Positions 1-52,593 of a stretch of 52,593 bases of DNA are shown one piece after another. Origin of the DNA: Olleya namhaensis. GTDB lineage: Bacteria > Bacteroidota > Bacteroidia > Flavobacteriales > Flavobacteriaceae. The notes below the pieces were generated by a model that had not been told where the DNA came from, did not search any database, and saw only the letters and a program-made list of their open reading frames with translations. Made by a program: the position numbers and the translations under genes. Position 1 is the first letter of the stretch. Each line of letters begins with the position of its first letter. The stretch covers positions 1-52,593 of the forward strand of contig NZ_FORM01000012.1 in the NCBI RefSeq assembly GCF_900114005.1, read 5' to 3'.

Positions 1-383
1 AAACTATTTTTTTTACCTTCTAAACGTCTAAAAAAAATCTTTTGAACTAGAAAATATTAACAAAAAAAGGTCAACCTATATCAGTATAATACAAATTCCA
101 CTCTAACTGAAAAAATAGGACTTTAAAATAACCGAATTCCTGCCGACTCAAACTCCGAAAAACTTACTGTAAACTGAATTTCACTCTTGCGGAATTCTGA
201 TCAAACGGAATTTATATAGTTTACGGAATTTAAGCAGCCTTGTGTGAAATTCAGACTATTGAACCTCACTCAAATCCGAATTGAAAGCGGATGAATCTAT
301 TGCCGAATTCCAACTGTTGTGTTGAATTTCACTCAAACGGAATGACATTGATTATGTGAAATAATTAGCGAAATTCCACGCCT
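1..383. other. Gene-free left edge with repeated short words
   Basis: No open frame of useful length is visible on either strand here. The stretch is AT-rich and carries recurring short words: TGAATTTCACTC followed by CGGAAT at about 173-195 and again at about 322-345, and CCGAATTCC at about 131 and 304, with a related CCGAATTTCAC at about 437 inside the next site. It ends at the left arm of the first cassette-boundary site, so it may be the decayed tail of a further cassette upstream. That reading is inference. Confidence 0.4.
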
Positions 384-523
384 GGCAACAACGTGCATAA
401 TTAATATGCTTGTTTTATGCGTATCGTGAAATTCTGCCGAATTTCACTAATGGGTAGTTTTTATTTATTAATTTAGTTGACTTAACAACGCATACTAAGT
501 CATGCACAAGCACGTTGCCCACA
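384..523 (+). repeat. Cassette-boundary palindromic site A
   Basis: Imperfect palindrome of about 135 bp. The left arm reads GGCAAC-AAC-GTGCAT (384-398). The right arm reads ATGCAC-AAGC-ACGTTGCCC (502-520). GTGCAT and ATGCAC are complementary, and the outer GGCAAC pairs with GTTGCC. The bases between the two stem boxes differ in length on the two sides, like extrahelical bases in integron attC sites. The centre is less like the other sites, but a TTATTTATTAATTTAGTTGACTTAACAACGCAT segment-like stretch at 460-493 matches their right half. The presumed exchange point is between G514 and T515. Confidence 0.6.
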
Positions 524-531
524 ATAAAAAA

Positions 532-1149
532 ATGAAGAACTTCAAAGAGAATTTAAGGAAAAAACCAACTCTATTTTTGGTAGTTGGAATTTTTGTTTTG
601 TTTATCGGAATTCCGTTTGGGATTTATGGATTGACTTTGAATGGTGGAGCAAGTTTAGGTGGAGTTTTAGTTTTACTTGGAGTTTTTATTTGTATTCCAT
701 TTTTAGTAATTGACAGAATTTTAGTGAATAAAATAAAACCATTCAAACTTTCGATTTTTGAATTTGTATTTATTGGAATTATTTTGCTATTCTATTTGTC
801 CGACAACAAAAAACTGTATGTTGATTTGACTGAATATAAAACTGAATATTTCGTTATTATTTATAATAATGGGAATTTAGAAAACTCTGAATTGAATTGG
901 AGTTTTCCCTTTAGTAAAAGTGTGGAATTAAATGAAAATTCTATAATTATTCCATCAGAATTTAAAGGAAATTATCAAGTTGAACTTAAAACACCGAAAA
1001 ATTGGAAAGGTTGGAGAATGAATCCTGACAGAATTAACGAAATTAATTTGAAAATATATACAAATAATAAAACTGAACTGAATCAAAAAGAAATTGACTC
1101 ATTAGCGAAAGTAGAAATAATTACTGTGGGCAACACCGTGTATAATTAA
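532..1149 (+). CDS. Small three-helix membrane protein, cassette 1
   Basis: Unrecognised protein of 205 residues. I chose ATG 532 because the ATG at 502 lies inside the boundary site. Three hydrophobic segments are visible at about residues 13-34, 43-65 and 75-90, followed by a polar C-terminal part of about 115 residues rich in Asn, Glu and Lys that probably forms a soluble domain. The last residues (GNTVYN) and the stop codon are read from the left arm of the next boundary site, so this frame is closed by the repeat. It is the only gene between sites A and B. No catalytic motif is seen. A role is not assignable; small membrane proteins of this type are common cargo in mobile cassettes. Confidence 0.75.
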   Translation: MKNFKENLRKKPTLFLVVGIFVLFIGIPFGIYGLTLNGGASLGGVLVLLGVFICIPFLVIDRILVNKIKPFKLSIFEFVFIGIILLFYLSDNKKLYVDLTEYKTEYFVIIYNNGNLENSELNWSFPFSKSVELNENSIIIPSEFKGNYQVELKTPKNWKGWRMNPDRINEINLKIYTNNKTELNQKEIDSLAKVEIITVGNTVYN

Positions 1150-1264
1150 TTGCTTCCTTCTAGCCTACTTACGAACATTCCTGCGGAATATTCTATCTGT
1201 GATTTATTTGCTAACTTAGTTCCATAAATCACGCAACTAACCATACACAATCACGTTGTGCCCA
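1125..1264 (+). repeat. Cassette-boundary palindromic site B
   Basis: The left arm is TGTGGGCAAC-ACC-GTGTATAATTAATTGC (1125 onward, split here by box). The right arm is ATACAC-AATC-ACGTTG (1243-1258). GTGTAT pairs with ATACAC, whereas site A has GTGCAT with ATGCAC, so the stem box covaries. The middle carries TCTAGCCTACTTAC and GATTTATTTGCTAACTTAGT, shared with site C and in part with D. The left ten bases pair with the start of cassette 1 (514-523), not with the right end of this site. Confidence 0.75.
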
Positions 1265-1288
1265 ATATGAAAATCCGTCAATCAAAGA

Positions 1289-3037
1289 ATGTTTAAGAGT
1301 TTAAAAGATTATTACGATTACATAAAAAACGATAATGGTTTTGACCAAAAATTCGGAATTTCAAGTAATTTAACGTCTTTACGAGATAGCATTGAAGATA
1401 GTGTTGAAAAGAAAAAATGCACATTCGAAATTTACTTTTCAGATTTTAATTTTAAACGAGGAAATTATGTTCCTCTATTTTCAAATAATGAAAGTAGTTA
1501 TCCTTCAAAATCTTTATTTGAAGATTTTGAATATATTAAAGATCGAGCAGGTTTAAATGATTCTATAAGTCCAAAATATTTAGCGAAGTACAACCATTTG
1601 CTTTGGGATAGTTCTCACAAACACATTGATTACGCGAAAAAAGCAATAGATAATTATTTCAATTTTATTAAATCTGTTCTTTTACCTAAAGACGACAATT
1701 TATCAAACAGAGGATTTTCTGAAATGTTTGAAAATTTGTTTGTGTTAGCACAAACAATAAATTACAAAAGAGAGGATTCAATAAAATTCTTAATAGTTAA
1801 GCTAGACGCAGAAGACATCAATGGTTTTCAAAAATATTCATTAATGGATTTTATCACTAAAAATGGTAAAAAATTAGAAAAAGCCCACACCAACAAATTC
1901 TTTGCTTATTCAAAAGAAGTAATAGACAAGGAATTATATCCAGATTTAAACAAAGAGTATCTTCAATTATTAATTGATATATCAATAAAACTAGGGAAAT
2001 CACAAAGAGATTTTCATAACAAATTAGGCGATTGTCATATTGCTGATTCTTCAAAACATAAAGAAAGTTTTGTAGTGCACGATTTTTATCTAAAAGCACT
2101 TAAGGAATATCAAAAAGCTGGAAATAAAAAAAAGATTGAAGAAGTAACCGTTTTAATTGAGAAAGCAAAAGATAATCTAAATTTTAAATCAATAAAGACT
2201 GAACATTCTAGCCCTGAATTACAAAAGTGGTACGATGCGCTTAATGAAATGACAACAAACCTAGTTGAAAAAGGAGAAAGCAAAGATATCTACGAGTATT
2301 TGATGTGTTCTGACCAAATTTTTCCGAAAGCTAAAGTACTAGACGAGAAAATTAATTCCGTAATGATGGATTTAGTTAGTACAATGAGTTTTGATATTAA
2401 TAGAAATGTGAGTGGCAATAAAGGTGGAATTAATTCATACTACATTCATATTCAAAATTTCACATTACGCCATCTTTGGTTAGTGTTTTCTAAAGGATTG
2501 AAAAATGGAAAAATCAGTTTTGATTCATTAAAAGATTTTTTAAAAAACAATACCTGGTATGGAGTTGAATTTTCGATAAAAAATCCTGCAGGTAAAACAG
2601 AAACTTATAATTGGTTACAACTTTTAACACCTGCACTAGATAGTTATTTCAAGCAATCAGAGATTGACATTAAAACAAATACAAACAGTTCATCTGGTTA
2701 TATTTTATCTATTGATTCTTTAGTTTTAAAATTTGAAGGTATTTTAAGAGAGTTTTCTAGATATAATGGAGCACAGACAATTGACATTAAGGAAAACGGA
2801 ACACAAGAAAGAATTTCCTTTGAAAAATTATTAGAAAACGAAAAATTTAAAGAATTGGTGCCAGAAGATGATATCGCTTTATTTAGATTTTTGTTCACTT
2901 CAGAAGGAATGAATTTAAGGAACAATATTGCTCATTGCTTTTTTAAGTCAAAAGATTATTCTGCTGCAATTATGTGGCTACTGATTTGTGCATTTTTTAA
3001 ACTAGGAAACTATAAATTGAAAACTATAACGAAATAA
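1289..3037 (+). CDS. DUF4209-like protein with C-terminal HEPN-type motif, cassette 2
   Basis: Protein of 582 residues without signal peptide or membrane segments, so probably cytoplasmic. Overall length and the C-terminal segment resemble DUF4209 proteins; I judge this from memory of the family and did not run a search. The C-terminus contains LRNNIAH with R544 and H549, an R-x4-H arrangement as used in HEPN ribonucleases, which are common in antiviral and toxin systems. The start ATG 1289 is preceded by a nine-codon frame from ATG 1267 whose stop overlaps this start, so translation may be coupled. The gene stops six bases before the next site and is the only long frame between sites B and C. 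Possible defence function is inference. Confidence 0.7.
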   Translation: MFKSLKDYYDYIKNDNGFDQKFGISSNLTSLRDSIEDSVEKKKCTFEIYFSDFNFKRGNYVPLFSNNESSYPSKSLFEDFEYIKDRAGLNDSISPKYLAKYNHLLWDSSHKHIDYAKKAIDNYFNFIKSVLLPKDDNLSNRGFSEMFENLFVLAQTINYKREDSIKFLIVKLDAEDINGFQKYSLMDFITKNGKKLEKAHTNKFFAYSKEVIDKELYPDLNKEYLQLLIDISIKLGKSQRDFHNKLGDCHIADSSKHKESFVVHDFYLKALKEYQKAGNKKKIEEVTVLIEKAKDNLNFKSIKTEHSSPELQKWYDALNEMTTNLVEKGESKDIYEYLMCSDQIFPKAKVLDEKINSVMMDLVSTMSFDINRNVSGNKGGINSYYIHIQNFTLRHLWLVFSKGLKNGKISFDSLKDFLKNNTWYGVEFSIKNPAGKTETYNWLQLLTPALDSYFKQSEIDIKTNTNSSSGYILSIDSLVLKFEGILREFSRYNGAQTIDIKENGTQERISFEKLLENEKFKELVPEDDIALFRFLFTSEGMNLRNNIAHCFFKSKDYSAAIMWLLICAFFKLGNYKLKTITK

Positions 3038-3043
3038 AAATAC

Positions 3044-3181
3044 TGGGCACAACACCGTATAAAATTAATTGCTAGTTCTGGCTCACTTGGGAAATTCCTT
3101 CGGACTTTCTATCTGTGATTTATTTGCTACCTTTAATGCTTAAAACACGCAACGAAATCATACATAAAACCGTTGTAAAAC
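3044..3181 (+). repeat. Cassette-boundary palindromic site C
   Basis: The left end TGGGCACAAC (3044-3053) is the exact reverse complement of the start of cassette 2, GTTGTGCCCA (1255-1264). It is followed by ACC-GTATAAAATTAATTGC and the shared words CTAGTTCTGGCTCACTT and CTATCTGTGATTTATTTGC. The right arm ends in ATACATAAAACCGTTG, with the presumed exchange point at G3172/T3173. Confidence 0.75.
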
Positions 3182-3183
3182 AT

Positions 3184-3666
3184 TTGAAAAAGACAATCAG
3201 CATACTAACATTCTTCTTAATTCTTTCTTGCTCTTCCGAAAAAGACAAGATTGAAAAAAGTACTGATATGACTTATTTAGGTAGAATTATAGAAAACTAT
3301 ATGTTTGAGTGTACTGACGCAAATCAATTAGAAGTTCACACTAAAGCGAAATACAATCCAACCGATTCTACTTTAACTTTCTTTATTGGTAAATCTAAAA
3401 CAGAATTCTTTCAGAAGTGGGAAATTCCATTACAAGATATTTATGTGGATATAAATTTTATTCATTCACTGACAGATACAATGAAACAAATAAACATTAA
3501 AGCAACTGAAAAAGATTCTGTTATTCAATATTCTGACAAAAGAAATATAACTTTTGAAATGACAAATTCTTATAATATTTATTTATTTGATTGGTGTGAT
3601 AAGGAAAAACAAGAAAACTTTATAAGTGCGTTAGAGAGAATAACTGAATTGAGTAAACTTAAATAA
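3184..3666 (+). CDS. Predicted lipoprotein, cassette 3 first gene
   Basis: Unrecognised lipoprotein of about 161 residues if it starts at TTG 3184. That start gives a clean lipoprotein signal (charged KK, hydrophobic core, lipobox LILSC followed by SS). An ATG at 3115 is in frame but lies inside the boundary site and would add 23 residues coded by the repeat. The TTG start also aligns with the position of ATG in cassette 4, where a similar sequence follows the site. The mature part has no motif I know. The next gene begins two bases after the stop, so the two are probably co-translated and may act together at the cell envelope, but no partner can be named. Confidence 0.65.
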   Translation: MKKTISILTFFLILSCSSEKDKIEKSTDMTYLGRIIENYMFECTDANQLEVHTKAKYNPTDSTLTFFIGKSKTEFFQKWEIPLQDIYVDINFIHSLTDTMKQINIKATEKDSVIQYSDKRNITFEMTNSYNIYLFDWCDKEKQENFISALERITELSKLK

Positions 3667-3668
3667 AA

Positions 3669-4193
3669 ATGCAAGAAACCATCAAAAATGGGATTCCTAT
3701 TCACGTTGATTTAGTATCAAATCGTGACGAAGTTTATTCAGGAATTTGCCTAAAATCTAACGACAATATCTTCATATTTATCTGTTTTAATGACGAGACA
3801 AAAGAATTTGATGGTTTTGCAATTATTAGAAAATTCGAAATTGAAAAATATCGAGAATGGGACGAAGAAGAATTAAGTGAAATAAAGAATAACAATTACG
3901 CTGAATTTATCGGAAAACTACCACTCGAAAAAATGAACAATATGTTCGAATGTTTATCGGAATTGGAAAACGAAGAGTTGATTGCAGTATTTACAGAAGC
4001 TGATGATGATTCATATTTTGTCGGACAAATTAAAAATCTAACAGAAAATGAAGCGGAATTAAAATTAATAAATGAAGATGCGGAATGGATTGAAAATAAG
4101 AAAATAAATATTGCCGAAATAACTTATATTGGATTTCGGACAAGTATTGAAAAAGAGTTACTGAATAAAAACGTTTTACAACAACGTGTATAA
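3669..4193 (+). CDS. Acidic 174-residue protein, possibly two Sm-like barrels, cassette 3 second gene
   Basis: Cytoplasmic protein without signal or membrane segment. Two halves (about residues 5-60 and 95-155) share a pattern of alternating strands: a Val/Ile-rich start, a turn, then a G-x-I/V stretch (SGICLKS and VGQIKNL) and a later aromatic-rich strand, which suggests two small SH3/Sm-like barrels. This is a visual impression, not a search result. The linker is rich in Glu. The last residues (NVLQQRV) and the stop come from the left arm of site D. Two genes in one cassette is unusual for integron-type arrays; paired toxin-immunity or lipoprotein-partner functions are possible but unsupported. 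Confidence 0.65.
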   Translation: MQETIKNGIPIHVDLVSNRDEVYSGICLKSNDNIFIFICFNDETKEFDGFAIIRKFEIEKYREWDEEELSEIKNNNYAEFIGKLPLEKMNNMFECLSELENEELIAVFTEADDDSYFVGQIKNLTENEAELKLINEDAEWIENKKINIAEITYIGFRTSIEKELLNKNVLQQRV

Positions 4194-4309
4194 TTCATTG
4201 CTAGTTCTAGCCTACTTACTAAAACACTCACGTATTTTCTATTGAGTTTATATTTGCTAAACTTAGTGCTTAAACCACGCAACAAATCATATAAAAACCG
4301 TTGCCTACA
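4173..4309 (+). repeat. Cassette-boundary palindromic site D
   Basis: The left end GTTTTACAAC (4173-4182) is the exact reverse complement of GTTGTAAAAC at the start of cassette 3 (3172-3181). Then come AAC-GTGTATAATTCATTGC and CTAGTTCTAGCCTACTTAC, almost identical to site B. The right half has TATTTGCTAAACTTAGTGC and the end ATATAAAAACCGTTG, with the presumed exchange point at G4300/T4301. Confidence 0.75.
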
Positions 4310-4313
4310 ATTT

Positions 4314-5399
4314 ATGAAAACCGTCAATTACATTATAATTCTGTTTTTTTTAACAAGCTGTTCGGTAGACAAAACTGAAATAGTTCCAGCAAAATATAAT
4401 GGTAAATACGGAGCAATAAATTCTAAAGGAAAGTGGCTTATTGAACCAACTTTCGATTCTATAAATAGTTTTTACAATGGTTTTGCAGACACATATAAAA
4501 ACGGAAAACAAGGATTAATAGATATCGAAGGAAAATTAGTGATTGATTATGACTATGATTTCATTGGGCATGTTGAAAACGAGAGAGTTTTAGTTCAAAC
4601 AGAAAACCACTACAATTTTGCGGATTTAAAAGGTAAATTAATATCTAAAACTTCCTTCTCAGATGCAGAAGAATTTTCTGAAGAGTTGGCTTCTGTTCAG
4701 TTTATCAAAAACGGAAAATGGGGATATATAGATGTTAATGGAAATTTAGAAATAGACACATTATTTTCTCTTGCTTACGAATTTAAAAATGGCCTTGCGG
4801 AAGTCGAAATAGAAACTACTGACACGACAACTGTTAATCCAAAATATATCATGTTAGAGCCAAAATTCTATGATTGTAGAATAGATAAGTCTGGAAAAAT
4901 AATTGACACAATTGAATATAAAAAGAACGAAAGAAAATTTCCATTAATTGGTTCTGCATACACAAACACTTTAGGAAAACTAAATAGATTTGGAGATACC
5001 ATAATGCAAAAGAAATACAGAGCTTTTGGTTATCCACAAGGAAAATATATGTGGTATTTAACTAACGAGAAATATGGATTAGCAGATACAACTGGAACTA
5101 TTCTAATAAAACCAATTTATGAGAACCTTTCTTATTTTAGTCATAATGGATTGGCAATAGCAAAACAAAATGGAAAATATGGCTATATTAATAATAAAGG
5201 GGACATAATTATTGATTTCAAATTTGACGATGCACGAAGTTTTAAATATGATTTAGCACCTGTAAAAATCAATGGTAAATGGGGGTTTATCGACCAATAT
5301 GGTACTTTTAAAATCGAACCAAAATTTGAAAATATAATTGGTCATTTCCGAAAATTAAATGGAAAAACCGAACGAATTTATGAATACAACGAGGAATAA
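4314..5399 (+). CDS. WG-repeat lipoprotein, cassette 4
   Basis: Lipoprotein of 361 residues with signal MKTVNYIIILFFLTSCS and lipidated Cys at about 16. The mature part is built from about seven WG-type repeats, each with a pattern such as GKYGAINSKGKWLIEP, GKWGYIDVNGNLEI, EKYGLADTTGTILIKP, GKYGYINNKGDIIID and GKWGFIDQYGTFKIEP. WG repeats form beta-propeller-like or solenoid folds and are frequent in secreted Bacteroidota proteins with unknown ligands. ATG 4314 was chosen over ATG 4242 because the latter lies in the boundary site and would spoil the signal peptide. It is the only gene between sites D and E. The function is likely binding at the cell surface, by inference. Confidence 0.85.
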   Translation: MKTVNYIIILFFLTSCSVDKTEIVPAKYNGKYGAINSKGKWLIEPTFDSINSFYNGFADTYKNGKQGLIDIEGKLVIDYDYDFIGHVENERVLVQTENHYNFADLKGKLISKTSFSDAEEFSEELASVQFIKNGKWGYIDVNGNLEIDTLFSLAYEFKNGLAEVEIETTDTTTVNPKYIMLEPKFYDCRIDKSGKIIDTIEYKKNERKFPLIGSAYTNTLGKLNRFGDTIMQKKYRAFGYPQGKYMWYLTNEKYGLADTTGTILIKPIYENLSYFSHNGLAIAKQNGKYGYINNKGDIIIDFKFDDARSFKYDLAPVKINGKWGFIDQYGTFKIEPKFENIIGHFRKLNGKTERIYEYNEE

Positions 5400-5403
5400 A
5401 AAC

Positions 5404-5538
5404 TGCACATAACTCCATGTTTAATTGATTTCTAGTTCTAGACTATTCGAGCATTCTTGCGGATTTCTATTTGGTTTTTATTCCCTAAATTAGACGTTTA
5501 AACACTTAATTAATCGAATACAATCACATTATACACCA
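5404..5538 (+). repeat. Cassette-boundary site E, partly decayed
   Basis: Same layout as B-D but degraded. The left end TGCACATAAC (5404-5413) is followed by TCC-ATGTTTAATTGATTTC, the shared word CTAGTTCTAG, then TTCTTGCGGATTTCTATTTG. The right end is ATACAATCACATTATACACC. The expected GTTG at the exchange point has become ATTA. The left end matches the start of cassette 4 (GTTGCCTACA) at only about six of ten positions, so pairing is largely lost. Confidence 0.55.
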
Positions 5539-5540
5539 AT

Positions 5541-6239
5541 ATGATAGATTTATCTCAAGCTGAGAAACAAATTAGATATGTCACAAATTTTAAAGATCTT
5601 ATATCTATACCTTTTCAAGCGGAAATCAACGCAAGTTGTTGGACTCGTAATCTAGTGGGTGATTTTTCTGAAATTATTAAGCAAGTAGAACAAAACGAAA
5701 CTATAGTAGAACTTAATAAAAAAGAGCTACTAGATCTAAAATTAAGTAAACAGGGACAACTTGCTCGTAATATTATTTTAAATGATTTAGAGACGCTAAA
5801 AGCACAAGGTGCCTCTCCAATACTTAATGTGATCAAGAGTTATCAAAGAGACGATGCCTATCCCCTTTTTCCAACGGATGTGTACTCTTTTCATGTAGAC
5901 CGTTCTCCTATACCAACTAATACTTTTTTATGCACTTATCACGGAGAACCTAGTGAGATATTACCCAATGCACAAGCTAATCAGAAAATATTGGTACCAG
6001 AAATACGTCAGGAATTAAAAAAACTATATGATGGCGCTGATGATGGTTTTGAATCGTTTTTAAGCGAGTATTTCTTTGATTTACACTATCAGCCCAAACC
6101 TAATGCTAATATTATAAACCTAGGCGTTGGTCATTTATGGAAGCTAGCAGTTGATCACCCAAGAAGCCAAGTCCTACCTTGTATACATCGCGCACCTAAG
6201 GAAAAAGAGGGCAACAGGCGGTTATTGTTAATCTGCTAA
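5541..6239 (+). CDS. DUF1826 family protein, cassette 5
   Basis: Protein of 232 residues resembling DUF1826, a bacterial family of unknown function and similar length. The landmarks used are a conserved run around FPTDVYSFHVDRSPIPTNTF and the C-terminal PCIHRAP. Conserved His and Cys residues (H and D in YSFHVDRS, C in FLCTYHG, C and H in PCIHRAP) could bind a metal, which is inference. No signal peptide. The start ATG 5541 sits directly after site E, at the same distance from the site as in the intact cassettes. The C-terminal tail after HRAPKEKEGNRR is short and irregular and may reflect erosion at the cassette end. Confidence 0.75.
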   Translation: MIDLSQAEKQIRYVTNFKDLISIPFQAEINASCWTRNLVGDFSEIIKQVEQNETIVELNKKELLDLKLSKQGQLARNIILNDLETLKAQGASPILNVIKSYQRDDAYPLFPTDVYSFHVDRSPIPTNTFLCTYHGEPSEILPNAQANQKILVPEIRQELKKLYDGADDGFESFLSEYFFDLHYQPKPNANIINLGVGHLWKLAVDHPRSQVLPCIHRAPKEKEGNRRLLLIC

Positions 6240-6299
6240 TCGAAAATTACAATAAGAGTAATACGGTTTTAAGAAATCTGTAATTCAATAAAAAGAAAC

Positions 6300-6430
6300 T
6301 GTATCTATCCTTGCGAAATTAAATATTACTAGTTTACGCCTACTGATAAAAATCTAAGTAGATTTTCCATTTGGTTTTTATTTGCTAAGTTAGGTATCTA
6401 AACAGACTACTAATTTCAAAATTGCCTTTT
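6300..6430 (+). repeat. Cassette-boundary site F, strongly decayed
   Basis: Recognisable only by alignment to sites B-E: CCTTGCGAAATTAAATATT, then ACTAGTTTACGCCTACTGAT in place of CTAGTTCTAGCCTACTTAC, then CCATTTGGTTTTTATTTGC and TAAGTTAGGTATCTAAAC. The outer boxes and the CCGTTG end are not clear (AAAATTGCC at 6418-6426 may be the remnant). It separates the DUF1826 and DUF2071 genes and probably marks the old right end of the array. Confidence 0.45.
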
Positions 6431-6446
6431 AAATTTAATCACTCAG

Positions 6447-7160
6447 ATGAAAATACCAAAAATAAAAGGAATTATAGACCGACGAATTTTAATCAATTAT
6501 CAAATTGACAAAGCGGTCTTAGAAAATTATCTACCAAAACCTTTTAAACCTAAATTAGTAAATGGAAAAGGTATTGCAGGAATCTGTTTGATAAGATTAA
6601 AGGACATCAGACCAAAAGGTTTGCCTAAACAAATCGGAATTTCATCTGAAAATGGCGCACATCGTATTGCTGTTGTATGGACTGAAAATGATAAGAAAAA
6701 AGAAGGTGTTTATATACCAAGAAGAGATACGTCTTCCAAGTTAAATGCATTAGCTGGAGGAACTATATTTCCTGGCATTCATCATTTAGCAAATTTCACA
6801 ATAAATGAAAAAGACGGACAGTACAAAGTCGCTTTTATAAGTCATGACGGTACTGCACTATCCATAACAGCAAAAGAAACAAACACTTGGAATACCGAAA
6901 GTGTATTTGAAAATTTAGACTGTGCTTCTAAATTCTTTGAAAATGGTGCAGTGGGCTATTCTCCCGACAAAAATAATTTTGATGGCCTTGAATTAAAAGT
7001 CTATAATTGGAAAGTATCACTTTTAGAAGTTGAGCACGTAAGATCCAGTTTTTTTGAAAATGAGAGTATTTTCCCAAAAGGCTCTGTCAAATTTGATAAT
7101 GCTTTATTAATGAAGGATATTGAACACGAATGGATTGGGTTGTCAAAAATCAAAAACTGA
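6447..7160 (+). CDS. DUF2071 family protein
   Basis: Protein of 237 residues resembling DUF2071 (YqjF-like), a family distantly related to acetoacetate decarboxylase. Landmarks are the N-terminal region with DRRILINYQIDKAVLENYLP, the middle GAHRIAVVW and the PRRDTSSKLNALAGGTIFPG stretch that lines the pocket in this fold. No signal peptide. Substrate unknown. It follows the decayed site F, and no further site occurs after its stop, so it may be either a cassette that lost its right boundary or the first resident chromosomal gene. It converges on the malY gene with 40 bases between stops. Confidence 0.75.
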   Translation: MKIPKIKGIIDRRILINYQIDKAVLENYLPKPFKPKLVNGKGIAGICLIRLKDIRPKGLPKQIGISSENGAHRIAVVWTENDKKKEGVYIPRRDTSSKLNALAGGTIFPGIHHLANFTINEKDGQYKVAFISHDGTALSITAKETNTWNTESVFENLDCASKFFENGAVGYSPDKNNFDGLELKVYNWKVSLLEVEHVRSSFFENESIFPKGSVKFDNALLMKDIEHEWIGLSKIKN

Positions 7161-7200
7161 TTCAATCTAAAAACAAAGTAGAAATACCACATAAAAACAA

Positions 7201-8406
7201 TTACTTTTCTAATATCGCCTTTATTACTCGGCGTAAGCCCTCCTCCAATATTACTCTAGGACACGCTAGGTTTAATCTAATATAACCATCAGCATTAGCA
7301 ACAAACATATTACCTCCTTCCAATAAAACACCAGCATTTTTAGCAAAGAATAAAGTAAGGTTTTCATTATCATTAAAATAATAACTAACATCTACCCAAG
7401 CCAAATACGTTGCATCCGGAATATTGAATGTCGCCCTAGGTAAATAGGTATCTAATTGTGTTTTTAAGTACTTAAAGTTTTCATCTAAATAATCTGTCAA
7501 CTCAACCAACCAAGCATGCCCTTCTGAATAAGCAGCCTTAGCTGCTACGATGCTTAATGGATTTTCTACAGGTAAATAATTTTCGTTGTACTTAAGGCGT
7601 AATGTTTCGTTAGGAATGATAATGTTAGCAAACATATTCCCGGCAAGGTTAAATGTTTTACTTGGTGCCATACAAGTGATAATCTTATCCGAATTAGGAA
7701 AAAGACTAGCCAATGGTGTAAAAATTTTATCTTTTCGGAGCACATCACAATGAATTTCGTCAGATATAATAGTCAAGCCATTTTCTAAACAAACGTCGCC
7801 AAACGCTACTAGCTCTTCTTTAGACCATAATCTTCCCGAAGGATTATGTGGACTACAAAATATTGCTAAAACACATTTAGGGTCTGAAGCTTTAATTTTT
7901 ATATCATCGATATCCATTCTAAATTCACCTTTTTCTTCTAGCAAATCAGAACAGACCAACGCTACCTCATTATAATCCGTTCCATGCTTAAAAAAGGCAT
8001 AAGAAGGCGTAATAATCAATACTTTTTGATCTGATTTACAAATATGACCAATCAAATCATATAAAGCCGGGACAACACCCTTGGCGTGTACTAAATGATT
8101 TGTGTCAATCGCCCAATTATAACGCTTAATACACCATTGCTTAAAACTTAAAGCATAAGAAGGATCAGCAACCATAGAGTATCCCAATAATGGATGCTCT
8201 AAACGCGCTTTCATAGCATTAATAATTTCTGGAGCAATAGCAAACTCCATATCTGCAACCCACATTTTGATAAAATCTGTCTCTTGATATTTACCACTAA
8301 GGTCTTCATCTGGATCAAAAAGATACCCTCTATAACCTTCAAGAGACATGGCATTTGTTCCTTTACGTTCTAATACTTGATTAAATTGATATTTGGTAGA
8401 TGACAT
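7201..8406 (-). CDS. MalY/PatB-family cystathionine beta-lyase
   Basis: PLP enzyme of fold type I, 401 residues from ATG 8406. A TTG three codons upstream is also in frame but weaker. The PLP lysine is K250 in APSKTFNLAG. The aspartate that holds the pyridine nitrogen is in SDEIHCD (about 215-221), and FCSPHNPSGRLW is the substrate and cofactor loop. The MalY/PatB branch cleaves carbon-sulfur bonds of cystathionine or related amino acids, giving homocysteine or thiols, pyruvate and ammonia in the cytoplasm. The gene stands alone, divergent from the LamG lipoprotein gene and convergent with the DUF2071 gene. The subfamily is assigned from motifs; the in vivo substrate is not certain. Confidence 0.88.
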   Translation of the reverse strand: MSSTKYQFNQVLERKGTNAMSLEGYRGYLFDPDEDLSGKYQETDFIKMWVADMEFAIAPEIINAMKARLEHPLLGYSMVADPSYALSFKQWCIKRYNWAIDTNHLVHAKGVVPALYDLIGHICKSDQKVLIITPSYAFFKHGTDYNEVALVCSDLLEEKGEFRMDIDDIKIKASDPKCVLAIFCSPHNPSGRLWSKEELVAFGDVCLENGLTIISDEIHCDVLRKDKIFTPLASLFPNSDKIITCMAPSKTFNLAGNMFANIIIPNETLRLKYNENYLPVENPLSIVAAKAAYSEGHAWLVELTDYLDENFKYLKTQLDTYLPRATFNIPDATYLAWVDVSYYFNDNENLTLFFAKNAGVLLEGGNMFVANADGYIRLNLACPRVILEEGLRRVIKAILEK

Positions 8407-8575
8407 TTGTTTCAAAATTTAAGCTAAGTAAAAGTACAACCTTAGAATTAAACAAGATTTTCTCTATGTAGATGAGGACTATGTGTCTAATTAAATCTCT
8501 AAAAATATAAATTAAAAAAAATCTAAAGTGGCACAATATATGTTAGAAAAAGAGACTAAACCTAACTTATCAATT

Positions 8576-9292
8576 ATGAAAAACACAACATTACTTTTTG
8601 GACTATTATTTCTAATATTAACTAGTTGTAATAACGATGATGATATGCAAACCATTGATACAAGTAATAAAAATTTAGTCGCTTATTTTCCTTTTAATGG
8701 TAATGCTATAGACCAAATAAATTTAGAGAATACTAGTTTGGTTAAAGGTGCCATTTTAAGTACTGACAACCAAGGGATAGACAACAGTGCTTTTAGATTT
8801 AATGGTATAGATGATATTATAGAAATTAACCACAGTGCGGCATTAAATTTAACAAATGAATTTACAATCTCAGCACTTGTTAATCCTGAAGAAATCAAAT
8901 CGCAAACAATTATAAGAAAAGGAGCTGCCGTAAATGGAATAGGAACTGTGCCTTATGGATTAAGTATGTCCGCTACAGGAGCCATCTCATTTACCGCTAC
9001 TACAGAAAATGGAGCAACAATAAACCACGTCAGTAAGCAAGGGTATCAAATAAATGAATGGTATTTAATAACGGGAGTCTTAAAGGATTCTGAGATGTTT
9101 TTATACGTAAATGGAGTCCTGGAAGATTCTGTCATTATTAATGGAGAAAGTAATACAAATTCATTCCCTTTATTAATTGGTTCAAGGTTACGATTAGAAA
9201 GTAATACTTTTAAAGGTATTATTGACGAAGTAAGGCTTTACAATGTGGCTTTAACTGCATCTGAAATTTTAGCTTTGCAAAACAACTTGTAA
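8576..9292 (+). CDS. LamG-domain lipoprotein
   Basis: Lipoprotein of 238 residues starting at ATG 8576. Upstream in-frame starts (GTG 8528, ATG about 8540) would bury the signal peptide. The signal is MKNTTLLFGLLFLILTSC followed by an acidic NNDDD tail, which in Bacteroidota often accompanies surface export. From about residue 35 to the end there is one concanavalin-like LamG_3 domain: opening VAYFPFNGNAIDQ, FRFNGIDDIIEI, NEWYLITGVL and closing IDEVRLYNVALTASEI are classic landmarks. These domains bind sugars or proteins on the cell surface. No enzyme is attached, so it is probably a small surface lectin-like protein of unknown ligand. Confidence 0.85.
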   Translation: MKNTTLLFGLLFLILTSCNNDDDMQTIDTSNKNLVAYFPFNGNAIDQINLENTSLVKGAILSTDNQGIDNSAFRFNGIDDIIEINHSAALNLTNEFTISALVNPEEIKSQTIIRKGAAVNGIGTVPYGLSMSATGAISFTATTENGATINHVSKQGYQINEWYLITGVLKDSEMFLYVNGVLEDSVIINGESNTNSFPLLIGSRLRLESNTFKGIIDEVRLYNVALTASEILALQNNL

Positions 9293-9495
9293 CTAAAGTT
9301 ATAATTGTTACGGTAATTATTCAATCTTAGAGCGTGATATTATTCTAAACGGTATCACGCAATAGTAAATTATGATTTAGTTAAAACCTATACGTTGCAA
9401 CTTCTTGTATTCAATTATAATTAAAAAGAATATCGAACTATTAACTAAAATATTATAATCAACAATTTAGCAATACAGTACAATCTATAAAGTCT

Positions 9496-9503
9496 TATCT
9501 TTG
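9496..9503 (+). promoter_or_regulatory. Candidate -7 box for the phosphatidyltransferase gene
   Basis: TATCTTTG matches the Bacteroidota -7 box TAnnTTTG, 83 bases upstream of the start codon. No clear -33 TTG lies at the usual distance. The rest of 9293-9585 shows nothing else I can assign. Confidence 0.35.
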
Positions 9504-9585
9504 CATACTTTACTATAATTGGAAGTTTCTATTTTAAGTATCAACTTGGTATATTCCGCAACACCTATCTATCTTATGACTTTAC

Positions 9586-10353
9586 ATGTCAAAATTACCA
9601 AAAGCGCATAAATTTATAGATCTTTCAGACTATGGAAGACCTATTGCTCAAATTATTGCCAACAATTTAAAAAACACCTCTTTTACGCCTATTCATGTTA
9701 CTTTAGCCTTTATTATATCCGGTTTAATAGCTATATATTTTATAATTAATGGCAATTATTGGTGGGCTGCTTTTTTTTTAATTCTAAAATCAATTTTGGA
9801 TGCAGCGGATGGCGAGTTAGCTAGAGTAAAACAAACACCATCTTATACGGGACGCTACCTAGACTCGGTTGCAGATATATTATTAAATGCCATAATTTTT
9901 ATAGCTATTTGGTATATAACGGATACCTCAATTTGGTTAACACTATTAGCCTTTTTAGGCATACAATTACAAGGTACTTTATACAATTATTACTACGTTA
10001 TTTTAAGAAACAAATTTGATGGTGATACAACCAGTCGTATTTTTGAAACTAAAATACCCACTGCTTTAAAAGGAGAACAACAACGCCATGTCAATATTCT
10101 TTTTAAATTATACACAGCCTTATATGGCGGTTTTGATAAAACCATCTATTTTCTAGACCCAAGAGCTGCGTACGGTAAAATAGTGCCTAAATGGTTAATG
10201 ACCTCAATTTCTACTTTTGGATTAGGTTTTCAGTTATTGATAATTGCTGTGTTATTAGTTTTAGGATTAAAAGACTACATCATACCGTTTTTTGTTGGTT
10301 ACTCTGGGATGATTTTAATTTTTATTGCCATTAGAAAACTATACTATAAATAA
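9586..10353 (+). CDS. CDP-alcohol phosphatidyltransferase family protein
   Basis: Integral membrane enzyme of 255 residues. It carries the complete family signature D-x2-DG-x2-AR-x8-G-x3-D-x3-D, seen as DAADGELAR followed by YTGRYLDSVAD at about residues 67-96. These enzymes transfer a phosphatidyl or related group from a CDP-alcohol to a second alcohol at the cytoplasmic face of the inner membrane. Several hydrophobic helices flank the motif. The acceptor is not evident; phosphatidylglycerol-, phosphatidylserine- or inositol-type products cannot be told apart from motifs alone. It is a single gene followed by a strong bidirectional terminator. Confidence 0.88.
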   Translation: MSKLPKAHKFIDLSDYGRPIAQIIANNLKNTSFTPIHVTLAFIISGLIAIYFIINGNYWWAAFFLILKSILDAADGELARVKQTPSYTGRYLDSVADILLNAIIFIAIWYITDTSIWLTLLAFLGIQLQGTLYNYYYVILRNKFDGDTTSRIFETKIPTALKGEQQRHVNILFKLYTALYGGFDKTIYFLDPRAAYGKIVPKWLMTSISTFGLGFQLLIIAVLLVLGLKDYIIPFFVGYSGMILIFIAIRKLYYK

Positions 10354-10386
10354 AAAAGCTGCATCTTAATAAGATGCAGCTTTTTT
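10352..10386. terminator. Bidirectional Rho-independent terminator
   Basis: An A-tract, stem GCTGCATCTT, loop AAT, stem AAGATGCAGC and six Ts. A and T tracts on both sides let it serve both the phosphatidyltransferase gene and the convergent small membrane protein gene. Confidence 0.9.
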
Positions 10387-10399
10387 GTTACTTGTTTTT

Positions 10400-10702
10400 T
10401 TATTTAACCGTTATGGTTTCCTCTTTAGACTTATTATTATAGACATACGTATATAACCACATTAAGGTAAAGGATGGTATAATATCAAACCCAGGCAATG
10501 CTTCTTCAATAAAGGTGAAAACAGCAGCTATTTTTCCGGTTCGACCTTTGTATAATTTAGTCATTAACCATGCGGACGCAGGCGCCCAAACAATATCAGC
10601 AAATTCGCCAATACCAGGTATAATAAAAGAAACATATCCTAAAGCATCAAAAATTAGCCCTAAAAATAGTTTTGTGTATTTGTTTGTGTCGTTAAAAATC
10701 AT
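10400..10702 (-). CDS. Small conserved membrane protein
   Basis: Protein of 100 residues with a hydrophobic region at about 11-32 (containing GYVSFIIPGIGEFADIVWAP) and another near 78-90, and a polar charged C-terminus. It looks like a family seen in other Flavobacteriaceae, but I know no function. The GIGEFADIVWAPASAW stretch resembles a re-entrant or membrane-surface helix. It lies downstream of folE in the same direction with about 50 bases between them, and ends at the shared terminator. No link with folate or pterin metabolism is evident. Confidence 0.7.
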   Translation of the reverse strand: MIFNDTNKYTKLFLGLIFDALGYVSFIIPGIGEFADIVWAPASAWLMTKLYKGRTGKIAAVFTFIEEALPGFDIIPSFTLMWLYTYVYNNKSKEETITVK

Positions 10703-10754
10703 TTATAATATTTTGTAATTCTATTTAATATAAAGCAAATAGTATTCCAAAAAT

Positions 10755-11351
10755 CTAGCTTAATTTAGAACTTATTAAATTTAAAAACTCTGTACGCGTT
10801 TCTATGTTTTGAAAAGCACCTCTAAACCCAGAAGTTGTCGTGACACTGTTTTGTTTTTGCACACCGCGCATTTGCATACACATGTGACTTGCTTCTATTA
10901 CTACAGCTACACCTTCCGGTTGTAATGTGTCATTTATACAATCTAATATTTGATGTGTTAATCGCTCTTGTACTTGCAAACGTCTAGAAAACACATCTAC
11001 AATTCTTGGTAATTTACTTAAACCTACAATATGTCCGTTAGGGATGTAAGCAATATGCGCTTTTCCAAAAAATGGCAATATGTGATGTTCGCAAAGCGAA
11101 TAAAACTCAATATCCTTAACAATAACCATATCATTGTAATCTTCTTTAAACATCGCACCTTTCAAGATTTCTGCTGCATCTTGATCATACCCTTGCGTTA
11201 AATATTGCATCGCTTTTGCAGCACGTTCTGGTGTTTTTAATAACCCCTCACGTTGTGTGTCTTCACCTAAATCTTCAATAATATTTTTATAACGGTTTTT
11301 AACATCATCTGTAACTTTAACGTTATACTCTTCAAACTTTTTATATGGCAT
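10755..11351 (-). CDS. folE: GTP cyclohydrolase I
   Basis: Enzyme of 198 residues that opens and rearranges GTP to 7,8-dihydroneopterin triphosphate, the first step of tetrahydrofolate and pterin synthesis in the cytoplasm. The zinc ligands are visible: C87 and H90 in SLCEHH and C158 in HMCMQMRG. The [23 protein letters not shown] region carries the conserved core, cited here only by its first motif GLSKLPR (110-116). TPERAAKAM is at 40-48. Length is normal for the homodecameric family. The start ATG overlaps the last codons of msrA by 11 bases, so the two are translationally coupled. Confidence 0.97.
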
Positions 11352-11907
11352 CTTTAGGCGTGTTTTCTTTTAATTTAGTACTGTAATACTTTTTTATCTT
11401 ATTAATTTTTGGATCTATAACAAACTGACAGTAAGATGTTTCTCGGTTTCTGTCATAATACATTTGATGATCGGCTTCTGCTATATAAAATGGTCCTAAC
11501 GCAGTAACTTCTGTAACAATAGGACTATCAAAAACAGCTTCGTTTTCTAATAAATCAATAAAAGCTTCCGCTTGTTCTTTTTGACTTTCAGAATTATAAA
11601 AAATAGCAGATCTATATTGTGTCCCCACATCATGTCCCTGTCTGTTTAATGTTGTTGGATCGTGCGTTGCAAAAAACAACTCCAATAACGTTGTAAAAGT
11701 AACCTTATTTTCGTCATAAAATATCTGAATACCTTCTGCATGTCCTGTTCTTCCTGTACCTATTTCTCTATAAGCAGGGTTTTTAATAGTCCCACCTGTA
11801 TAACCAGACACAACCTTTTCCACACCTTCTATTCTTAAAAACACAGCTTCTGTGCACCAAAAACAGCCATTAGCAAATGTGGCTATTTGTAAATTTTCTT
11901 CTTTCAT
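11341..11907 (-). CDS. msrA: Peptide-methionine (S)-S-oxide reductase
   Basis: Enzyme of 188 residues from ATG 11907; an in-frame start 15 codons upstream gives a non-homologous extension and is rejected. It reduces methionine S-sulfoxide in proteins. The catalytic motif GCFWC (C15 in the first position) is present, with the family landmarks [16 protein letters not shown] and [12 protein letters not shown]. No signal peptide is seen, so it acts in the cytoplasm. It is upstream of folE with an 11-base overlap (ATGCCATATAA), forming a two-gene unit. Confidence 0.96.
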
Positions 11908-12080
11908 AGTATAAAAATAACTAATTCCGCATAGCTTTTCTTTATTCGACAATAGTCAAAATAAATTTTTAACGTTTAATTAGGAGTTTATTTTAACATC
12001 AAATTTAGATTTGTAATCTAAAACTGTAACAAAGGAATAATTTTACTGTCTTTACTACAGAAACCATCAATCAAAATTTA

Positions 12081-14543
12081 ATGAAACCTTTTTTAATCAC
12101 TTTTTTTGCATTACTAATCTCTTTTCAAACCTTAGCCCAAGACAAAAAATCTTACCAAATTAAACGTACCGACTATCCTCCAAAAATAGATGGCGTTTTA
12201 GATGATAAAGCCTGGAGTGATGCACAAATAGCAACAGACTTTACAGAGTTTAAACCAGATGTAGGAGATACAGCGCCCGATAATAAAAAGACAAAGGTCC
12301 AAATGACCTATGACGATACTGGTATTTATGTCGCTGCATATTGTTATGACAACCCAGAAGATATTATGCGTCAATTTACACAACGTGATAATTTTGGACA
12401 GTCAGACTTTTTTGGTTTAATTTTTAATCCTAATAATGACGCCCAAAATAATACTGAATTTTTTGTGTTTAGCTCCGGAACACAAGCTGACGCTGTTGAA
12501 AGTCCAAATTATGGTGAAGACTTTGGTTGGAATGCGGTTTGGGAAAGTAGCGTCAAATTAGTGGATGATGGTTGGATTGTAGAGATTAAAATTCCGTACC
12601 GTGCTTTACGTTTTACGCAACAAGAAGATCCAACTTGGGGAATTCAATTTCATAGACATTACAGAAAAACACGTGAGCAAATGACGTGGAGTGCAATTGA
12701 TGTTACAAAAGGTAATATTGGATTGTATAATGCCGAGTTGAAAGGAATTAAAAACATCACACCTCCTACCCGACTTAGCTTTTTCCCTTATGCTTCTGGA
12801 TTGGTAAGTACTTTTGATGGCCAAACAGATAGTGATTTTGCTGCCGGAATGGATATTAAATACGGTTTAACCGAAAACTTAACTTTAGATGCTACATTAA
12901 TCCCCGATTTTAGTCAAGCCGGATTTGACGATGTACAATTAAACTTGGGGCCTTTTGAACAACAATTCTCTGAACAACGTCAATTTTTTACTGAAGGTGT
13001 CGATTTATTTAGCAAAGGAAATCTATTTTACTCTAGACGTATTGGAGACCGTGCCTCAGGACGATTAAGTTTAGACGATAATGAGTCAGTTGGCGATTTT
13101 CCTGAAAAAATACAGCTATTAAATGCTGTTAAGGTTTCTGGACGTACTAAAAATGGATTAGGAATTGGTTTTTTTAATGCTGTTACCGAAAAAACCGAAG
13201 TATCCATTACAAATGAAGATACTGGTCTTAAAAGAAGCCAAGTTATAGAGCCTCTTGCCAATTATAACATTATGGTATTAGACCAACAGTTTAATAAAAA
13301 CTCTGCTATTACCTTAATTAATACTAATGTGACTAGAGATGGTGATTTTAGAGATGCCAATGTTACTGGTCTATTATTAGATTTAGTAAATAAAAGCAAT
13401 ACTTATGGGGCTATAGCCGAAGTTAAAATGAGCACATTTAATGATGTTCAAAATAAAGACAATGGTTACACTGCACGTCTTGGTTTAGGTAAAAACAGTG
13501 GTAATTTACGTTATAGTGCAACTTATGACTATGCTGATGAAAACTATGATATCAACGACTTAGGGATACTGTTTAGAAACAATTACAGCAATTTTAATGC
13601 AGAGGTTAGCTATCGTACTTTTGAGCCTTCAAAAAACTTTAATAACACCTATTTAGGGACTTGGATAAACTACAATCAATTGGCTAATCCTAATACATTT
13701 ACTGGGGCTAATACTGGGTTTAATTTTAATGGACAAACAAAAACACTACACAATCTTGGAATAAACGGTAATTGGAATTTTGGAAAACAATATGACTATT
13801 TTGAGCCTAGAAACGGATTTGACAGCTATTTTGTTACAGAAAATTATGCGCAAGCTAATATGTGGATTTCTAGTAACTACAACTTGTTTTTTGCTTTAGA
13901 TGCTAATTTAGGGTACGGACGTTTATTTAACGATACTCGTAAAAATTTCAATAATATATGGTTTGGTTTAAATCCTAGATTTAAATTTAACGACAAATTT
14001 TTAATGGTACTTGGGTTTGATTATGACAACTATACTGCAGATAGAGGTTATGTTAATGGTCAAGAAATTGACGACAGAATTTTATTTGGGCAGCGTGACC
14101 GTGTGGATATGACTGCTAGTATTTCTGGAAGTTATAACTTCAACTCTTTTAATGCTTTAACCTTAAGTTTTAGAAACTATTTAAGTACAGTAACCTATGA
14201 CAATAGTTTGTATGTATTACAAGACAATGGGACTTTAAACAGATCTGATATATATACCAAAAACAACATAAGCAGTGATCCCGATTTTGATCCAGACATT
14301 AACTTTAACACATGGAATTTAGATTTAAGTTATACTTGGCAATTTGCGCCAGGAAGTAACCTGACTGCCTTATATAGAAATCAAATATTTAATTTTTCTA
14401 ACGACTCTGAAGCTAGCTTTTTTGATAGCACAGGAGACCTGTTTAAACAAGAGCAACGTAATACGTTTTCGTTAAAATTAGTCTACTTTATTGATTATAA
14501 CGATTTAAAGAACGTATTCAAAAAGAAAAGCAAAACCAGTTAA
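12081..14543 (+). CDS. DUF5916 outer-membrane protein with N-terminal CBM9-like domain
   Basis: Protein of 820 residues with a Sec signal (cleavage after QTLAQ, about residue 20). Residues about 28-220 form a CBM9/DOMON-like beta-sandwich: PPKIDGVLDDKAW, VQMTYDDTGIYVAAYC and GWIVEIKIPYRAL are typical. The remainder, to the C-terminus, is the DUF5916 region, rich in alternating aromatic strands with a final strand ending near LVYFID, as expected of an outer-membrane barrel. The family is widespread in Bacteroidota; ligand and function are not established, though sugar binding or haem binding by the N-terminal domain has been suggested for relatives. A -7-like TAGATTTG lies at 12006-12013. It is transcribed alone. 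Confidence 0.88.
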   Translation: MKPFLITFFALLISFQTLAQDKKSYQIKRTDYPPKIDGVLDDKAWSDAQIATDFTEFKPDVGDTAPDNKKTKVQMTYDDTGIYVAAYCYDNPEDIMRQFTQRDNFGQSDFFGLIFNPNNDAQNNTEFFVFSSGTQADAVESPNYGEDFGWNAVWESSVKLVDDGWIVEIKIPYRALRFTQQEDPTWGIQFHRHYRKTREQMTWSAIDVTKGNIGLYNAELKGIKNITPPTRLSFFPYASGLVSTFDGQTDSDFAAGMDIKYGLTENLTLDATLIPDFSQAGFDDVQLNLGPFEQQFSEQRQFFTEGVDLFSKGNLFYSRRIGDRASGRLSLDDNESVGDFPEKIQLLNAVKVSGRTKNGLGIGFFNAVTEKTEVSITNEDTGLKRSQVIEPLANYNIMVLDQQFNKNSAITLINTNVTRDGDFRDANVTGLLLDLVNKSNTYGAIAEVKMSTFNDVQNKDNGYTARLGLGKNSGNLRYSATYDYADENYDINDLGILFRNNYSNFNAEVSYRTFEPSKNFNNTYLGTWINYNQLANPNTFTGANTGFNFNGQTKTLHNLGINGNWNFGKQYDYFEPRNGFDSYFVTENYAQANMWISSNYNLFFALDANLGYGRLFNDTRKNFNNIWFGLNPRFKFNDKFLMVLGFDYDNYTADRGYVNGQEIDDRILFGQRDRVDMTASISGSYNFNSFNALTLSFRNYLSTVTYDNSLYVLQDNGTLNRSDIYTKNNISSDPDFDPDINFNTWNLDLSYTWQFAPGSNLTALYRNQIFNFSNDSEASFFDSTGDLFKQEQRNTFSLKLVYFIDYNDLKNVFKKKSKTS

Positions 14544-14560
14544 TTGTTGCCTAAGAATAT

Positions 14561-14586
14561 ATAAAGTAGTAATTTCCGTACTTTAT
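14561..14586 (+). repeat. Perfect inverted repeat upstream of the ABC ATPase gene
   Basis: ATAAAGTA (14561-14568), a ten-base spacer GTAATTTCCG, and TACTTTAT (14579-14586). The right arm ends eight bases before the start codon. There is no T-tract, so it is a poor terminator; it could be an operator or an mRNA hairpin near the ribosome site. Confidence 0.4.
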
Positions 14587-14594
14587 AAGTAACT

Positions 14595-15254
14595 ATGATT
14601 AAAGCAAAAAATATACATAAATATTATGACGATTTACACGTTTTAAAAGGTGTAGACGTCCATATTAAAAAAGGAGAAATAGTATCTATTGTTGGGGCTT
14701 CTGGAGCAGGAAAAACAACATTGTTACAAATATTAGGAACCTTAGATTTTATTGATAATAAAACAAAAAGTACGCTTGAAATTAATGGTAAACAAATTAC
14801 TGGATTATCAGACAAGCAACTTGCACAATTTAGAAATCAACATATAGGGTTTATCTTTCAGTTTCATCAGTTATTACCTGAATTTACAGCAATGGAAAAC
14901 GTCTGTATTCCTGCTTTTATTAAAGGAACAAATAAAGCTGAAGCTGAAAACAGAGCTAAAGAATTACTTGACTTTTTAGGCTTATCACATCGCTACAATC
15001 ATAAACCAAGCGAGTTATCTGGAGGAGAACAGCAACGTGTAGCAGTAGCTAGAGCGTTAGTAAATAATCCCGAACTTATTTTTGCTGATGAACCTTCTGG
15101 AAATTTAGATAGTGAAAGTGCAGAGAATCTTCATAACTTATTTTTTAAATTAAGAGATCAATTTGGACAAACCTTTGTAATTGTTACACATAACGAAGAA
15201 TTAGCAAATCTAGCAGACCGAAAATTAACTATGGTAGACGGAAAAATAATATAA
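14595..15254 (+). CDS. ABC transporter ATP-binding protein, LolD/MacB type
   Basis: ATPase subunit of 219 residues with Walker [10 protein letters not shown] (34-42), Q-loop region [12 protein letters not shown], signature LSGGEQQ (141-147), Walker B LIFADEP (161-167), D-loop SGNLD and switch H199. The [16 protein letters not shown] stretch and overall length match the LolD/MacB branch that powers lipoprotein release or mechanotransmission rather than import. No LolC/E-type permease lies next to it; the next gene, three bases downstream, is a CPBP protease. The permease is presumably elsewhere on the chromosome. I withhold a gene symbol because the partner is unknown. Confidence 0.9.
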
Positions 15255-15257
15255 CAT

Positions 15258-15803
15258 ATGAAGCAGTTATTTTCCTCTATCTTAAAGTATGTAAAAAACC
15301 CACGTTTAAAACAACTTAAACACGCTACTGTACAACAAAAAGTAGGCATTGTGTTAGCATGTGTCCCTATTTGTATAGCTTTAGGACTAGGTTTTGGTCT
15401 TATAATTGCGCTCTTAGAAGCTTTAGGTGTTTATAGTCCCGATGATCACGCGGTATCAAAATTATTTGAAGAAGAAACACCACTTTATATTATATCTTCA
15501 GCAGTAATTTTAGCACCAATAATAGAAGAATTAATTTTTAGAGGACCTATTACACTTTTTAGTAAAAAGTATTTTAAAATAGCATTTTATACATTTTCTC
15601 TGTTATTTGGGTATGTCCATCTTTTTAATTTTGAAATAACGCCACAACTTATACTTTTATCACCATTATTAGTCGCTCCACAGATTGTTGTTGGATTAGT
15701 TTTTGGATATGTACGTGTCCGATTAGGTTTGATATATTCCATGTTATTACATGCGTGTTATAATGCTGTTTTAATTATTCCGTCTGTAATATTTATGTCT
15801 TAA
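15258..15803 (+). CDS. CPBP-family intramembrane metalloprotease
   Basis: Integral membrane protein of 181 residues with the three CPBP (CAAX/Abi) motifs: EELIFR with E90, E91 and R95; FGYVH with H121; and HACYN with H165 and N169. These residues form the active site inside the membrane. Bacterial members act in prenyl-protein-like processing, bacteriocin self-protection or lipoprotein and stress signalling, and the substrate here is unknown. It begins three bases after the LolD-like ATPase gene, so they are co-transcribed; a shared envelope role is plausible. Confidence 0.88.
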   Translation: MKQLFSSILKYVKNPRLKQLKHATVQQKVGIVLACVPICIALGLGFGLIIALLEALGVYSPDDHAVSKLFEEETPLYIISSAVILAPIIEELIFRGPITLFSKKYFKIAFYTFSLLFGYVHLFNFEITPQLILLSPLLVAPQIVVGLVFGYVRVRLGLIYSMLLHACYNAVLIIPSVIFMS

Positions 15804-15865
15804 AAATTAAAATCAGATTTTTTCACGCAACCAAAGTGTAGTTTTGACATCTATAAATAAAAGCA

Positions 15866-16438
15866 ATGTTAAAAAAAACCGCTTATTCCCTACTCTTTTT
15901 TCTAAGTCTTCAATTTGTATTGTTTTCCTGTTGTAGAGAAAAAACTTATTTGGTTAATTTACAATCTATTGAAATTTTTAACGACACAGAAGATCCAATT
16001 ACTACGACGTCAGAAGACTTAATAGTCTATCTTAATATAATTTATGACTACGATGATGTTAGTGTAATAAACGCATCATCATTCAACTTTAATACTGCTG
16101 TAGCAACAAGTTGTCCTGACAATGTATACATATATCAATCAGAATTTACAGATCTAAATATTACCGCAGACCAAGAAATTAATGGTATTGCTGCTGGTCA
16201 AAGTTTAAATAGCATCATGAAATTTGCTTATTATAATATAGACAATCCGTTAGATATTAGTCAATTTTACAACACTACAGATAGTGAAGAAAACACATTG
16301 TCAAGAGCTCCTGATTCAATCGTTTTATTTTTTGATCAAACCATTCAATCAGATAGCCCTTTTAACTTAACAGTAGCTATACAAAACTCTAATCAAGAAA
16401 CATTTACAGCAGTATCAAACACTTATATCATAGAATAA
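15866..16438 (+). CDS. Predicted lipoprotein of unknown function
   Basis: Protein of 190 residues. The signal peptide is hydrophobic with a lipobox around VLFSCC, two adjacent Cys residues near 22-23. The mature part is rich in Asn, Asp, Ser and Thr with beta-strand character, suggesting a beta-sandwich displayed on the outer membrane or in the periplasm. I do not recognise the family with certainty; Bacteroidota lipoproteins such as DUF5034 are possible relatives. It starts 62 bases after the CPBP gene and is followed five bases later by the TIGR02757 gene. Confidence 0.7.
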   Translation: MLKKTAYSLLFFLSLQFVLFSCCREKTYLVNLQSIEIFNDTEDPITTTSEDLIVYLNIIYDYDDVSVINASSFNFNTAVATSCPDNVYIYQSEFTDLNITADQEINGIAAGQSLNSIMKFAYYNIDNPLDISQFYNTTDSEENTLSRAPDSIVLFFDQTIQSDSPFNLTVAIQNSNQETFTAVSNTYIIE

Positions 16439-16443
16439 CATAA

Positions 16444-17208
16444 ATGAATAAAAAAGACCTTAAAGATTTTCTAGATAATAAAGTAGAACAGTACAATAAA
16501 CCTGACTTTATTACAAGTGACCCAATACAAATTCCGCATTTATTTACAAAAAAGGAAGACATTGAAATTTCTGGTTTTTTAAGTGCTACAATATCTTGGG
16601 GAAACCGTAAAAGCATTATTACTAATTGTCATAAAATGATGGATTTTTTAGACCAATCACCATTTGATTTTGTTATGAATCATCAAGAGTCTGATTTAGA
16701 AAAGCTAGAAGCGTTTGTGCATCGTACATTTAATGGCTTAGATTTTATAACTTTTATAAAAGGATTGCAACACATTTATAATAACCACGACGGTCTAGAA
16801 GCTGTATTTAATAAACACGCCCAAAACGATAGCTTACAGCAGTCTATCCATTACTTTAAGCAAACTTTTTTTGAAATAGAACACTTGCAACGTACACAAA
16901 AACACATTAGTGATCCGCTAAAAAATAGTGCAGCTAAAAGAATAAACATGTTTTTACGTTGGATGATTAGACCCAATAATACAAATGTAGATTTGGGTAT
17001 TTGGACTACCCTTAACCCTGCACAGCTATCATGCCCGTTAGATGTACACTCTGGTAATGTAGCACGTAAACTAGGGTTATTAAAACGCAAACAAAATGAT
17101 GGGAAGGCTTTAGCCGAATTAGATACTGCTTTAAGAGCTTTGGATAGCGATGATCCTGTTAAATATGATTTTGCGTTATTCGGCTTAGGTGTTTTTGAAA
17201 AATTTTAA
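16444..17208 (+). CDS. TIGR02757 (DUF2400) family protein
   Basis: Cytoplasmic protein of 254 residues, the usual length for this family of unknown function. Landmarks are EISGFLSATISWGNRKSI near residues 38-58, FLRWMIRPNN (about 168-177), and LSCPLDVHSGNVARKLGLL, a helix-hairpin-like region that recalls HhH base-excision glycosylase folds; that resemblance is my inference. No catalytic assignment is made. It follows a lipoprotein gene with a five-base gap and precedes the histidine kinase gene by 60 bases. Confidence 0.85.
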   Translation: MNKKDLKDFLDNKVEQYNKPDFITSDPIQIPHLFTKKEDIEISGFLSATISWGNRKSIITNCHKMMDFLDQSPFDFVMNHQESDLEKLEAFVHRTFNGLDFITFIKGLQHIYNNHDGLEAVFNKHAQNDSLQQSIHYFKQTFFEIEHLQRTQKHISDPLKNSAAKRINMFLRWMIRPNNTNVDLGIWTTLNPAQLSCPLDVHSGNVARKLGLLKRKQNDGKALAELDTALRALDSDDPVKYDFALFGLGVFEKF

Positions 17209-17268
17209 CACTTAAAGTCCAAATTATCAGTATTTTCGTGAAAAATAGTGTAATATTTATTTCTTTTA

Positions 17269-18465
17269 ATGATCAAACCTGATTTTCCTAAAAATGAACT
17301 GGAGCGCATATCCTGTGTCAAAAAGTACAATTTATTAGATACACTTCCTGAAAGTGATTTTGATAATATTACTAGTTTAGTTGCAACTATTTGTGATGTA
17401 CCAATTTCTTTAATTACGCTATTAGATACTGATCGTAATTTTCTTAAATCTCATCATGGTATAGATATACAGGAGTCTCCAAGAGATATCTCCTTTTGTG
17501 GGCACGCTATTTTACACGAAGACGATATTTTTATTGTAGAAGATGCCCGAGAAGACATTCGTTTTAAAGATAACCCGTTAGTTGACGGTTTTAAAGCTAT
17601 ATTTTATGCCGGTGTGCCTTTAAGAAATACAGACGGATTAGCGTTAGGGACTTTATGCATCTATGATCATAAACCTAGACAACTTACTAAACTGCAAAAA
17701 AAGGCATTAATTACAATTGCTAAACAAGTTATTAATTTGTTTGATTTAAAGTTGAATAATCGCCTTTTAGCCGACTCTAAACAAGAATTATTAGATCGTA
17801 ATGCTGAGCTAAATAAATTTGCTAGTCATGTCTCACATGATTTAAAATCGCCTTTAGCTAATATCATGTCTTTAACTAGTTTTTTAAAAGAGGAAGAAGA
17901 CAATACTTTAACAGAAGCCTCTGTAGAGTATATTAATTATATTGAAGAATCTGCTGAGTCGCTTAAAAATTACATAGATGGTATCTTAATCCATTATAAA
18001 GCCAACGAACTTTTAAATGTAGATAAAGAATATATTCCAATAGACACTCTATTTTCTAGTGTACAACGCATCCATTTATTAGATGATAAGCATTTTAAAA
18101 CAACACCAAATTCAGCTCTAATATTTATTAATAAAGCAGCTGTAACACAAGTATTAATAAACTTGGTTGATAATGCATTAAAATATAACAACAAACCTAA
18201 TCCTGAGGTTGTTTTAAATTATTCTGAAGACTCAAATTTTCATATCTTTTCTGTTACCGATAACGGAAATGGAATTCCTGCTAATCAGCAAGACGAAGTG
18301 TTTAAATTGTTTAATAACAATAACCAAACTGATGTCTCAGGTAAAAAAGGAACTGGAATTGGTTTATTTACAGTAAAAAACTTAGTAAAAAAATTAAACG
18401 GGACTATTACTTTACAGTCCAAAATAGATGTAGGAAGCACGTTTACTTTTACTATTTCAAAATAA
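17269..18465 (+). CDS. Soluble GAF-domain sensor histidine kinase
   Basis: Protein of 398 residues without membrane segments. An N-terminal GAF domain spans about 20-160 (RNFLKSHHGI, ISFCGHAIL, FYAGVPLR, ALGTLCIYD). A linker helix follows, then the dimerisation domain with H-box SHDLKSP, phosphoacceptor H190, and the HATPase domain with N-box QVLINLVDNALKYN (294-307), G1 DNGNGIP (331-337) and G2 GTGIGLF (361-367). It autophosphorylates and would pass phosphate to a response regulator, but none is adjacent, so its partner is elsewhere. GAF domains of this subgroup (RNFL, CGHAI) are common in flavobacterial light or redox sensors. A terminator follows directly. Confidence 0.92.
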   Translation: MIKPDFPKNELERISCVKKYNLLDTLPESDFDNITSLVATICDVPISLITLLDTDRNFLKSHHGIDIQESPRDISFCGHAILHEDDIFIVEDAREDIRFKDNPLVDGFKAIFYAGVPLRNTDGLALGTLCIYDHKPRQLTKLQKKALITIAKQVINLFDLKLNNRLLADSKQELLDRNAELNKFASHVSHDLKSPLANIMSLTSFLKEEEDNTLTEASVEYINYIEESAESLKNYIDGILIHYKANELLNVDKEYIPIDTLFSSVQRIHLLDDKHFKTTPNSALIFINKAAVTQVLINLVDNALKYNNKPNPEVVLNYSEDSNFHIFSVTDNGNGIPANQQDEVFKLFNNNNQTDVSGKKGTGIGLFTVKNLVKKLNGTITLQSKIDVGSTFTFTISK

Positions 18466-18499
18466 AAAAAAAGCCTAATCTAAAGATTAGGCTTTTTTT
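18466..18499. terminator. Bidirectional Rho-independent terminator
   Basis: An A-tract, stem AGCCTAATCT (72-81 of the 18,400s), short AA loop, stem AGATTAGGCT and seven Ts. It lies between the convergent histidine kinase gene and the DUF6799-like gene. Confidence 0.9.
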
Positions 18500-18515
18500 A
18501 TATCAGTATTAAAAG

Positions 18516-18839
18516 CTATGATTTCCTCATAAGTTTAATAAGCTTCTTTGTTAATGTTTCTTGGTCTTTATACAATGTACCACTCATACCTAAACATTGT
18601 CCATCTTCAAGCTTACCTGTTTTCTTACCGTTTACATAAGTTCCGTTTGTCTCTACAACCGTCCCATCATGTAACGTTATTGCTTCATCTAATTGTACAA
18701 CACCATTTGCTGTATAATGAAACACTTTACTGTCTAAAAGAATAACGTAATTAGCATCTTCAATTTGTTTAGCATCCTGTGCCATTGCTGTATTTACTCC
18801 TAAAAATAAAGTAAAAGCAATAAGAATTAATTTTTTCAT
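18516..18839 (-). CDS. Small secreted DUF6799-like protein
   Basis: Protein of 107 residues with a Sec signal peptide ending at MAQ (about residue 21). The mature part has short repeated beta-hairpin-like units, YTANGVVQLDEAITLHDGT and VVETNGTYVNGKKTGKLEDG, and a CLGMSGTL end, matching my memory of DUF6799 proteins. The function is unknown; periplasmic location is expected. It lies just downstream of the M61 peptidase gene on the same strand, about 100 bases apart, but probably has its own promoter. Confidence 0.72.
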   Translation of the reverse strand: MKKLILIAFTLFLGVNTAMAQDAKQIEDANYVILLDSKVFHYTANGVVQLDEAITLHDGTVVETNGTYVNGKKTGKLEDGQCLGMSGTLYKDQETLTKKLIKLMRKS

Positions 18840-18943
18840 TGTAATATGTTTTAAAGTTTATTAGCCCAAACAATTTATAACTGCTATAAATCATTCTCTA
18901 AGTTAGTTAATTCAACTTCTATGCCAAACTTTTTGTAATTAAA

Positions 18944-20833
18944 TTAACCTTTTAACCACGCTTTTCTAGTTGCCTTTTGAGCAGCAGTAGCATTTGGATT
19001 TTCAATTAATTTAGTCCCTGTTGTATAGGATTGTGTCGTTTTTGTTTTAATAACAATTTCTTTTCCACCTCTATCTAATACAACATTAATATCAGTACCT
19101 GGCTGCCACATATACATACTTGTAATAATAGCTTGAGCAGTTCCCATATTTAATTCTTTACCATCAACCGTTTTAATAACATCTCCCGGTAATACCCCGT
19201 TTTCTGCCCAAAAACTGTTGTCTTTAACTGCTTCTCCAAAAGGAATAGTCATTGTTTCTCTATTTGGTGTAAAGATTAAAGCACCATCATTCTGGATATA
19301 ATTAGTTTTAACGCGTCCTTTATCTAAAGATAAACCTACTTTTTCAAAAAACACAGCGTAATCAATTGGTGTACCACCTACAACATGTGTATTTAAAAAT
19401 TCACCAACACTTGGATACGTCATTGCAGTAAGTTCTTCTATTAATTTATCATCTTCAAAAGGCTTGTTTTTACCATATTTATTAGATAATTCTTTCATTA
19501 AAGATAAAATACCTCTGTTTCCGTTACTCTCTTCACGCATTAAAATATCTACACACATACCAATTAAAGCACCTTTCATGTATACATTATAATATTGTGG
19601 CGCGTAGGGTTGATCTAATACGTTTTCACTCATTGTAGTAAAACTCATACTATCATCCATATTAGCTGATGTTTGGATTTTACCTAAAATATCTCCGTAA
19701 AATTCTTCACTGTCAATTAAATCTTGATCAACTTGAAATAATGTAGCAAAATATTCTGTTACACCTTCGTACATCCATAAATGCTTAGAGAATGTTGGTT
19801 GATTATAATCAAAATAATGAACATCCTCAGAATGAACACTCAACGGTGTTACAATATGGAAAAACTCATGTGATACAACATCTATCATACTTTCGGCTAA
19901 AGCTTCAAAAGGCGAATTCTCCTCTAAAACAACAACTGTAGACGTATGGTGCTCTAAAGCACCAAAACCTTTTGGAGAGTCTGGCTTTCCTTCAGATAAA
20001 TACAAATAGATATCATAACGCGGTGTGCTATTTACATCTCCTAAATATGCTTTTTGCGCTTGCATCATTTTTTCCATTACAGCTTTAATACTTGCTGCTG
20101 TGTGTACTTTATTTGGCGAGTAAACACTTAATACAATCTTGATGTCTCCAACCTGAAATTCTTCAACATCCAAATCTCCATAAAACATTGGGTTATCTGT
20201 AATATCAAAATATCGAGGTGCAAAATAACTAGACGTTGCAAACTTACCATCTTGACTTACTTTTTTACCCGTTTCTTGTAATGCGGATGTACGTTTAAAG
20301 TCTGCAGGAGCAGTCACGTCTAAACTGTATTGATTGTCTTTTAAACTATCAAAATAACCAATAAACCCATGCAAATTTAATACATAGTTAGTCGGCTCTA
20401 TATTTGTTCCTGCTGGAGAAAATGGTGCCTCTCCACCTATTCCACCTGTAACTTCTTGATCAAATGTATCGTTAACATTATACGTAATGTAGTCTAACTG
20501 TGTTGCGTTTGCAATAGTCCATGTGTTAGTGTCTACTTTAGTTGCAGGCAACGTGTTACCCTTATAATCTACTGCTTTAAAATCATCAATATACTTCCCA
20601 AAATCACTCACAGAATATGTTCCTTGCACAACTCTAGGCAATCTATACGTTACGGTTTGTGTTGTAAAACGTCCTGGATTAATAGTTACAGGTGCTTTAT
20701 CATCTACTACTTTAGATAAATCTATAGACGTTGCTATTGGCGACTGTGATGCAAGTTTATCCGATGTTTTGGTACTGTTACAACCCACTAATAATAGGCC
20801 TGTTGCAATAGTTGTTACTAGAAGTTTTTTCAT
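18944..20833 (-). CDS. M61 family metallopeptidase lipoprotein with PDZ domain
   Basis: Protein of 629 residues with lipoprotein signal ATGLLLVGC (Cys 18). The M61 N-terminal beta domain covers about 45-240. The catalytic part carries the zinc motif HEFFH (322-326) and the third ligand in YEGVTEYFA (E356), with GALEHHTST (291-299) typical of glycyl aminopeptidase relatives. A PDZ domain at about 530-600 (NGVLPGDVIKTVDG) binds C-termini. It probably trims peptides at the periplasmic or outer-membrane face. It is divergent from the BatA/VWA gene and both flanking promoters are visible. Confidence 0.93.
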   Translation of the reverse strand: MKKLLVTTIATGLLLVGCNSTKTSDKLASQSPIATSIDLSKVVDDKAPVTINPGRFTTQTVTYRLPRVVQGTYSVSDFGKYIDDFKAVDYKGNTLPATKVDTNTWTIANATQLDYITYNVNDTFDQEVTGGIGGEAPFSPAGTNIEPTNYVLNLHGFIGYFDSLKDNQYSLDVTAPADFKRTSALQETGKKVSQDGKFATSSYFAPRYFDITDNPMFYGDLDVEEFQVGDIKIVLSVYSPNKVHTAASIKAVMEKMMQAQKAYLGDVNSTPRYDIYLYLSEGKPDSPKGFGALEHHTSTVVVLEENSPFEALAESMIDVVSHEFFHIVTPLSVHSEDVHYFDYNQPTFSKHLWMYEGVTEYFATLFQVDQDLIDSEEFYGDILGKIQTSANMDDSMSFTTMSENVLDQPYAPQYYNVYMKGALIGMCVDILMREESNGNRGILSLMKELSNKYGKNKPFEDDKLIEELTAMTYPSVGEFLNTHVVGGTPIDYAVFFEKVGLSLDKGRVKTNYIQNDGALIFTPNRETMTIPFGEAVKDNSFWAENGVLPGDVIKTVDGKELNMGTAQAIITSMYMWQPGTDINVVLDRGGKEIVIKTKTTQSYTTGTKLIENPNATAAQKATRKAWLKG

Positions 20834-20876
20834 ATTAAATCTTTGTGTTTGTTAATGGTCCTGCTTAAAAGACGCT

Positions 20877-20884
20877 CAAATGTA
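20877..20884 (-). promoter_or_regulatory. Candidate -7 box for the M61 peptidase gene
   Basis: On the minus strand the sequence TACATTTG matches TAnnTTTG about 44 bases before the start codon. A TTG lies upstream but only 12 bases away, shorter than the usual 17-23. Confidence 0.4.
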
Positions 20885-20962
20885 AAATTTGTTACACAAT
20901 ACGTACATTAAGTTTTTGTTAAAATGTTATTTTTGATATACACTTATTATGAATGCAATTAT

Positions 20963-20970
20963 TATCTTTG
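20963..20970 (+). promoter_or_regulatory. Candidate -7 box for the BatA/VWA gene
   Basis: TATCTTTG matches TAnnTTTG and ends 16 bases before the start codon, implying a leader of about 10 bases. The nearest upstream TTTTG is about 27 bases away, longer than the canonical spacing. Confidence 0.45.
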
Positions 20971-20986
20971 ACAAACTTTAAAATTA

Positions 20987-22915
20987 ATGCAGTTTAAAAA
21001 CCCAGAACTTCTTTACGCGCTTTTCTTACTGCTTATTCCTATTATTGTTCATTTATTTCAGCTTAGAAAATTTCAAAAAGTTTATTTTACTAATGTAGCT
21101 GCTCTAAAAAAAGTACAATTACAAACTAGAAAAAGTGCAACAATTAAAAAGTGGTTAACGCTTTTAACTAGATTGCTATTATTAGCAGCAATTATTATTG
21201 CTTTTGCCCAACCCTATTTATCAAAAACAAACACCTTTAATACTAAAACCGAAACCGTTATTTACCTAGATAACTCGTTTAGTATGCAAGCAAAAGGTGA
21301 AAAAGGAGACTTGTTAAAACGTGCAGTTCAGGATCTAATTGAAACCATACCGGAAACCGAAACATTATCTTTAATAACTAATACAGAAAGTTATAGAAAT
21401 ACAACTATTAAAGCCATAAAAAATGAGCTTTTACAATTGGATTATGTTTCTAACCAATTGCCTTATGACGCTGCTTTATTAAAATCTAAAAAGGCCTTTT
21501 CTAGTGACAAAAACACGCTTAAAAATTTAATATTTATATCTGATTTTCAGCAAAAAAAAGCAACATTAAACATTAAACAAGATACGGCTATCGCTATAAA
21601 TTTAGTACAATTAAAACCCGTAAGCACTAATAACATTGCTGTAGATAGTTTATTTATTTCCAAACAAGATCCTAATAGTTTAGAGTTAACTGTTGTTTTA
21701 AAAAATAATGGTTTAGAGGTTAAAAATTTACCGATTTCTTTATTTGACAACGGTAATTTATTATCCAAAGCCTCTGTAGATTTAGATGGAAAAGCAACTG
21801 CTATTTTTAATATTCCTAATAATAAAATTATTAAGGGTAAAGTCACTATTGAAGACAAGCAATTACAGTTTGATAATGCGCTATATTTTAATATTAATGA
21901 AACTTCAAAAATTAATGTTTTAGCCATTAATGATACTAATACATCGTATTTAAGTCGGATTTTTACTGAAGATGAATTTCTATTAACTACAAAAACAACA
22001 AGCAATTTAGATTACAGTTTATTTGATACACAAAATTTAATAGTTATTGATGAAACGGAAACTTTACCAAACAGCTTAGTAACCGCTTTAAAAGTTTTTA
22101 CGGATAAAGGAGGCGCAGTGGTTTTAATACCATCTCTAAAAGGTAAATTATCCGATTACAATACGTTTTTACAACGTTTTGGTTTTGCTCCTTTTGAAGC
22201 TTTAAATACAGCCGAAAAACGTATCACAACCATCAATTATGCACATCCATTGTACGCCAATGGCGTTTTTGAAAAACAAGTAGATAATTTTCAATACCCA
22301 AAAGTTAATCGTTATTACCCGCAAACAAATACTAAAACAACCGCTGTTTTACAATTTGAAGACGCCAAACCCTTTTTATCTCAAAACAAATCTGTTTATG
22401 TCTTTTCTGCACCAATAAATAAGACTAATTCTAATTTTAAAAATATAAATTTAATTGTTCCAACGTTTTACAACATTGCAAAACAAAGTTTAAATACTAC
22501 GACTTTATATTACACAATTGGACAAAGTAATAGTTACGATGTCCCTGTTAATATCCAACAAGACCGTGTTTTAACTTTAGTTAATGGTACTGACAAAATA
22601 ATACCAGAACAAAATTATTTTAATAACAAAGTGGTTATTAAGACTAATGATATTCCCGAAAAATCAGGGATATACGATTTAAAAAACAATACTACAATCC
22701 TCCAAAACGTAAGCTATAATTATAATAGAGCAGAAAGTAATTTAAACTACATTAATTTAGATGATGTAAAACACGCGACGGTTAACAACAATATTTCTAC
22801 CGTGTTTGAAAACATAAATAACGACACCAAAGTTAACGAGTTATGGAAATGGTTTGTAATTTTGGGGCTCGTGTTATTAATTATAGAAATGCTCATCTTA
22901 AAATACTTGAAATGA
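20987..22915 (+). CDS. BatA/VWA-domain membrane protein
   Basis: Protein of 642 residues. The N-terminal BatA module has a first helix (7-25, ALFLLLIPIIVHLF) and a second at about 56-75, the typical aerotolerance-type arrangement. A von Willebrand A domain follows with MIDAS motif D95-x-S97-x-S99 in YLDNSFSMQ. The long central part is probably extracytoplasmic, and a last helix (WFVILGLVLLIIEML) anchors the C-terminus. Homologues stand near dihydroorotase-like genes in other Flavobacteriaceae. The stop overlaps the next start (ATGA), so translation is coupled. Exact function unknown; a scaffold for envelope complexes is likely. Confidence 0.88.
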   Translation: MQFKNPELLYALFLLLIPIIVHLFQLRKFQKVYFTNVAALKKVQLQTRKSATIKKWLTLLTRLLLLAAIIIAFAQPYLSKTNTFNTKTETVIYLDNSFSMQAKGEKGDLLKRAVQDLIETIPETETLSLITNTESYRNTTIKAIKNELLQLDYVSNQLPYDAALLKSKKAFSSDKNTLKNLIFISDFQQKKATLNIKQDTAIAINLVQLKPVSTNNIAVDSLFISKQDPNSLELTVVLKNNGLEVKNLPISLFDNGNLLSKASVDLDGKATAIFNIPNNKIIKGKVTIEDKQLQFDNALYFNINETSKINVLAINDTNTSYLSRIFTEDEFLLTTKTTSNLDYSLFDTQNLIVIDETETLPNSLVTALKVFTDKGGAVVLIPSLKGKLSDYNTFLQRFGFAPFEALNTAEKRITTINYAHPLYANGVFEKQVDNFQYPKVNRYYPQTNTKTTAVLQFEDAKPFLSQNKSVYVFSAPINKTNSNFKNINLIVPTFYNIAKQSLNTTTLYYTIGQSNSYDVPVNIQQDRVLTLVNGTDKIIPEQNYFNNKVVIKTNDIPEKSGIYDLKNNTTILQNVSYNYNRAESNLNYINLDDVKHATVNNNISTVFENINNDTKVNELWKWFVILGLVLLIIEMLILKYLK

Positions 22916-24162
22916 ACGTCTTAATAAAAACAGCAACAATCATTGACCCTTTAAGCAAATTTCATAACGAAATTTGTGACGTCTTAATTGAAAAAGGTAA
23001 GATTACTAAAATTGCTACAAGCATTGACAATACCAATAATTACAAAACAATAAGCTTAGATAACCTGCACCTTTCACAAGGATGGTTTGATAGTAGTGTT
23101 TGTTTTGGAGAACCTGGTTTTGAAGATCGCGAAACCATAGAAAATGGTTTAAAAACAGCTGCTAAATCTGGTTTTACTACTGTTGCGCTTCAAGCCAATA
23201 CATATCCAGTAATAGATACTAATGCAAATGTTGCTTTTGTATTATCAAAAGCGCAAAACCATGCTGTCAAACTATTACCTATCGGTGCGTTAACTAAAAA
23301 TAGCGAAAGTGTTGATTTGGCAGAGCTTTTTGATATGAAAAATGCCGGAGCAGTTGCTTTTTCTGATTATAAAAAACCAATTAGTAATCCTAACCTTTTA
23401 AAAATAGCATTGCAATATGCTAGTAATTTTGATGGTTTAGTGTGCTCATTCCCATTAGAAACTAAAATTTCTGGAAAAGGAATTGTAAACGAAGAGTTTA
23501 ATAGTACATCGCTAGGCTTAAAAGGAAGCCCTAATTTAGCCGAAGCTTTGCAAGTAACGCGTGATCTGTTTTTATTAGAATATGCGGGAGGAAAATTACA
23601 TATTCCAACAATTTCTACTGCAGAAAGTGTTGCCCTTATTAGAGCTGCTAAAAGTAAAAAGTTGGATGTAACCTGTAGTGTAGCAATCCACAACTTATGC
23701 TTAACGGATGATGTTTTAGTAGAGTTTGATACCAATTATAAAGTCAACCCACCACTTAGAATACAAAAGGATATTGACGCTTTAATAGAAGGTCTAAAGG
23801 ACGGTACGATTGACATGGTTACTAGTGATCATAATCCAAAAACTATTGAAGATAAAAAGGTGGAGTTTGACCATGCTGCTTTTGGAACCATAGGACTAGA
23901 AAGTGCTTTTGGCGCTTTAAACACAGTGGTATCTACTAAAAAAGCAATCCAATTGTTAACTAAAGGGAAAACTAGATTTGGTCAAGAAACAAGTAGTATA
24001 AATGAAGGAGAAATGGCAAATATTACGTTGTTTAATCCAACTGGCACATACGCTTTCGCGGAATCTGATATCGTTTCAAAATCTAAGAACAGTGCGTTTT
24101 TAGGACAAGCGTTAAAAGGAAAAGCATACGGTATAATTGCAAATAATAAAATAGTATTATAA
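22912..24162 (+). CDS. Dihydroorotase-like protein, zinc ligands lost
   Basis: Protein of 416 residues from ATG 22912, whose ATGA overlaps the stop of the previous gene; an earlier in-frame start lies inside that gene and is rejected. The fold is amidohydrolase, with dihydroorotase landmarks throughout. Active dihydroorotases need D-x-H-x-H-x-R-E-P-G; here the same place reads D60-S-S62-V-C64-F-G66-E-P-G, so both histidines and the arginine are gone. The later His and SDH positions are partly kept (AIHNL, TSDHNP). It should therefore lack normal catalysis and may act as a structural partner of aspartate carbamoyltransferase, as known for inactive dihydroorotases elsewhere. A catalytic PyrC is expected elsewhere. 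Confidence 0.85.
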   Translation: MNVLIKTATIIDPLSKFHNEICDVLIEKGKITKIATSIDNTNNYKTISLDNLHLSQGWFDSSVCFGEPGFEDRETIENGLKTAAKSGFTTVALQANTYPVIDTNANVAFVLSKAQNHAVKLLPIGALTKNSESVDLAELFDMKNAGAVAFSDYKKPISNPNLLKIALQYASNFDGLVCSFPLETKISGKGIVNEEFNSTSLGLKGSPNLAEALQVTRDLFLLEYAGGKLHIPTISTAESVALIRAAKSKKLDVTCSVAIHNLCLTDDVLVEFDTNYKVNPPLRIQKDIDALIEGLKDGTIDMVTSDHNPKTIEDKKVEFDHAAFGTIGLESAFGALNTVVSTKKAIQLLTKGKTRFGQETSSINEGEMANITLFNPTGTYAFAESDIVSKSKNSAFLGQALKGKAYGIIANNKIVL

Positions 24163-24166
24163 AATA

Positions 24167-24496
24167 ATGAATCAAGAGACAATCGAAGAAGGAAAAATAT
24201 ACGCTGTAGTTAGTTACCTTACCATAATTGGAAGTGTAATAGCTATAATAATGAATGGCGAAAAGAAAAACGAATTTACAACTTTCCATAACAGACAAGG
24301 CTTAGGCTTGTGTCTTTTATGGATGTTAATTGGTTATTTTGTTAGTCAATTTGATAATATGCAAATATCACTTGCCTTTTGGGTAAGTATGGGAGCCTTA
24401 TTATTTTTAGGCGTAATGACAGCAGTAAACGGATCAATGAAGCCTATTCCCGTTATTGGACCTCTATTTCAAAAACTATTTAAAGCAATTGGTTAA
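24167..24496 (+). CDS. Small DUF4870-like membrane protein
   Basis: Protein of 109 residues with three hydrophobic segments (about 12-28, 43-60, 67-84) and the short polar motif FHNRQGLGL (residues about 40-48) typical of DUF4870-type proteins (F-H-x-R-Q). Relatives are sometimes labelled import component proteins; the real role is unknown. It sits four bases after the dihydroorotase-like gene and two bases before the esterase gene, so all belong to one operon starting at the BatA/VWA gene. Confidence 0.8.
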   Translation: MNQETIEEGKIYAVVSYLTIIGSVIAIIMNGEKKNEFTTFHNRQGLGLCLLWMLIGYFVSQFDNMQISLAFWVSMGALLFLGVMTAVNGSMKPIPVIGPLFQKLFKAIG

Positions 24497-24498
24497 TA

Positions 24499-25146
24499 AT
24501 GGAAAACTTTAACTTACATCACATCACAAGGCCATCGTCTTTAAAAGAAAACGCCCCTTTACTTATACTCTTTCATGGTTATGGAAGTGACGAGAATGAC
24601 CTTTTTAGTTTTGCAACGGAATTATCGGAAGAATTATTTATAATCTCGGTAAGAGCACCATATCCAATGCAACCTTACGGAAATGCTTGGTATGCTATCA
24701 ATTTTGATGCGGACAAAGGTAAATGGAGCGATAATGAACAAGCCATAAAATCTAGAGATTTAATAGCTACTTTTATAGACCAAGCTATAGCCAATTATCC
24801 TGTAAACAAAGACAGTGTCTCACTTTTAGGATTTAGTCAAGGTTGTATATTAAGCTACGCAGTAGCCCTAACCTACCCAGAAAAAATCAACAATATTATT
24901 GCACTAAGCGGTTATGTTAACGAAGATTTATTTGACGTTAAAGATCAGTCTGCTTACAAGCATTTAAATTTTTACTGTTCTCATGGAAGTGTTGATCAAG
25001 TAATACCTGTAGATTGGGCAAGACAAGCACCAAAATTTTTAGATGCTTTAAACATTAAAAACCAATTTAGTGAGTTTCCTGTTGGTCATGGTGTTGCACC
25101 TCAAAATTTTTATGAGTTCAAAAATTGGTTAGATACTTTGATATAG
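24499..25146 (+). CDS. Carboxylesterase/phospholipase-type alpha/beta hydrolase
   Basis: Cytoplasmic hydrolase of 215 residues. The catalytic triad is visible: nucleophile S113 in GFSQG, D166 in HGSVDQVIP and H197 in VGHGVAP. The oxyanion region is LFHGYGSDEND (24-34). This matches the small carboxylesterase/lysophospholipase (YpfH-like) group that hydrolyses short acyl esters. No signal peptide. It is the last gene of the BatA/VWA operon, two bases after the preceding stop. Confidence 0.9.
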   Translation: MENFNLHHITRPSSLKENAPLLILFHGYGSDENDLFSFATELSEELFIISVRAPYPMQPYGNAWYAINFDADKGKWSDNEQAIKSRDLIATFIDQAIANYPVNKDSVSLLGFSQGCILSYAVALTYPEKINNIIALSGYVNEDLFDVKDQSAYKHLNFYCSHGSVDQVIPVDWARQAPKFLDALNIKNQFSEFPVGHGVAPQNFYEFKNWLDTLI

Positions 25147-25260
25147 ATTTTGTTCCCTAAGTAAAACGTATGGTTCCCTAATCAAAAACAGGTTTTAACT
25201 AATTGTAAGTTTTTGGGATACTACTAATTTGTAATATTTGAATAAAATAAATTCAGTATT

Positions 25261-25890
25261 ATGAAGCATCTACTATTAACAACAATCCTATTATTTACTA
25301 TAACCACCTCCAGCGCATCAAATAAAGAGATAGTCGCAGAGGTGGTTTTTGAAAACTTATCAGATACCCCATTTGACACCGGTCAGTTTATAATCTCTGA
25401 AACAAATACCAAAGTATTAGTAACTAGCACAGATAGTTTTAATATTACACTACCCAAAAAAGGAAAGTATAATTTTAGTTTTTCAACCTACAATTTCATC
25501 TCCTCCATATCCTATCCTAAAAAAATCACTAAAAATAAGAATGTAATTTACATTAGATTAATTGCGAAAAACAATGCGTTTCAAAATAAATATTCATTAC
25601 AAAAAAACTTAACTAAGCAGGATAAACTTTCGGACAAAGACATTGCAGACCTAATAAAGTCAGGAAGCGTAAATTTTATAGCTAACGGAATTACTGATAA
25701 CATCTCCGAGGAATACATTCCATTTAAAAAAGAATACAATATTGGTTTTATTATTGAAAACTGTGCTATCGATCAACTAGCTTTTGGTGTGGCTGTTGAA
25801 AACAATAAAATTATTTCAGCATTTTTAAGTAGAACTTATGGTGAGAATTGGAAAAACACACTAAAAAACAAACCTTTAGGCGTTAAGTAA
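25261..25890 (+). CDS. Secreted protein of unknown function
   Basis: Protein of 209 residues with a Sec signal peptide (MKHLLLTTILLFTITTSSAS). The mature part is rich in beta strands in its first 90 residues and then becomes polar, with no motif I recognise. It is likely periplasmic. It stands alone, 114 bases after the esterase gene, and converges on the next minus-strand gene with 15 bases between stops, so their transcripts may overlap. Confidence 0.75.
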   Translation: MKHLLLTTILLFTITTSSASNKEIVAEVVFENLSDTPFDTGQFIISETNTKVLVTSTDSFNITLPKKGKYNFSFSTYNFISSISYPKKITKNKNVIYIRLIAKNNAFQNKYSLQKNLTKQDKLSDKDIADLIKSGSVNFIANGITDNISEEYIPFKKEYNIGFIIENCAIDQLAFGVAVENNKIISAFLSRTYGENWKNTLKNKPLGVK

Positions 25891-25905
25891 ATTATATACT
25901 AAAGA

Positions 25906-26403
25906 TTATCTAGTATACAATAAGTAGTCTAATACCTCAAATTCTACTTCTTCAGCACCCGTTACAAAATACTTTATTAATATTTCTCCCCAATATTGAC
26001 CATCAGAGAAATCGGCAACAATCCATCTGTGATTAAGCATTTTAATGGTGTTAAATTGCATTTTTCTCCCTTCTGACGCTGCAAATGGTATTAAAGGATG
26101 TTGACCATCCGTTTCATTTAATTTATATAATTCGTTTTTTATAAACGGAATTAATGAATCGCTATCTAGTTTCTTGTTATAAAAATAATCTTGAGCCTCT
26201 TGGTTATAGCGCAAATCAAACAAAGACAAATCAGACAACTCCTCTTTCTGGTTTGCTAAAGAGTCCTTAAGTGCTTCGTTTTTAGCAATAAAAATGCCCA
26301 TACGTTTTTCGCCTGCATCTAGTATTTTTTTAGAATTTACATATTGAAACACCACGATTAGTGAGGCAAAAATAAACAGGTACATAAATATTTTATTCTT
26401 CAT
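25906..26403 (-). CDS. Membrane-anchored protein of unknown function
   Basis: Protein of 165 residues. One N-terminal hydrophobic helix (about 5-22) is followed by a charged region (about 26-62) that could be a short coiled coil, then a compact domain with aromatic-rich strands (HRWIVADFSDGQYWGEIL). Probably inner-membrane anchored with the domain in the periplasm. Families known to me do not match. It is downstream of the MBL hydrolase gene with a 12-base gap and therefore co-transcribed with it. Confidence 0.72.
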   Translation of the reverse strand: MKNKIFMYLFIFASLIVVFQYVNSKKILDAGEKRMGIFIAKNEALKDSLANQKEELSDLSLFDLRYNQEAQDYFYNKKLDSDSLIPFIKNELYKLNETDGQHPLIPFAASEGRKMQFNTIKMLNHRWIVADFSDGQYWGEILIKYFVTGAEEVEFEVLDYLLYTR

Positions 26404-26415
26404 TCTAATAATAAT

Positions 26416-27177
26416 TTAGATTGTAATTTTTAATTGATCATAAGCCAGAAAAACATTTTCTGGTAATTGTTTTTCCACCTCGTCATGAAACCCTAATAAA
26501 TGGCTAACATGAGTCAAGTAAGCGCGTTTAGGCTTAAGCAAAGCAATAATCTCTAAAGCCTGTTCCAAATTTAAATGCGAAATATGTTCTTTAATTCTCA
26601 AGGCATTGATGACTAAAACATCTAAATCTTTTAGCTTATCCAATTCTGTTTGCGTAATAGTTTTAACATCCGTCAAATAAGCAAAATTGTCAAATCTAAA
26701 ACCAAAGACTTGTAATTTATAATGCAAAGCCTCAATAGGAATAATTGATTTTCCAGCAATAGTAAAAGCTTCGTTTTTAATTTCATTTACAGAAACCGTT
26801 GGCGCACCTGGATATCTGTTTTCTGTTGCAAAAACGTATTCAAACCTTATTTTAAGCTGTTCTATAACTCGTTTATGAGCATATATTGGTAAATCGCCCT
26901 GTCTAAAACAAAACGGTCTAATATCATCTAAGCCAGCAGTATGATCTGCATGCTCATGTGTAAATAAAAGCGCATCAATCTTTTCTGGATTAGCCAATAA
27001 CATTTGTTGCCTAAAATCAGGTCCGCAGTCTACAACAAAAATCTTGTCATCCCACTCTACCATTATAGATACTCGTAAACGTTTATCTTTAGAATTAGTA
27101 CTTAAACACACAGGATGTGTACTTCCAATAATGGGAATACCTTGTGATGTACCTGTGCCTAAAAATGTAATTTTCAA
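26416..27177 (-). CDS. MBL-fold metallohydrolase, PhnP-like
   Basis: Cytoplasmic enzyme of 253 residues. The metal motif THEHADH (73-79) with H74, H76, D78 and H79 is complete, preceded by FLGTGTSQGIP at the N-terminus and VVDCGPDFR at 48-56. Later ligands are probably H in EALHYKL, D in YLTDVK and H in LTHVSHLLGFHDEV. This pattern fits the PhnP/tRNase Z-like branch that cleaves phosphodiesters, often cyclic phosphates. No phosphonate genes are nearby, so the substrate is open. It is divergent from the 484-residue protein gene. Confidence 0.9.
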   Translation of the reverse strand: MKITFLGTGTSQGIPIIGSTHPVCLSTNSKDKRLRVSIMVEWDDKIFVVDCGPDFRQQMLLANPEKIDALLFTHEHADHTAGLDDIRPFCFRQGDLPIYAHKRVIEQLKIRFEYVFATENRYPGAPTVSVNEIKNEAFTIAGKSIIPIEALHYKLQVFGFRFDNFAYLTDVKTITQTELDKLKDLDVLVINALRIKEHISHLNLEQALEIIALLKPKRAYLTHVSHLLGFHDEVEKQLPENVFLAYDQLKITI

Positions 27178-27213
27178 TTGCCGAAGATTTTACACAAAAA
27201 TAAGTTATTTATT

Positions 27214-27242
27214 TTGTTTGATATACTTATTTGATACCTTTG
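27214..27242 (+). promoter_or_regulatory. Canonical Bacteroidota promoter
   Basis: The -33 box TTG (27214-27216), a spacer of 18 bases, and -7 box TACCTTTG (27235-27242). Transcription would start near 27249, giving a leader of about 22 bases to ATG 27271. It is one of the two best promoters in the window. Confidence 0.65.
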
Positions 27243-27270
27243 TAAAACTTAACAATATTGTGATTTTTAT

Positions 27271-28725
27271 ATGGAAATTAGGCTAAAAGGAGATAAAGAG
27301 TTTGAAAACATTCCCTCTCTGAAAGACAAGGCATTACGTATTAACTTAAACGAAAATATTTACGGTACGTTTGCTGAAATTGGAGCTGGACAAGAAACTG
27401 TTCGTCACTTTTTTAGAGCTGGAGGTGCTTCTGGTACTATTGCGAAAGCAATGTCTGCCTACGATAAAGATTTTAGTGATGCTATTTATGGTATTGAAAA
27501 CGACCGCCGTTATGTAACGGAAGCGCGTTTACGTAAAATGGTCTCTCATGAAATTAAATTGATTGAAGAGCGTATTGATCGTGAAAAAAATCCACATAAA
27601 ATGTTTTTCAGTTTTGCAAACACTGTGGCTACCATAGATTTTGCAAAAAAGTATAAAGGACATGGTTGGGTTGGTATTAAATACCAAATTGATCCTGAAG
27701 AAGAAGAATATAATGAAATTGTATTACACATACGTTTTAAAGAAAACGATGCAAGATTACAACAAGAAACACTTGGTATATTAGGAACAAACCTTATCTA
27801 CGGTGCTTTTTATAAGTATAACGAACCTAGAAAATTACTACGTTACTTATACGATCATTTAGATAAAGATCAAATTGAAATTGATACTATTAACTTTTCA
27901 GGTCCTGTTTTTAAAGACGTTGATAACCGTTTAATGAGTTTACAATTGGTTAAAAATGGTATGACTGATGCTATTATGTTTGCTCCTGACGGAAATAACG
28001 TATTACCTGCAAGAGTATTATATAAAAAGAACATATTAGCCTTACGTGGTAGTTTTAGACCCGTAACCAAAGTAAATATTGACATGTACGAGAAATCGTT
28101 AGACATGTTTATCAAAGAAAATAAGGTTGATGAAAATAACACGCAAGTTATTTTTGAAATTACCCTTTCAAACTTAAGAGCCGAAGGTGAAATTGACGAA
28201 CAGGATTTTATGGATCGTGCAAGATTACTGTGTTCTTTAGGTCACACTGTATTAATCTCTAACTTCCAAGAATATTATAAGTTAGTCGAATATTTCTCTC
28301 AATACTCTAAGAGTAGAATGGGATTAGCTATGGGTGTCAATAACCTAGTGGATATCTTTGATGAAAAATACTACAGACATTTAAGTGGTGGTATTTTAGA
28401 AGCGTTTGGTAAATTATTCTTTAAAGATTTACGTGTTTACTTATATCCAATGAAAGAATCGGATGGTACACTTACAACAAGCGATACTTTAAAAGTACAT
28501 CCTAGAATGAAGGAGCTTTACAAGTTTTTCAAATATAACGGAAAGGTTGTAGACATTACAGACTTTGATCCTGCAACTTTAGATGTATTCTCTAGAAGAG
28601 TACTAAAAATGATTGCTACAGGCGAAGAAGGATGGCAACAAATGCTACCAGAAGGAGTCTCTAAACTAATCTCTGAGCAGAGTTTATTTGGTTGCGAAAC
28701 TGAAGAAATTCATAATAAAAATTAG
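27271..28725 (+). CDS. Conserved soluble 484-residue protein of unknown function
   Basis: Protein without signal peptide or membrane segments, expected in the cytoplasm. It looks highly conserved in style: well-folded alternating helices and strands, with a glycine-rich N-terminal patch AEIGAGQETVRHFFRAGGAS (30-49). Homologues in Flavobacteriaceae carry unsupported labels such as TonB-dependent receptor or nicotinate adenylyltransferase; neither fits, because there is no barrel or export signal and no H-x-G-H nucleotidyltransferase motif. A canonical promoter and a strong terminator make it a single-gene unit. Function unknown. Confidence 0.85.
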   Translation: MEIRLKGDKEFENIPSLKDKALRINLNENIYGTFAEIGAGQETVRHFFRAGGASGTIAKAMSAYDKDFSDAIYGIENDRRYVTEARLRKMVSHEIKLIEERIDREKNPHKMFFSFANTVATIDFAKKYKGHGWVGIKYQIDPEEEEYNEIVLHIRFKENDARLQQETLGILGTNLIYGAFYKYNEPRKLLRYLYDHLDKDQIEIDTINFSGPVFKDVDNRLMSLQLVKNGMTDAIMFAPDGNNVLPARVLYKKNILALRGSFRPVTKVNIDMYEKSLDMFIKENKVDENNTQVIFEITLSNLRAEGEIDEQDFMDRARLLCSLGHTVLISNFQEYYKLVEYFSQYSKSRMGLAMGVNNLVDIFDEKYYRHLSGGILEAFGKLFFKDLRVYLYPMKESDGTLTTSDTLKVHPRMKELYKFFKYNGKVVDITDFDPATLDVFSRRVLKMIATGEEGWQQMLPEGVSKLISEQSLFGCETEEIHNKN

Positions 28726-28745
28726 ATTCAAATCTAATTAGTAAC

Positions 28746-28787
28746 AAAAAAGCGACTTTAATTTATAATTAAAGTCGCTTTTTTTAT
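28746..28787 (+). terminator. Rho-independent terminator
   Basis: An A-tract, stem AGCGACTTTAATT, loop TAT, stem AATTAAAGTCGCT and seven Ts. It closes the 484-residue protein gene. Nothing else is evident from here to 28913. Confidence 0.92.
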
Positions 28788-28913
28788 TATAGCGTTGTGT
28801 TGTAGTAGATAAATGTTTCTTTTTAGGGACTTATAGTTTACTTTATGTTTCATTGTGTACTACACTTATTATAAATCAAATGTCATACCAAGATTCTAAT
28901 TTTAATAAAAAAA

Positions 28914-29462
28914 CTAAATATTTTTTTCAATCCTACCCTTTACACCTTTAAAAAAAGATTTCATAAACTTAAAATCTTCTTCAATATTATCGGTAGGAAA
29001 AAAAGGTTCAGAAATAGTATTTTGTTTATTTCCAAAGTCCAATGTAAACATTATAATGGGCACGTTAGCTTGCTTTGCTATATAGTAAAACCCCGTACGC
29101 CACTCGTCTACCTTACTCCTTGTCCCTTCAGGCGCAAGCGTTAATCTAAACTCCTCTTTATTTTCAAACAACTTGGCAATTGTCTGTACTTTATTCTCTT
29201 TATTTTTTCGATCAACTGGCACACCACCTACTGCTCTAAAATAATAGCCGAAAGGCCATGTGAAAAGCTCTTTTTTACCAATAAAATTTGTTTTTACCTG
29301 TGTGATTTTTCGCAACAAGATTCCGATTATAAAATCTAAATTACTAGTATGCGGCGCAGAAATAATGATAGCTTTTTTAATAGTATCCTTTGAAAAGTTA
29401 GTATTACCTACAACTTTCCAACCCATGATTTTAAAATAAACAAATTTAGCTAACCAATGCAT
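28914..29462 (-). CDS. PlsC-like 1-acyl-glycerol-phosphate acyltransferase
   Basis: Acyltransferase of 182 residues with the H-x4-D motif HTSNLD (H38, D43), the GGVPVDR motif and PEGTRS (111-116), all required for acyl transfer to glycerol phosphate or related acceptors. It is shorter than typical PlsC and has only a weak N-terminal hydrophobic patch, so it is a peripheral membrane enzyme. It is the last gene of the minus-strand run, one base after kdnB. Relatives in lipopolysaccharide and lipid loci suggest a role in envelope lipids; the acceptor is not known. Confidence 0.9.
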   Translation of the reverse strand: MHWLAKFVYFKIMGWKVVGNTNFSKDTIKKAIIISAPHTSNLDFIIGILLRKITQVKTNFIGKKELFTWPFGYYFRAVGGVPVDRKNKENKVQTIAKLFENKEEFRLTLAPEGTRSKVDEWRTGFYYIAKQANVPIIMFTLDFGNKQNTISEPFFPTDNIEEDFKFMKSFFKGVKGRIEKNI

Positions 29463-29463
29463 G

Positions 29464-30546
29464 TTACATCTTTTTATACAACGCTTTTAGCGTGTCATGA
29501 GTAATCGTTTTTTTCCAGTTTTTACCAATTGCATTTTCCCAAAGTGGCTCTAAACTAAGAGCGACATTAATCATAATATCAAAATCCTTATCAGATAAAT
29601 CTGCACAAATACCTTGCGGTAACGTTATATTATGTTTTGCTTTCATTTGCTTAAAAACAGCAACACCTTCTGGATAATACGCTTCTAAATGATCAAAAAC
29701 AATACAATTACCGATACCATGTTTAACACCTAATAAATATCCCAAACCATAACTCATAGCGTGTGCAACACCTACTTGAGAATAAGCAATACTCATCCCA
29801 CCGTGCCAACTAGCCATCATTAATTTATCTTGAGATTCTTCAGATGGTAAATCATCATTTAAAAATATCTCTTCACATAATTCTAACGCTTTTTCGCCAT
29901 AAGATTGGCTAAATGCATTAAGATATGTTCCGTTAAGTGACTCAATACAATGTACATAACAATCCATACCTGTATAAAACCATTGGTCTTTTGGGACATC
30001 TTTTGTTAATTCAGGATCTAAAAGCACTTGGTCAAATGGTGTGTAATCACTATTAATACCAAGTTTACGTTCTGGCCCAGTTAAAATAGTGGTTCTAGAC
30101 ACCTCTGCTCCTGTTCCTGAAATAGTTGGTACACCAACATGATATACCGCTGGATTTTTAACGATATCCCATCCTTGATAGTCTTTACTTTCACCATCAT
30201 TATTAATCATAATAGCAACAGCTTTAGCGATATCTAATAAAGATCCACCACCAATACCTATAATACCAGAAGGTCTTTCGTTAAAGGAAACAATAATATC
30301 TTCTACGTAAGCATCTATTTGTTCTGTTTTTGGCTCTTCATTAGCTGAAACATAAACGACTTTATCTTGATAGGATAACGGTATTCTCGAGGTTAACCAA
30401 GGATTACCTTTAAAAACATCATCCACAAAAAAGATAAATGGTGCGCTAGTGTTTAACCTATTAGGCTCTAAAATATCGCTTAATTGATTAAAACTACCTC
30501 GTCCAAATATAACTTTGGACACCATTGGAAAATTTTTATAACTCAT
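29464..30546 (-). CDS. kdnB: 3-deoxy-alpha-D-manno-octulosonate 8-oxidase
   Basis: Group III metal-dependent alcohol dehydrogenase of 360 residues. The NAD-binding loop is GIGGGS (97-102). Metal ligands by position are D195 and H199 in MDCYVHCIES, H262 in VAHAMSYGLG and H276 in VKHGIGN. The N-terminus (VIFGRGSFNQL) and the core (VGVPTISGTGAE, GINSDYTPFDQV) closely recall Shewanella KdnB as I remember it, which oxidises C8 of Kdo before KdnA transaminates it to Kdo8N. The nearby kdsB supports a Kdo role. KdnA itself is not in the window. A 28-base gap separates it from the upstream CAT-like gene. Confidence 0.82.
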   Translation of the reverse strand: MSYKNFPMVSKVIFGRGSFNQLSDILEPNRLNTSAPFIFFVDDVFKGNPWLTSRIPLSYQDKVVYVSANEEPKTEQIDAYVEDIIVSFNERPSGIIGIGGGSLLDIAKAVAIMINNDGESKDYQGWDIVKNPAVYHVGVPTISGTGAEVSRTTILTGPERKLGINSDYTPFDQVLLDPELTKDVPKDQWFYTGMDCYVHCIESLNGTYLNAFSQSYGEKALELCEEIFLNDDLPSEESQDKLMMASWHGGMSIAYSQVGVAHAMSYGLGYLLGVKHGIGNCIVFDHLEAYYPEGVAVFKQMKAKHNITLPQGICADLSDKDFDIMINVALSLEPLWENAIGKNWKKTITHDTLKALYKKM

Positions 30547-30574
30547 TGACTTTTCGTCTTAGATTGTAAATTTA

Positions 30575-31192
30575 TTACTTATTTAAGTTTTTCTGAAATA
30601 TTTCTGAAAATAAACTAATATGATAACCATCTACTAAAGCATGATTAACATTAATAGCTACATTCATTACCAGATTACTTTGTTGTTTTACTGCTTTACC
30701 AAATGCTAATTTTGGTACTGAATCCATTTGACCCGATACAGGTTCTTTATGACCTGAAAAATCAAGCCAAGGTAACGCAGAACAATGTATACAATTTAAA
30801 CCATTAACCGGTGGAAACAGATCCGGTGTATGCTCTATTCTTCGTTTTTCCGCAGATAAATTAGATAAAAACACATGTAAGTCTTTATCATAATCTATAA
30901 ATGAAAATCCAAAAGTATTATTGGATCGCATAATTGTTGCCGATGCATGTATTGTATCACAAATTTGAACCGTATTATCTACAATTCTATATTTTAAATT
31001 TTCTACCGCATTAATAGCCGTCATACAAGCATGTAAATACACACCAAAAAAGCTTACTTTATTATCTTTTGCATACTGATAAGCATGTTCCACATTAAAC
31101 GGAATAGTAACACCAAAATAGGGATCTTTAAGCTTTGAAAAATGATCAAAATGTTGCTTTCTGTCCCATGTATTAATATCTAATAGTTTCAC
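30575..31192 (-). CDS. Chloramphenicol-acetyltransferase-like protein
   Basis: Protein of 205 residues with the CAT fold. The catalytic motif H-x3-DG is present as HALVDG (H184, D188), and the N-terminal region DRKQHFDHF is characteristic. The family acetylates hydroxyls using acetyl-CoA, usually as a trimer. True chloramphenicol enzymes are a little longer (about 213-220). Its location between HAD and kdnB genes in the Kdo gene run suggests a sugar or lipid acceptor rather than a drug, but this is inference. Gaps are two bases upstream and 28 downstream. Confidence 0.88.
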   Translation of the reverse strand: MKLLDINTWDRKQHFDHFSKLKDPYFGVTIPFNVEHAYQYAKDNKVSFFGVYLHACMTAINAVENLKYRIVDNTVQICDTIHASATIMRSNNTFGFSFIDYDKDLHVFLSNLSAEKRRIEHTPDLFPPVNGLNCIHCSALPWLDFSGHKEPVSGQMDSVPKLAFGKAVKQQSNLVMNVAINVNHALVDGYHISLFSEIFQKNLNK

Positions 31193-31194
31193 TT

Positions 31195-31899
31195 TTACTG
31201 TAAAATTTTAAGCAAGTCTTTAAGACTTTTTATTGTTTTGTATTGTTTAGACTCTTCTTGATTTACATTTACTTGTTCATGCAACCAAGTTGTATGAAAA
31301 GGTACATGTACTGCACTTGCCTTGATATTAATTAATGGTAAAATATCTGACTTTAAAGAGTTACCTACCATTAAAAACTCTGAAGGTTTAATCTCTAAAT
31401 GATTTAATAATTTAGAGTAATTAGCTTCTTTTTTATCGCTTAAAACCTCAATATGATGGAAATAATCTAATAATCCTGATTTTTCAAGTTTACGTTCCTG
31501 ATCTAATAAATCGCCTTTAGTTGCAACTATTAATTTATATTTTTGAGATAATTGCTTCAAGACTTCTTCCACGCCATCTAACAACTCTACCTCTTGATTA
31601 ATCATTTCTTTACCAATATCTAAAATTTTAGATATGGTTTGATTAGAGACTGTATTGTTGGATAGTTCCAAAGCCATTTCTACCATTGACAGCACAAACC
31701 CTTTAACACCATAACCATAAACTGGAAGATTTTTCATCTCCATTTTAAACAGCTCTTGATCTATTTTGTTTTCAGTCTCAAATTGGCTTAACAATTTAGC
31801 AAACTGCACTTCTGCATCTCTAAAATAGGTTTCATTAACCCAAAGCGTGTCATCAGCATCAAAACCAATAACTTTAATATCTCTGTAATCTACTTCCAT
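31195..31899 (-). CDS. HAD-superfamily hydrolase
   Basis: Hydrolase of 234 residues. Motif I is DADDTLW (D14 nucleophile, D16 acid/base), motif II is near VATKGD (T in position), motif III has K in [10 protein letters not shown], and motif IV is VGNSLKSDI. This is the YjjG/phosphoglycolate-phosphatase-like branch that dephosphorylates small metabolites. It overlaps the end of kdsB by ten bases and precedes the CAT-like gene by two, so it is part of the same operon. The canonical Kdo-8-phosphate phosphatase (KdsC) is shorter and differs in motifs, so this is probably not KdsC. Confidence 0.88.
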
Positions 31900-32618
31900 A
31901 GTTTTTTTGCGCGCTCTAAATCTTCAGGAGTATCTATTTCTACACCTTGAATATCTGTTTCTACCATTTTGATACGCTTTCCGTATTCCAAATATCTTAT
32001 ACACTCAATTTTTTCTGAAGCTTCCAAAGTCAACATTGGTAACCTATAAAAATCCATTAAGGCCTCTTTTCTAAAAGCATAAACGCCTTTATGTTTAAAG
32101 TATTTAACAGGCACTGCTTCGTCTCTTGGATACGGTATTGGACTTCTTGAAAAATATAACGCAAAGTTTTGCTGATCAACAATAACCTTAACCGTGTTAG
32201 GGTTTTTAATTTCGTCCCAATCTGTAATATGCACCATCAATGATGCTAAGTCGACTTGCTTATCTGTATCTTCTTTAAAGACTTTTATTAGTTTTTTAAG
32301 AGATTCTGTATCAGTAAATGGCTCGTCACCTTGCACGTTTACAACAACATCTATATCTAAATTCTCTACTGCTTCTGCAATACGGTCACTTCCACATTCG
32401 TGTTGCTTAGTACTCATTAAAACATGACCACCAATTTTAGTGATTTCGTCAAAAATAATATCACTATCAGTAACCACAATAACGTCATCAAATAGTTTGG
32501 TCTCTACCGTAGCTTCATAAGTACGAGTAATTACCGGTTTTCCGCCTAAATCTTTCATTAGCTTACCAGGAAAACGTGAGGCACTATATCGTGCCGGAAT
32601 CATTGCTATTATTTTCAT
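31890..32618 (-). CDS. kdsB: 3-deoxy-manno-octulosonate cytidylyltransferase
   Basis: Enzyme of 242 residues that activates Kdo with CTP to CMP-Kdo, the donor for lipopolysaccharide inner core, in the cytoplasm. Motifs are [12 protein letters not shown] (7-18), the Mg and CTP region VVNVQGDEP (about 91-99), [11 protein letters not shown] (about 150-160) and [10 protein letters not shown]. Length is normal. It overlaps the HAD gene by ten bases and follows the helicase gene by 35 bases. With kdnB in the same run, the CMP-sugar made here may be Kdo8N rather than Kdo. Confidence 0.95.
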
Positions 32619-32653
32619 CTAAGAATTAAATTGGAGCATAAAAATATAATAAT

Positions 32654-34084
32654 TTAATGGTCTTCTTCAAAAAAATCGTCTTTAAAACCAATTAAATACA
32701 ATTTATCTTTAGCTCTAGTTATAGCTGTATACAACCATCTTAAGTAATCTTTATCAATTCCGTTAGGAAGATAAGGTTGTTCTACAAAAACAGTATTCCA
32801 TTGTCCACCTTGAGACTTATGACATGTTATTGCATAACTAAACTTTACTTGTAAGGCATTAAAAAACTTATTGCCCTTTATTTTTAAAAACTTTTTATAG
32901 TTACTGGTTTCATCTTCGTAATCTTTTTGAACCTCTTGATATAATCTGTTAGACTCTTCATAAGGTAAAGACGGTGTTTCTGCCTCAATAGTATCTAACA
33001 TCAAAACAGTTTCAAAAGGTTGCATTTTAGGATAATCAACCATCCTAACCTTTACTTCTGCAAATCTGAAGCCATATAATTCTTTAATGCTAAAAATTTC
33101 TAAAACTTCTACAATATCTCCGTTAGCAATAAAACCAGCTTCGGATGTAGGTTTTAACCAAAAATAATTATTCTTTACAACCATTAAATAATCTCCAGAA
33201 GACAATTCGTTCTCACTAAACAAAATACGACTACGTATTTGCTGGTTGTATAAATTAGCGCGTTTATTACTTCTTACAATAATACTTGTGTCTTCATATC
33301 CAAAAGAACTATACGCATCATTTATAGCGTCCATAATCTCATAACCATCTACAAGCCTAACGATGTCCTTAAAAGACTTTAAATTAAACTTAAAGCTATC
33401 AAAAAAGCCATCGGCGATAGTTTCTCTTAAAATAGTTGCGTTTTCTAAAATACCAGAGCCTTCACCTTGCCTTACAACTTCATCTAATTCCATTTTAGTC
33501 ACAGACTTGTTGTAATTTAGACTTAGTGTGTTTTCGTCCAATGCAGGACTTAAATCTAATTTTATTGGAGGTAATTGGGCTGTATCTCCTATTAAAAGTA
33601 ATTTACATCTTTGACCTTGATACACATATTGCATTAAGTCGTCCAATAGCGATCCATTTTCAAAAAGTTTAGAATCACTTGGCGAATCTGGTATCATCGA
33701 AGCTTCATCAACAATAAAAATAGTGTCTTTATGTTTATTTGGTTGTAACACAAATTTTACGCCTCCACCCTTTTCTTTTTTCGGAAAATATATTTTTTTG
33801 TGGATAGTAAACGCCTCTTTTTTAGAATAATTGGAGATAACTTTAGCTGCTCGACCCGTTGGAGCCATCAAAACTGCACTTTTTTTTGCGTGCCACAAAT
33901 TTGTCACAATCGTACCAATAATGGTGGTTTTACCAGTACCAGCGTAACCTTTTAACAAAAACACGCCATTTTCTTTATCATTTAAAATAAACTCAGAAAG
34001 TTGTAAAAGTAAAATATCTTGTTTTGAGGTTGGATTGAACGGAAAATGCTGTCTTATAAGGGAATAAAATTGAGAACTGGTCAT
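32654..34084 (-). CDS. RecD/Pif1-like SF1B DNA helicase
   Basis: Helicase of 476 residues. Walker A GYAGTGKTT (46-54), motif Ia VLMAPTGRAAKV, Walker B VDEAS (125-129), GDTAQLPPI (motif III), then the C-terminal UvrD-like motifs ITCHKSQGGQW (motif V) and YTAITRAKDKLYLIG (motif VI). This is the single-chain RecD-like type found widely in Bacteroidota; it unwinds DNA 5' to 3' in recombination or repair. It heads the minus-strand run that includes kdsB and has a canonical promoter. The functional link with sugar genes is likely only positional. Confidence 0.92.
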   Translation of the reverse strand: MTSSQFYSLIRQHFPFNPTSKQDILLLQLSEFILNDKENGVFLLKGYAGTGKTTIIGTIVTNLWHAKKSAVLMAPTGRAAKVISNYSKKEAFTIHKKIYFPKKEKGGGVKFVLQPNKHKDTIFIVDEASMIPDSPSDSKLFENGSLLDDLMQYVYQGQRCKLLLIGDTAQLPPIKLDLSPALDENTLSLNYNKSVTKMELDEVVRQGEGSGILENATILRETIADGFFDSFKFNLKSFKDIVRLVDGYEIMDAINDAYSSFGYEDTSIIVRSNKRANLYNQQIRSRILFSENELSSGDYLMVVKNNYFWLKPTSEAGFIANGDIVEVLEIFSIKELYGFRFAEVKVRMVDYPKMQPFETVLMLDTIEAETPSLPYEESNRLYQEVQKDYEDETSNYKKFLKIKGNKFFNALQVKFSYAITCHKSQGGQWNTVFVEQPYLPNGIDKDYLRWLYTAITRAKDKLYLIGFKDDFFEEDH

Positions 34085-34112
34085 TAAATAGTGTGGATTG
34101 AAAACTTTTTAT

Positions 34113-34140
34113 CAAATATATAAATCATTTTTACCAACAA
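34113..34140 (-). promoter_or_regulatory. Canonical Bacteroidota promoter of the helicase-kdsB run
   Basis: On the minus strand: -33 box TTG (complement of 34138-34140), a 17-base spacer, and -7 box TATATTTG (complement of 34113-34120), giving a leader of about 20-30 bases. Probably drives helicase, kdsB, HAD, CAT-like, kdnB and acyltransferase genes together. Confidence 0.65.
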
Positions 34141-34166
34141 TGGTTTTTACGAATAAAAAAAAATTG

Positions 34167-34174
34167 TAGATTTG
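34167..34174 (+). promoter_or_regulatory. Candidate -7 box for the 34208 gene
   Basis: TAGATTTG matches TAnnTTTG, 33 bases before ATG 34208. No -33 TTG at the usual distance is seen. It is back-to-back with the helicase promoter. Confidence 0.4.
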
Positions 34175-34207
34175 TCACAGACCTTAATTAAATTTAATAA
34201 AATACTT

Positions 34208-34951
34208 ATGATAAAATTAGCACTTATTATACTTGGAGCAATTTTACTTACAATTTTGATTGTTTGGCTTATTGACAAATTTATTCCAACAAAAGCAAAA
34301 CCATTTATTACCATCGCACTTTGGGCACTTATTGCTTATTTAGGATACTTAACTTTTAACTCTGTATATGGAGAAATTAAGTTTAACCAATTAAAAGAAA
34401 AAAGATACAGAGCTGCAATTGAACGTTTAGTAGACATTAGAGATTCTCAATTAGCACACAGAACTGTTACAGGTAAGTTTACAAAAAGTTATGATACTTT
34501 AATTAAATTTATTGAAAACGGTAAATTCACATTAATAGACAGAAGAGATTCAACAGTTATTGATGTTGAAGCTACAAAACGTTATGGTGGTGTAACAACA
34601 ACTAAGGAAATTGTTATAACAGATACTATCGGATTTGAACCTGTAAAAAATCGTTTGTTCAAAGGTACTGATAGATATAAGCAAATGATGAATGTACCTC
34701 TTGGAAAAGAAGGAACTAAATTTACAATGAACGCTGGAGAGATTGAAGACGAGAAAGGAAATAAAATTCCTGTATTTGAAGCTTTTGTAAAAAAATCAGA
34801 CATTTTATTTGATCAAGATAAAAACTTAGTACTTAAAGAAAGTCAAGTAATATCTGTTGAAGGAGTAAATGGAGATGCACTACGTGTAGGATCTATGGAT
34901 GAAGTTAAAACTATCGGAAACTGGCCAAAAACTTATGGCAGTAACGAATAG
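34208..34951 (+). CDS. Conserved membrane-anchored protein
   Basis: Protein of 247 residues from ATG 34208. A TTG at 34172 is in frame but overlaps the -7 box and is rejected. Two N-terminal helices (about 4-22 and 30-48) are followed by a charged soluble part of about 195 residues, without known motif. The order of this gene, a DUF3822 gene and rsmD in one run looks like a conserved flavobacterial neighbourhood, though I cannot check it. The next gene starts inside its last codons (17-base overlap), showing translational coupling. Confidence 0.78.
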   Translation: MIKLALIILGAILLTILIVWLIDKFIPTKAKPFITIALWALIAYLGYLTFNSVYGEIKFNQLKEKRYRAAIERLVDIRDSQLAHRTVTGKFTKSYDTLIKFIENGKFTLIDRRDSTVIDVEATKRYGGVTTTKEIVITDTIGFEPVKNRLFKGTDRYKQMMNVPLGKEGTKFTMNAGEIEDEKGNKIPVFEAFVKKSDILFDQDKNLVLKESQVISVEGVNGDALRVGSMDEVKTIGNWPKTYGSNE

Positions 34952-35756
34952 TAATAATAACGAATTAACCAACTTAGAATTGTCCATTCAAATTAGTTTG
35001 AGTGGACATTCTTTTTGTGTTTTAGATACAAATACAAAAACTATAGTTACACTTAAATCTGAACGCTTTTCTGTTAAGAAAACGCCATCAGAATTATTAG
35101 ATGCTATCAAACATCTTTTTAATACAGAAACTGTATTAAAACAGCCTTTTAAAGCTATAAATGTCATACATGTTAATGATTGGTCCACAGTTGTTCCAAA
35201 ACCATTATTTAATGAAGACACTTTAGCCGATTATTTAAAATTTAATACTAAAATTTTAAAAACTGATTTTATAACGTTTGATGACATCCATCCAAACGAC
35301 AGTGTTAATGTTTACGTGCCTTTTACTAATATTAATAACTTTATATTTGATCAATTTGGCAGCTTTACTTACAATCATTTTTCTACTATTTTAATAGAAC
35401 AATTATTGACCTTTGAAAAACACAGTAATACTCCAAAAGTTTATGTCCATGTGTCAGACACAAATTTTGAAATTATTGTTATCAATAAAGGAAAGCTAAC
35501 GCTGTACAATACGTTTGAACACCAAACAAAAGAAGATTTTATTTATTATTTATTGTTTACCTTAGAGCAATTACAGCTTAACCCAGAAACCATAGAAGTA
35601 TTGTTTTTAGGTGAAGTAACCAAGGACAGTCCGTTGTTTGAAATAGCTTATAAATACATCAGACACGTGTCTTTTGGCAATAGAATGGACACTTACGCTT
35701 TCGCGGAAAAACCAACACACAATCACTCAAATTTCACATTACTAAAAAGCTTATAA
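34935..35756 (+). CDS. DUF3822 family protein
   Basis: Cytoplasmic protein of 273 residues from ATG 34935; an in-frame ATG at 34899 lies deeper in the previous gene. It resembles DUF3822, found in Bacteroidota only and almost always next to rsmD. The predicted architecture recalls the actin/HSP70-like fold of competence-type ATPases: alternating strands with LSIQISLSGHSFCVLD at the start and VYVHVSDTNFEIIVINKG in the middle, which is my inference. Function unknown. Its stop codon overlaps the start of rsmD by one base. Confidence 0.85.
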   Translation: MAVTNSNNNELTNLELSIQISLSGHSFCVLDTNTKTIVTLKSERFSVKKTPSELLDAIKHLFNTETVLKQPFKAINVIHVNDWSTVVPKPLFNEDTLADYLKFNTKILKTDFITFDDIHPNDSVNVYVPFTNINNFIFDQFGSFTYNHFSTILIEQLLTFEKHSNTPKVYVHVSDTNFEIIVINKGKLTLYNTFEHQTKEDFIYYLLFTLEQLQLNPETIEVLFLGEVTKDSPLFEIAYKYIRHVSFGNRMDTYAFAEKPTHNHSNFTLLKSL

Positions 35757-36313
35757 TGCGCATTGTATCAGGACAATTTAAAGGAAGAAGAATCACTGCT
35801 CCAAAAAAGCTACCCGTAAGACCTACAACAGACATGGCCAAAGAAGCCTTGTTTAACATTTTAAATAACCAATATTATTTAGATGACATTTCTGTATTGG
35901 ATTTATTTGCAGGAACAGGAAACATAAGCTACGAGTTTGCCTCTAGAGGTACAGAAAATATTTTAAGTGTAGATCAAGATCATGGTTGCATTAAGTTTAT
36001 TAACGAGACCGCTGCTAGCTTTGAAATGGACATACAAACTATAAAAAGTGATGTATTTAAATTTTTAGAACGAAGCAAACAACAACATACTATTATTTTT
36101 GCGGATCCGCCTTATGATTTTTCTGTTGAAGATTTCACTAAAATTCCAGATTTAATATTTGCTAATAATCTTTTAGAAACTGACGGTTTACTTATTGTAG
36201 AACACTCTAAATATACAGACCTATCAGGCATATCAAATTATAGTCACTCTAAAAGTTATGGCGGAAACACCTTTAGCTTTTTTGAAAATACAACTTCAGA
36301 CGAAGAAGAATAA
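35756..36313 (+). CDS. rsmD: 16S rRNA (guanine966-N2)-methyltransferase
   Basis: Rossmann-fold methyltransferase of 185 residues that uses S-adenosylmethionine to methylate G966 of 16S rRNA during small-subunit assembly. Motif I is DLFAGTGNISYE (about 48-59), the catalytic motif DPPY is in IFADPPYDF, and MRIVSGQFKGRRI is the family N-terminus. Length is normal. It is the last gene of the DUF3822 operon and ends at a strong terminator shared with rnpB. Confidence 0.95.
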   Translation: MRIVSGQFKGRRITAPKKLPVRPTTDMAKEALFNILNNQYYLDDISVLDLFAGTGNISYEFASRGTENILSVDQDHGCIKFINETAASFEMDIQTIKSDVFKFLERSKQQHTIIFADPPYDFSVEDFTKIPDLIFANNLLETDGLLIVEHSKYTDLSGISNYSHSKSYGGNTFSFFENTTSDEEE

Positions 36314-36315
36314 AA

Positions 36316-36348
36316 CAAAAAACCATCTATTTCTAGATGGTTTTTTTT
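36316..36348. terminator. Bidirectional Rho-independent terminator
   Basis: An A-tract, stem ACCATCTA, loop TTTC, stem TAGATGGT and eight Ts. It lies between rsmD and the convergent RNase P RNA gene, serving both. Confidence 0.9.
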
Positions 36349-36353
36349 ATAAG

Positions 36354-36656
36354 TAAGTAAATCTATAAGCCGGATTTTGTACTTCCTAAGAAGCCCCTAT
36401 CATTTATCTGAGCTTGCTGTTACCAACACGCTTTAGCTACCTACCCTCTAACAATCGCGCGTGTACGCTCAAACGTTAGTATACATGGTATTGCACCTCA
36501 TAGAGTTTACCTGGTTTCACTACAGCATGACCTGTACATTCTTTCTGTTGCACTTTTCCTCACCTCTCGGCGGATGGCTGTTAACCACTATGATTACACT
36601 ACGGTGTCCGGACTTTCCTCTTTAAAATAAATTTAAAGCGATAAGGCAATTTACTG
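36354..36656 (-). ncRNA. rnpB: RNase P RNA
   Basis: Catalytic RNA that processes the 5' ends of tRNA precursors, about 300 nt, read on the minus strand. The conserved 5' element GAGGAAAGTCCGGAC is the complement of about 36605-36621, and the 3' element ACAAAATCCGGCTTATAG is the complement of about 36362-36379. P1 can form: AGTAAATT at the 5' end pairs with GATTTACT at the 3' end. A -7 box sits just upstream and a terminator just downstream, so both ends are well bracketed. Bases 36669-36850 to the right show only the dnaX leader. Confidence 0.95.
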
Positions 36657-36660
36657 AATG

Positions 36661-36668
36661 CAAAACTA
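36661..36668 (-). promoter_or_regulatory. -7 box of rnpB
   Basis: On the minus strand TAGTTTTG matches TAnnTTTG and ends about five bases before the predicted 5' end of the RNA, exactly where a start site is expected. A clear -33 TTG is not seen. Confidence 0.55.
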
Positions 36669-36850
36669 CAATAAACTAGACATTTTTAAAGCTATAATCT
36701 TTAAATTGTTTCCACTTTAAGGATTAATACTGATTTGTTGATAACTATAAATAAAATCACAGTTTAGACTTCTTAATTAGCCTTCTATTTTTTAAATTTG
36801 TTACATCTTAATAATAGCATCAAAAAGACGCTAAAATAAATTTTGTAGCA

Positions 36851-38560
36851 TTGGAACACTTTGTAGTATCGGCAAGAAAATACAGACCACAAACCTTTAA
36901 GGATGTTGTTGGACAATCTGCTATTACCAATACACTACTTAATGCTATTGAAAACAATCACCTAGCACAAGCTTTATTATTTACGGGTCCTCGTGGGGTT
37001 GGTAAAACAAGTTGTGCACGTATTTTAGCAAAAATGATTAACAGTGACGGTAACGAAACTGGAGAGGAAGATTACGCCTTTAATATTTTTGAACTAGATG
37101 CCGCATCAAACAACTCGGTTGATGATATTAGAAATTTAACAGACCAGGTCCGTATACCACCACAAGTGGGAAAATATAAAGTCTATATTATTGACGAGGT
37201 CCACATGTTATCTCAAGCTGCCTTTAATGCCTTTTTAAAAACGTTAGAAGAGCCACCAAAACATTGTATTTTTATTTTAGCAACTACAGAAAAGCATAAG
37301 ATAATTCCAACCATTTTATCACGTTGTCAGATTTTTGATTTCAAACGTATTACTGTTAAAGACGCTAAAAACTACTTAAAATATATTGCTAAAGAACAAG
37401 GTGTAAATGCTGAGGATGACGCCTTACATATCATCGCTCAAAAGGCTGATGGTGCCATGCGTGATGCCCTATCTATATTTGATAGAGTTGTAAGTTTTGC
37501 AGGTAAAGAACTTACAAGGCAAGCTGTAACTGAAAACTTAAACGTTTTAGACTACGAAACCTATTTTGAAAGCACAGAGTATATCTTAGAAAATAAGATC
37601 CCTGAACTGTTGATACAATTTAATAAAACATTAGCAAAAGGTTTTGATGGTCATCACTATATCGCTGGATTAGCCTCTCACTTTAGAGATTTGCTGGTTT
37701 GCAAAAACCCAACTACTATAGAGCTCTTAGAAGTTGGTGAAGACACCAAAAACAAATACTTAGAACAATCTCAAAAAGCAAGTCAAGACTTTTTAATAAA
37801 AGGAATTAACTTAGCTAACGACTGTGACTTAAAATATAAGAGTAGTAAAAACCAACGACTCTTAGTCGAATTAACTTTAATGCAACTTGCCTCTATCACT
37901 TTTGATGGAGAAAAAAAAAATAGTAGTCGGTTCATAATTCCGCCATCTTACTTTAAAAAAATAGGCATTACTCCTGTAAAGGTTAATGTACCACAAGCTG
38001 CTGTACCTGTTGTAAAAGCAACCCCCACACCGCAAGAACCAGCTAAACCTGTAACACCTAAAATTGTTTTAGAAAACGGAATAGCCTCTAAAACAAAACG
38101 TACTTCTGGTTTATCTTTAAAAAGTATCAGAGCCAAAAAGGAACATCAAATTAGACAATTAGATGTTGTTGTAGACGAAGAAAACTTACCAAGAGAACCA
38201 TTTAATCAGGATGAATTAACTGAGGTTTGGAATGCTTTTGTAACTAAAATTGAAGGCGAAGGTAAATTTAACTTAGCCTCTATCTTATCTATTGACAAGC
38301 CTACTTTGGCTCCTGATGGATTTTCTATTCAACTAACGTTTCCAAACGCTACAAACAAAGTTGAAGTGGAGCGTCAGTCTTTTGATCTTATGTCTTATTT
38401 ACGTAAAAACTTAAAAAATTACGATATCACATTAGATATAACTATTAATGAAGAATTAGATACTAAATATGCCTATACGCCTCTTGAAAAATACGAAAAA
38501 TTAAAGGAGAAAAATCCTAATTTAGAGCTATTGCGTAAAACCTTTGATTTAGATGTTTAA
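36851..38560 (+). CDS. dnaX: DNA polymerase III subunit gamma/tau
   Basis: Clamp-loader ATPase of 569 residues. The start is TTG 36851, giving the family N-terminus MEHFVVSARKYRPQTF; no in-frame ATG lies near. Walker A is GPRGVGKTS (46-54), Walker B IIDEVHML (113-120), sensor I LATTEKHK and SRC (157-159). The four-cysteine zinc module that usually lies between Walker A and B is absent; the stretch KMINSDGNETGEED replaces it, as in other Bacteroidota. Residues from about 360 on form the tau-like part, with a Pro-rich linker and a C-terminal domain. TAAATTTG at 36793-36800 may be its -7 box. The lipoprotein gene follows two bases after its stop. Confidence 0.95.
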   Translation: MEHFVVSARKYRPQTFKDVVGQSAITNTLLNAIENNHLAQALLFTGPRGVGKTSCARILAKMINSDGNETGEEDYAFNIFELDAASNNSVDDIRNLTDQVRIPPQVGKYKVYIIDEVHMLSQAAFNAFLKTLEEPPKHCIFILATTEKHKIIPTILSRCQIFDFKRITVKDAKNYLKYIAKEQGVNAEDDALHIIAQKADGAMRDALSIFDRVVSFAGKELTRQAVTENLNVLDYETYFESTEYILENKIPELLIQFNKTLAKGFDGHHYIAGLASHFRDLLVCKNPTTIELLEVGEDTKNKYLEQSQKASQDFLIKGINLANDCDLKYKSSKNQRLLVELTLMQLASITFDGEKKNSSRFIIPPSYFKKIGITPVKVNVPQAAVPVVKATPTPQEPAKPVTPKIVLENGIASKTKRTSGLSLKSIRAKKEHQIRQLDVVVDEENLPREPFNQDELTEVWNAFVTKIEGEGKFNLASILSIDKPTLAPDGFSIQLTFPNATNKVEVERQSFDLMSYLRKNLKNYDITLDITINEELDTKYAYTPLEKYEKLKEKNPNLELLRKTFDLDV

Positions 38561-38562
38561 CT

Positions 38563-39099
38563 ATGAACAAATTTGCTTTTTTACTATTTGCGCTGATCCT
38601 TGTTTTATTAAGTTGTGATGGTCGTCATCATGTTAATAAAAAACCAAGGGATATTCTTATTGAAAAAAACCTATATCAATCCTTTGCAGAACAGACACAA
38701 TACTTCCCAGAAAGCTATACTGAAACAAGCACAGATACCATTTTAAGCAATGGTTACAGAGTTACAATAAAAAGTTACACAGACATGACTAAAGCTGTGT
38801 TACAATCTTTTGAAGAAGACTATATAACTAACAATAATTACTATAGAGAATTTGTCTCTGAAATTGAAGTTTTCAAAGATGATAGACCAATATTTAAGCA
38901 AGTCATTGATGACAATTTTCTGTCTGAAAAAGTTAGCGACTACGTAAGCACAGAGATTTATATAGACCAACAAAAAAGCTTGGAAACAAACACTGTACAC
39001 ATTATTGCATCCCAGTGTATTCCTAGATCAAAAAATTGCCCAACATACAATTTAACTATTGAAGCAAATGGGGATTACAACATAACAAAACAGAGTTAA
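38563..39099 (+). CDS. Predicted lipoprotein of unknown function
   Basis: Lipoprotein of 178 residues with signal MNKFAFLLFALILVLLSC (Cys 18). The mature part alternates strands and short charged turns (YRVTIKSYTDMTKAV, VFKDDRPIFKQVID) and resembles DUF4738-type lipoproteins, but I am not certain. It follows dnaX by two bases and precedes miaE by 17, so it is co-transcribed with both, although a functional link is not obvious. Confidence 0.72.
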   Translation: MNKFAFLLFALILVLLSCDGRHHVNKKPRDILIEKNLYQSFAEQTQYFPESYTETSTDTILSNGYRVTIKSYTDMTKAVLQSFEEDYITNNNYYREFVSEIEVFKDDRPIFKQVIDDNFLSEKVSDYVSTEIYIDQQKSLETNTVHIIASQCIPRSKNCPTYNLTIEANGDYNITKQS

Positions 39100-39116
39100 C
39101 TTTTAACACCTAAGAC

Positions 39117-39698
39117 ATGCTAGGACTTAAATTACCAACAGATCCACGTTGGGTAAATATAGTAGAAAAAAACATAGAAGAAATCTTAACAGATCATGCT
39201 TACTGCGAGCAAAAAGCAACAAGTACAGCAATCTCCTTAATAGTTAGTTTTCCTGAATATACGGATCTAGTACAAGAAATGGTTGCTTTGGTTAAAGAAG
39301 AGATTAGCCACTTTAAAATGGTACATGATTTGATAATAGAAAACGGTTGGATTTTAGGTCGTGACCGCAAGGACGATTACGTTTTAAGATTGATTACCTT
39401 TTTTCCTAAAGGAGGAAGTAGAACAACACAGTTAGTGCATAGACTTTTATATGCTGCATTGATAGAAGCTAGAAGTTGTGAACGCTTTAGATTATTGTCT
39501 GAAGAATTAGAGGATAAATCTTTAGCTGAGTTTTATCGTAAATTAATGGTTAGTGAGGCTAACCATTACACCATGTTTTTAGGATTTGCAAGACAATATG
39601 GAGATCGTACAGAAGTTGATAAAAAATGGAATGATTTACTAGAATATGAAGCACAAATAATGCAAGATTTAAGTAAAAAAGAAACCATACACGGATAA
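39117..39698 (+). CDS. miaE: tRNA-(ms2io6A) hydroxylase
   Basis: Di-iron enzyme of 193 residues that hydroxylates the isopentenyl side chain of ms2i6A37 in tRNA. The ferritin-like helices carry the expected acidic and His ligands: HAYCEQKAT (E), VKEEISHFKMV (E and H), IEARSCERF (E) and VSEANHYTMF (E and H). The N-terminus LKLPTDPRWV is typical. Normal length. The gene ends the dnaX run and is followed by a strong terminator. Confidence 0.93.
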   Translation: MLGLKLPTDPRWVNIVEKNIEEILTDHAYCEQKATSTAISLIVSFPEYTDLVQEMVALVKEEISHFKMVHDLIIENGWILGRDRKDDYVLRLITFFPKGGSRTTQLVHRLLYAALIEARSCERFRLLSEELEDKSLAEFYRKLMVSEANHYTMFLGFARQYGDRTEVDKKWNDLLEYEAQIMQDLSKKETIHG

Positions 39699-39713
39699 AT
39701 AAAATTGCTAAAT

Positions 39714-39747
39714 AAAAAAGCCCATTCTAAATTAGAATGGGCTTTTT
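39714..39747. terminator. Bidirectional Rho-independent terminator
   Basis: An A-tract, stem AGCCCATTCTAA, then TTAGAATGGGCT and six Ts. It separates miaE from the convergent porin gene. Confidence 0.9.
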
Positions 39748-39765
39748 TATTATAATATATTATGT

Positions 39766-40302
39766 TTAGAATTTTACTCCAAAACCTATTTGCATGTTTG
39801 TGTTTTTTGCTTCTAAACCAGCATCATTATCATCTAAAACATTAGATAATCCATACGAATATCTAAAATCGATAAAAAACTCGTCAGTAATTAAATACTC
39901 TAAACCTCCTAATACCGAAAAACCTAAATTTCTCAATCCGTCTTCATAAGAATGCCCTTTTAAAGCCGCTTGAGGACCTAAACCAACAGATAAAGCTGAG
40001 TCTATTTTATATTTAAAAAATAATGGCACTTGAATATAATTGATACGTAACTCTTGATCTTTTGCTCCTTCTGCAGAAAACTGAACTTCTGGTGCAAAAG
40101 AAAATGCATCCGTTAAACTATATTCGCCAAAAAAACCAATAGCAAATCCATTTCTATGTGCATTTGCAACTCCAGCAGGAACACTAGGATCAAAATCTAA
40201 ATTAGAAATATTATATCCAGCTCTTACACCGTATAACGCGTCTTGTGCATACCCATAAAACGAGGCTAAAACAAAAGTTAATAGTAAAATAGTTTTTTTC
40301 AT
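39766..40302 (-). CDS. Outer-membrane beta-barrel (porin-family) protein
   Basis: Protein of 178 residues with a Sec signal (cleavage after GYAQ, about residue 20). The mature part is a small eight-stranded type barrel, with Gly-Ala and aromatic alternation (GVRAGYNISNL, FFGEYSLTDAFSFAPEV, FSVLGGLEYLI, FFIDFRYSYGL) and a C-terminal strand ending MQIGFGVKF with the terminal Phe required by the Bam machinery. The pore or ligand is unknown. It is transcribed alone. Confidence 0.9.
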   Translation of the reverse strand: MKKTILLLTFVLASFYGYAQDALYGVRAGYNISNLDFDPSVPAGVANAHRNGFAIGFFGEYSLTDAFSFAPEVQFSAEGAKDQELRINYIQVPLFFKYKIDSALSVGLGPQAALKGHSYEDGLRNLGFSVLGGLEYLITDEFFIDFRYSYGLSNVLDDNDAGLEAKNTNMQIGFGVKF

Positions 40303-40397
40303 GTTTTGAAAACTTAAATTGGTTTATTTAATACTTGATTGTAGAAGTAAAGATATATTTTTTTCAATAATATGATACATTAAATAGATAAAATGTA

Positions 40398-41309
40398 TTA
40401 TTTTAACTTTGTATGACTAGAAACAGTATCATTATACATACTTTTTATGATACCATCTGCAAGTCCAATTTTGGGTACATAAATATCTTTTGCACCACAC
40501 CATTTCATTGCTGACAGATAAATACGTGTTGCTGGAATAATAACATCTGCCCTATCTTGATTTAAATCTAAAATAGAGATACGCTCCTCGTAAGAATACG
40601 TTTGAAGCATGTTATAATAAGAGGTTAAGTAAAAATAAGACAATGGTTTTCCCATGGCTTTACCAGAGACTTTAAATATTTTATTTATGTTTCCTCCGGA
40701 TCCAATAACCTCTATTTTCTCATGTTTTACAGTCTCAGATTTAATCCAGTTTTCAAGTTCTAACCAAGCTTCTTTTTTCACCATATCGTTTAATAAACGG
40801 ACGGTTCCGATTTTAAACGATTTGGATGCTGTTTTTTGACCTTTATCAATTACAGAAAACTCCGTGCTTCCTCCACCAACGTCTACATAAAGATAGGTTT
40901 TATTAATATCTATATACGACTGCAAATCTGTAGCTGCAATTATGGCAGCCTCCTCTTCGCCTTCAATAATATCTATTTGAATTCCTGTTTTTTGTTTTAT
41001 AAACTTAGCAACTTCTCTTCCATTATTTGCTTCTCTCATTGCTGATGTTGCACATGCTTTATACTTTACAACACCGTGCGTTTTCATTAACAATTTAAAC
41101 GCATGAATGGTATCCAACATACGATTAACGTTGTATTCTGAAATCTGCTCTTTAATAAACACATCTGCACCCAAACGCACCGGAACCCTAACTAACGAGC
41201 TTTTTTTAAAACGCGTTGGCTTATCTCTTTCTTCGACTATATTAGATATAAGTAATCTAACGGCATTGGACCCAATATCTATAGCTGCATATTTTTGAAT
41301 ATTAAGCAT
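40398..41309 (-). CDS. ppx: Exopolyphosphatase / Ppx-GppA family phosphatase
   Basis: Enzyme of 303 residues, a short two-domain Ppx/GppA with the sugar-kinase/actin fold. Motifs are YAAIDIGSNAVRLLI (about 7-21) and VDVGGGSTEF (about 143-152) for phosphate binding, and VIGSGGNINK. It hydrolyses polyphosphate or guanosine pentaphosphate. It overlaps the end of ppk1 by eight bases, so the two enzymes that make and break polyphosphate are translated together. The assignment to polyphosphate is supported by that context. Confidence 0.9.
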   Translation of the reverse strand: MLNIQKYAAIDIGSNAVRLLISNIVEERDKPTRFKKSSLVRVPVRLGADVFIKEQISEYNVNRMLDTIHAFKLLMKTHGVVKYKACATSAMREANNGREVAKFIKQKTGIQIDIIEGEEEAAIIAATDLQSYIDINKTYLYVDVGGGSTEFSVIDKGQKTASKSFKIGTVRLLNDMVKKEAWLELENWIKSETVKHEKIEVIGSGGNINKIFKVSGKAMGKPLSYFYLTSYYNMLQTYSYEERISILDLNQDRADVIIPATRIYLSAMKWCGAKDIYVPKIGLADGIIKSMYNDTVSSHTKLK

Positions 41310-43362
41310 CTAATTTATTTTTTAAATAGGTGTAAGCTTCAAATTGAGACCTACATTTAGGTTCGTTATTTCTTTTATAAGTATTGTTTTGTGCTTTGTT
41401 TAAAATCCTAGCTTTTACATTATCCTTCCAACAAATGTGGAAGGTATCTATCAATTCTTCCTTAATTTCTTCGTCATAAATAGGACAACTTACTTCTACT
41501 CTATTTTCAATATTTCTAGTCATCCAATCTGCAGAAGAAATATACACTTTAGGTGCATTATCATTACAAAATACATATAATCTTGTGTGCTCTAAAAACT
41601 TATCTACAATACTAATAACCTCAATATTTTCGCTAATCCCTTTTACACCAGGAACCAAACAGCAAATACCTCTAACAATCATCTGTATCTTAACACCTGC
41701 TTGACTTGCTTCGTATAACTTGTCTACCATTTGGTAACTAGAAATACTATTCATTTTTAATTTAATGTAGGCAGGTTTTCCTTCTTTTACATTTTTGATC
41801 TCGGTGTCAATTAGTTGAAAAAACTTATTTTTTGTATAATGAGGAGACGTTATTATATGTTTAAATCTGTAAATTTTATAATTGACTTCAAAAAAGTTAA
41901 ACACTTTATTTACGTCTTTTAAAATCTTTTGATTAGCAGTAAACAAGGTGTAATCTGTATAAATTTTTGCTGTAGATTCGTTAAAATTTCCAGTACTTAT
42001 AAAACCATAACGTTTTAATTTATTATCTTCTTCTCTTTCTATCAAACACATTTTACTGTGCACTTTTAATCCTTGCACACCAAAGATTAAATTAACCCCT
42101 TCCCGCTGCATTTGTTCCGCGTAAGCGATATTAGCTTCTTCGTCAAAACGTGCTTGAATCTCCATAGAAACCGTCACTTTTTTACCGTTTTTTGCTGCAT
42201 TAATTAAAGAACTTGCAACATGACTAATTTGAGCTAATCTATATATAGTAATTTTAATTGCTTTTACTTTAGGATCTAAAGCAGCTTCTCTTAAAAATTT
42301 AACCACATAAGAAAAGGTATGATAAGGCGCATATTGCAAATAATCTTTTTTAGCAATTGCCTCAAAAATACTACCTTCTAGACTCAATCCTTTTACTTTT
42401 AATGGCACAATTTTTTCGTACAATAAATCTTTACGTCCTAAACTAGGAAACCCCATATAATCTCTGCGATTATGGTATCTACCTCCAGGAATAATACTAT
42501 CCGTATTATCAATCCCCATTTTATCCATTAAAAATGCTAATGTAGGTTTATCAATGGTTTTATCGTAAACAAATCTAACCGGCTCTCCTTCTTGTCTATC
42601 CTTTACACTGTCACTGATTTTTTCCATAAAACTCTTGGTCAAATCACTATCTAGATCCAACTCGGCATCTCTAGTAATTTTAATCATGTGAGCTGTAATT
42701 TTTTTGTAATCAAAAATGTTAAATATATCGTCTAAAAATAAACGTAACAAATCATCCAACATTATAATATTGTCTGTATCCCCGTTTTTGGGTAATACAA
42801 CAAAACGATCCATGCTTTTTGAAATTTCTATTAAAGCATATTGATTACTACCATCTTCCATATACATATTAACAGCAAGATAAGCTGCACTGTCTTTAAG
42901 ATTTGGTAGTTTTATTTCAGAATTTAAAACAATAGTAACTAACGCAGGACTCACTTTTTCTAAAAAGTAACTTCTAAGGTATTGCTTTTGAGTTTTTGAG
43001 ATTTTAGTTTCTCTTAAAATGAAAATATTTTCTGCTTCTAATTTTTTCTGAATATCATGTAATATTTTCAGACTTTCGGTTTGATGTTTAATAACCGTGT
43101 TTGTTATAATATCCAAAAGCTCTGAAGCCTTAATACCACCTAACTGACTTTTACCAGCTTTTCCTGCATAATCAATACGTTTGACAGTTGCATAACGTAC
43201 TTTAAAAAATTCGTCTAAATTATTAGAGAAAATACCTAAAAAACGGAGTCTCTCTATTAATGGAACAGACTCGTCTGCAGCCTCTTGAAGCACACGATGA
43301 TTAAATTGTAACCAACTTAATTCTCTGTTTACATATTTATTATCGATAATATGGTTAGTCAT
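41302..43362 (-). CDS. ppk1: Polyphosphate kinase 1
   Basis: Enzyme of 686 residues that polymerises the gamma-phosphate of ATP into polyphosphate, reversibly, on the inner face of the membrane. The N-terminal motif NRELSWLQFNHRVLQEA (12-28), the core YHTFSYVVKFLREAA and the autophosphorylated H435 in LKVHSKMCLI are all present, along with SADWMTRNIENRVE near the C-terminus. Length is normal for PPK1. It lies 40 bases after sixA and overlaps ppx by eight bases. Confidence 0.96.
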   Translation of the reverse strand: MTNHIIDNKYVNRELSWLQFNHRVLQEAADESVPLIERLRFLGIFSNNLDEFFKVRYATVKRIDYAGKAGKSQLGGIKASELLDIITNTVIKHQTESLKILHDIQKKLEAENIFILRETKISKTQKQYLRSYFLEKVSPALVTIVLNSEIKLPNLKDSAAYLAVNMYMEDGSNQYALIEISKSMDRFVVLPKNGDTDNIIMLDDLLRLFLDDIFNIFDYKKITAHMIKITRDAELDLDSDLTKSFMEKISDSVKDRQEGEPVRFVYDKTIDKPTLAFLMDKMGIDNTDSIIPGGRYHNRRDYMGFPSLGRKDLLYEKIVPLKVKGLSLEGSIFEAIAKKDYLQYAPYHTFSYVVKFLREAALDPKVKAIKITIYRLAQISHVASSLINAAKNGKKVTVSMEIQARFDEEANIAYAEQMQREGVNLIFGVQGLKVHSKMCLIEREEDNKLKRYGFISTGNFNESTAKIYTDYTLFTANQKILKDVNKVFNFFEVNYKIYRFKHIITSPHYTKNKFFQLIDTEIKNVKEGKPAYIKLKMNSISSYQMVDKLYEASQAGVKIQMIVRGICCLVPGVKGISENIEVISIVDKFLEHTRLYVFCNDNAPKVYISSADWMTRNIENRVEVSCPIYDEEIKEELIDTFHICWKDNVKARILNKAQNNTYKRNNEPKCRSQFEAYTYLKNKLDA

Positions 43363-43402
43363 TATTTTCAGAATTTACTACAAATATATCTAATTAGATT
43401 GT

Positions 43403-43891
43403 CTATTTTAAATGTTTTGGAAATACAATTTTTGTAGTTTTACCATTTTGTATATTTTTCCATGAGTTTTGATCAAATTCTATTTGTACAAAACCTGACG
43501 TTGTTACGTTGTCAATACTTATGTTTCCTAGAGAGTTACATAAATTTGTTAAAGCATAATTATGTCCAAAAAGCATTAAAACGGTAACAGAATCATCGCA
43601 TGTTTTAATAGCGTCTAAAACCGATGGTCCTGAGAAGTCATAAAGTGCTTTTTTCACCTCAAAATTGACGTTTTTCAATTCCAATATATCGACGAACAAC
43701 GTTGCTGTCGATTTTGTTCTTTGTGCAGAACTACAAAAAATTACGTCTGGCTTTAAAAGAATAGTTTTTAAGTGTTTAGAGACTAAAATCGCATCATTTA
43801 CTCCTCTTTTTTTTAATGGTCTGTCATGATCATCCACTTGAAATTGCCAAGAAGATTTAGAGTGTCTAATAAATTGTAAAATTTTACTCAT
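43403..43891 (-). CDS. sixA: SixA-family phosphohistidine phosphatase
   Basis: Histidine phosphatase of 162 residues with the N-terminal RHSKSSW motif (R9, H10) and a second catalytic His in LFGHNYAL. SixA removes phosphate from phosphohistidine proteins in the cytoplasm. It is the first gene of the run with ppk1 and ppx, suggesting a polyphosphate or phosphorelay link. The upstream 393 bases separate it from the divergent adhesin gene. Confidence 0.9.
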   Translation of the reverse strand: MSKILQFIRHSKSSWQFQVDDHDRPLKKRGVNDAILVSKHLKTILLKPDVIFCSSAQRTKSTATLFVDILELKNVNFEVKKALYDFSGPSVLDAIKTCDDSVTVLMLFGHNYALTNLCNSLGNISIDNVTTSGFVQIEFDQNSWKNIQNGKTTKIVFPKHLK

Positions 43892-44284
43892 AGTTGTCGT
43901 TAAAATACGTATTTTTACGTTTACCGATTTAAGTAATACCTTTTATCGGTTTTATATGTGCTATAACATATATATTTGATTAGGCACCTAAATCAGCTTT
44001 CTTTTGTTAAAGAATTAGTTAAATTTGTCCCTGAATCTAAGTAATTACAGAATACCTACGTTTGTCACTATGTGGCACCTCCCTTAAACTGTAGCATATT
44101 TTGGCTGAAATGATTAGTTAAAAATATATAATATAACGCAGTAAAGACATATAATGTTATGGGAATACAACATTCTCTTTTACTATTTAATCGTAATACA
44201 CTTACAGCTTAATGCGGTAGGTGGTTTTGTGTTTGTTATAGATTTTACAAAAAAAATAAGATATAAGTTAAAAAATTATAAATT
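43892..44284. promoter_or_regulatory. Divergent intergenic region between sixA and the giant adhesin
   Basis: No gene is visible. Two -7-like boxes face the adhesin: TATATTTG (43971-43978) and TAAATTTG (44020-44027), neither with a good -33 TTG. If used they would give leaders of 250-310 bases. A short inverted repeat AATGTT-N10-AACATT lies near 44153-44174. Nothing else is assigned. Confidence 0.35.
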
Positions 44285-47200
44285 TTGAGAAAAATAGAAA
44301 ATAATTTGAAATATTCAAAATCAGTGTTAGCTATGCTAATCGGATTGATGTTTAGTTGTTTTGCATTTGCGCAAACGCAATCGCCTTCTATCCGAACTGG
44401 TGTTACCTTCCAGTGGTCGGATGCCCAAAATGGGAACCTTAATAATCCTGCTACAATAAATTCTGTTACTGTAAACGGAGACGTATATAATACGTTTGTT
44501 GTACCGACATCTTATGAGATGACAATTCTAGGTCCTGATGGCCACTCGCCAAACAAAATTCTTGAAAACGGAGCTCTTTTGGCAAATGCAAGTAGTGATC
44601 CAAACTGGAACACTAAAGCTTTGAGTGCTTTTCAAGACAAAAACTTAAATCATTATTTTACTGCCAATCCAAATGGAGAAAATATGTGTGGTAACTTTAC
44701 CAAAGCAGAAATCTCCAATGCACAAAGACAAACTATTTTTTATAGTAATCCTATACCATCTAATCAAGGTGGTATTTTAGCGGTTACAGAAAGAGGTGGA
44801 AACAACTGTTTTTATGTTGAAGTATGGGGTACACCAGTTGGTGGAGGTCCGGAGCAACAATTAGGAAATACATTTGTTAGAAATTCTGGTGATTATAGAG
44901 ATAATTGTTCTTTTGGACCGCCAATAAACATTAATACCGATTATTGGAAATCTGGACGTTGTAATGAAAACGGACAAACTATTGGTATTGGATTATTTTA
45001 TTTAAACTCTATTGCTCCTACAGGATCTAAAATTACTAAGATAGAATTTGTTGCTGCAACACGAGATCATGGTGATGGTAAATTTTTTCTACTTCAAAAA
45101 TATGCGCTTGATGGCGATTTCGAAGAGTGTGTAAATGATACCGCTAGAGGTGAATTAAGCGAAATAGCAACTGCACCAGATAACTCTACATACAGTTTAG
45201 TATCTGGACCTAGTCCAGCTGGGCAATCTTTTTCTTTAGCCTCAAACGGAAATTACAGTTATGTACCAACACCTGGTTTTACAGGAACTGTTACTTTTCA
45301 ATATCAAGTATGTCTACCTTCACCAAACCAATCCGTTTGTGATGTAGCAACAGTTACGTTAAATTATCAACCTTTACCTGCTAGTCCAGTTTTAGATATA
45401 AGTTGTAATAATACTAATGATACTAGTACAATTACGGTAACGTCCCCTGTTGGAAGTCAATACACCTACTCTATTAATGGAAGTCCTTATCAAAGTTCTC
45501 CAACATTTAATAATTTAGCCTCAGGAAGTTATACTGTATTAGTCTCTAACACACTTGGGTGTACTAGCTTTACATCTACAACAATTAATAGTGCCTTAGA
45601 GATATCTAATGTTGCCTTAACTAATGCTGCATGTGATACAGGAAATACCGGAGCTATTGACATTACAATTTCTGGTGGTACAAGTCCATATACTTACGCA
45701 TGGAGTAACAGTGCTCTAACACAAGACCTAAATAACGTTCCAACCGGAACCTATAGTGTTTTAGTAACAGACGCTAATGGCTGCGAGGCTTACATGGATA
45801 ATATTATTGTTGGTTCTCAAGACAATGCTAACCCTGTAATTACAGTACCTAGTACATTAAGTATAGAAGGTTGTAATGCAAACGATATAACAGCTGCTAA
45901 TACTGAGTTTAATTATAGTACTTCAGTTTCTAATAATGTCCTTACTACTTTTGGTACACTTTCAAATTATAATACATCAGATGATACACAAGTACAATCT
46001 GTAACCTATATAGATACTATAACATCTAACGCTAATTGTACTATAGTAGTTCGTAGAACTTTTACTGCAACAGATGATTGTGGTAATACTTCAACTGCTA
46101 TTACTACAATTACAATTAAGGATACTACCGCACCTAATTTATCTAGTTGTAACCTAATTGCACAAACAAACGAAGAGTGCTCAAGTTCTGATAACAAAAC
46201 TATAATAGATACTTGGAATACTGATAATATTAACTTATTACAAAATTGTAGTACCGATAATTGTACTGACTCTGCAGACCTAGTGGTAACATCTAACTAT
46301 GTTTACTCTAATTTTATATATGACTGTGGAACTAGTGGTAGTATAACTGTAACTTATACTGTTAAAGATGAATGTAATAATACATCAACAACAAGTGCAA
46401 CAATAACAATAGAAGACACTACAGGTCCAGATTTAGCTAATTGCGCAGACATTAATAAGACTATAGAATGTGATAATGTTTCAAATCAATCTGAAGCTTT
46501 CCAATGGAATAATGCTAACATAGCAGCATTAAGAATCTGTGGTACTGATGATTGTAACACGGACTCTGCAAACAATGTAACTTCAGATTTTAATTATTCT
46601 GATTTTGTAGCTAACGCTTGTGGAGGTGGGACAATAGAAGCTGAATACTCCGTAATTGATGATTGTGGAAATATTACACTAATAACAGGAATATTAACTA
46701 TAGAAGATACGACCCCTCCTACTTTTAATGAAAATTTACCTGCTAATGATACTGTAGATTATGATGCTATTCCTAATGCTCCAACATTAACTGCTACAGA
46801 TAATTGCGGAGATGCTAATGTTACTTTTAGTGAAACTACTACGGGTGATATTTGTACTGGAACAATAACAATTACAAGGACTTGGATTGCTACTGATGAA
46901 TGTAATCTTACAACAGAGCACATACAAACGTTAACCGTAACACAACCTGTTTTAGGAGCTACTATCGCAACTGTAACAAATGTATTATGTAACAGTGAAG
47001 CAACCGGAAGTATTGATATTACAGTAACAGGAGGAACAGCTCCTTATACATATGTTTGGAATGATGTAAGTAATTCAACTAGTCAAGATTTATCAAATGT
47101 TTTAGCTGGTGCATATAATGTAACAATTACAGACGACAATGGATGTACTACAAGTGTTGGAGCTACAATCTCTGAACCTTCTAGTCCTCTTAGTTTAAAC

Positions 47201-50200
47201 ATAACAAAAGTAGATGCTACAACTGCCCAAGGTTGTGCAAATGGACAAGCTACTGCAATTGTATCTGGTGGTACAGCAAATTACACTTATTTATGGAGTG
47301 CATCTGCAGGTAGTGCAACTACTGCTTCAGTAACAGGATTATCTGATGGAACGCATAGTGTAACTGTTACAGATGCTAATAATTGTACTATAACTCAAAG
47401 TATAGTAATAGAATGTGTTAATACATGTGATGCAGAAATTGCAATTACAAATGTTACCGATGTACTTTGTACAGGTGACACAACTGGTACAGGAACGGTA
47501 ACAGCTAACTCTGATGCTAATCCAAGTGCTACTTTTACTTTTGTTTGGAACGATGGAAATTCTGACGTACAAACTGATACAGCTGTAACTTCTAGTACAT
47601 TAGCCAATTTATCTGCTGGTGTATATTCTGTAAGCGTAACAATTGATGGAACAGTTTGTCAAGCTGTTGCTAAAACTATTTCTATTACAGAACCTAGTAA
47701 TGCTTTAAATGTTACTGCTACAACTACTGACGAATCTGGTCCTACCACTGGTGATGGTACTGCTACTGCAATAGTAACTGGCGGTGTAGCCCCTTATACT
47801 TATTCTTGGACTCCTAATGGAGAAACTACTGATGCTCTTACAGGGCTTAGTGCAGCAGAATACTGTGTAACTGTAACCGATGCTAATGGTTGTACAGATA
47901 CTACATGTGTAACTGTAAACCCAGGGTCTTGTAATAATCTATCTGTAACAGGATCTTCTAATCCTGCAATATGTTTTGGCGAAAGTAATGGTAGTATAAC
48001 AGCTACTGTAACTGGTGGATCTGGAAACTTTAGTTACTCTTGGGATACTATTTCTAATACGACGACTTCTGTTAGCAATTTACCTGCTGGAGATTATACT
48101 ATTACAGTTACAGATAATGTAACTCTATGTACTACAAACACAACTATAACAATAAACGAACCTAATGTTTTAAGTTCGGCAATAGCAGTTACTAATATAT
48201 TATGTAAAGGTGACACTACTGGATCTCTTGATTTAGCTGTTAATGGTGGTAATGGTGGTTATACATTTTTATGGAATGACACTAATGCTTCAACTACTGA
48301 AGATTTAATTAATGTAGTTGCTGGTACTTATACTGTAACTATTACGGATTCTAAAGGTTGTGAAACAATAAACTCAGCAACAATATTAGAACCTGCTGCT
48401 GTTGTTTCAGCTTCAATTACAAGTCAAACTAACGTAGATTGCTTTGGTACTAATTCTGCAACAGTAACTGTTGAAGGTGCTGGTGGTATTACGCCTTACA
48501 CCTACTCTATAGATAATGGTGTTAATTATGTGACTTCAGGAACTTTTAATGATCTTTCAGAAGGAAATTATACTGTTATCGTATTAGATGCAAATGGATG
48601 TACATTTAATCAACCGATTACAATAACAGAACCTACAGCTGCTTTAGAAGCTTCAATAACAAGTGTTACAAATGTATTATGTAACAGTGAAGCAACCGGA
48701 AGTATTAATATTACAGTAACAGGAGGAACAGCTCCTTATACATATGTTTGGAATGATGTAAGTAATTCAACTAGTCAAGATTTATCAAATGTAATAGCTG
48801 GTGCATATAATGTAACTATTACAGATGCTAACGACTGTACTACATCTATTGGCGCTACAATTACTGAACCTACTTCTGCTTTAAGTTTAAATATAACTAA
48901 AGTAGATGCGACAACTGCACAAGGTTGTTCTAACGGTGAAGCTACTGCCATAGTATCTGGTGGTACAGCAAATTACACATACCTATGGAGTGCTTCTGCT
49001 GGAAGTCAAACGACTGCAAATGCTACAGGATTATCTGATGGAACTCACAGTGTAACTATAACGGACGCTAATAATTGTACAATAACTCAAAGTATAGTAA
49101 TTGAATGTGTTAATACTTGTGATGCAGAAATTGCAATTACAAATGTTACCGATGTACTTTGTACAGGTGACACAACTGGTTCTGGAACGGTAACAGCTAA
49201 CTCTGATGCTAATCCAAGTGCTACTTTTACTTTTGTTTGGAACGATGGGGTTTCTGACATACAAACTGATACAGCTGTAACATCTAGTACATTAGCTAGT
49301 TTATCTTCAGGTGTATATTCTGTAAGTGTAACGATTGATGGAACCGTATGTCAAGCGGTGGAAGAAACAATTGCTATTACAGAACCAAGTAATGCGCTAG
49401 ACGTAACAGCTACAACAACGGATGAGTCTGGACCAACCACAGGTGACGGTACAGCGACAGCTGTGGTTACTGGAGGTGTTGAACCTTATAGTTATTCTTG
49501 GTCTCCTGGAGGAGAAACTACAGATGCAATCTCAGGATTAAGTGCTGGAGATTATACTATAACTGTAACAGATGCTAACGGTTGTACAGATTCTACTACA
49601 GTAACTGTTAACCCGGGGACTTGTAATAATCTATCTGTAACAGGTGCTTCTAATCCTGCAATATGTTTTGGCGAAAGCAATGGAAGTATAACAGCTACAG
49701 TAACTGGTGGATCTGGAAACTTTAATTATAGTTGGGATACTATTCCTAATACGACAACTTCTGTTAGCAATTTACCTGCTGGAGATTATACTATAACAGT
49801 AACGGATACTGTAACACAATGTACTACAAGTACAACGATAACAATTAACGAACCAAACATCTTAAGTTCTGCTATTGCTGTTTCTAACATACTATGTAAG
49901 GATGATGCTACTGGCTCTTTAGACTTAGCGGTTAATGGTGGTAATGGAGGTTATACTTTTTTATGGAATGACACTAACGCTTCAACTACTGAAGATTTAA
50001 TTAATGTAGTTGCTGGTACTTATACTGTAACTATTACGGATTCTAAAGGTTGTGAAACAACACAATCAGCAACAATATTAGAACCCGCAACTAGTGTTTC
50101 TGCAACTATTACAACTCAAACAGATATTGTTTGTGAAGGTTTAGGTACAATTATAATAGAAGGTGCCGGAGGTATTGCTCCTTACTCCTATTCTATAGAC

Positions 50201-52593
50201 GGTGGAGCTAACTACCAAACAGATGGTACATTTGCTAGCTTACCTGAAGCTAACTACACAATAACAGTAGTAGATGCAAATGGATGTACAACAACAGTAA
50301 CTACTGAAATACTTATTAACTGTACTGATGCTATCGCAGATATTAATAATACATTCCAAGACCAACCGGTAACTGGTAATGTATTAACTAATGATGAAGA
50401 TTTTGAAGGTGATAACCAAACAGTAACTGCTAATACTGATCCTGCTAACGGAACAGTAACTATTGATGCTGCTGGTAACTATACTTATACTCCTACCGCT
50501 GGATTTACTGGTGAAGACACTTTCACATACACAATCTGTGATGATGGTAACCCACAAGCATGTGATACAGCTACTGTATACATTGAAGTATTACCTGTAA
50601 GTGGTCCTGAAAATGAAGCACCTATCGCTAACGCTGATACTGCGACAACTCCAGAAGGAACACCGATTACTATTCCTGTAATTTCTAACGATTTTGATCC
50701 TGATGGTGATACAATTACTGTAACTAATACGACTACTCCGGATAACGGAACAGTTACTATTAGTCCTACAGGTGAAATTATCTATACTCCTAATGATGGG
50801 TTTATTGGTGAGGATACTTTTACTTACACTATATGTGATGATGCTAATCCTGCACTTTGTGATACTGCAACTGTAACAGTAACTGTACAACCTACTGATT
50901 CGCCTAACACAACTAATGCTAATGATGATGCCTATACTACAACTCCTGGAGCTGATGTAACAGAAAACGTATTAGTAAATGATAATGATATTGAAGGTGA
51001 TAATCAAACAGTAACTGCTAATACAAACCCAACTAATGGTACTGTAACAATGTCTCCTTCTGGTGACTTTACTTATACGCCTAACCCTGGGTATACTGGT
51101 GCAGATTCTTTCACTTATACTATTTGTGATGATAATGCTGACCAAGCTTGTGATACAGCTACAGTTTATATTACAGTGGGTGGTATTGCTAATACTACTG
51201 ATGCTATCGCAGATATTAATAATACATTCCAAGACCAACCAGTAACTGGTAATGTATTAACTAATGATGAAGATTTTGAAGGTGATAACCAAACAGTAAC
51301 TGCTAATACTGATCCTGCTAACGGAACAGTAACTATTGATGCTGCTGGTAACTATACTTATACTCCTAACGCTGGATTTACTGGTGAGGATACTTTCACA
51401 TACACAATCTGTGATGATGGTAACCCACAAGCATGTGATACAGCTACTGTATACATTGAAGTATTACCTGTAAGTGGTCCTGAAAATGAAGCGCCTATCG
51501 CTAACGCTGATACTGCGACAACTCCAGAAGGAACACCGATTACTATTCCTGTAATTTCTAACGATTTTGATCCTGATGGTGATACAATTACTGTAACTAA
51601 TACGACTACTCCGGATAACGGAACAGTTACTATTAGTCCTACAGGTGAAATTATCTATACTCCTAATGATGGATTTATTGGTGAGGATACTTTTACTTAC
51701 ACTATATGTGATGATGCTAATCCTGCACTTTGTGATACTGCAACTGTAACAGTAACTGTACAACCTACTGATTCGCCTAATACAACTAATGCTAATGATG
51801 ATGCCTACTTTACAACACCAACAACTGATTTAGTAGCTAATGTATTAGTAAATGATAATGATATTGAAGGTGATACTCAAATAGTAACTGCTAATACAGA
51901 CCCTACTAATGGAATAGTGACTATAGAAGAAAATGGTGACTTTACTTATACTCCTAACCCAGGGTTTTCTGGTACGGATTCTTTCACTTATACTATTTGT
52001 GATGATAATGCTGACCAAGCTTGTGATACAGCTACAGTTTATATTACAATTGATGGTTTAGCAGGATTAAATGTTGTGAAATCTGCGGTTAATGCTAATG
52101 GAAATGACTGTATTGTAGCTGGAGATTTAGTAACATACATATTCACAGTTACAAATCCTGGTGATTTACTTATTAACTCTATAACAATTGCTGATACGTT
52201 ATTAGGTGGTGATATTACTGCTGATGTAACTTTGACAGGAGACACCAATAACGATGGTTTACTTGATCCTTCTGAAACTTGGGTTTATACAGCTCCAAAT
52301 TATACCGTAACACAAGAGGACGTTGATACCGGTATAATCACGAACAGTGTTACAGTAAGTGGATTAGAGCCTGACGGAACAACAAGCATAGAAGCAAATG
52401 ATACATACGTAATTGATGAAAACAACACAGAGTTAACTTTCTGTACGCCTACTAATGGTTTAAACATTGTTAAGTCGGCTGCAATTGCAAACGGTGAAGC
52501 GTGTTTAGTAGTTGGTAGCGAAGTAACATATACTTTCACTGTAACTAATACGGGTACAGTATCGGTTAACTCAATAACTATTACAGATGCTTT
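44285..52593 (+). CDS. Giant SprB-repeat surface adhesin (partial, runs off window)
   Basis: One frame stays open from TTG 44285 to the right edge, at least 2,769 residues. I checked the reading by hand through most of its length. The in-frame upstream stop is at 44279, and other possible starts are TTG 44306 and ATG 44333. A signal peptide ends at FAFAQ. An N-terminal domain (about 45-280) is followed by HYR-like modules (about 45,840-46,950, with ITIKDTTAP and ITIEDTTGP). Then come about fifteen SprB repeats (each near 80 residues, GGTAPYTYVWN and YTVTITD type) to about 50,320, Ig/cadherin-like Big_9 modules (DGDTITVTN, PNDGFIGEDTFTY), and DUF11-type modules from about 52,060 (VTYTFTVTNTG). 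SprB-type adhesins are carried by the gliding machinery and secreted by type IX secretion; that sorting domain would be beyond the edge. Confidence 0.9.
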   Translation, partial: MRKIENNLKYSKSVLAMLIGLMFSCFAFAQTQSPSIRTGVTFQWSDAQNGNLNNPATINSVTVNGDVYNTFVVPTSYEMTILGPDGHSPNKILENGALLANASSDPNWNTKALSAFQDKNLNHYFTANPNGENMCGNFTKAEISNAQRQTIFYSNPIPSNQGGILAVTERGGNNCFYVEVWGTPVGGGPEQQLGNTFVRNSGDYRDNCSFGPPININTDYWKSGRCNENGQTIGIGLFYLNSIAPTGSKITKIEFVAATRDHGDGKFFLLQKYALDGDFEECVNDTARGELSEIATAPDNSTYSLVSGPSPAGQSFSLASNGNYSYVPTPGFTGTVTFQYQVCLPSPNQSVCDVATVTLNYQPLPASPVLDISCNNTNDTSTITVTSPVGSQYTYSINGSPYQSSPTFNNLASGSYTVLVSNTLGCTSFTSTTINSALEISNVALTNAACDTGNTGAIDITISGGTSPYTYAWSNSALTQDLNNVPTGTYSVLVTDANGCEAYMDNIIVGSQDNANPVITVPSTLSIEGCNANDITAANTEFNYSTSVSNNVLTTFGTLSNYNTSDDTQVQSVTYIDTITSNANCTIVVRRTFTATDDCGNTSTAITTITIKDTTAPNLSSCNLIAQTNEECSSSDNKTIIDTWNTDNINLLQNCSTDNCTDSADLVVTSNYVYSNFIYDCGTSGSITVTYTVKDECNNTSTTSATITIEDTTGPDLANCADINKTIECDNVSNQSEAFQWNNANIAALRICGTDDCNTDSANNVTSDFNYSDFVANACGGGTIEAEYSVIDDCGNITLITGILTIEDTTPPTFNENLPANDTVDYDAIPNAPTLTATDNCGDANVTFSETTTGDICTGTITITRTWIATDECNLTTEHIQTLTVTQPVLGATIATVTNVLCNSEATGSIDITVTGGTAPYTYVWNDVSNSTSQDLSNVLAGAYNVTITDDNGCTTSVGATISEPSSPLSLNITKVDATTAQGCANGQATAIVSGGTANYTYLWSASAGSATTASVTGLSDGTHSVTVTDANNCTITQSIVIECVNTCDAEIAITNVTDVLCTGDTTGTGTVTANSDANPSATFTFVWNDGNSDVQTDTAVTSSTLANLSAGVYSVSVTIDGTVCQAVAKTISITEPSNALNVTATTTDESGPTTGDGTATAIVTGGVAPYTYSWTPNGETTDALTGLSAAEYCVTVTDANGCTDTTCVTVNPGSCNNLSVTGSSNPAICFGESNGSITATVTGGSGNFSYSWDTISNTTTSVSNLPAGDYTITVTDNVTLCTTNTTITINEPNVLSSAIAVTNILCKGDTTGSLDLAVNGGNGGYTFLWNDTNASTTEDLINVVAGTYTVTITDSKGCETINSATILEPAAVVSASITSQTNVDCFGTNSATVTVEGAGGITPYTYSIDNGVNYVTSGTFNDLSEGNYTVIVLDANGCTFNQPITITEPTAALEASITSVTNVLCNSEATGSINITVTGGTAPYTYVWNDVSNSTSQDLSNVIAGAYNVTITDANDCTTSIGATITEPTSALSLNITKVDATTAQGCSNGEATAIVSGGTANYTYLWSASAGSQTTANATGLSDGTHSVTITDANNCTITQSIVIECVNTCDAEIAITNVTDVLCTGDTTGSGTVTANSDANPSATFTFVWNDGVSDIQTDTAVTSSTLASLSSGVYSVSVTIDGTVCQAVEETIAITEPSNALDVTATTTDESGPTTGDGTATAVVTGGVEPYSYSWSPGGETTDAISGLSAGDYTITVTDANGCTDSTTVTVNPGTCNNLSVTGASNPAICFGESNGSITATVTGGSGNFNYSWDTIPNTTTSVSNLPAGDYTITVTDTVTQCTTSTTITINEPNILSSAIAVSNILCKDDATGSLDLAVNGGNGGYTFLWNDTNASTTEDLINVVAGTYTVTITDSKGCETTQSATILEPATSVSATITTQTDIVCEGLGTIIIEGAGGIAPYSYSIDGGANYQTDGTFASLPEANYTITVVDANGCTTTVTTEILINCTDAIADINNTFQDQPVTGNVLTNDEDFEGDNQTVTANTDPANGTVTIDAAGNYTYTPTAGFTGEDTFTYTICDDGNPQACDTATVYIEVLPVSGPENEAPIANADTATTPEGTPITIPVISNDFDPDGDTITVTNTTTPDNGTVTISPTGEIIYTPNDGFIGEDTFTYTICDDANPALCDTATVTVTVQPTDSPNTTNANDDAYTTTPGADVTENVLVNDNDIEGDNQTVTANTNPTNGTVTMSPSGDFTYTPNPGYTGADSFTYTICDDNADQACDTATVYITVGGIANTTDAIADINNTFQDQPVTGNVLTNDEDFEGDNQTVTANTDPANGTVTIDAAGNYTYTPNAGFTGEDTFTYTICDDGNPQACDTATVYIEVLPVSGPENEAPIANADTATTPEGTPITIPVISNDFDPDGDTITVTNTTTPDNGTVTISPTGEIIYTPNDGFIGEDTFTYTICDDANPALCDTATVTVTVQPTDSPNTTNANDDAYFTTPTTDLVANVLVNDNDIEGDTQIVTANTDPTNGIVTIEENGDFTYTPNPGFSGTDSFTYTICDDNADQACDTATVYITIDGLAGLNVVKSAVNANGNDCIVAGDLVTYIFTVTNPGDLLINSITIADTLLGGDITADVTLTGDTNNDGLLDPSETWVYTAPNYTVTQEDVDTGIITNSVTVSGLEPDGTTSIEANDTYVIDENNTELTFCTPTNGLNIVKSAAIANGEACLVVGSEVTYTFTVTNTGTVSVNSITITDA
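46975..50358 (+). repeat. In-frame tandem duplication, 1,692-bp unit of seven SprB repeats, two copies
   Basis: Identical landmarks recur with a constant offset of 1,692 bases (564 codons): TGTATTATGTAACAGTGAAG at 46981 and 48673; GATGCAGAAATTG at 47429 and 49121; GGATCTGGAAACTTT at 48017 and 49709; TAATGGTGG at 48241 and 49933. Each copy holds seven SprB repeats of about 80 residues. Copies differ at scattered bases, and the seventh repeat of the second copy has diverged most. Confidence 0.9.
50324..52069 (+). repeat. In-frame tandem duplication, 873-bp unit of Ig/cadherin-like modules, two copies
   Basis: ACTGATGCTATCGCAG at 50324 recurs at 51197, and CAGTTACTATTAGTCC at 50751 recurs at 51624, an offset of 873 bases (291 codons). 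In the first 300 bases I count about five differences, so this copy is recent or kept alike by gene conversion. The last third of each copy is more diverged. Confidence 0.92.

Follow-up and report, generated by a model that had tools for sequence, protein, structure and literature searches.

The window, i.e. the whole stretch of 52,593 nucleotides analysed here, is contig C28 of the 3.52-Mb draft genome of Olleya namhaensis (36 contigs), and its first 6.4 kb hold same-strand genes interleaved with six related palindromic sites. Sites 1-4 are intact, site 5 is weak and decayed, and site 6 is a remnant. Because C28 starts within the array, the left end of the array lies outside the view. From its AAC to its GTT a site in the window measures about 123-130 nt, or about 140 nt including both boxes. 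The features are listed below with bit scores from the covariance model; "tag" denotes the agreement between the 7 nt after the head GTT of a cassette and the reverse complement of the 7 nt before the AAC of its own tail.

380..523, + strand: site 1; tail box N7AAC 380-389, head box GTTN7 514-523, AAC to GTT 387-516; covariance model (84 bits) and two-motif scan
515..1255, + strand: cassette 1; single gene 532-1149; tag 7/7
1125..1264, + strand: site 2; AAC from 1132, GTT 1255-1257; covariance model (117 bits) and two-motif scan
1256..3172, + strand: cassette 2; gene 1289-3037 (DUF4209, Pfam); tag 7/7
3044..3181, + strand: site 3; AAC from 3051, GTT 3172-3174; covariance model (95 bits) and two-motif scan
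3173..4300, + strand: cassette 3; genes 3184-3666 and 3669-4193; tag 7/7
4173..4309, + strand: site 4; AAC from 4180, GTT 4300-4302; covariance model (100 bits) and two-motif scan
4301..5528, + strand: cassette 4; gene 4314-5399 (WG repeats, Pfam); head and tail tags unmatched
5404..5537, + strand: site 5, decayed; 5411-5530 between the box cores, ATT at 5528-5530; covariance model (48.7 bits, E 2.4e-6)
5529..6422, + strand: decayed cassette 5, from the sequence; gene 5541-6239 (weak DUF1826, Pfam)
about 6307-6425, + strand: site 6, heavily decayed, by eye and alignment; the recognisable array ends here

The array in the window

An initial annotation made from the letters alone had described an integron-like cassette array at the start of the window, with an exchange point, two decayed sites, genes on one strand whose start codons follow shortly past the exchange point, and boxes (GTTGCCC, GTTGTGC, GTTGTAA and GTTGCCT) that are unfamiliar when set against GTTRRRY. 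All of this is borne out by the present analysis. The proposed division into cassettes holds for cassettes 1-3 and fails for cassette 4, whose head (GTTGCCTACAA) is at odds with the tail tag at site 5 (GTTATGTGCAG), so that this unit is either decayed or a fusion of two cassettes. Site 5 was missed by the two-motif scan, and site 6 is absent from the lists of both the scan and the covariance model. Rfam returned no match for the cassette sites.

Three of the six cassette proteins in the window are without a Pfam family at E 0.001, among them the product of cassette 1 (532-1149), which by eye looks like a membrane protein. Positions 94-516 of the window recur in contig C32 at 96.7% identity, and the two copies diverge after the GTT at 514-516. 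When the flank with the aminotransferase gene was searched in six relatives of the same genus, it found a match in G005 alone, at 87% and in another context.

Cassette sites in the genome and its relatives

The two-motif scan, which was trained on the same 22 loci on which it was counted, found 142 sites on the array strand of these loci, none on the opposite strand and two in block-shuffled sequence. A covariance model, whose use had been suggested at the outset, was then built from 70 of 102 eligible sites of this genome and its relatives, partly from the same loci. In this genome it yielded 73 sites spread over 13 contigs, a lower bound because scoring covered 150 of 3871 candidates; sites are strung along C25, C32 and the initial 9 kb of C26. 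Sites are also present in 43 of 60 relatives, with at least one in 35 of 37 genomes of the same family and at least 107 in one genome.

The sites do not keep the same flanking genes: they lie between different genes, and entire cassettes turn up again beside other neighbours, the breaks falling at G|TT. For example, one 704-nt cassette occurs twice on C25, 100% identical and with different neighbours, a noncoding cassette of about 356 nt is common to C26 and the relative G001, and a cassette of about 558 nt is present in three copies in G023. In seven comparisons of shared cassettes, identity ends 2-9 nt before the G of G|TT, and in six of them 3 nt after it; the remaining comparison has a next cassette that is also alike. 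The longest open reading frame lies on the array strand in 87 of 122 cassettes and on the opposite strand in 15, while 20 have none of 50 aa.

What recurs as a unit is a gene together with the site that follows it, and not the palindrome alone. This bears on the possibility that palindromic repeats of MITE or REP type have inserted after genes without any exchange of cassettes. The sites are indeed numerous, related to each other and palindromic, as such repeats would be, but the breaks fall at the G|TT join, the tags match across the gene and not across the repeat, and same-strand arrays begin at an attI-like site (see below), so that we judge an origin from mobile repeats highly improbable.

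Cassette-specific tags and structure of the site

Box complementarity was studied in 122 consecutive cassettes, 103 of which had both boxes readable (19 were dropped). The 7 nt after the head GTT are the exact reverse complement of the 7 nt before the AAC of the cassette's own tail in 67 of the 103, and agree at six or more of seven positions in 89; the same level is reached with the tail of the upstream neighbour in 13, and with permuted tails in a mean of 4.7 (maximum 12 in 1000 runs). It is the upstream neighbour's tail that is the partner of the head in the integrated site. There are 64 different tags. Next to the tag comes a mismatch that is almost invariant (A at the head in 101 of 103, G as the tail complement in 91), beyond which the match resumes (0.91, 0.87). 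Taken together, the tag and the positions next to it define an arm of 10 bp, a conserved A.C mismatch and a further match.

Across the 70 aligned sites, 94.8% of the arm cells are paired, and changes on both sides are seen in 11 of 16 arm pairs. Covarying cells number 128, compared with a mean of 31.9 in shuffled alignments and at most 27 in slid versions. The slide control favours the structure, which was itself drawn from the same 70 sequences. In 500 shuffles the covariation score was reached by none, the count of further pair types by two, and the other measures by none. Judged from these alignments, the site is a conserved and potentially foldable palindrome. For 82 of 89 sites, predicted DNA folding made the closed circle of a cassette more stable than the integrated form, and eight or more of the ten box positions were paired in 78 of 89 circles and in 15 integrated forms. 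Folded singly, the integrated sites of the window were weak (z -2.59 to +0.72); the structure is visible in covariation and in the closed-circle form, in contrast to the weak folding of single integrated sites.

The recombinase and its attI-like site

The genome encodes four proteins with PF00589. One is a XerD above its cut-off, one is XerC-like below its own cut-off, and another lies at a locus that by eye has the look of an integrated element. The fourth, of 408 aa, is encoded at the end of contig C19 and is the tyrosine recombinase that the initial annotation had proposed to look for beside an array. Past its stop codon the sequence reads CATATAACTAG|TTGTACG, an adjoining attI-like site, and since C19 ends 131 nt past the stop, recombinase and array are not on one contig in this genome. 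The array of C26 starts with the same CATATAACTAG|TTG, and the recombinase and an array are joined on one contig in G001, G004, G018 and G023.

The relatives are alike. By eye, a G|TT site follows soon past the recombinase stop in 27 of 30 loci (L046-L075), with a different sequence behind it each time, and no attI-like site was seen in the remaining three (L062, L070, L075). A strict attI-like motif aligns 29 of 59 loci. In 15 of 29 attI-like sites the element TAnnTTnG, which fits a promoter consensus, is present at -21 to -23 (0.9 expected). The residues R246, K271, H335, R338, H361 and Y370 are invariant in 22 of 22 proteins and correspond to R, K, HxxR, H and Y, the catalytic set usual in tyrosine recombinases. 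The Pfam domains leave some 110 residues at the N-terminus uncovered.

Cassettes can also be recognised behind the recombinase by their tags alone. At 18 of 27 loci with the N-terminal domain (shuffles 0.95), and at none of 21 without it (shuffles 0.83), an exact 10-mer head/own-tail pair begins no more than 300 nt past the stop. The test covered 56 of 80 loci, six with the domain and two without it being too short, and when the search distance was widened slightly, one of the 21 core-only loci yielded a pair. The pair at L189 may be due to chance. Within 1.5 kb, a head/own-tail pair was present in 10 of 22 family and order loci, 6 of 21 class-wide loci and 1 of 10 IntI loci, and in 0 of 22 XerC/XerD control loci. 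For the loci without an exact pair (9 of the 27 with the N-terminal domain within 300 nt; 12 of 22 family and order and 15 of 21 class-wide loci within 1.5 kb), the cause could be a long cassette, a mutated tag or a short flank. Applied on its own, the exact 10-mer rule yields unbroken chains past the recombinase of seven (G001), seven (G018) and five cassettes (G023); the last link of the G001 chain may be fortuitous. At the 27 named loci with the N-terminal domain, the chain has a length of two in 5, of one in 13 and none in 9, and in shuffled versions of these loci (20 each) it was never longer than one.

Distribution of recombinase and sites

Genomes were counted as carriers when they had a recombinase match of at least 130 bits, the Xer background reaching at most 109 bits. 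Five or more sites occur in 34 of 37 carriers versus 2 of 23 other genomes. Kinship confounds this co-occurrence; within the taxonomic family it is seen in 32 of 33 carriers versus 2 of 4 non-carriers (p 0.026). G008 and G028 have 31 and 36 sites, respectively, and neither has a recombinase match of 130 bits.

Among the matches listed for the profile of the recombinase family are many genomes of the class, nearly at full length. Recombinases with the N-terminal domain occur, among other records, in Zunongwangia, Mesonia, Algibacter and Winogradskyella, likewise in Algoriphagus, Cyclobacterium, Aquiflexum, Rufibacter and Pontibacter, and in three metagenome bins labelled as other phyla. Two Chryseobacterium plasmids carry the recombinase and an attI-like site; the tag pairs on them are weak, because upstream and reverse-strand controls give similar numbers and several pairs are of low complexity. 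These plasmid-borne relatives suggest movement between species. Four phage records match the recombinase, none of them across more than 80% of the protein.

The N-terminal domain was modelled with a pLDDT of 89, and the top fold match of the model is the HARP domain of SMARCAL1 (4o66), which it resembles weakly (E 0.1, TM 0.43, rmsd 7.1). HARP domains bind forked DNA. The idea of a HARP relationship came from a sequence pattern and is presumptive; Pfam gave no HARP match for the domain, a PDB sequence search with it gave no match, and a HARP-like domain is a lead only, derived from a predicted model.

Dispersed attI-like landing pads

The pattern CATATAACNAGTT, representing the attI-like site, occurs 13 times in G004 and 17 times in G005, both single-contig genomes (reversed control 2 and 1), 8 times in G003, 5 times in G007 and 3 times in the present genome. 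It is absent from 17 of 37 genomes and outside the genus is found 0-3 times (control 0-3), so that it rises above the control mainly within the genus. Thirty such pads from the present genome, G004 and G005 have in common a module of about 80 nt ending in ATATAACNAG|TT. Three of the 30 adjoin the recombinase gene, and there the recombinase reading frame and the module overlap; upstream of the other 27, in the examined stretch of up to 900 nt, no recombinase was found except for two matches of 14 aa that fall on the module itself. Past the pad, the exact own tail of a first cassette follows in 15 of 30, a scan site in 8 more and neither in 7, many of these loci ending within 4 kb. The simplest reading of this arrangement would be that one recombinase acts in trans on many landing pads. 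To our knowledge, dispersed attI-like pads served by a single recombinase would be an arrangement not described before.

Comparison with known systems

We regard the start of the window as very probably the partly decayed end of an integron-like cassette array with a dedicated recombinase, the 408-aa protein of C19. The resemblance to IntI integrons is close and includes a tyrosine recombinase by an attI-like site, same-strand arrays, exchange at G|TT, palindromic covarying sites and arrays in genomes without the recombinase (CALIN-like). Moreover, the recombinase aligns with an IntI at 28%, and the PDB matches of its model include XerA and IntI4. That the array is an ordinary IntI integron, or a remnant of one (CALIN), overlooked by standard tools is nevertheless very improbable on several counts. 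The accessible parts of PMC9668308 and PMC2426708 treat an additional IntI-specific domain as the defining feature of the integrase. This insert is absent from 23 of 23 and from 32 of 32 proteins of the recombinase family (2-7 of 27 columns filled, versus 24-27 in IntI), which instead has the extra N-terminal domain. The curated IntI model TIGR02249 reaches 195.8 bits, in two stretches, against a cut-off of 265; it is above this cut-off in none of 19 genomes of the same family, the present one included, versus 57 of 198 genomes of the phylum sample. The boxes differ likewise: IntI integrons have GTTRRRY/RYYYAAC, while here 4 of 135 boxes fit GTTRRRY, and 10-bp cassette-specific boxes are followed by the conserved A.C mismatch. 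A further difference is the dispersal of attI-like pads in this genus. In integrons intI is usually divergent from the cassettes, whereas here the recombinase gene is codirectional with them. The recombinase is not an IntI.

Its phylogenetic position was approached with two trees. A 55-row tree joined the recombinase family to IntI, whereas a denser one of 71 rows, in which the recombinase family does not form a clean clade, placed IntI with archaeal XerA-like proteins (99/97) and apart from it; one clade of both was not rejected (p-AU 0.101). A sister relation to IntI, strong in the smaller tree, was lost in the denser one and is compatible with the AU test; the two groups may have had one origin or two. 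For the catalytic part of the recombinase, the nearest relatives in both sequence and fold are the XerA / NF040815 recombinases (4a8e, 5hxy), the NF040815 model scoring 202 bits against a cut-off of 220. They differ in that the present family has the N-terminal domain and cassette arrays, core-only recombinases having shown tag pairs within 300 nt of the stop in 0 of 21 loci.

The pdif modules of Acinetobacter plasmids are Xer-driven. Comparable modules, moved by the host's XerC/XerD at dif-like sites, are conceivable in a genome that encodes XerC- and XerD-like proteins, but we consider them most unlikely here, since the loci of these proteins yielded no head/own-tail pair (0 of 22), the linked recombinase forms a separate family with an extra domain, and the sites are palindromes of about 125 nt with covarying arms.

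Proposed mechanism and implications

In the cassette system that we favour, a cassette would mostly comprise one or two genes and a palindromic site of about 125 nt, and the recombinase would cut at G|TT and join a circular cassette to the attI-like site or to another cassette. Because the head tag is complementary to the cassette's own tail, the arm (NNNNNNNAAC...GTTNNNNNNN) pairs along all of its 10 bp when the cassette is an excised circle, which it mostly does not do in the array. As in attC recombination, the likely substrate is one strand of the circular cassette in folded form, and insertion may be favoured over excision by the loss of the outer pairs when the cassette integrates. It is probable that the recombinase works in trans on attI-like pads on other contigs, each of which would start its own array, and a promoter element near attI may drive the first cassettes. 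The arrays, tags, boundaries, arm covariation, pads and the linkage of recombinase and attI-like site are visible in the sequences, and from their comparison we infer the catalysis, the single-stranded substrate, the directional bias, the action in trans and the expression from attI.

A wider interpretation is possible, if somewhat doubtful at present: these arrays would represent a second, phylum-wide integron system of Bacteroidota from a different Xer-like branch, in which a HARP-like fork-binding domain replaces the IntI insert for handling folded single-stranded cassettes, a dozen or more pads are served in trans in some genomes, and circle-only tags favour insertion. In this bacterium and its relatives genes seem to be gathered singly into rows in the manner of integrons, and nature may hold a second gene-collecting system, with a different enzyme and different landing sites, that has gone unnoticed so far. 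The initial annotation knew of no described system with such sites, and no description was found in the open-access PMC literature (preprints and most subscription papers lying outside its scope); the available portions of PMC8618304, PMC9668308, PMC9024848, PMC2426708 and PMC8352920 contain none. The accessible part of PMC9024848 names that of Salinibacter ruber M1 as the complete integron of Bacteroidetes, besides those of Chlorobi and Ignavibacteriae; as this integron was found with IntI and attC models, it is a canonical one.

Surveys for integrons rely on the IntI insert together with canonical attC models, and with sites of another type in nearly all of the same-family genomes, they would have passed over a large stock of cassette genes of Bacteroidota. 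The system also offers a comparison case for the questions of whether cassette recombination evolved once or twice and of what fixes the direction of cassette flow. The 57 cassette proteins examined belong to diverse Pfam families, with alpha/beta hydrolases and DUF6090 represented by at most three each. Cassettes can carry defence genes: one of the 57 is a type IIG restriction enzyme-methyltransferase, which leads among the PADLOC models (best 25 families). The first cassette of G004 appears by eye to hold a restriction-modification set.

Recombinase and attI-like modules in relatives

In G005, a single-contig genome of the same genus, the match to the tyrosine recombinase is split into two pieces that lie in different frames (L056 / L079); despite this two-frame match, the attI-like pattern occurs 17 times in the genome, which also has at least 58 cassette sites. 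Many of the attI-like pads of G005 and of G004, likewise a single-contig genome, have in common a further ~70 nt with TACGTAGTTCTACGTA-like sequence, and the loci in which it was read are as follows.

L109, L111-L121, L123, L125, L126: pads with the extra ~70 nt, upstream of the attI-like module

A recombinase with an attI-like site is also found on the Chryseobacterium plasmid NZ_CP041688.1 (L264, 6959-9390), together with a possible cassette whose tags match; annotations in the vicinity include a group II intron and IS110.

Noncoding cassette and elements at cassette sites

At L031 (~3650-6690) and L089, the noncoding cassette of ~356 nt was read in two or three copies for the source genome and in six for the stretch of G001 covered. 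Another element, bounded by palindromic sequence (GATGGTGAACATT), seems to have inserted at a cassette site of L031 (~7830-8110). A cassette site of G004 contains, beside its tail box, a reverse-transcriptase element that by eye is group II intron-like (L076, ~6475-8320).

Other features of the window

7201-8415: aminotransferase gene, adjoining the array
36350-36657, minus strand: RNase P RNA, class A

Among six same-genus relatives searched, the aminotransferase gene is matched (87%) only in G005, where the copy has another context and a weak site close by; the gene may be a former cassette.
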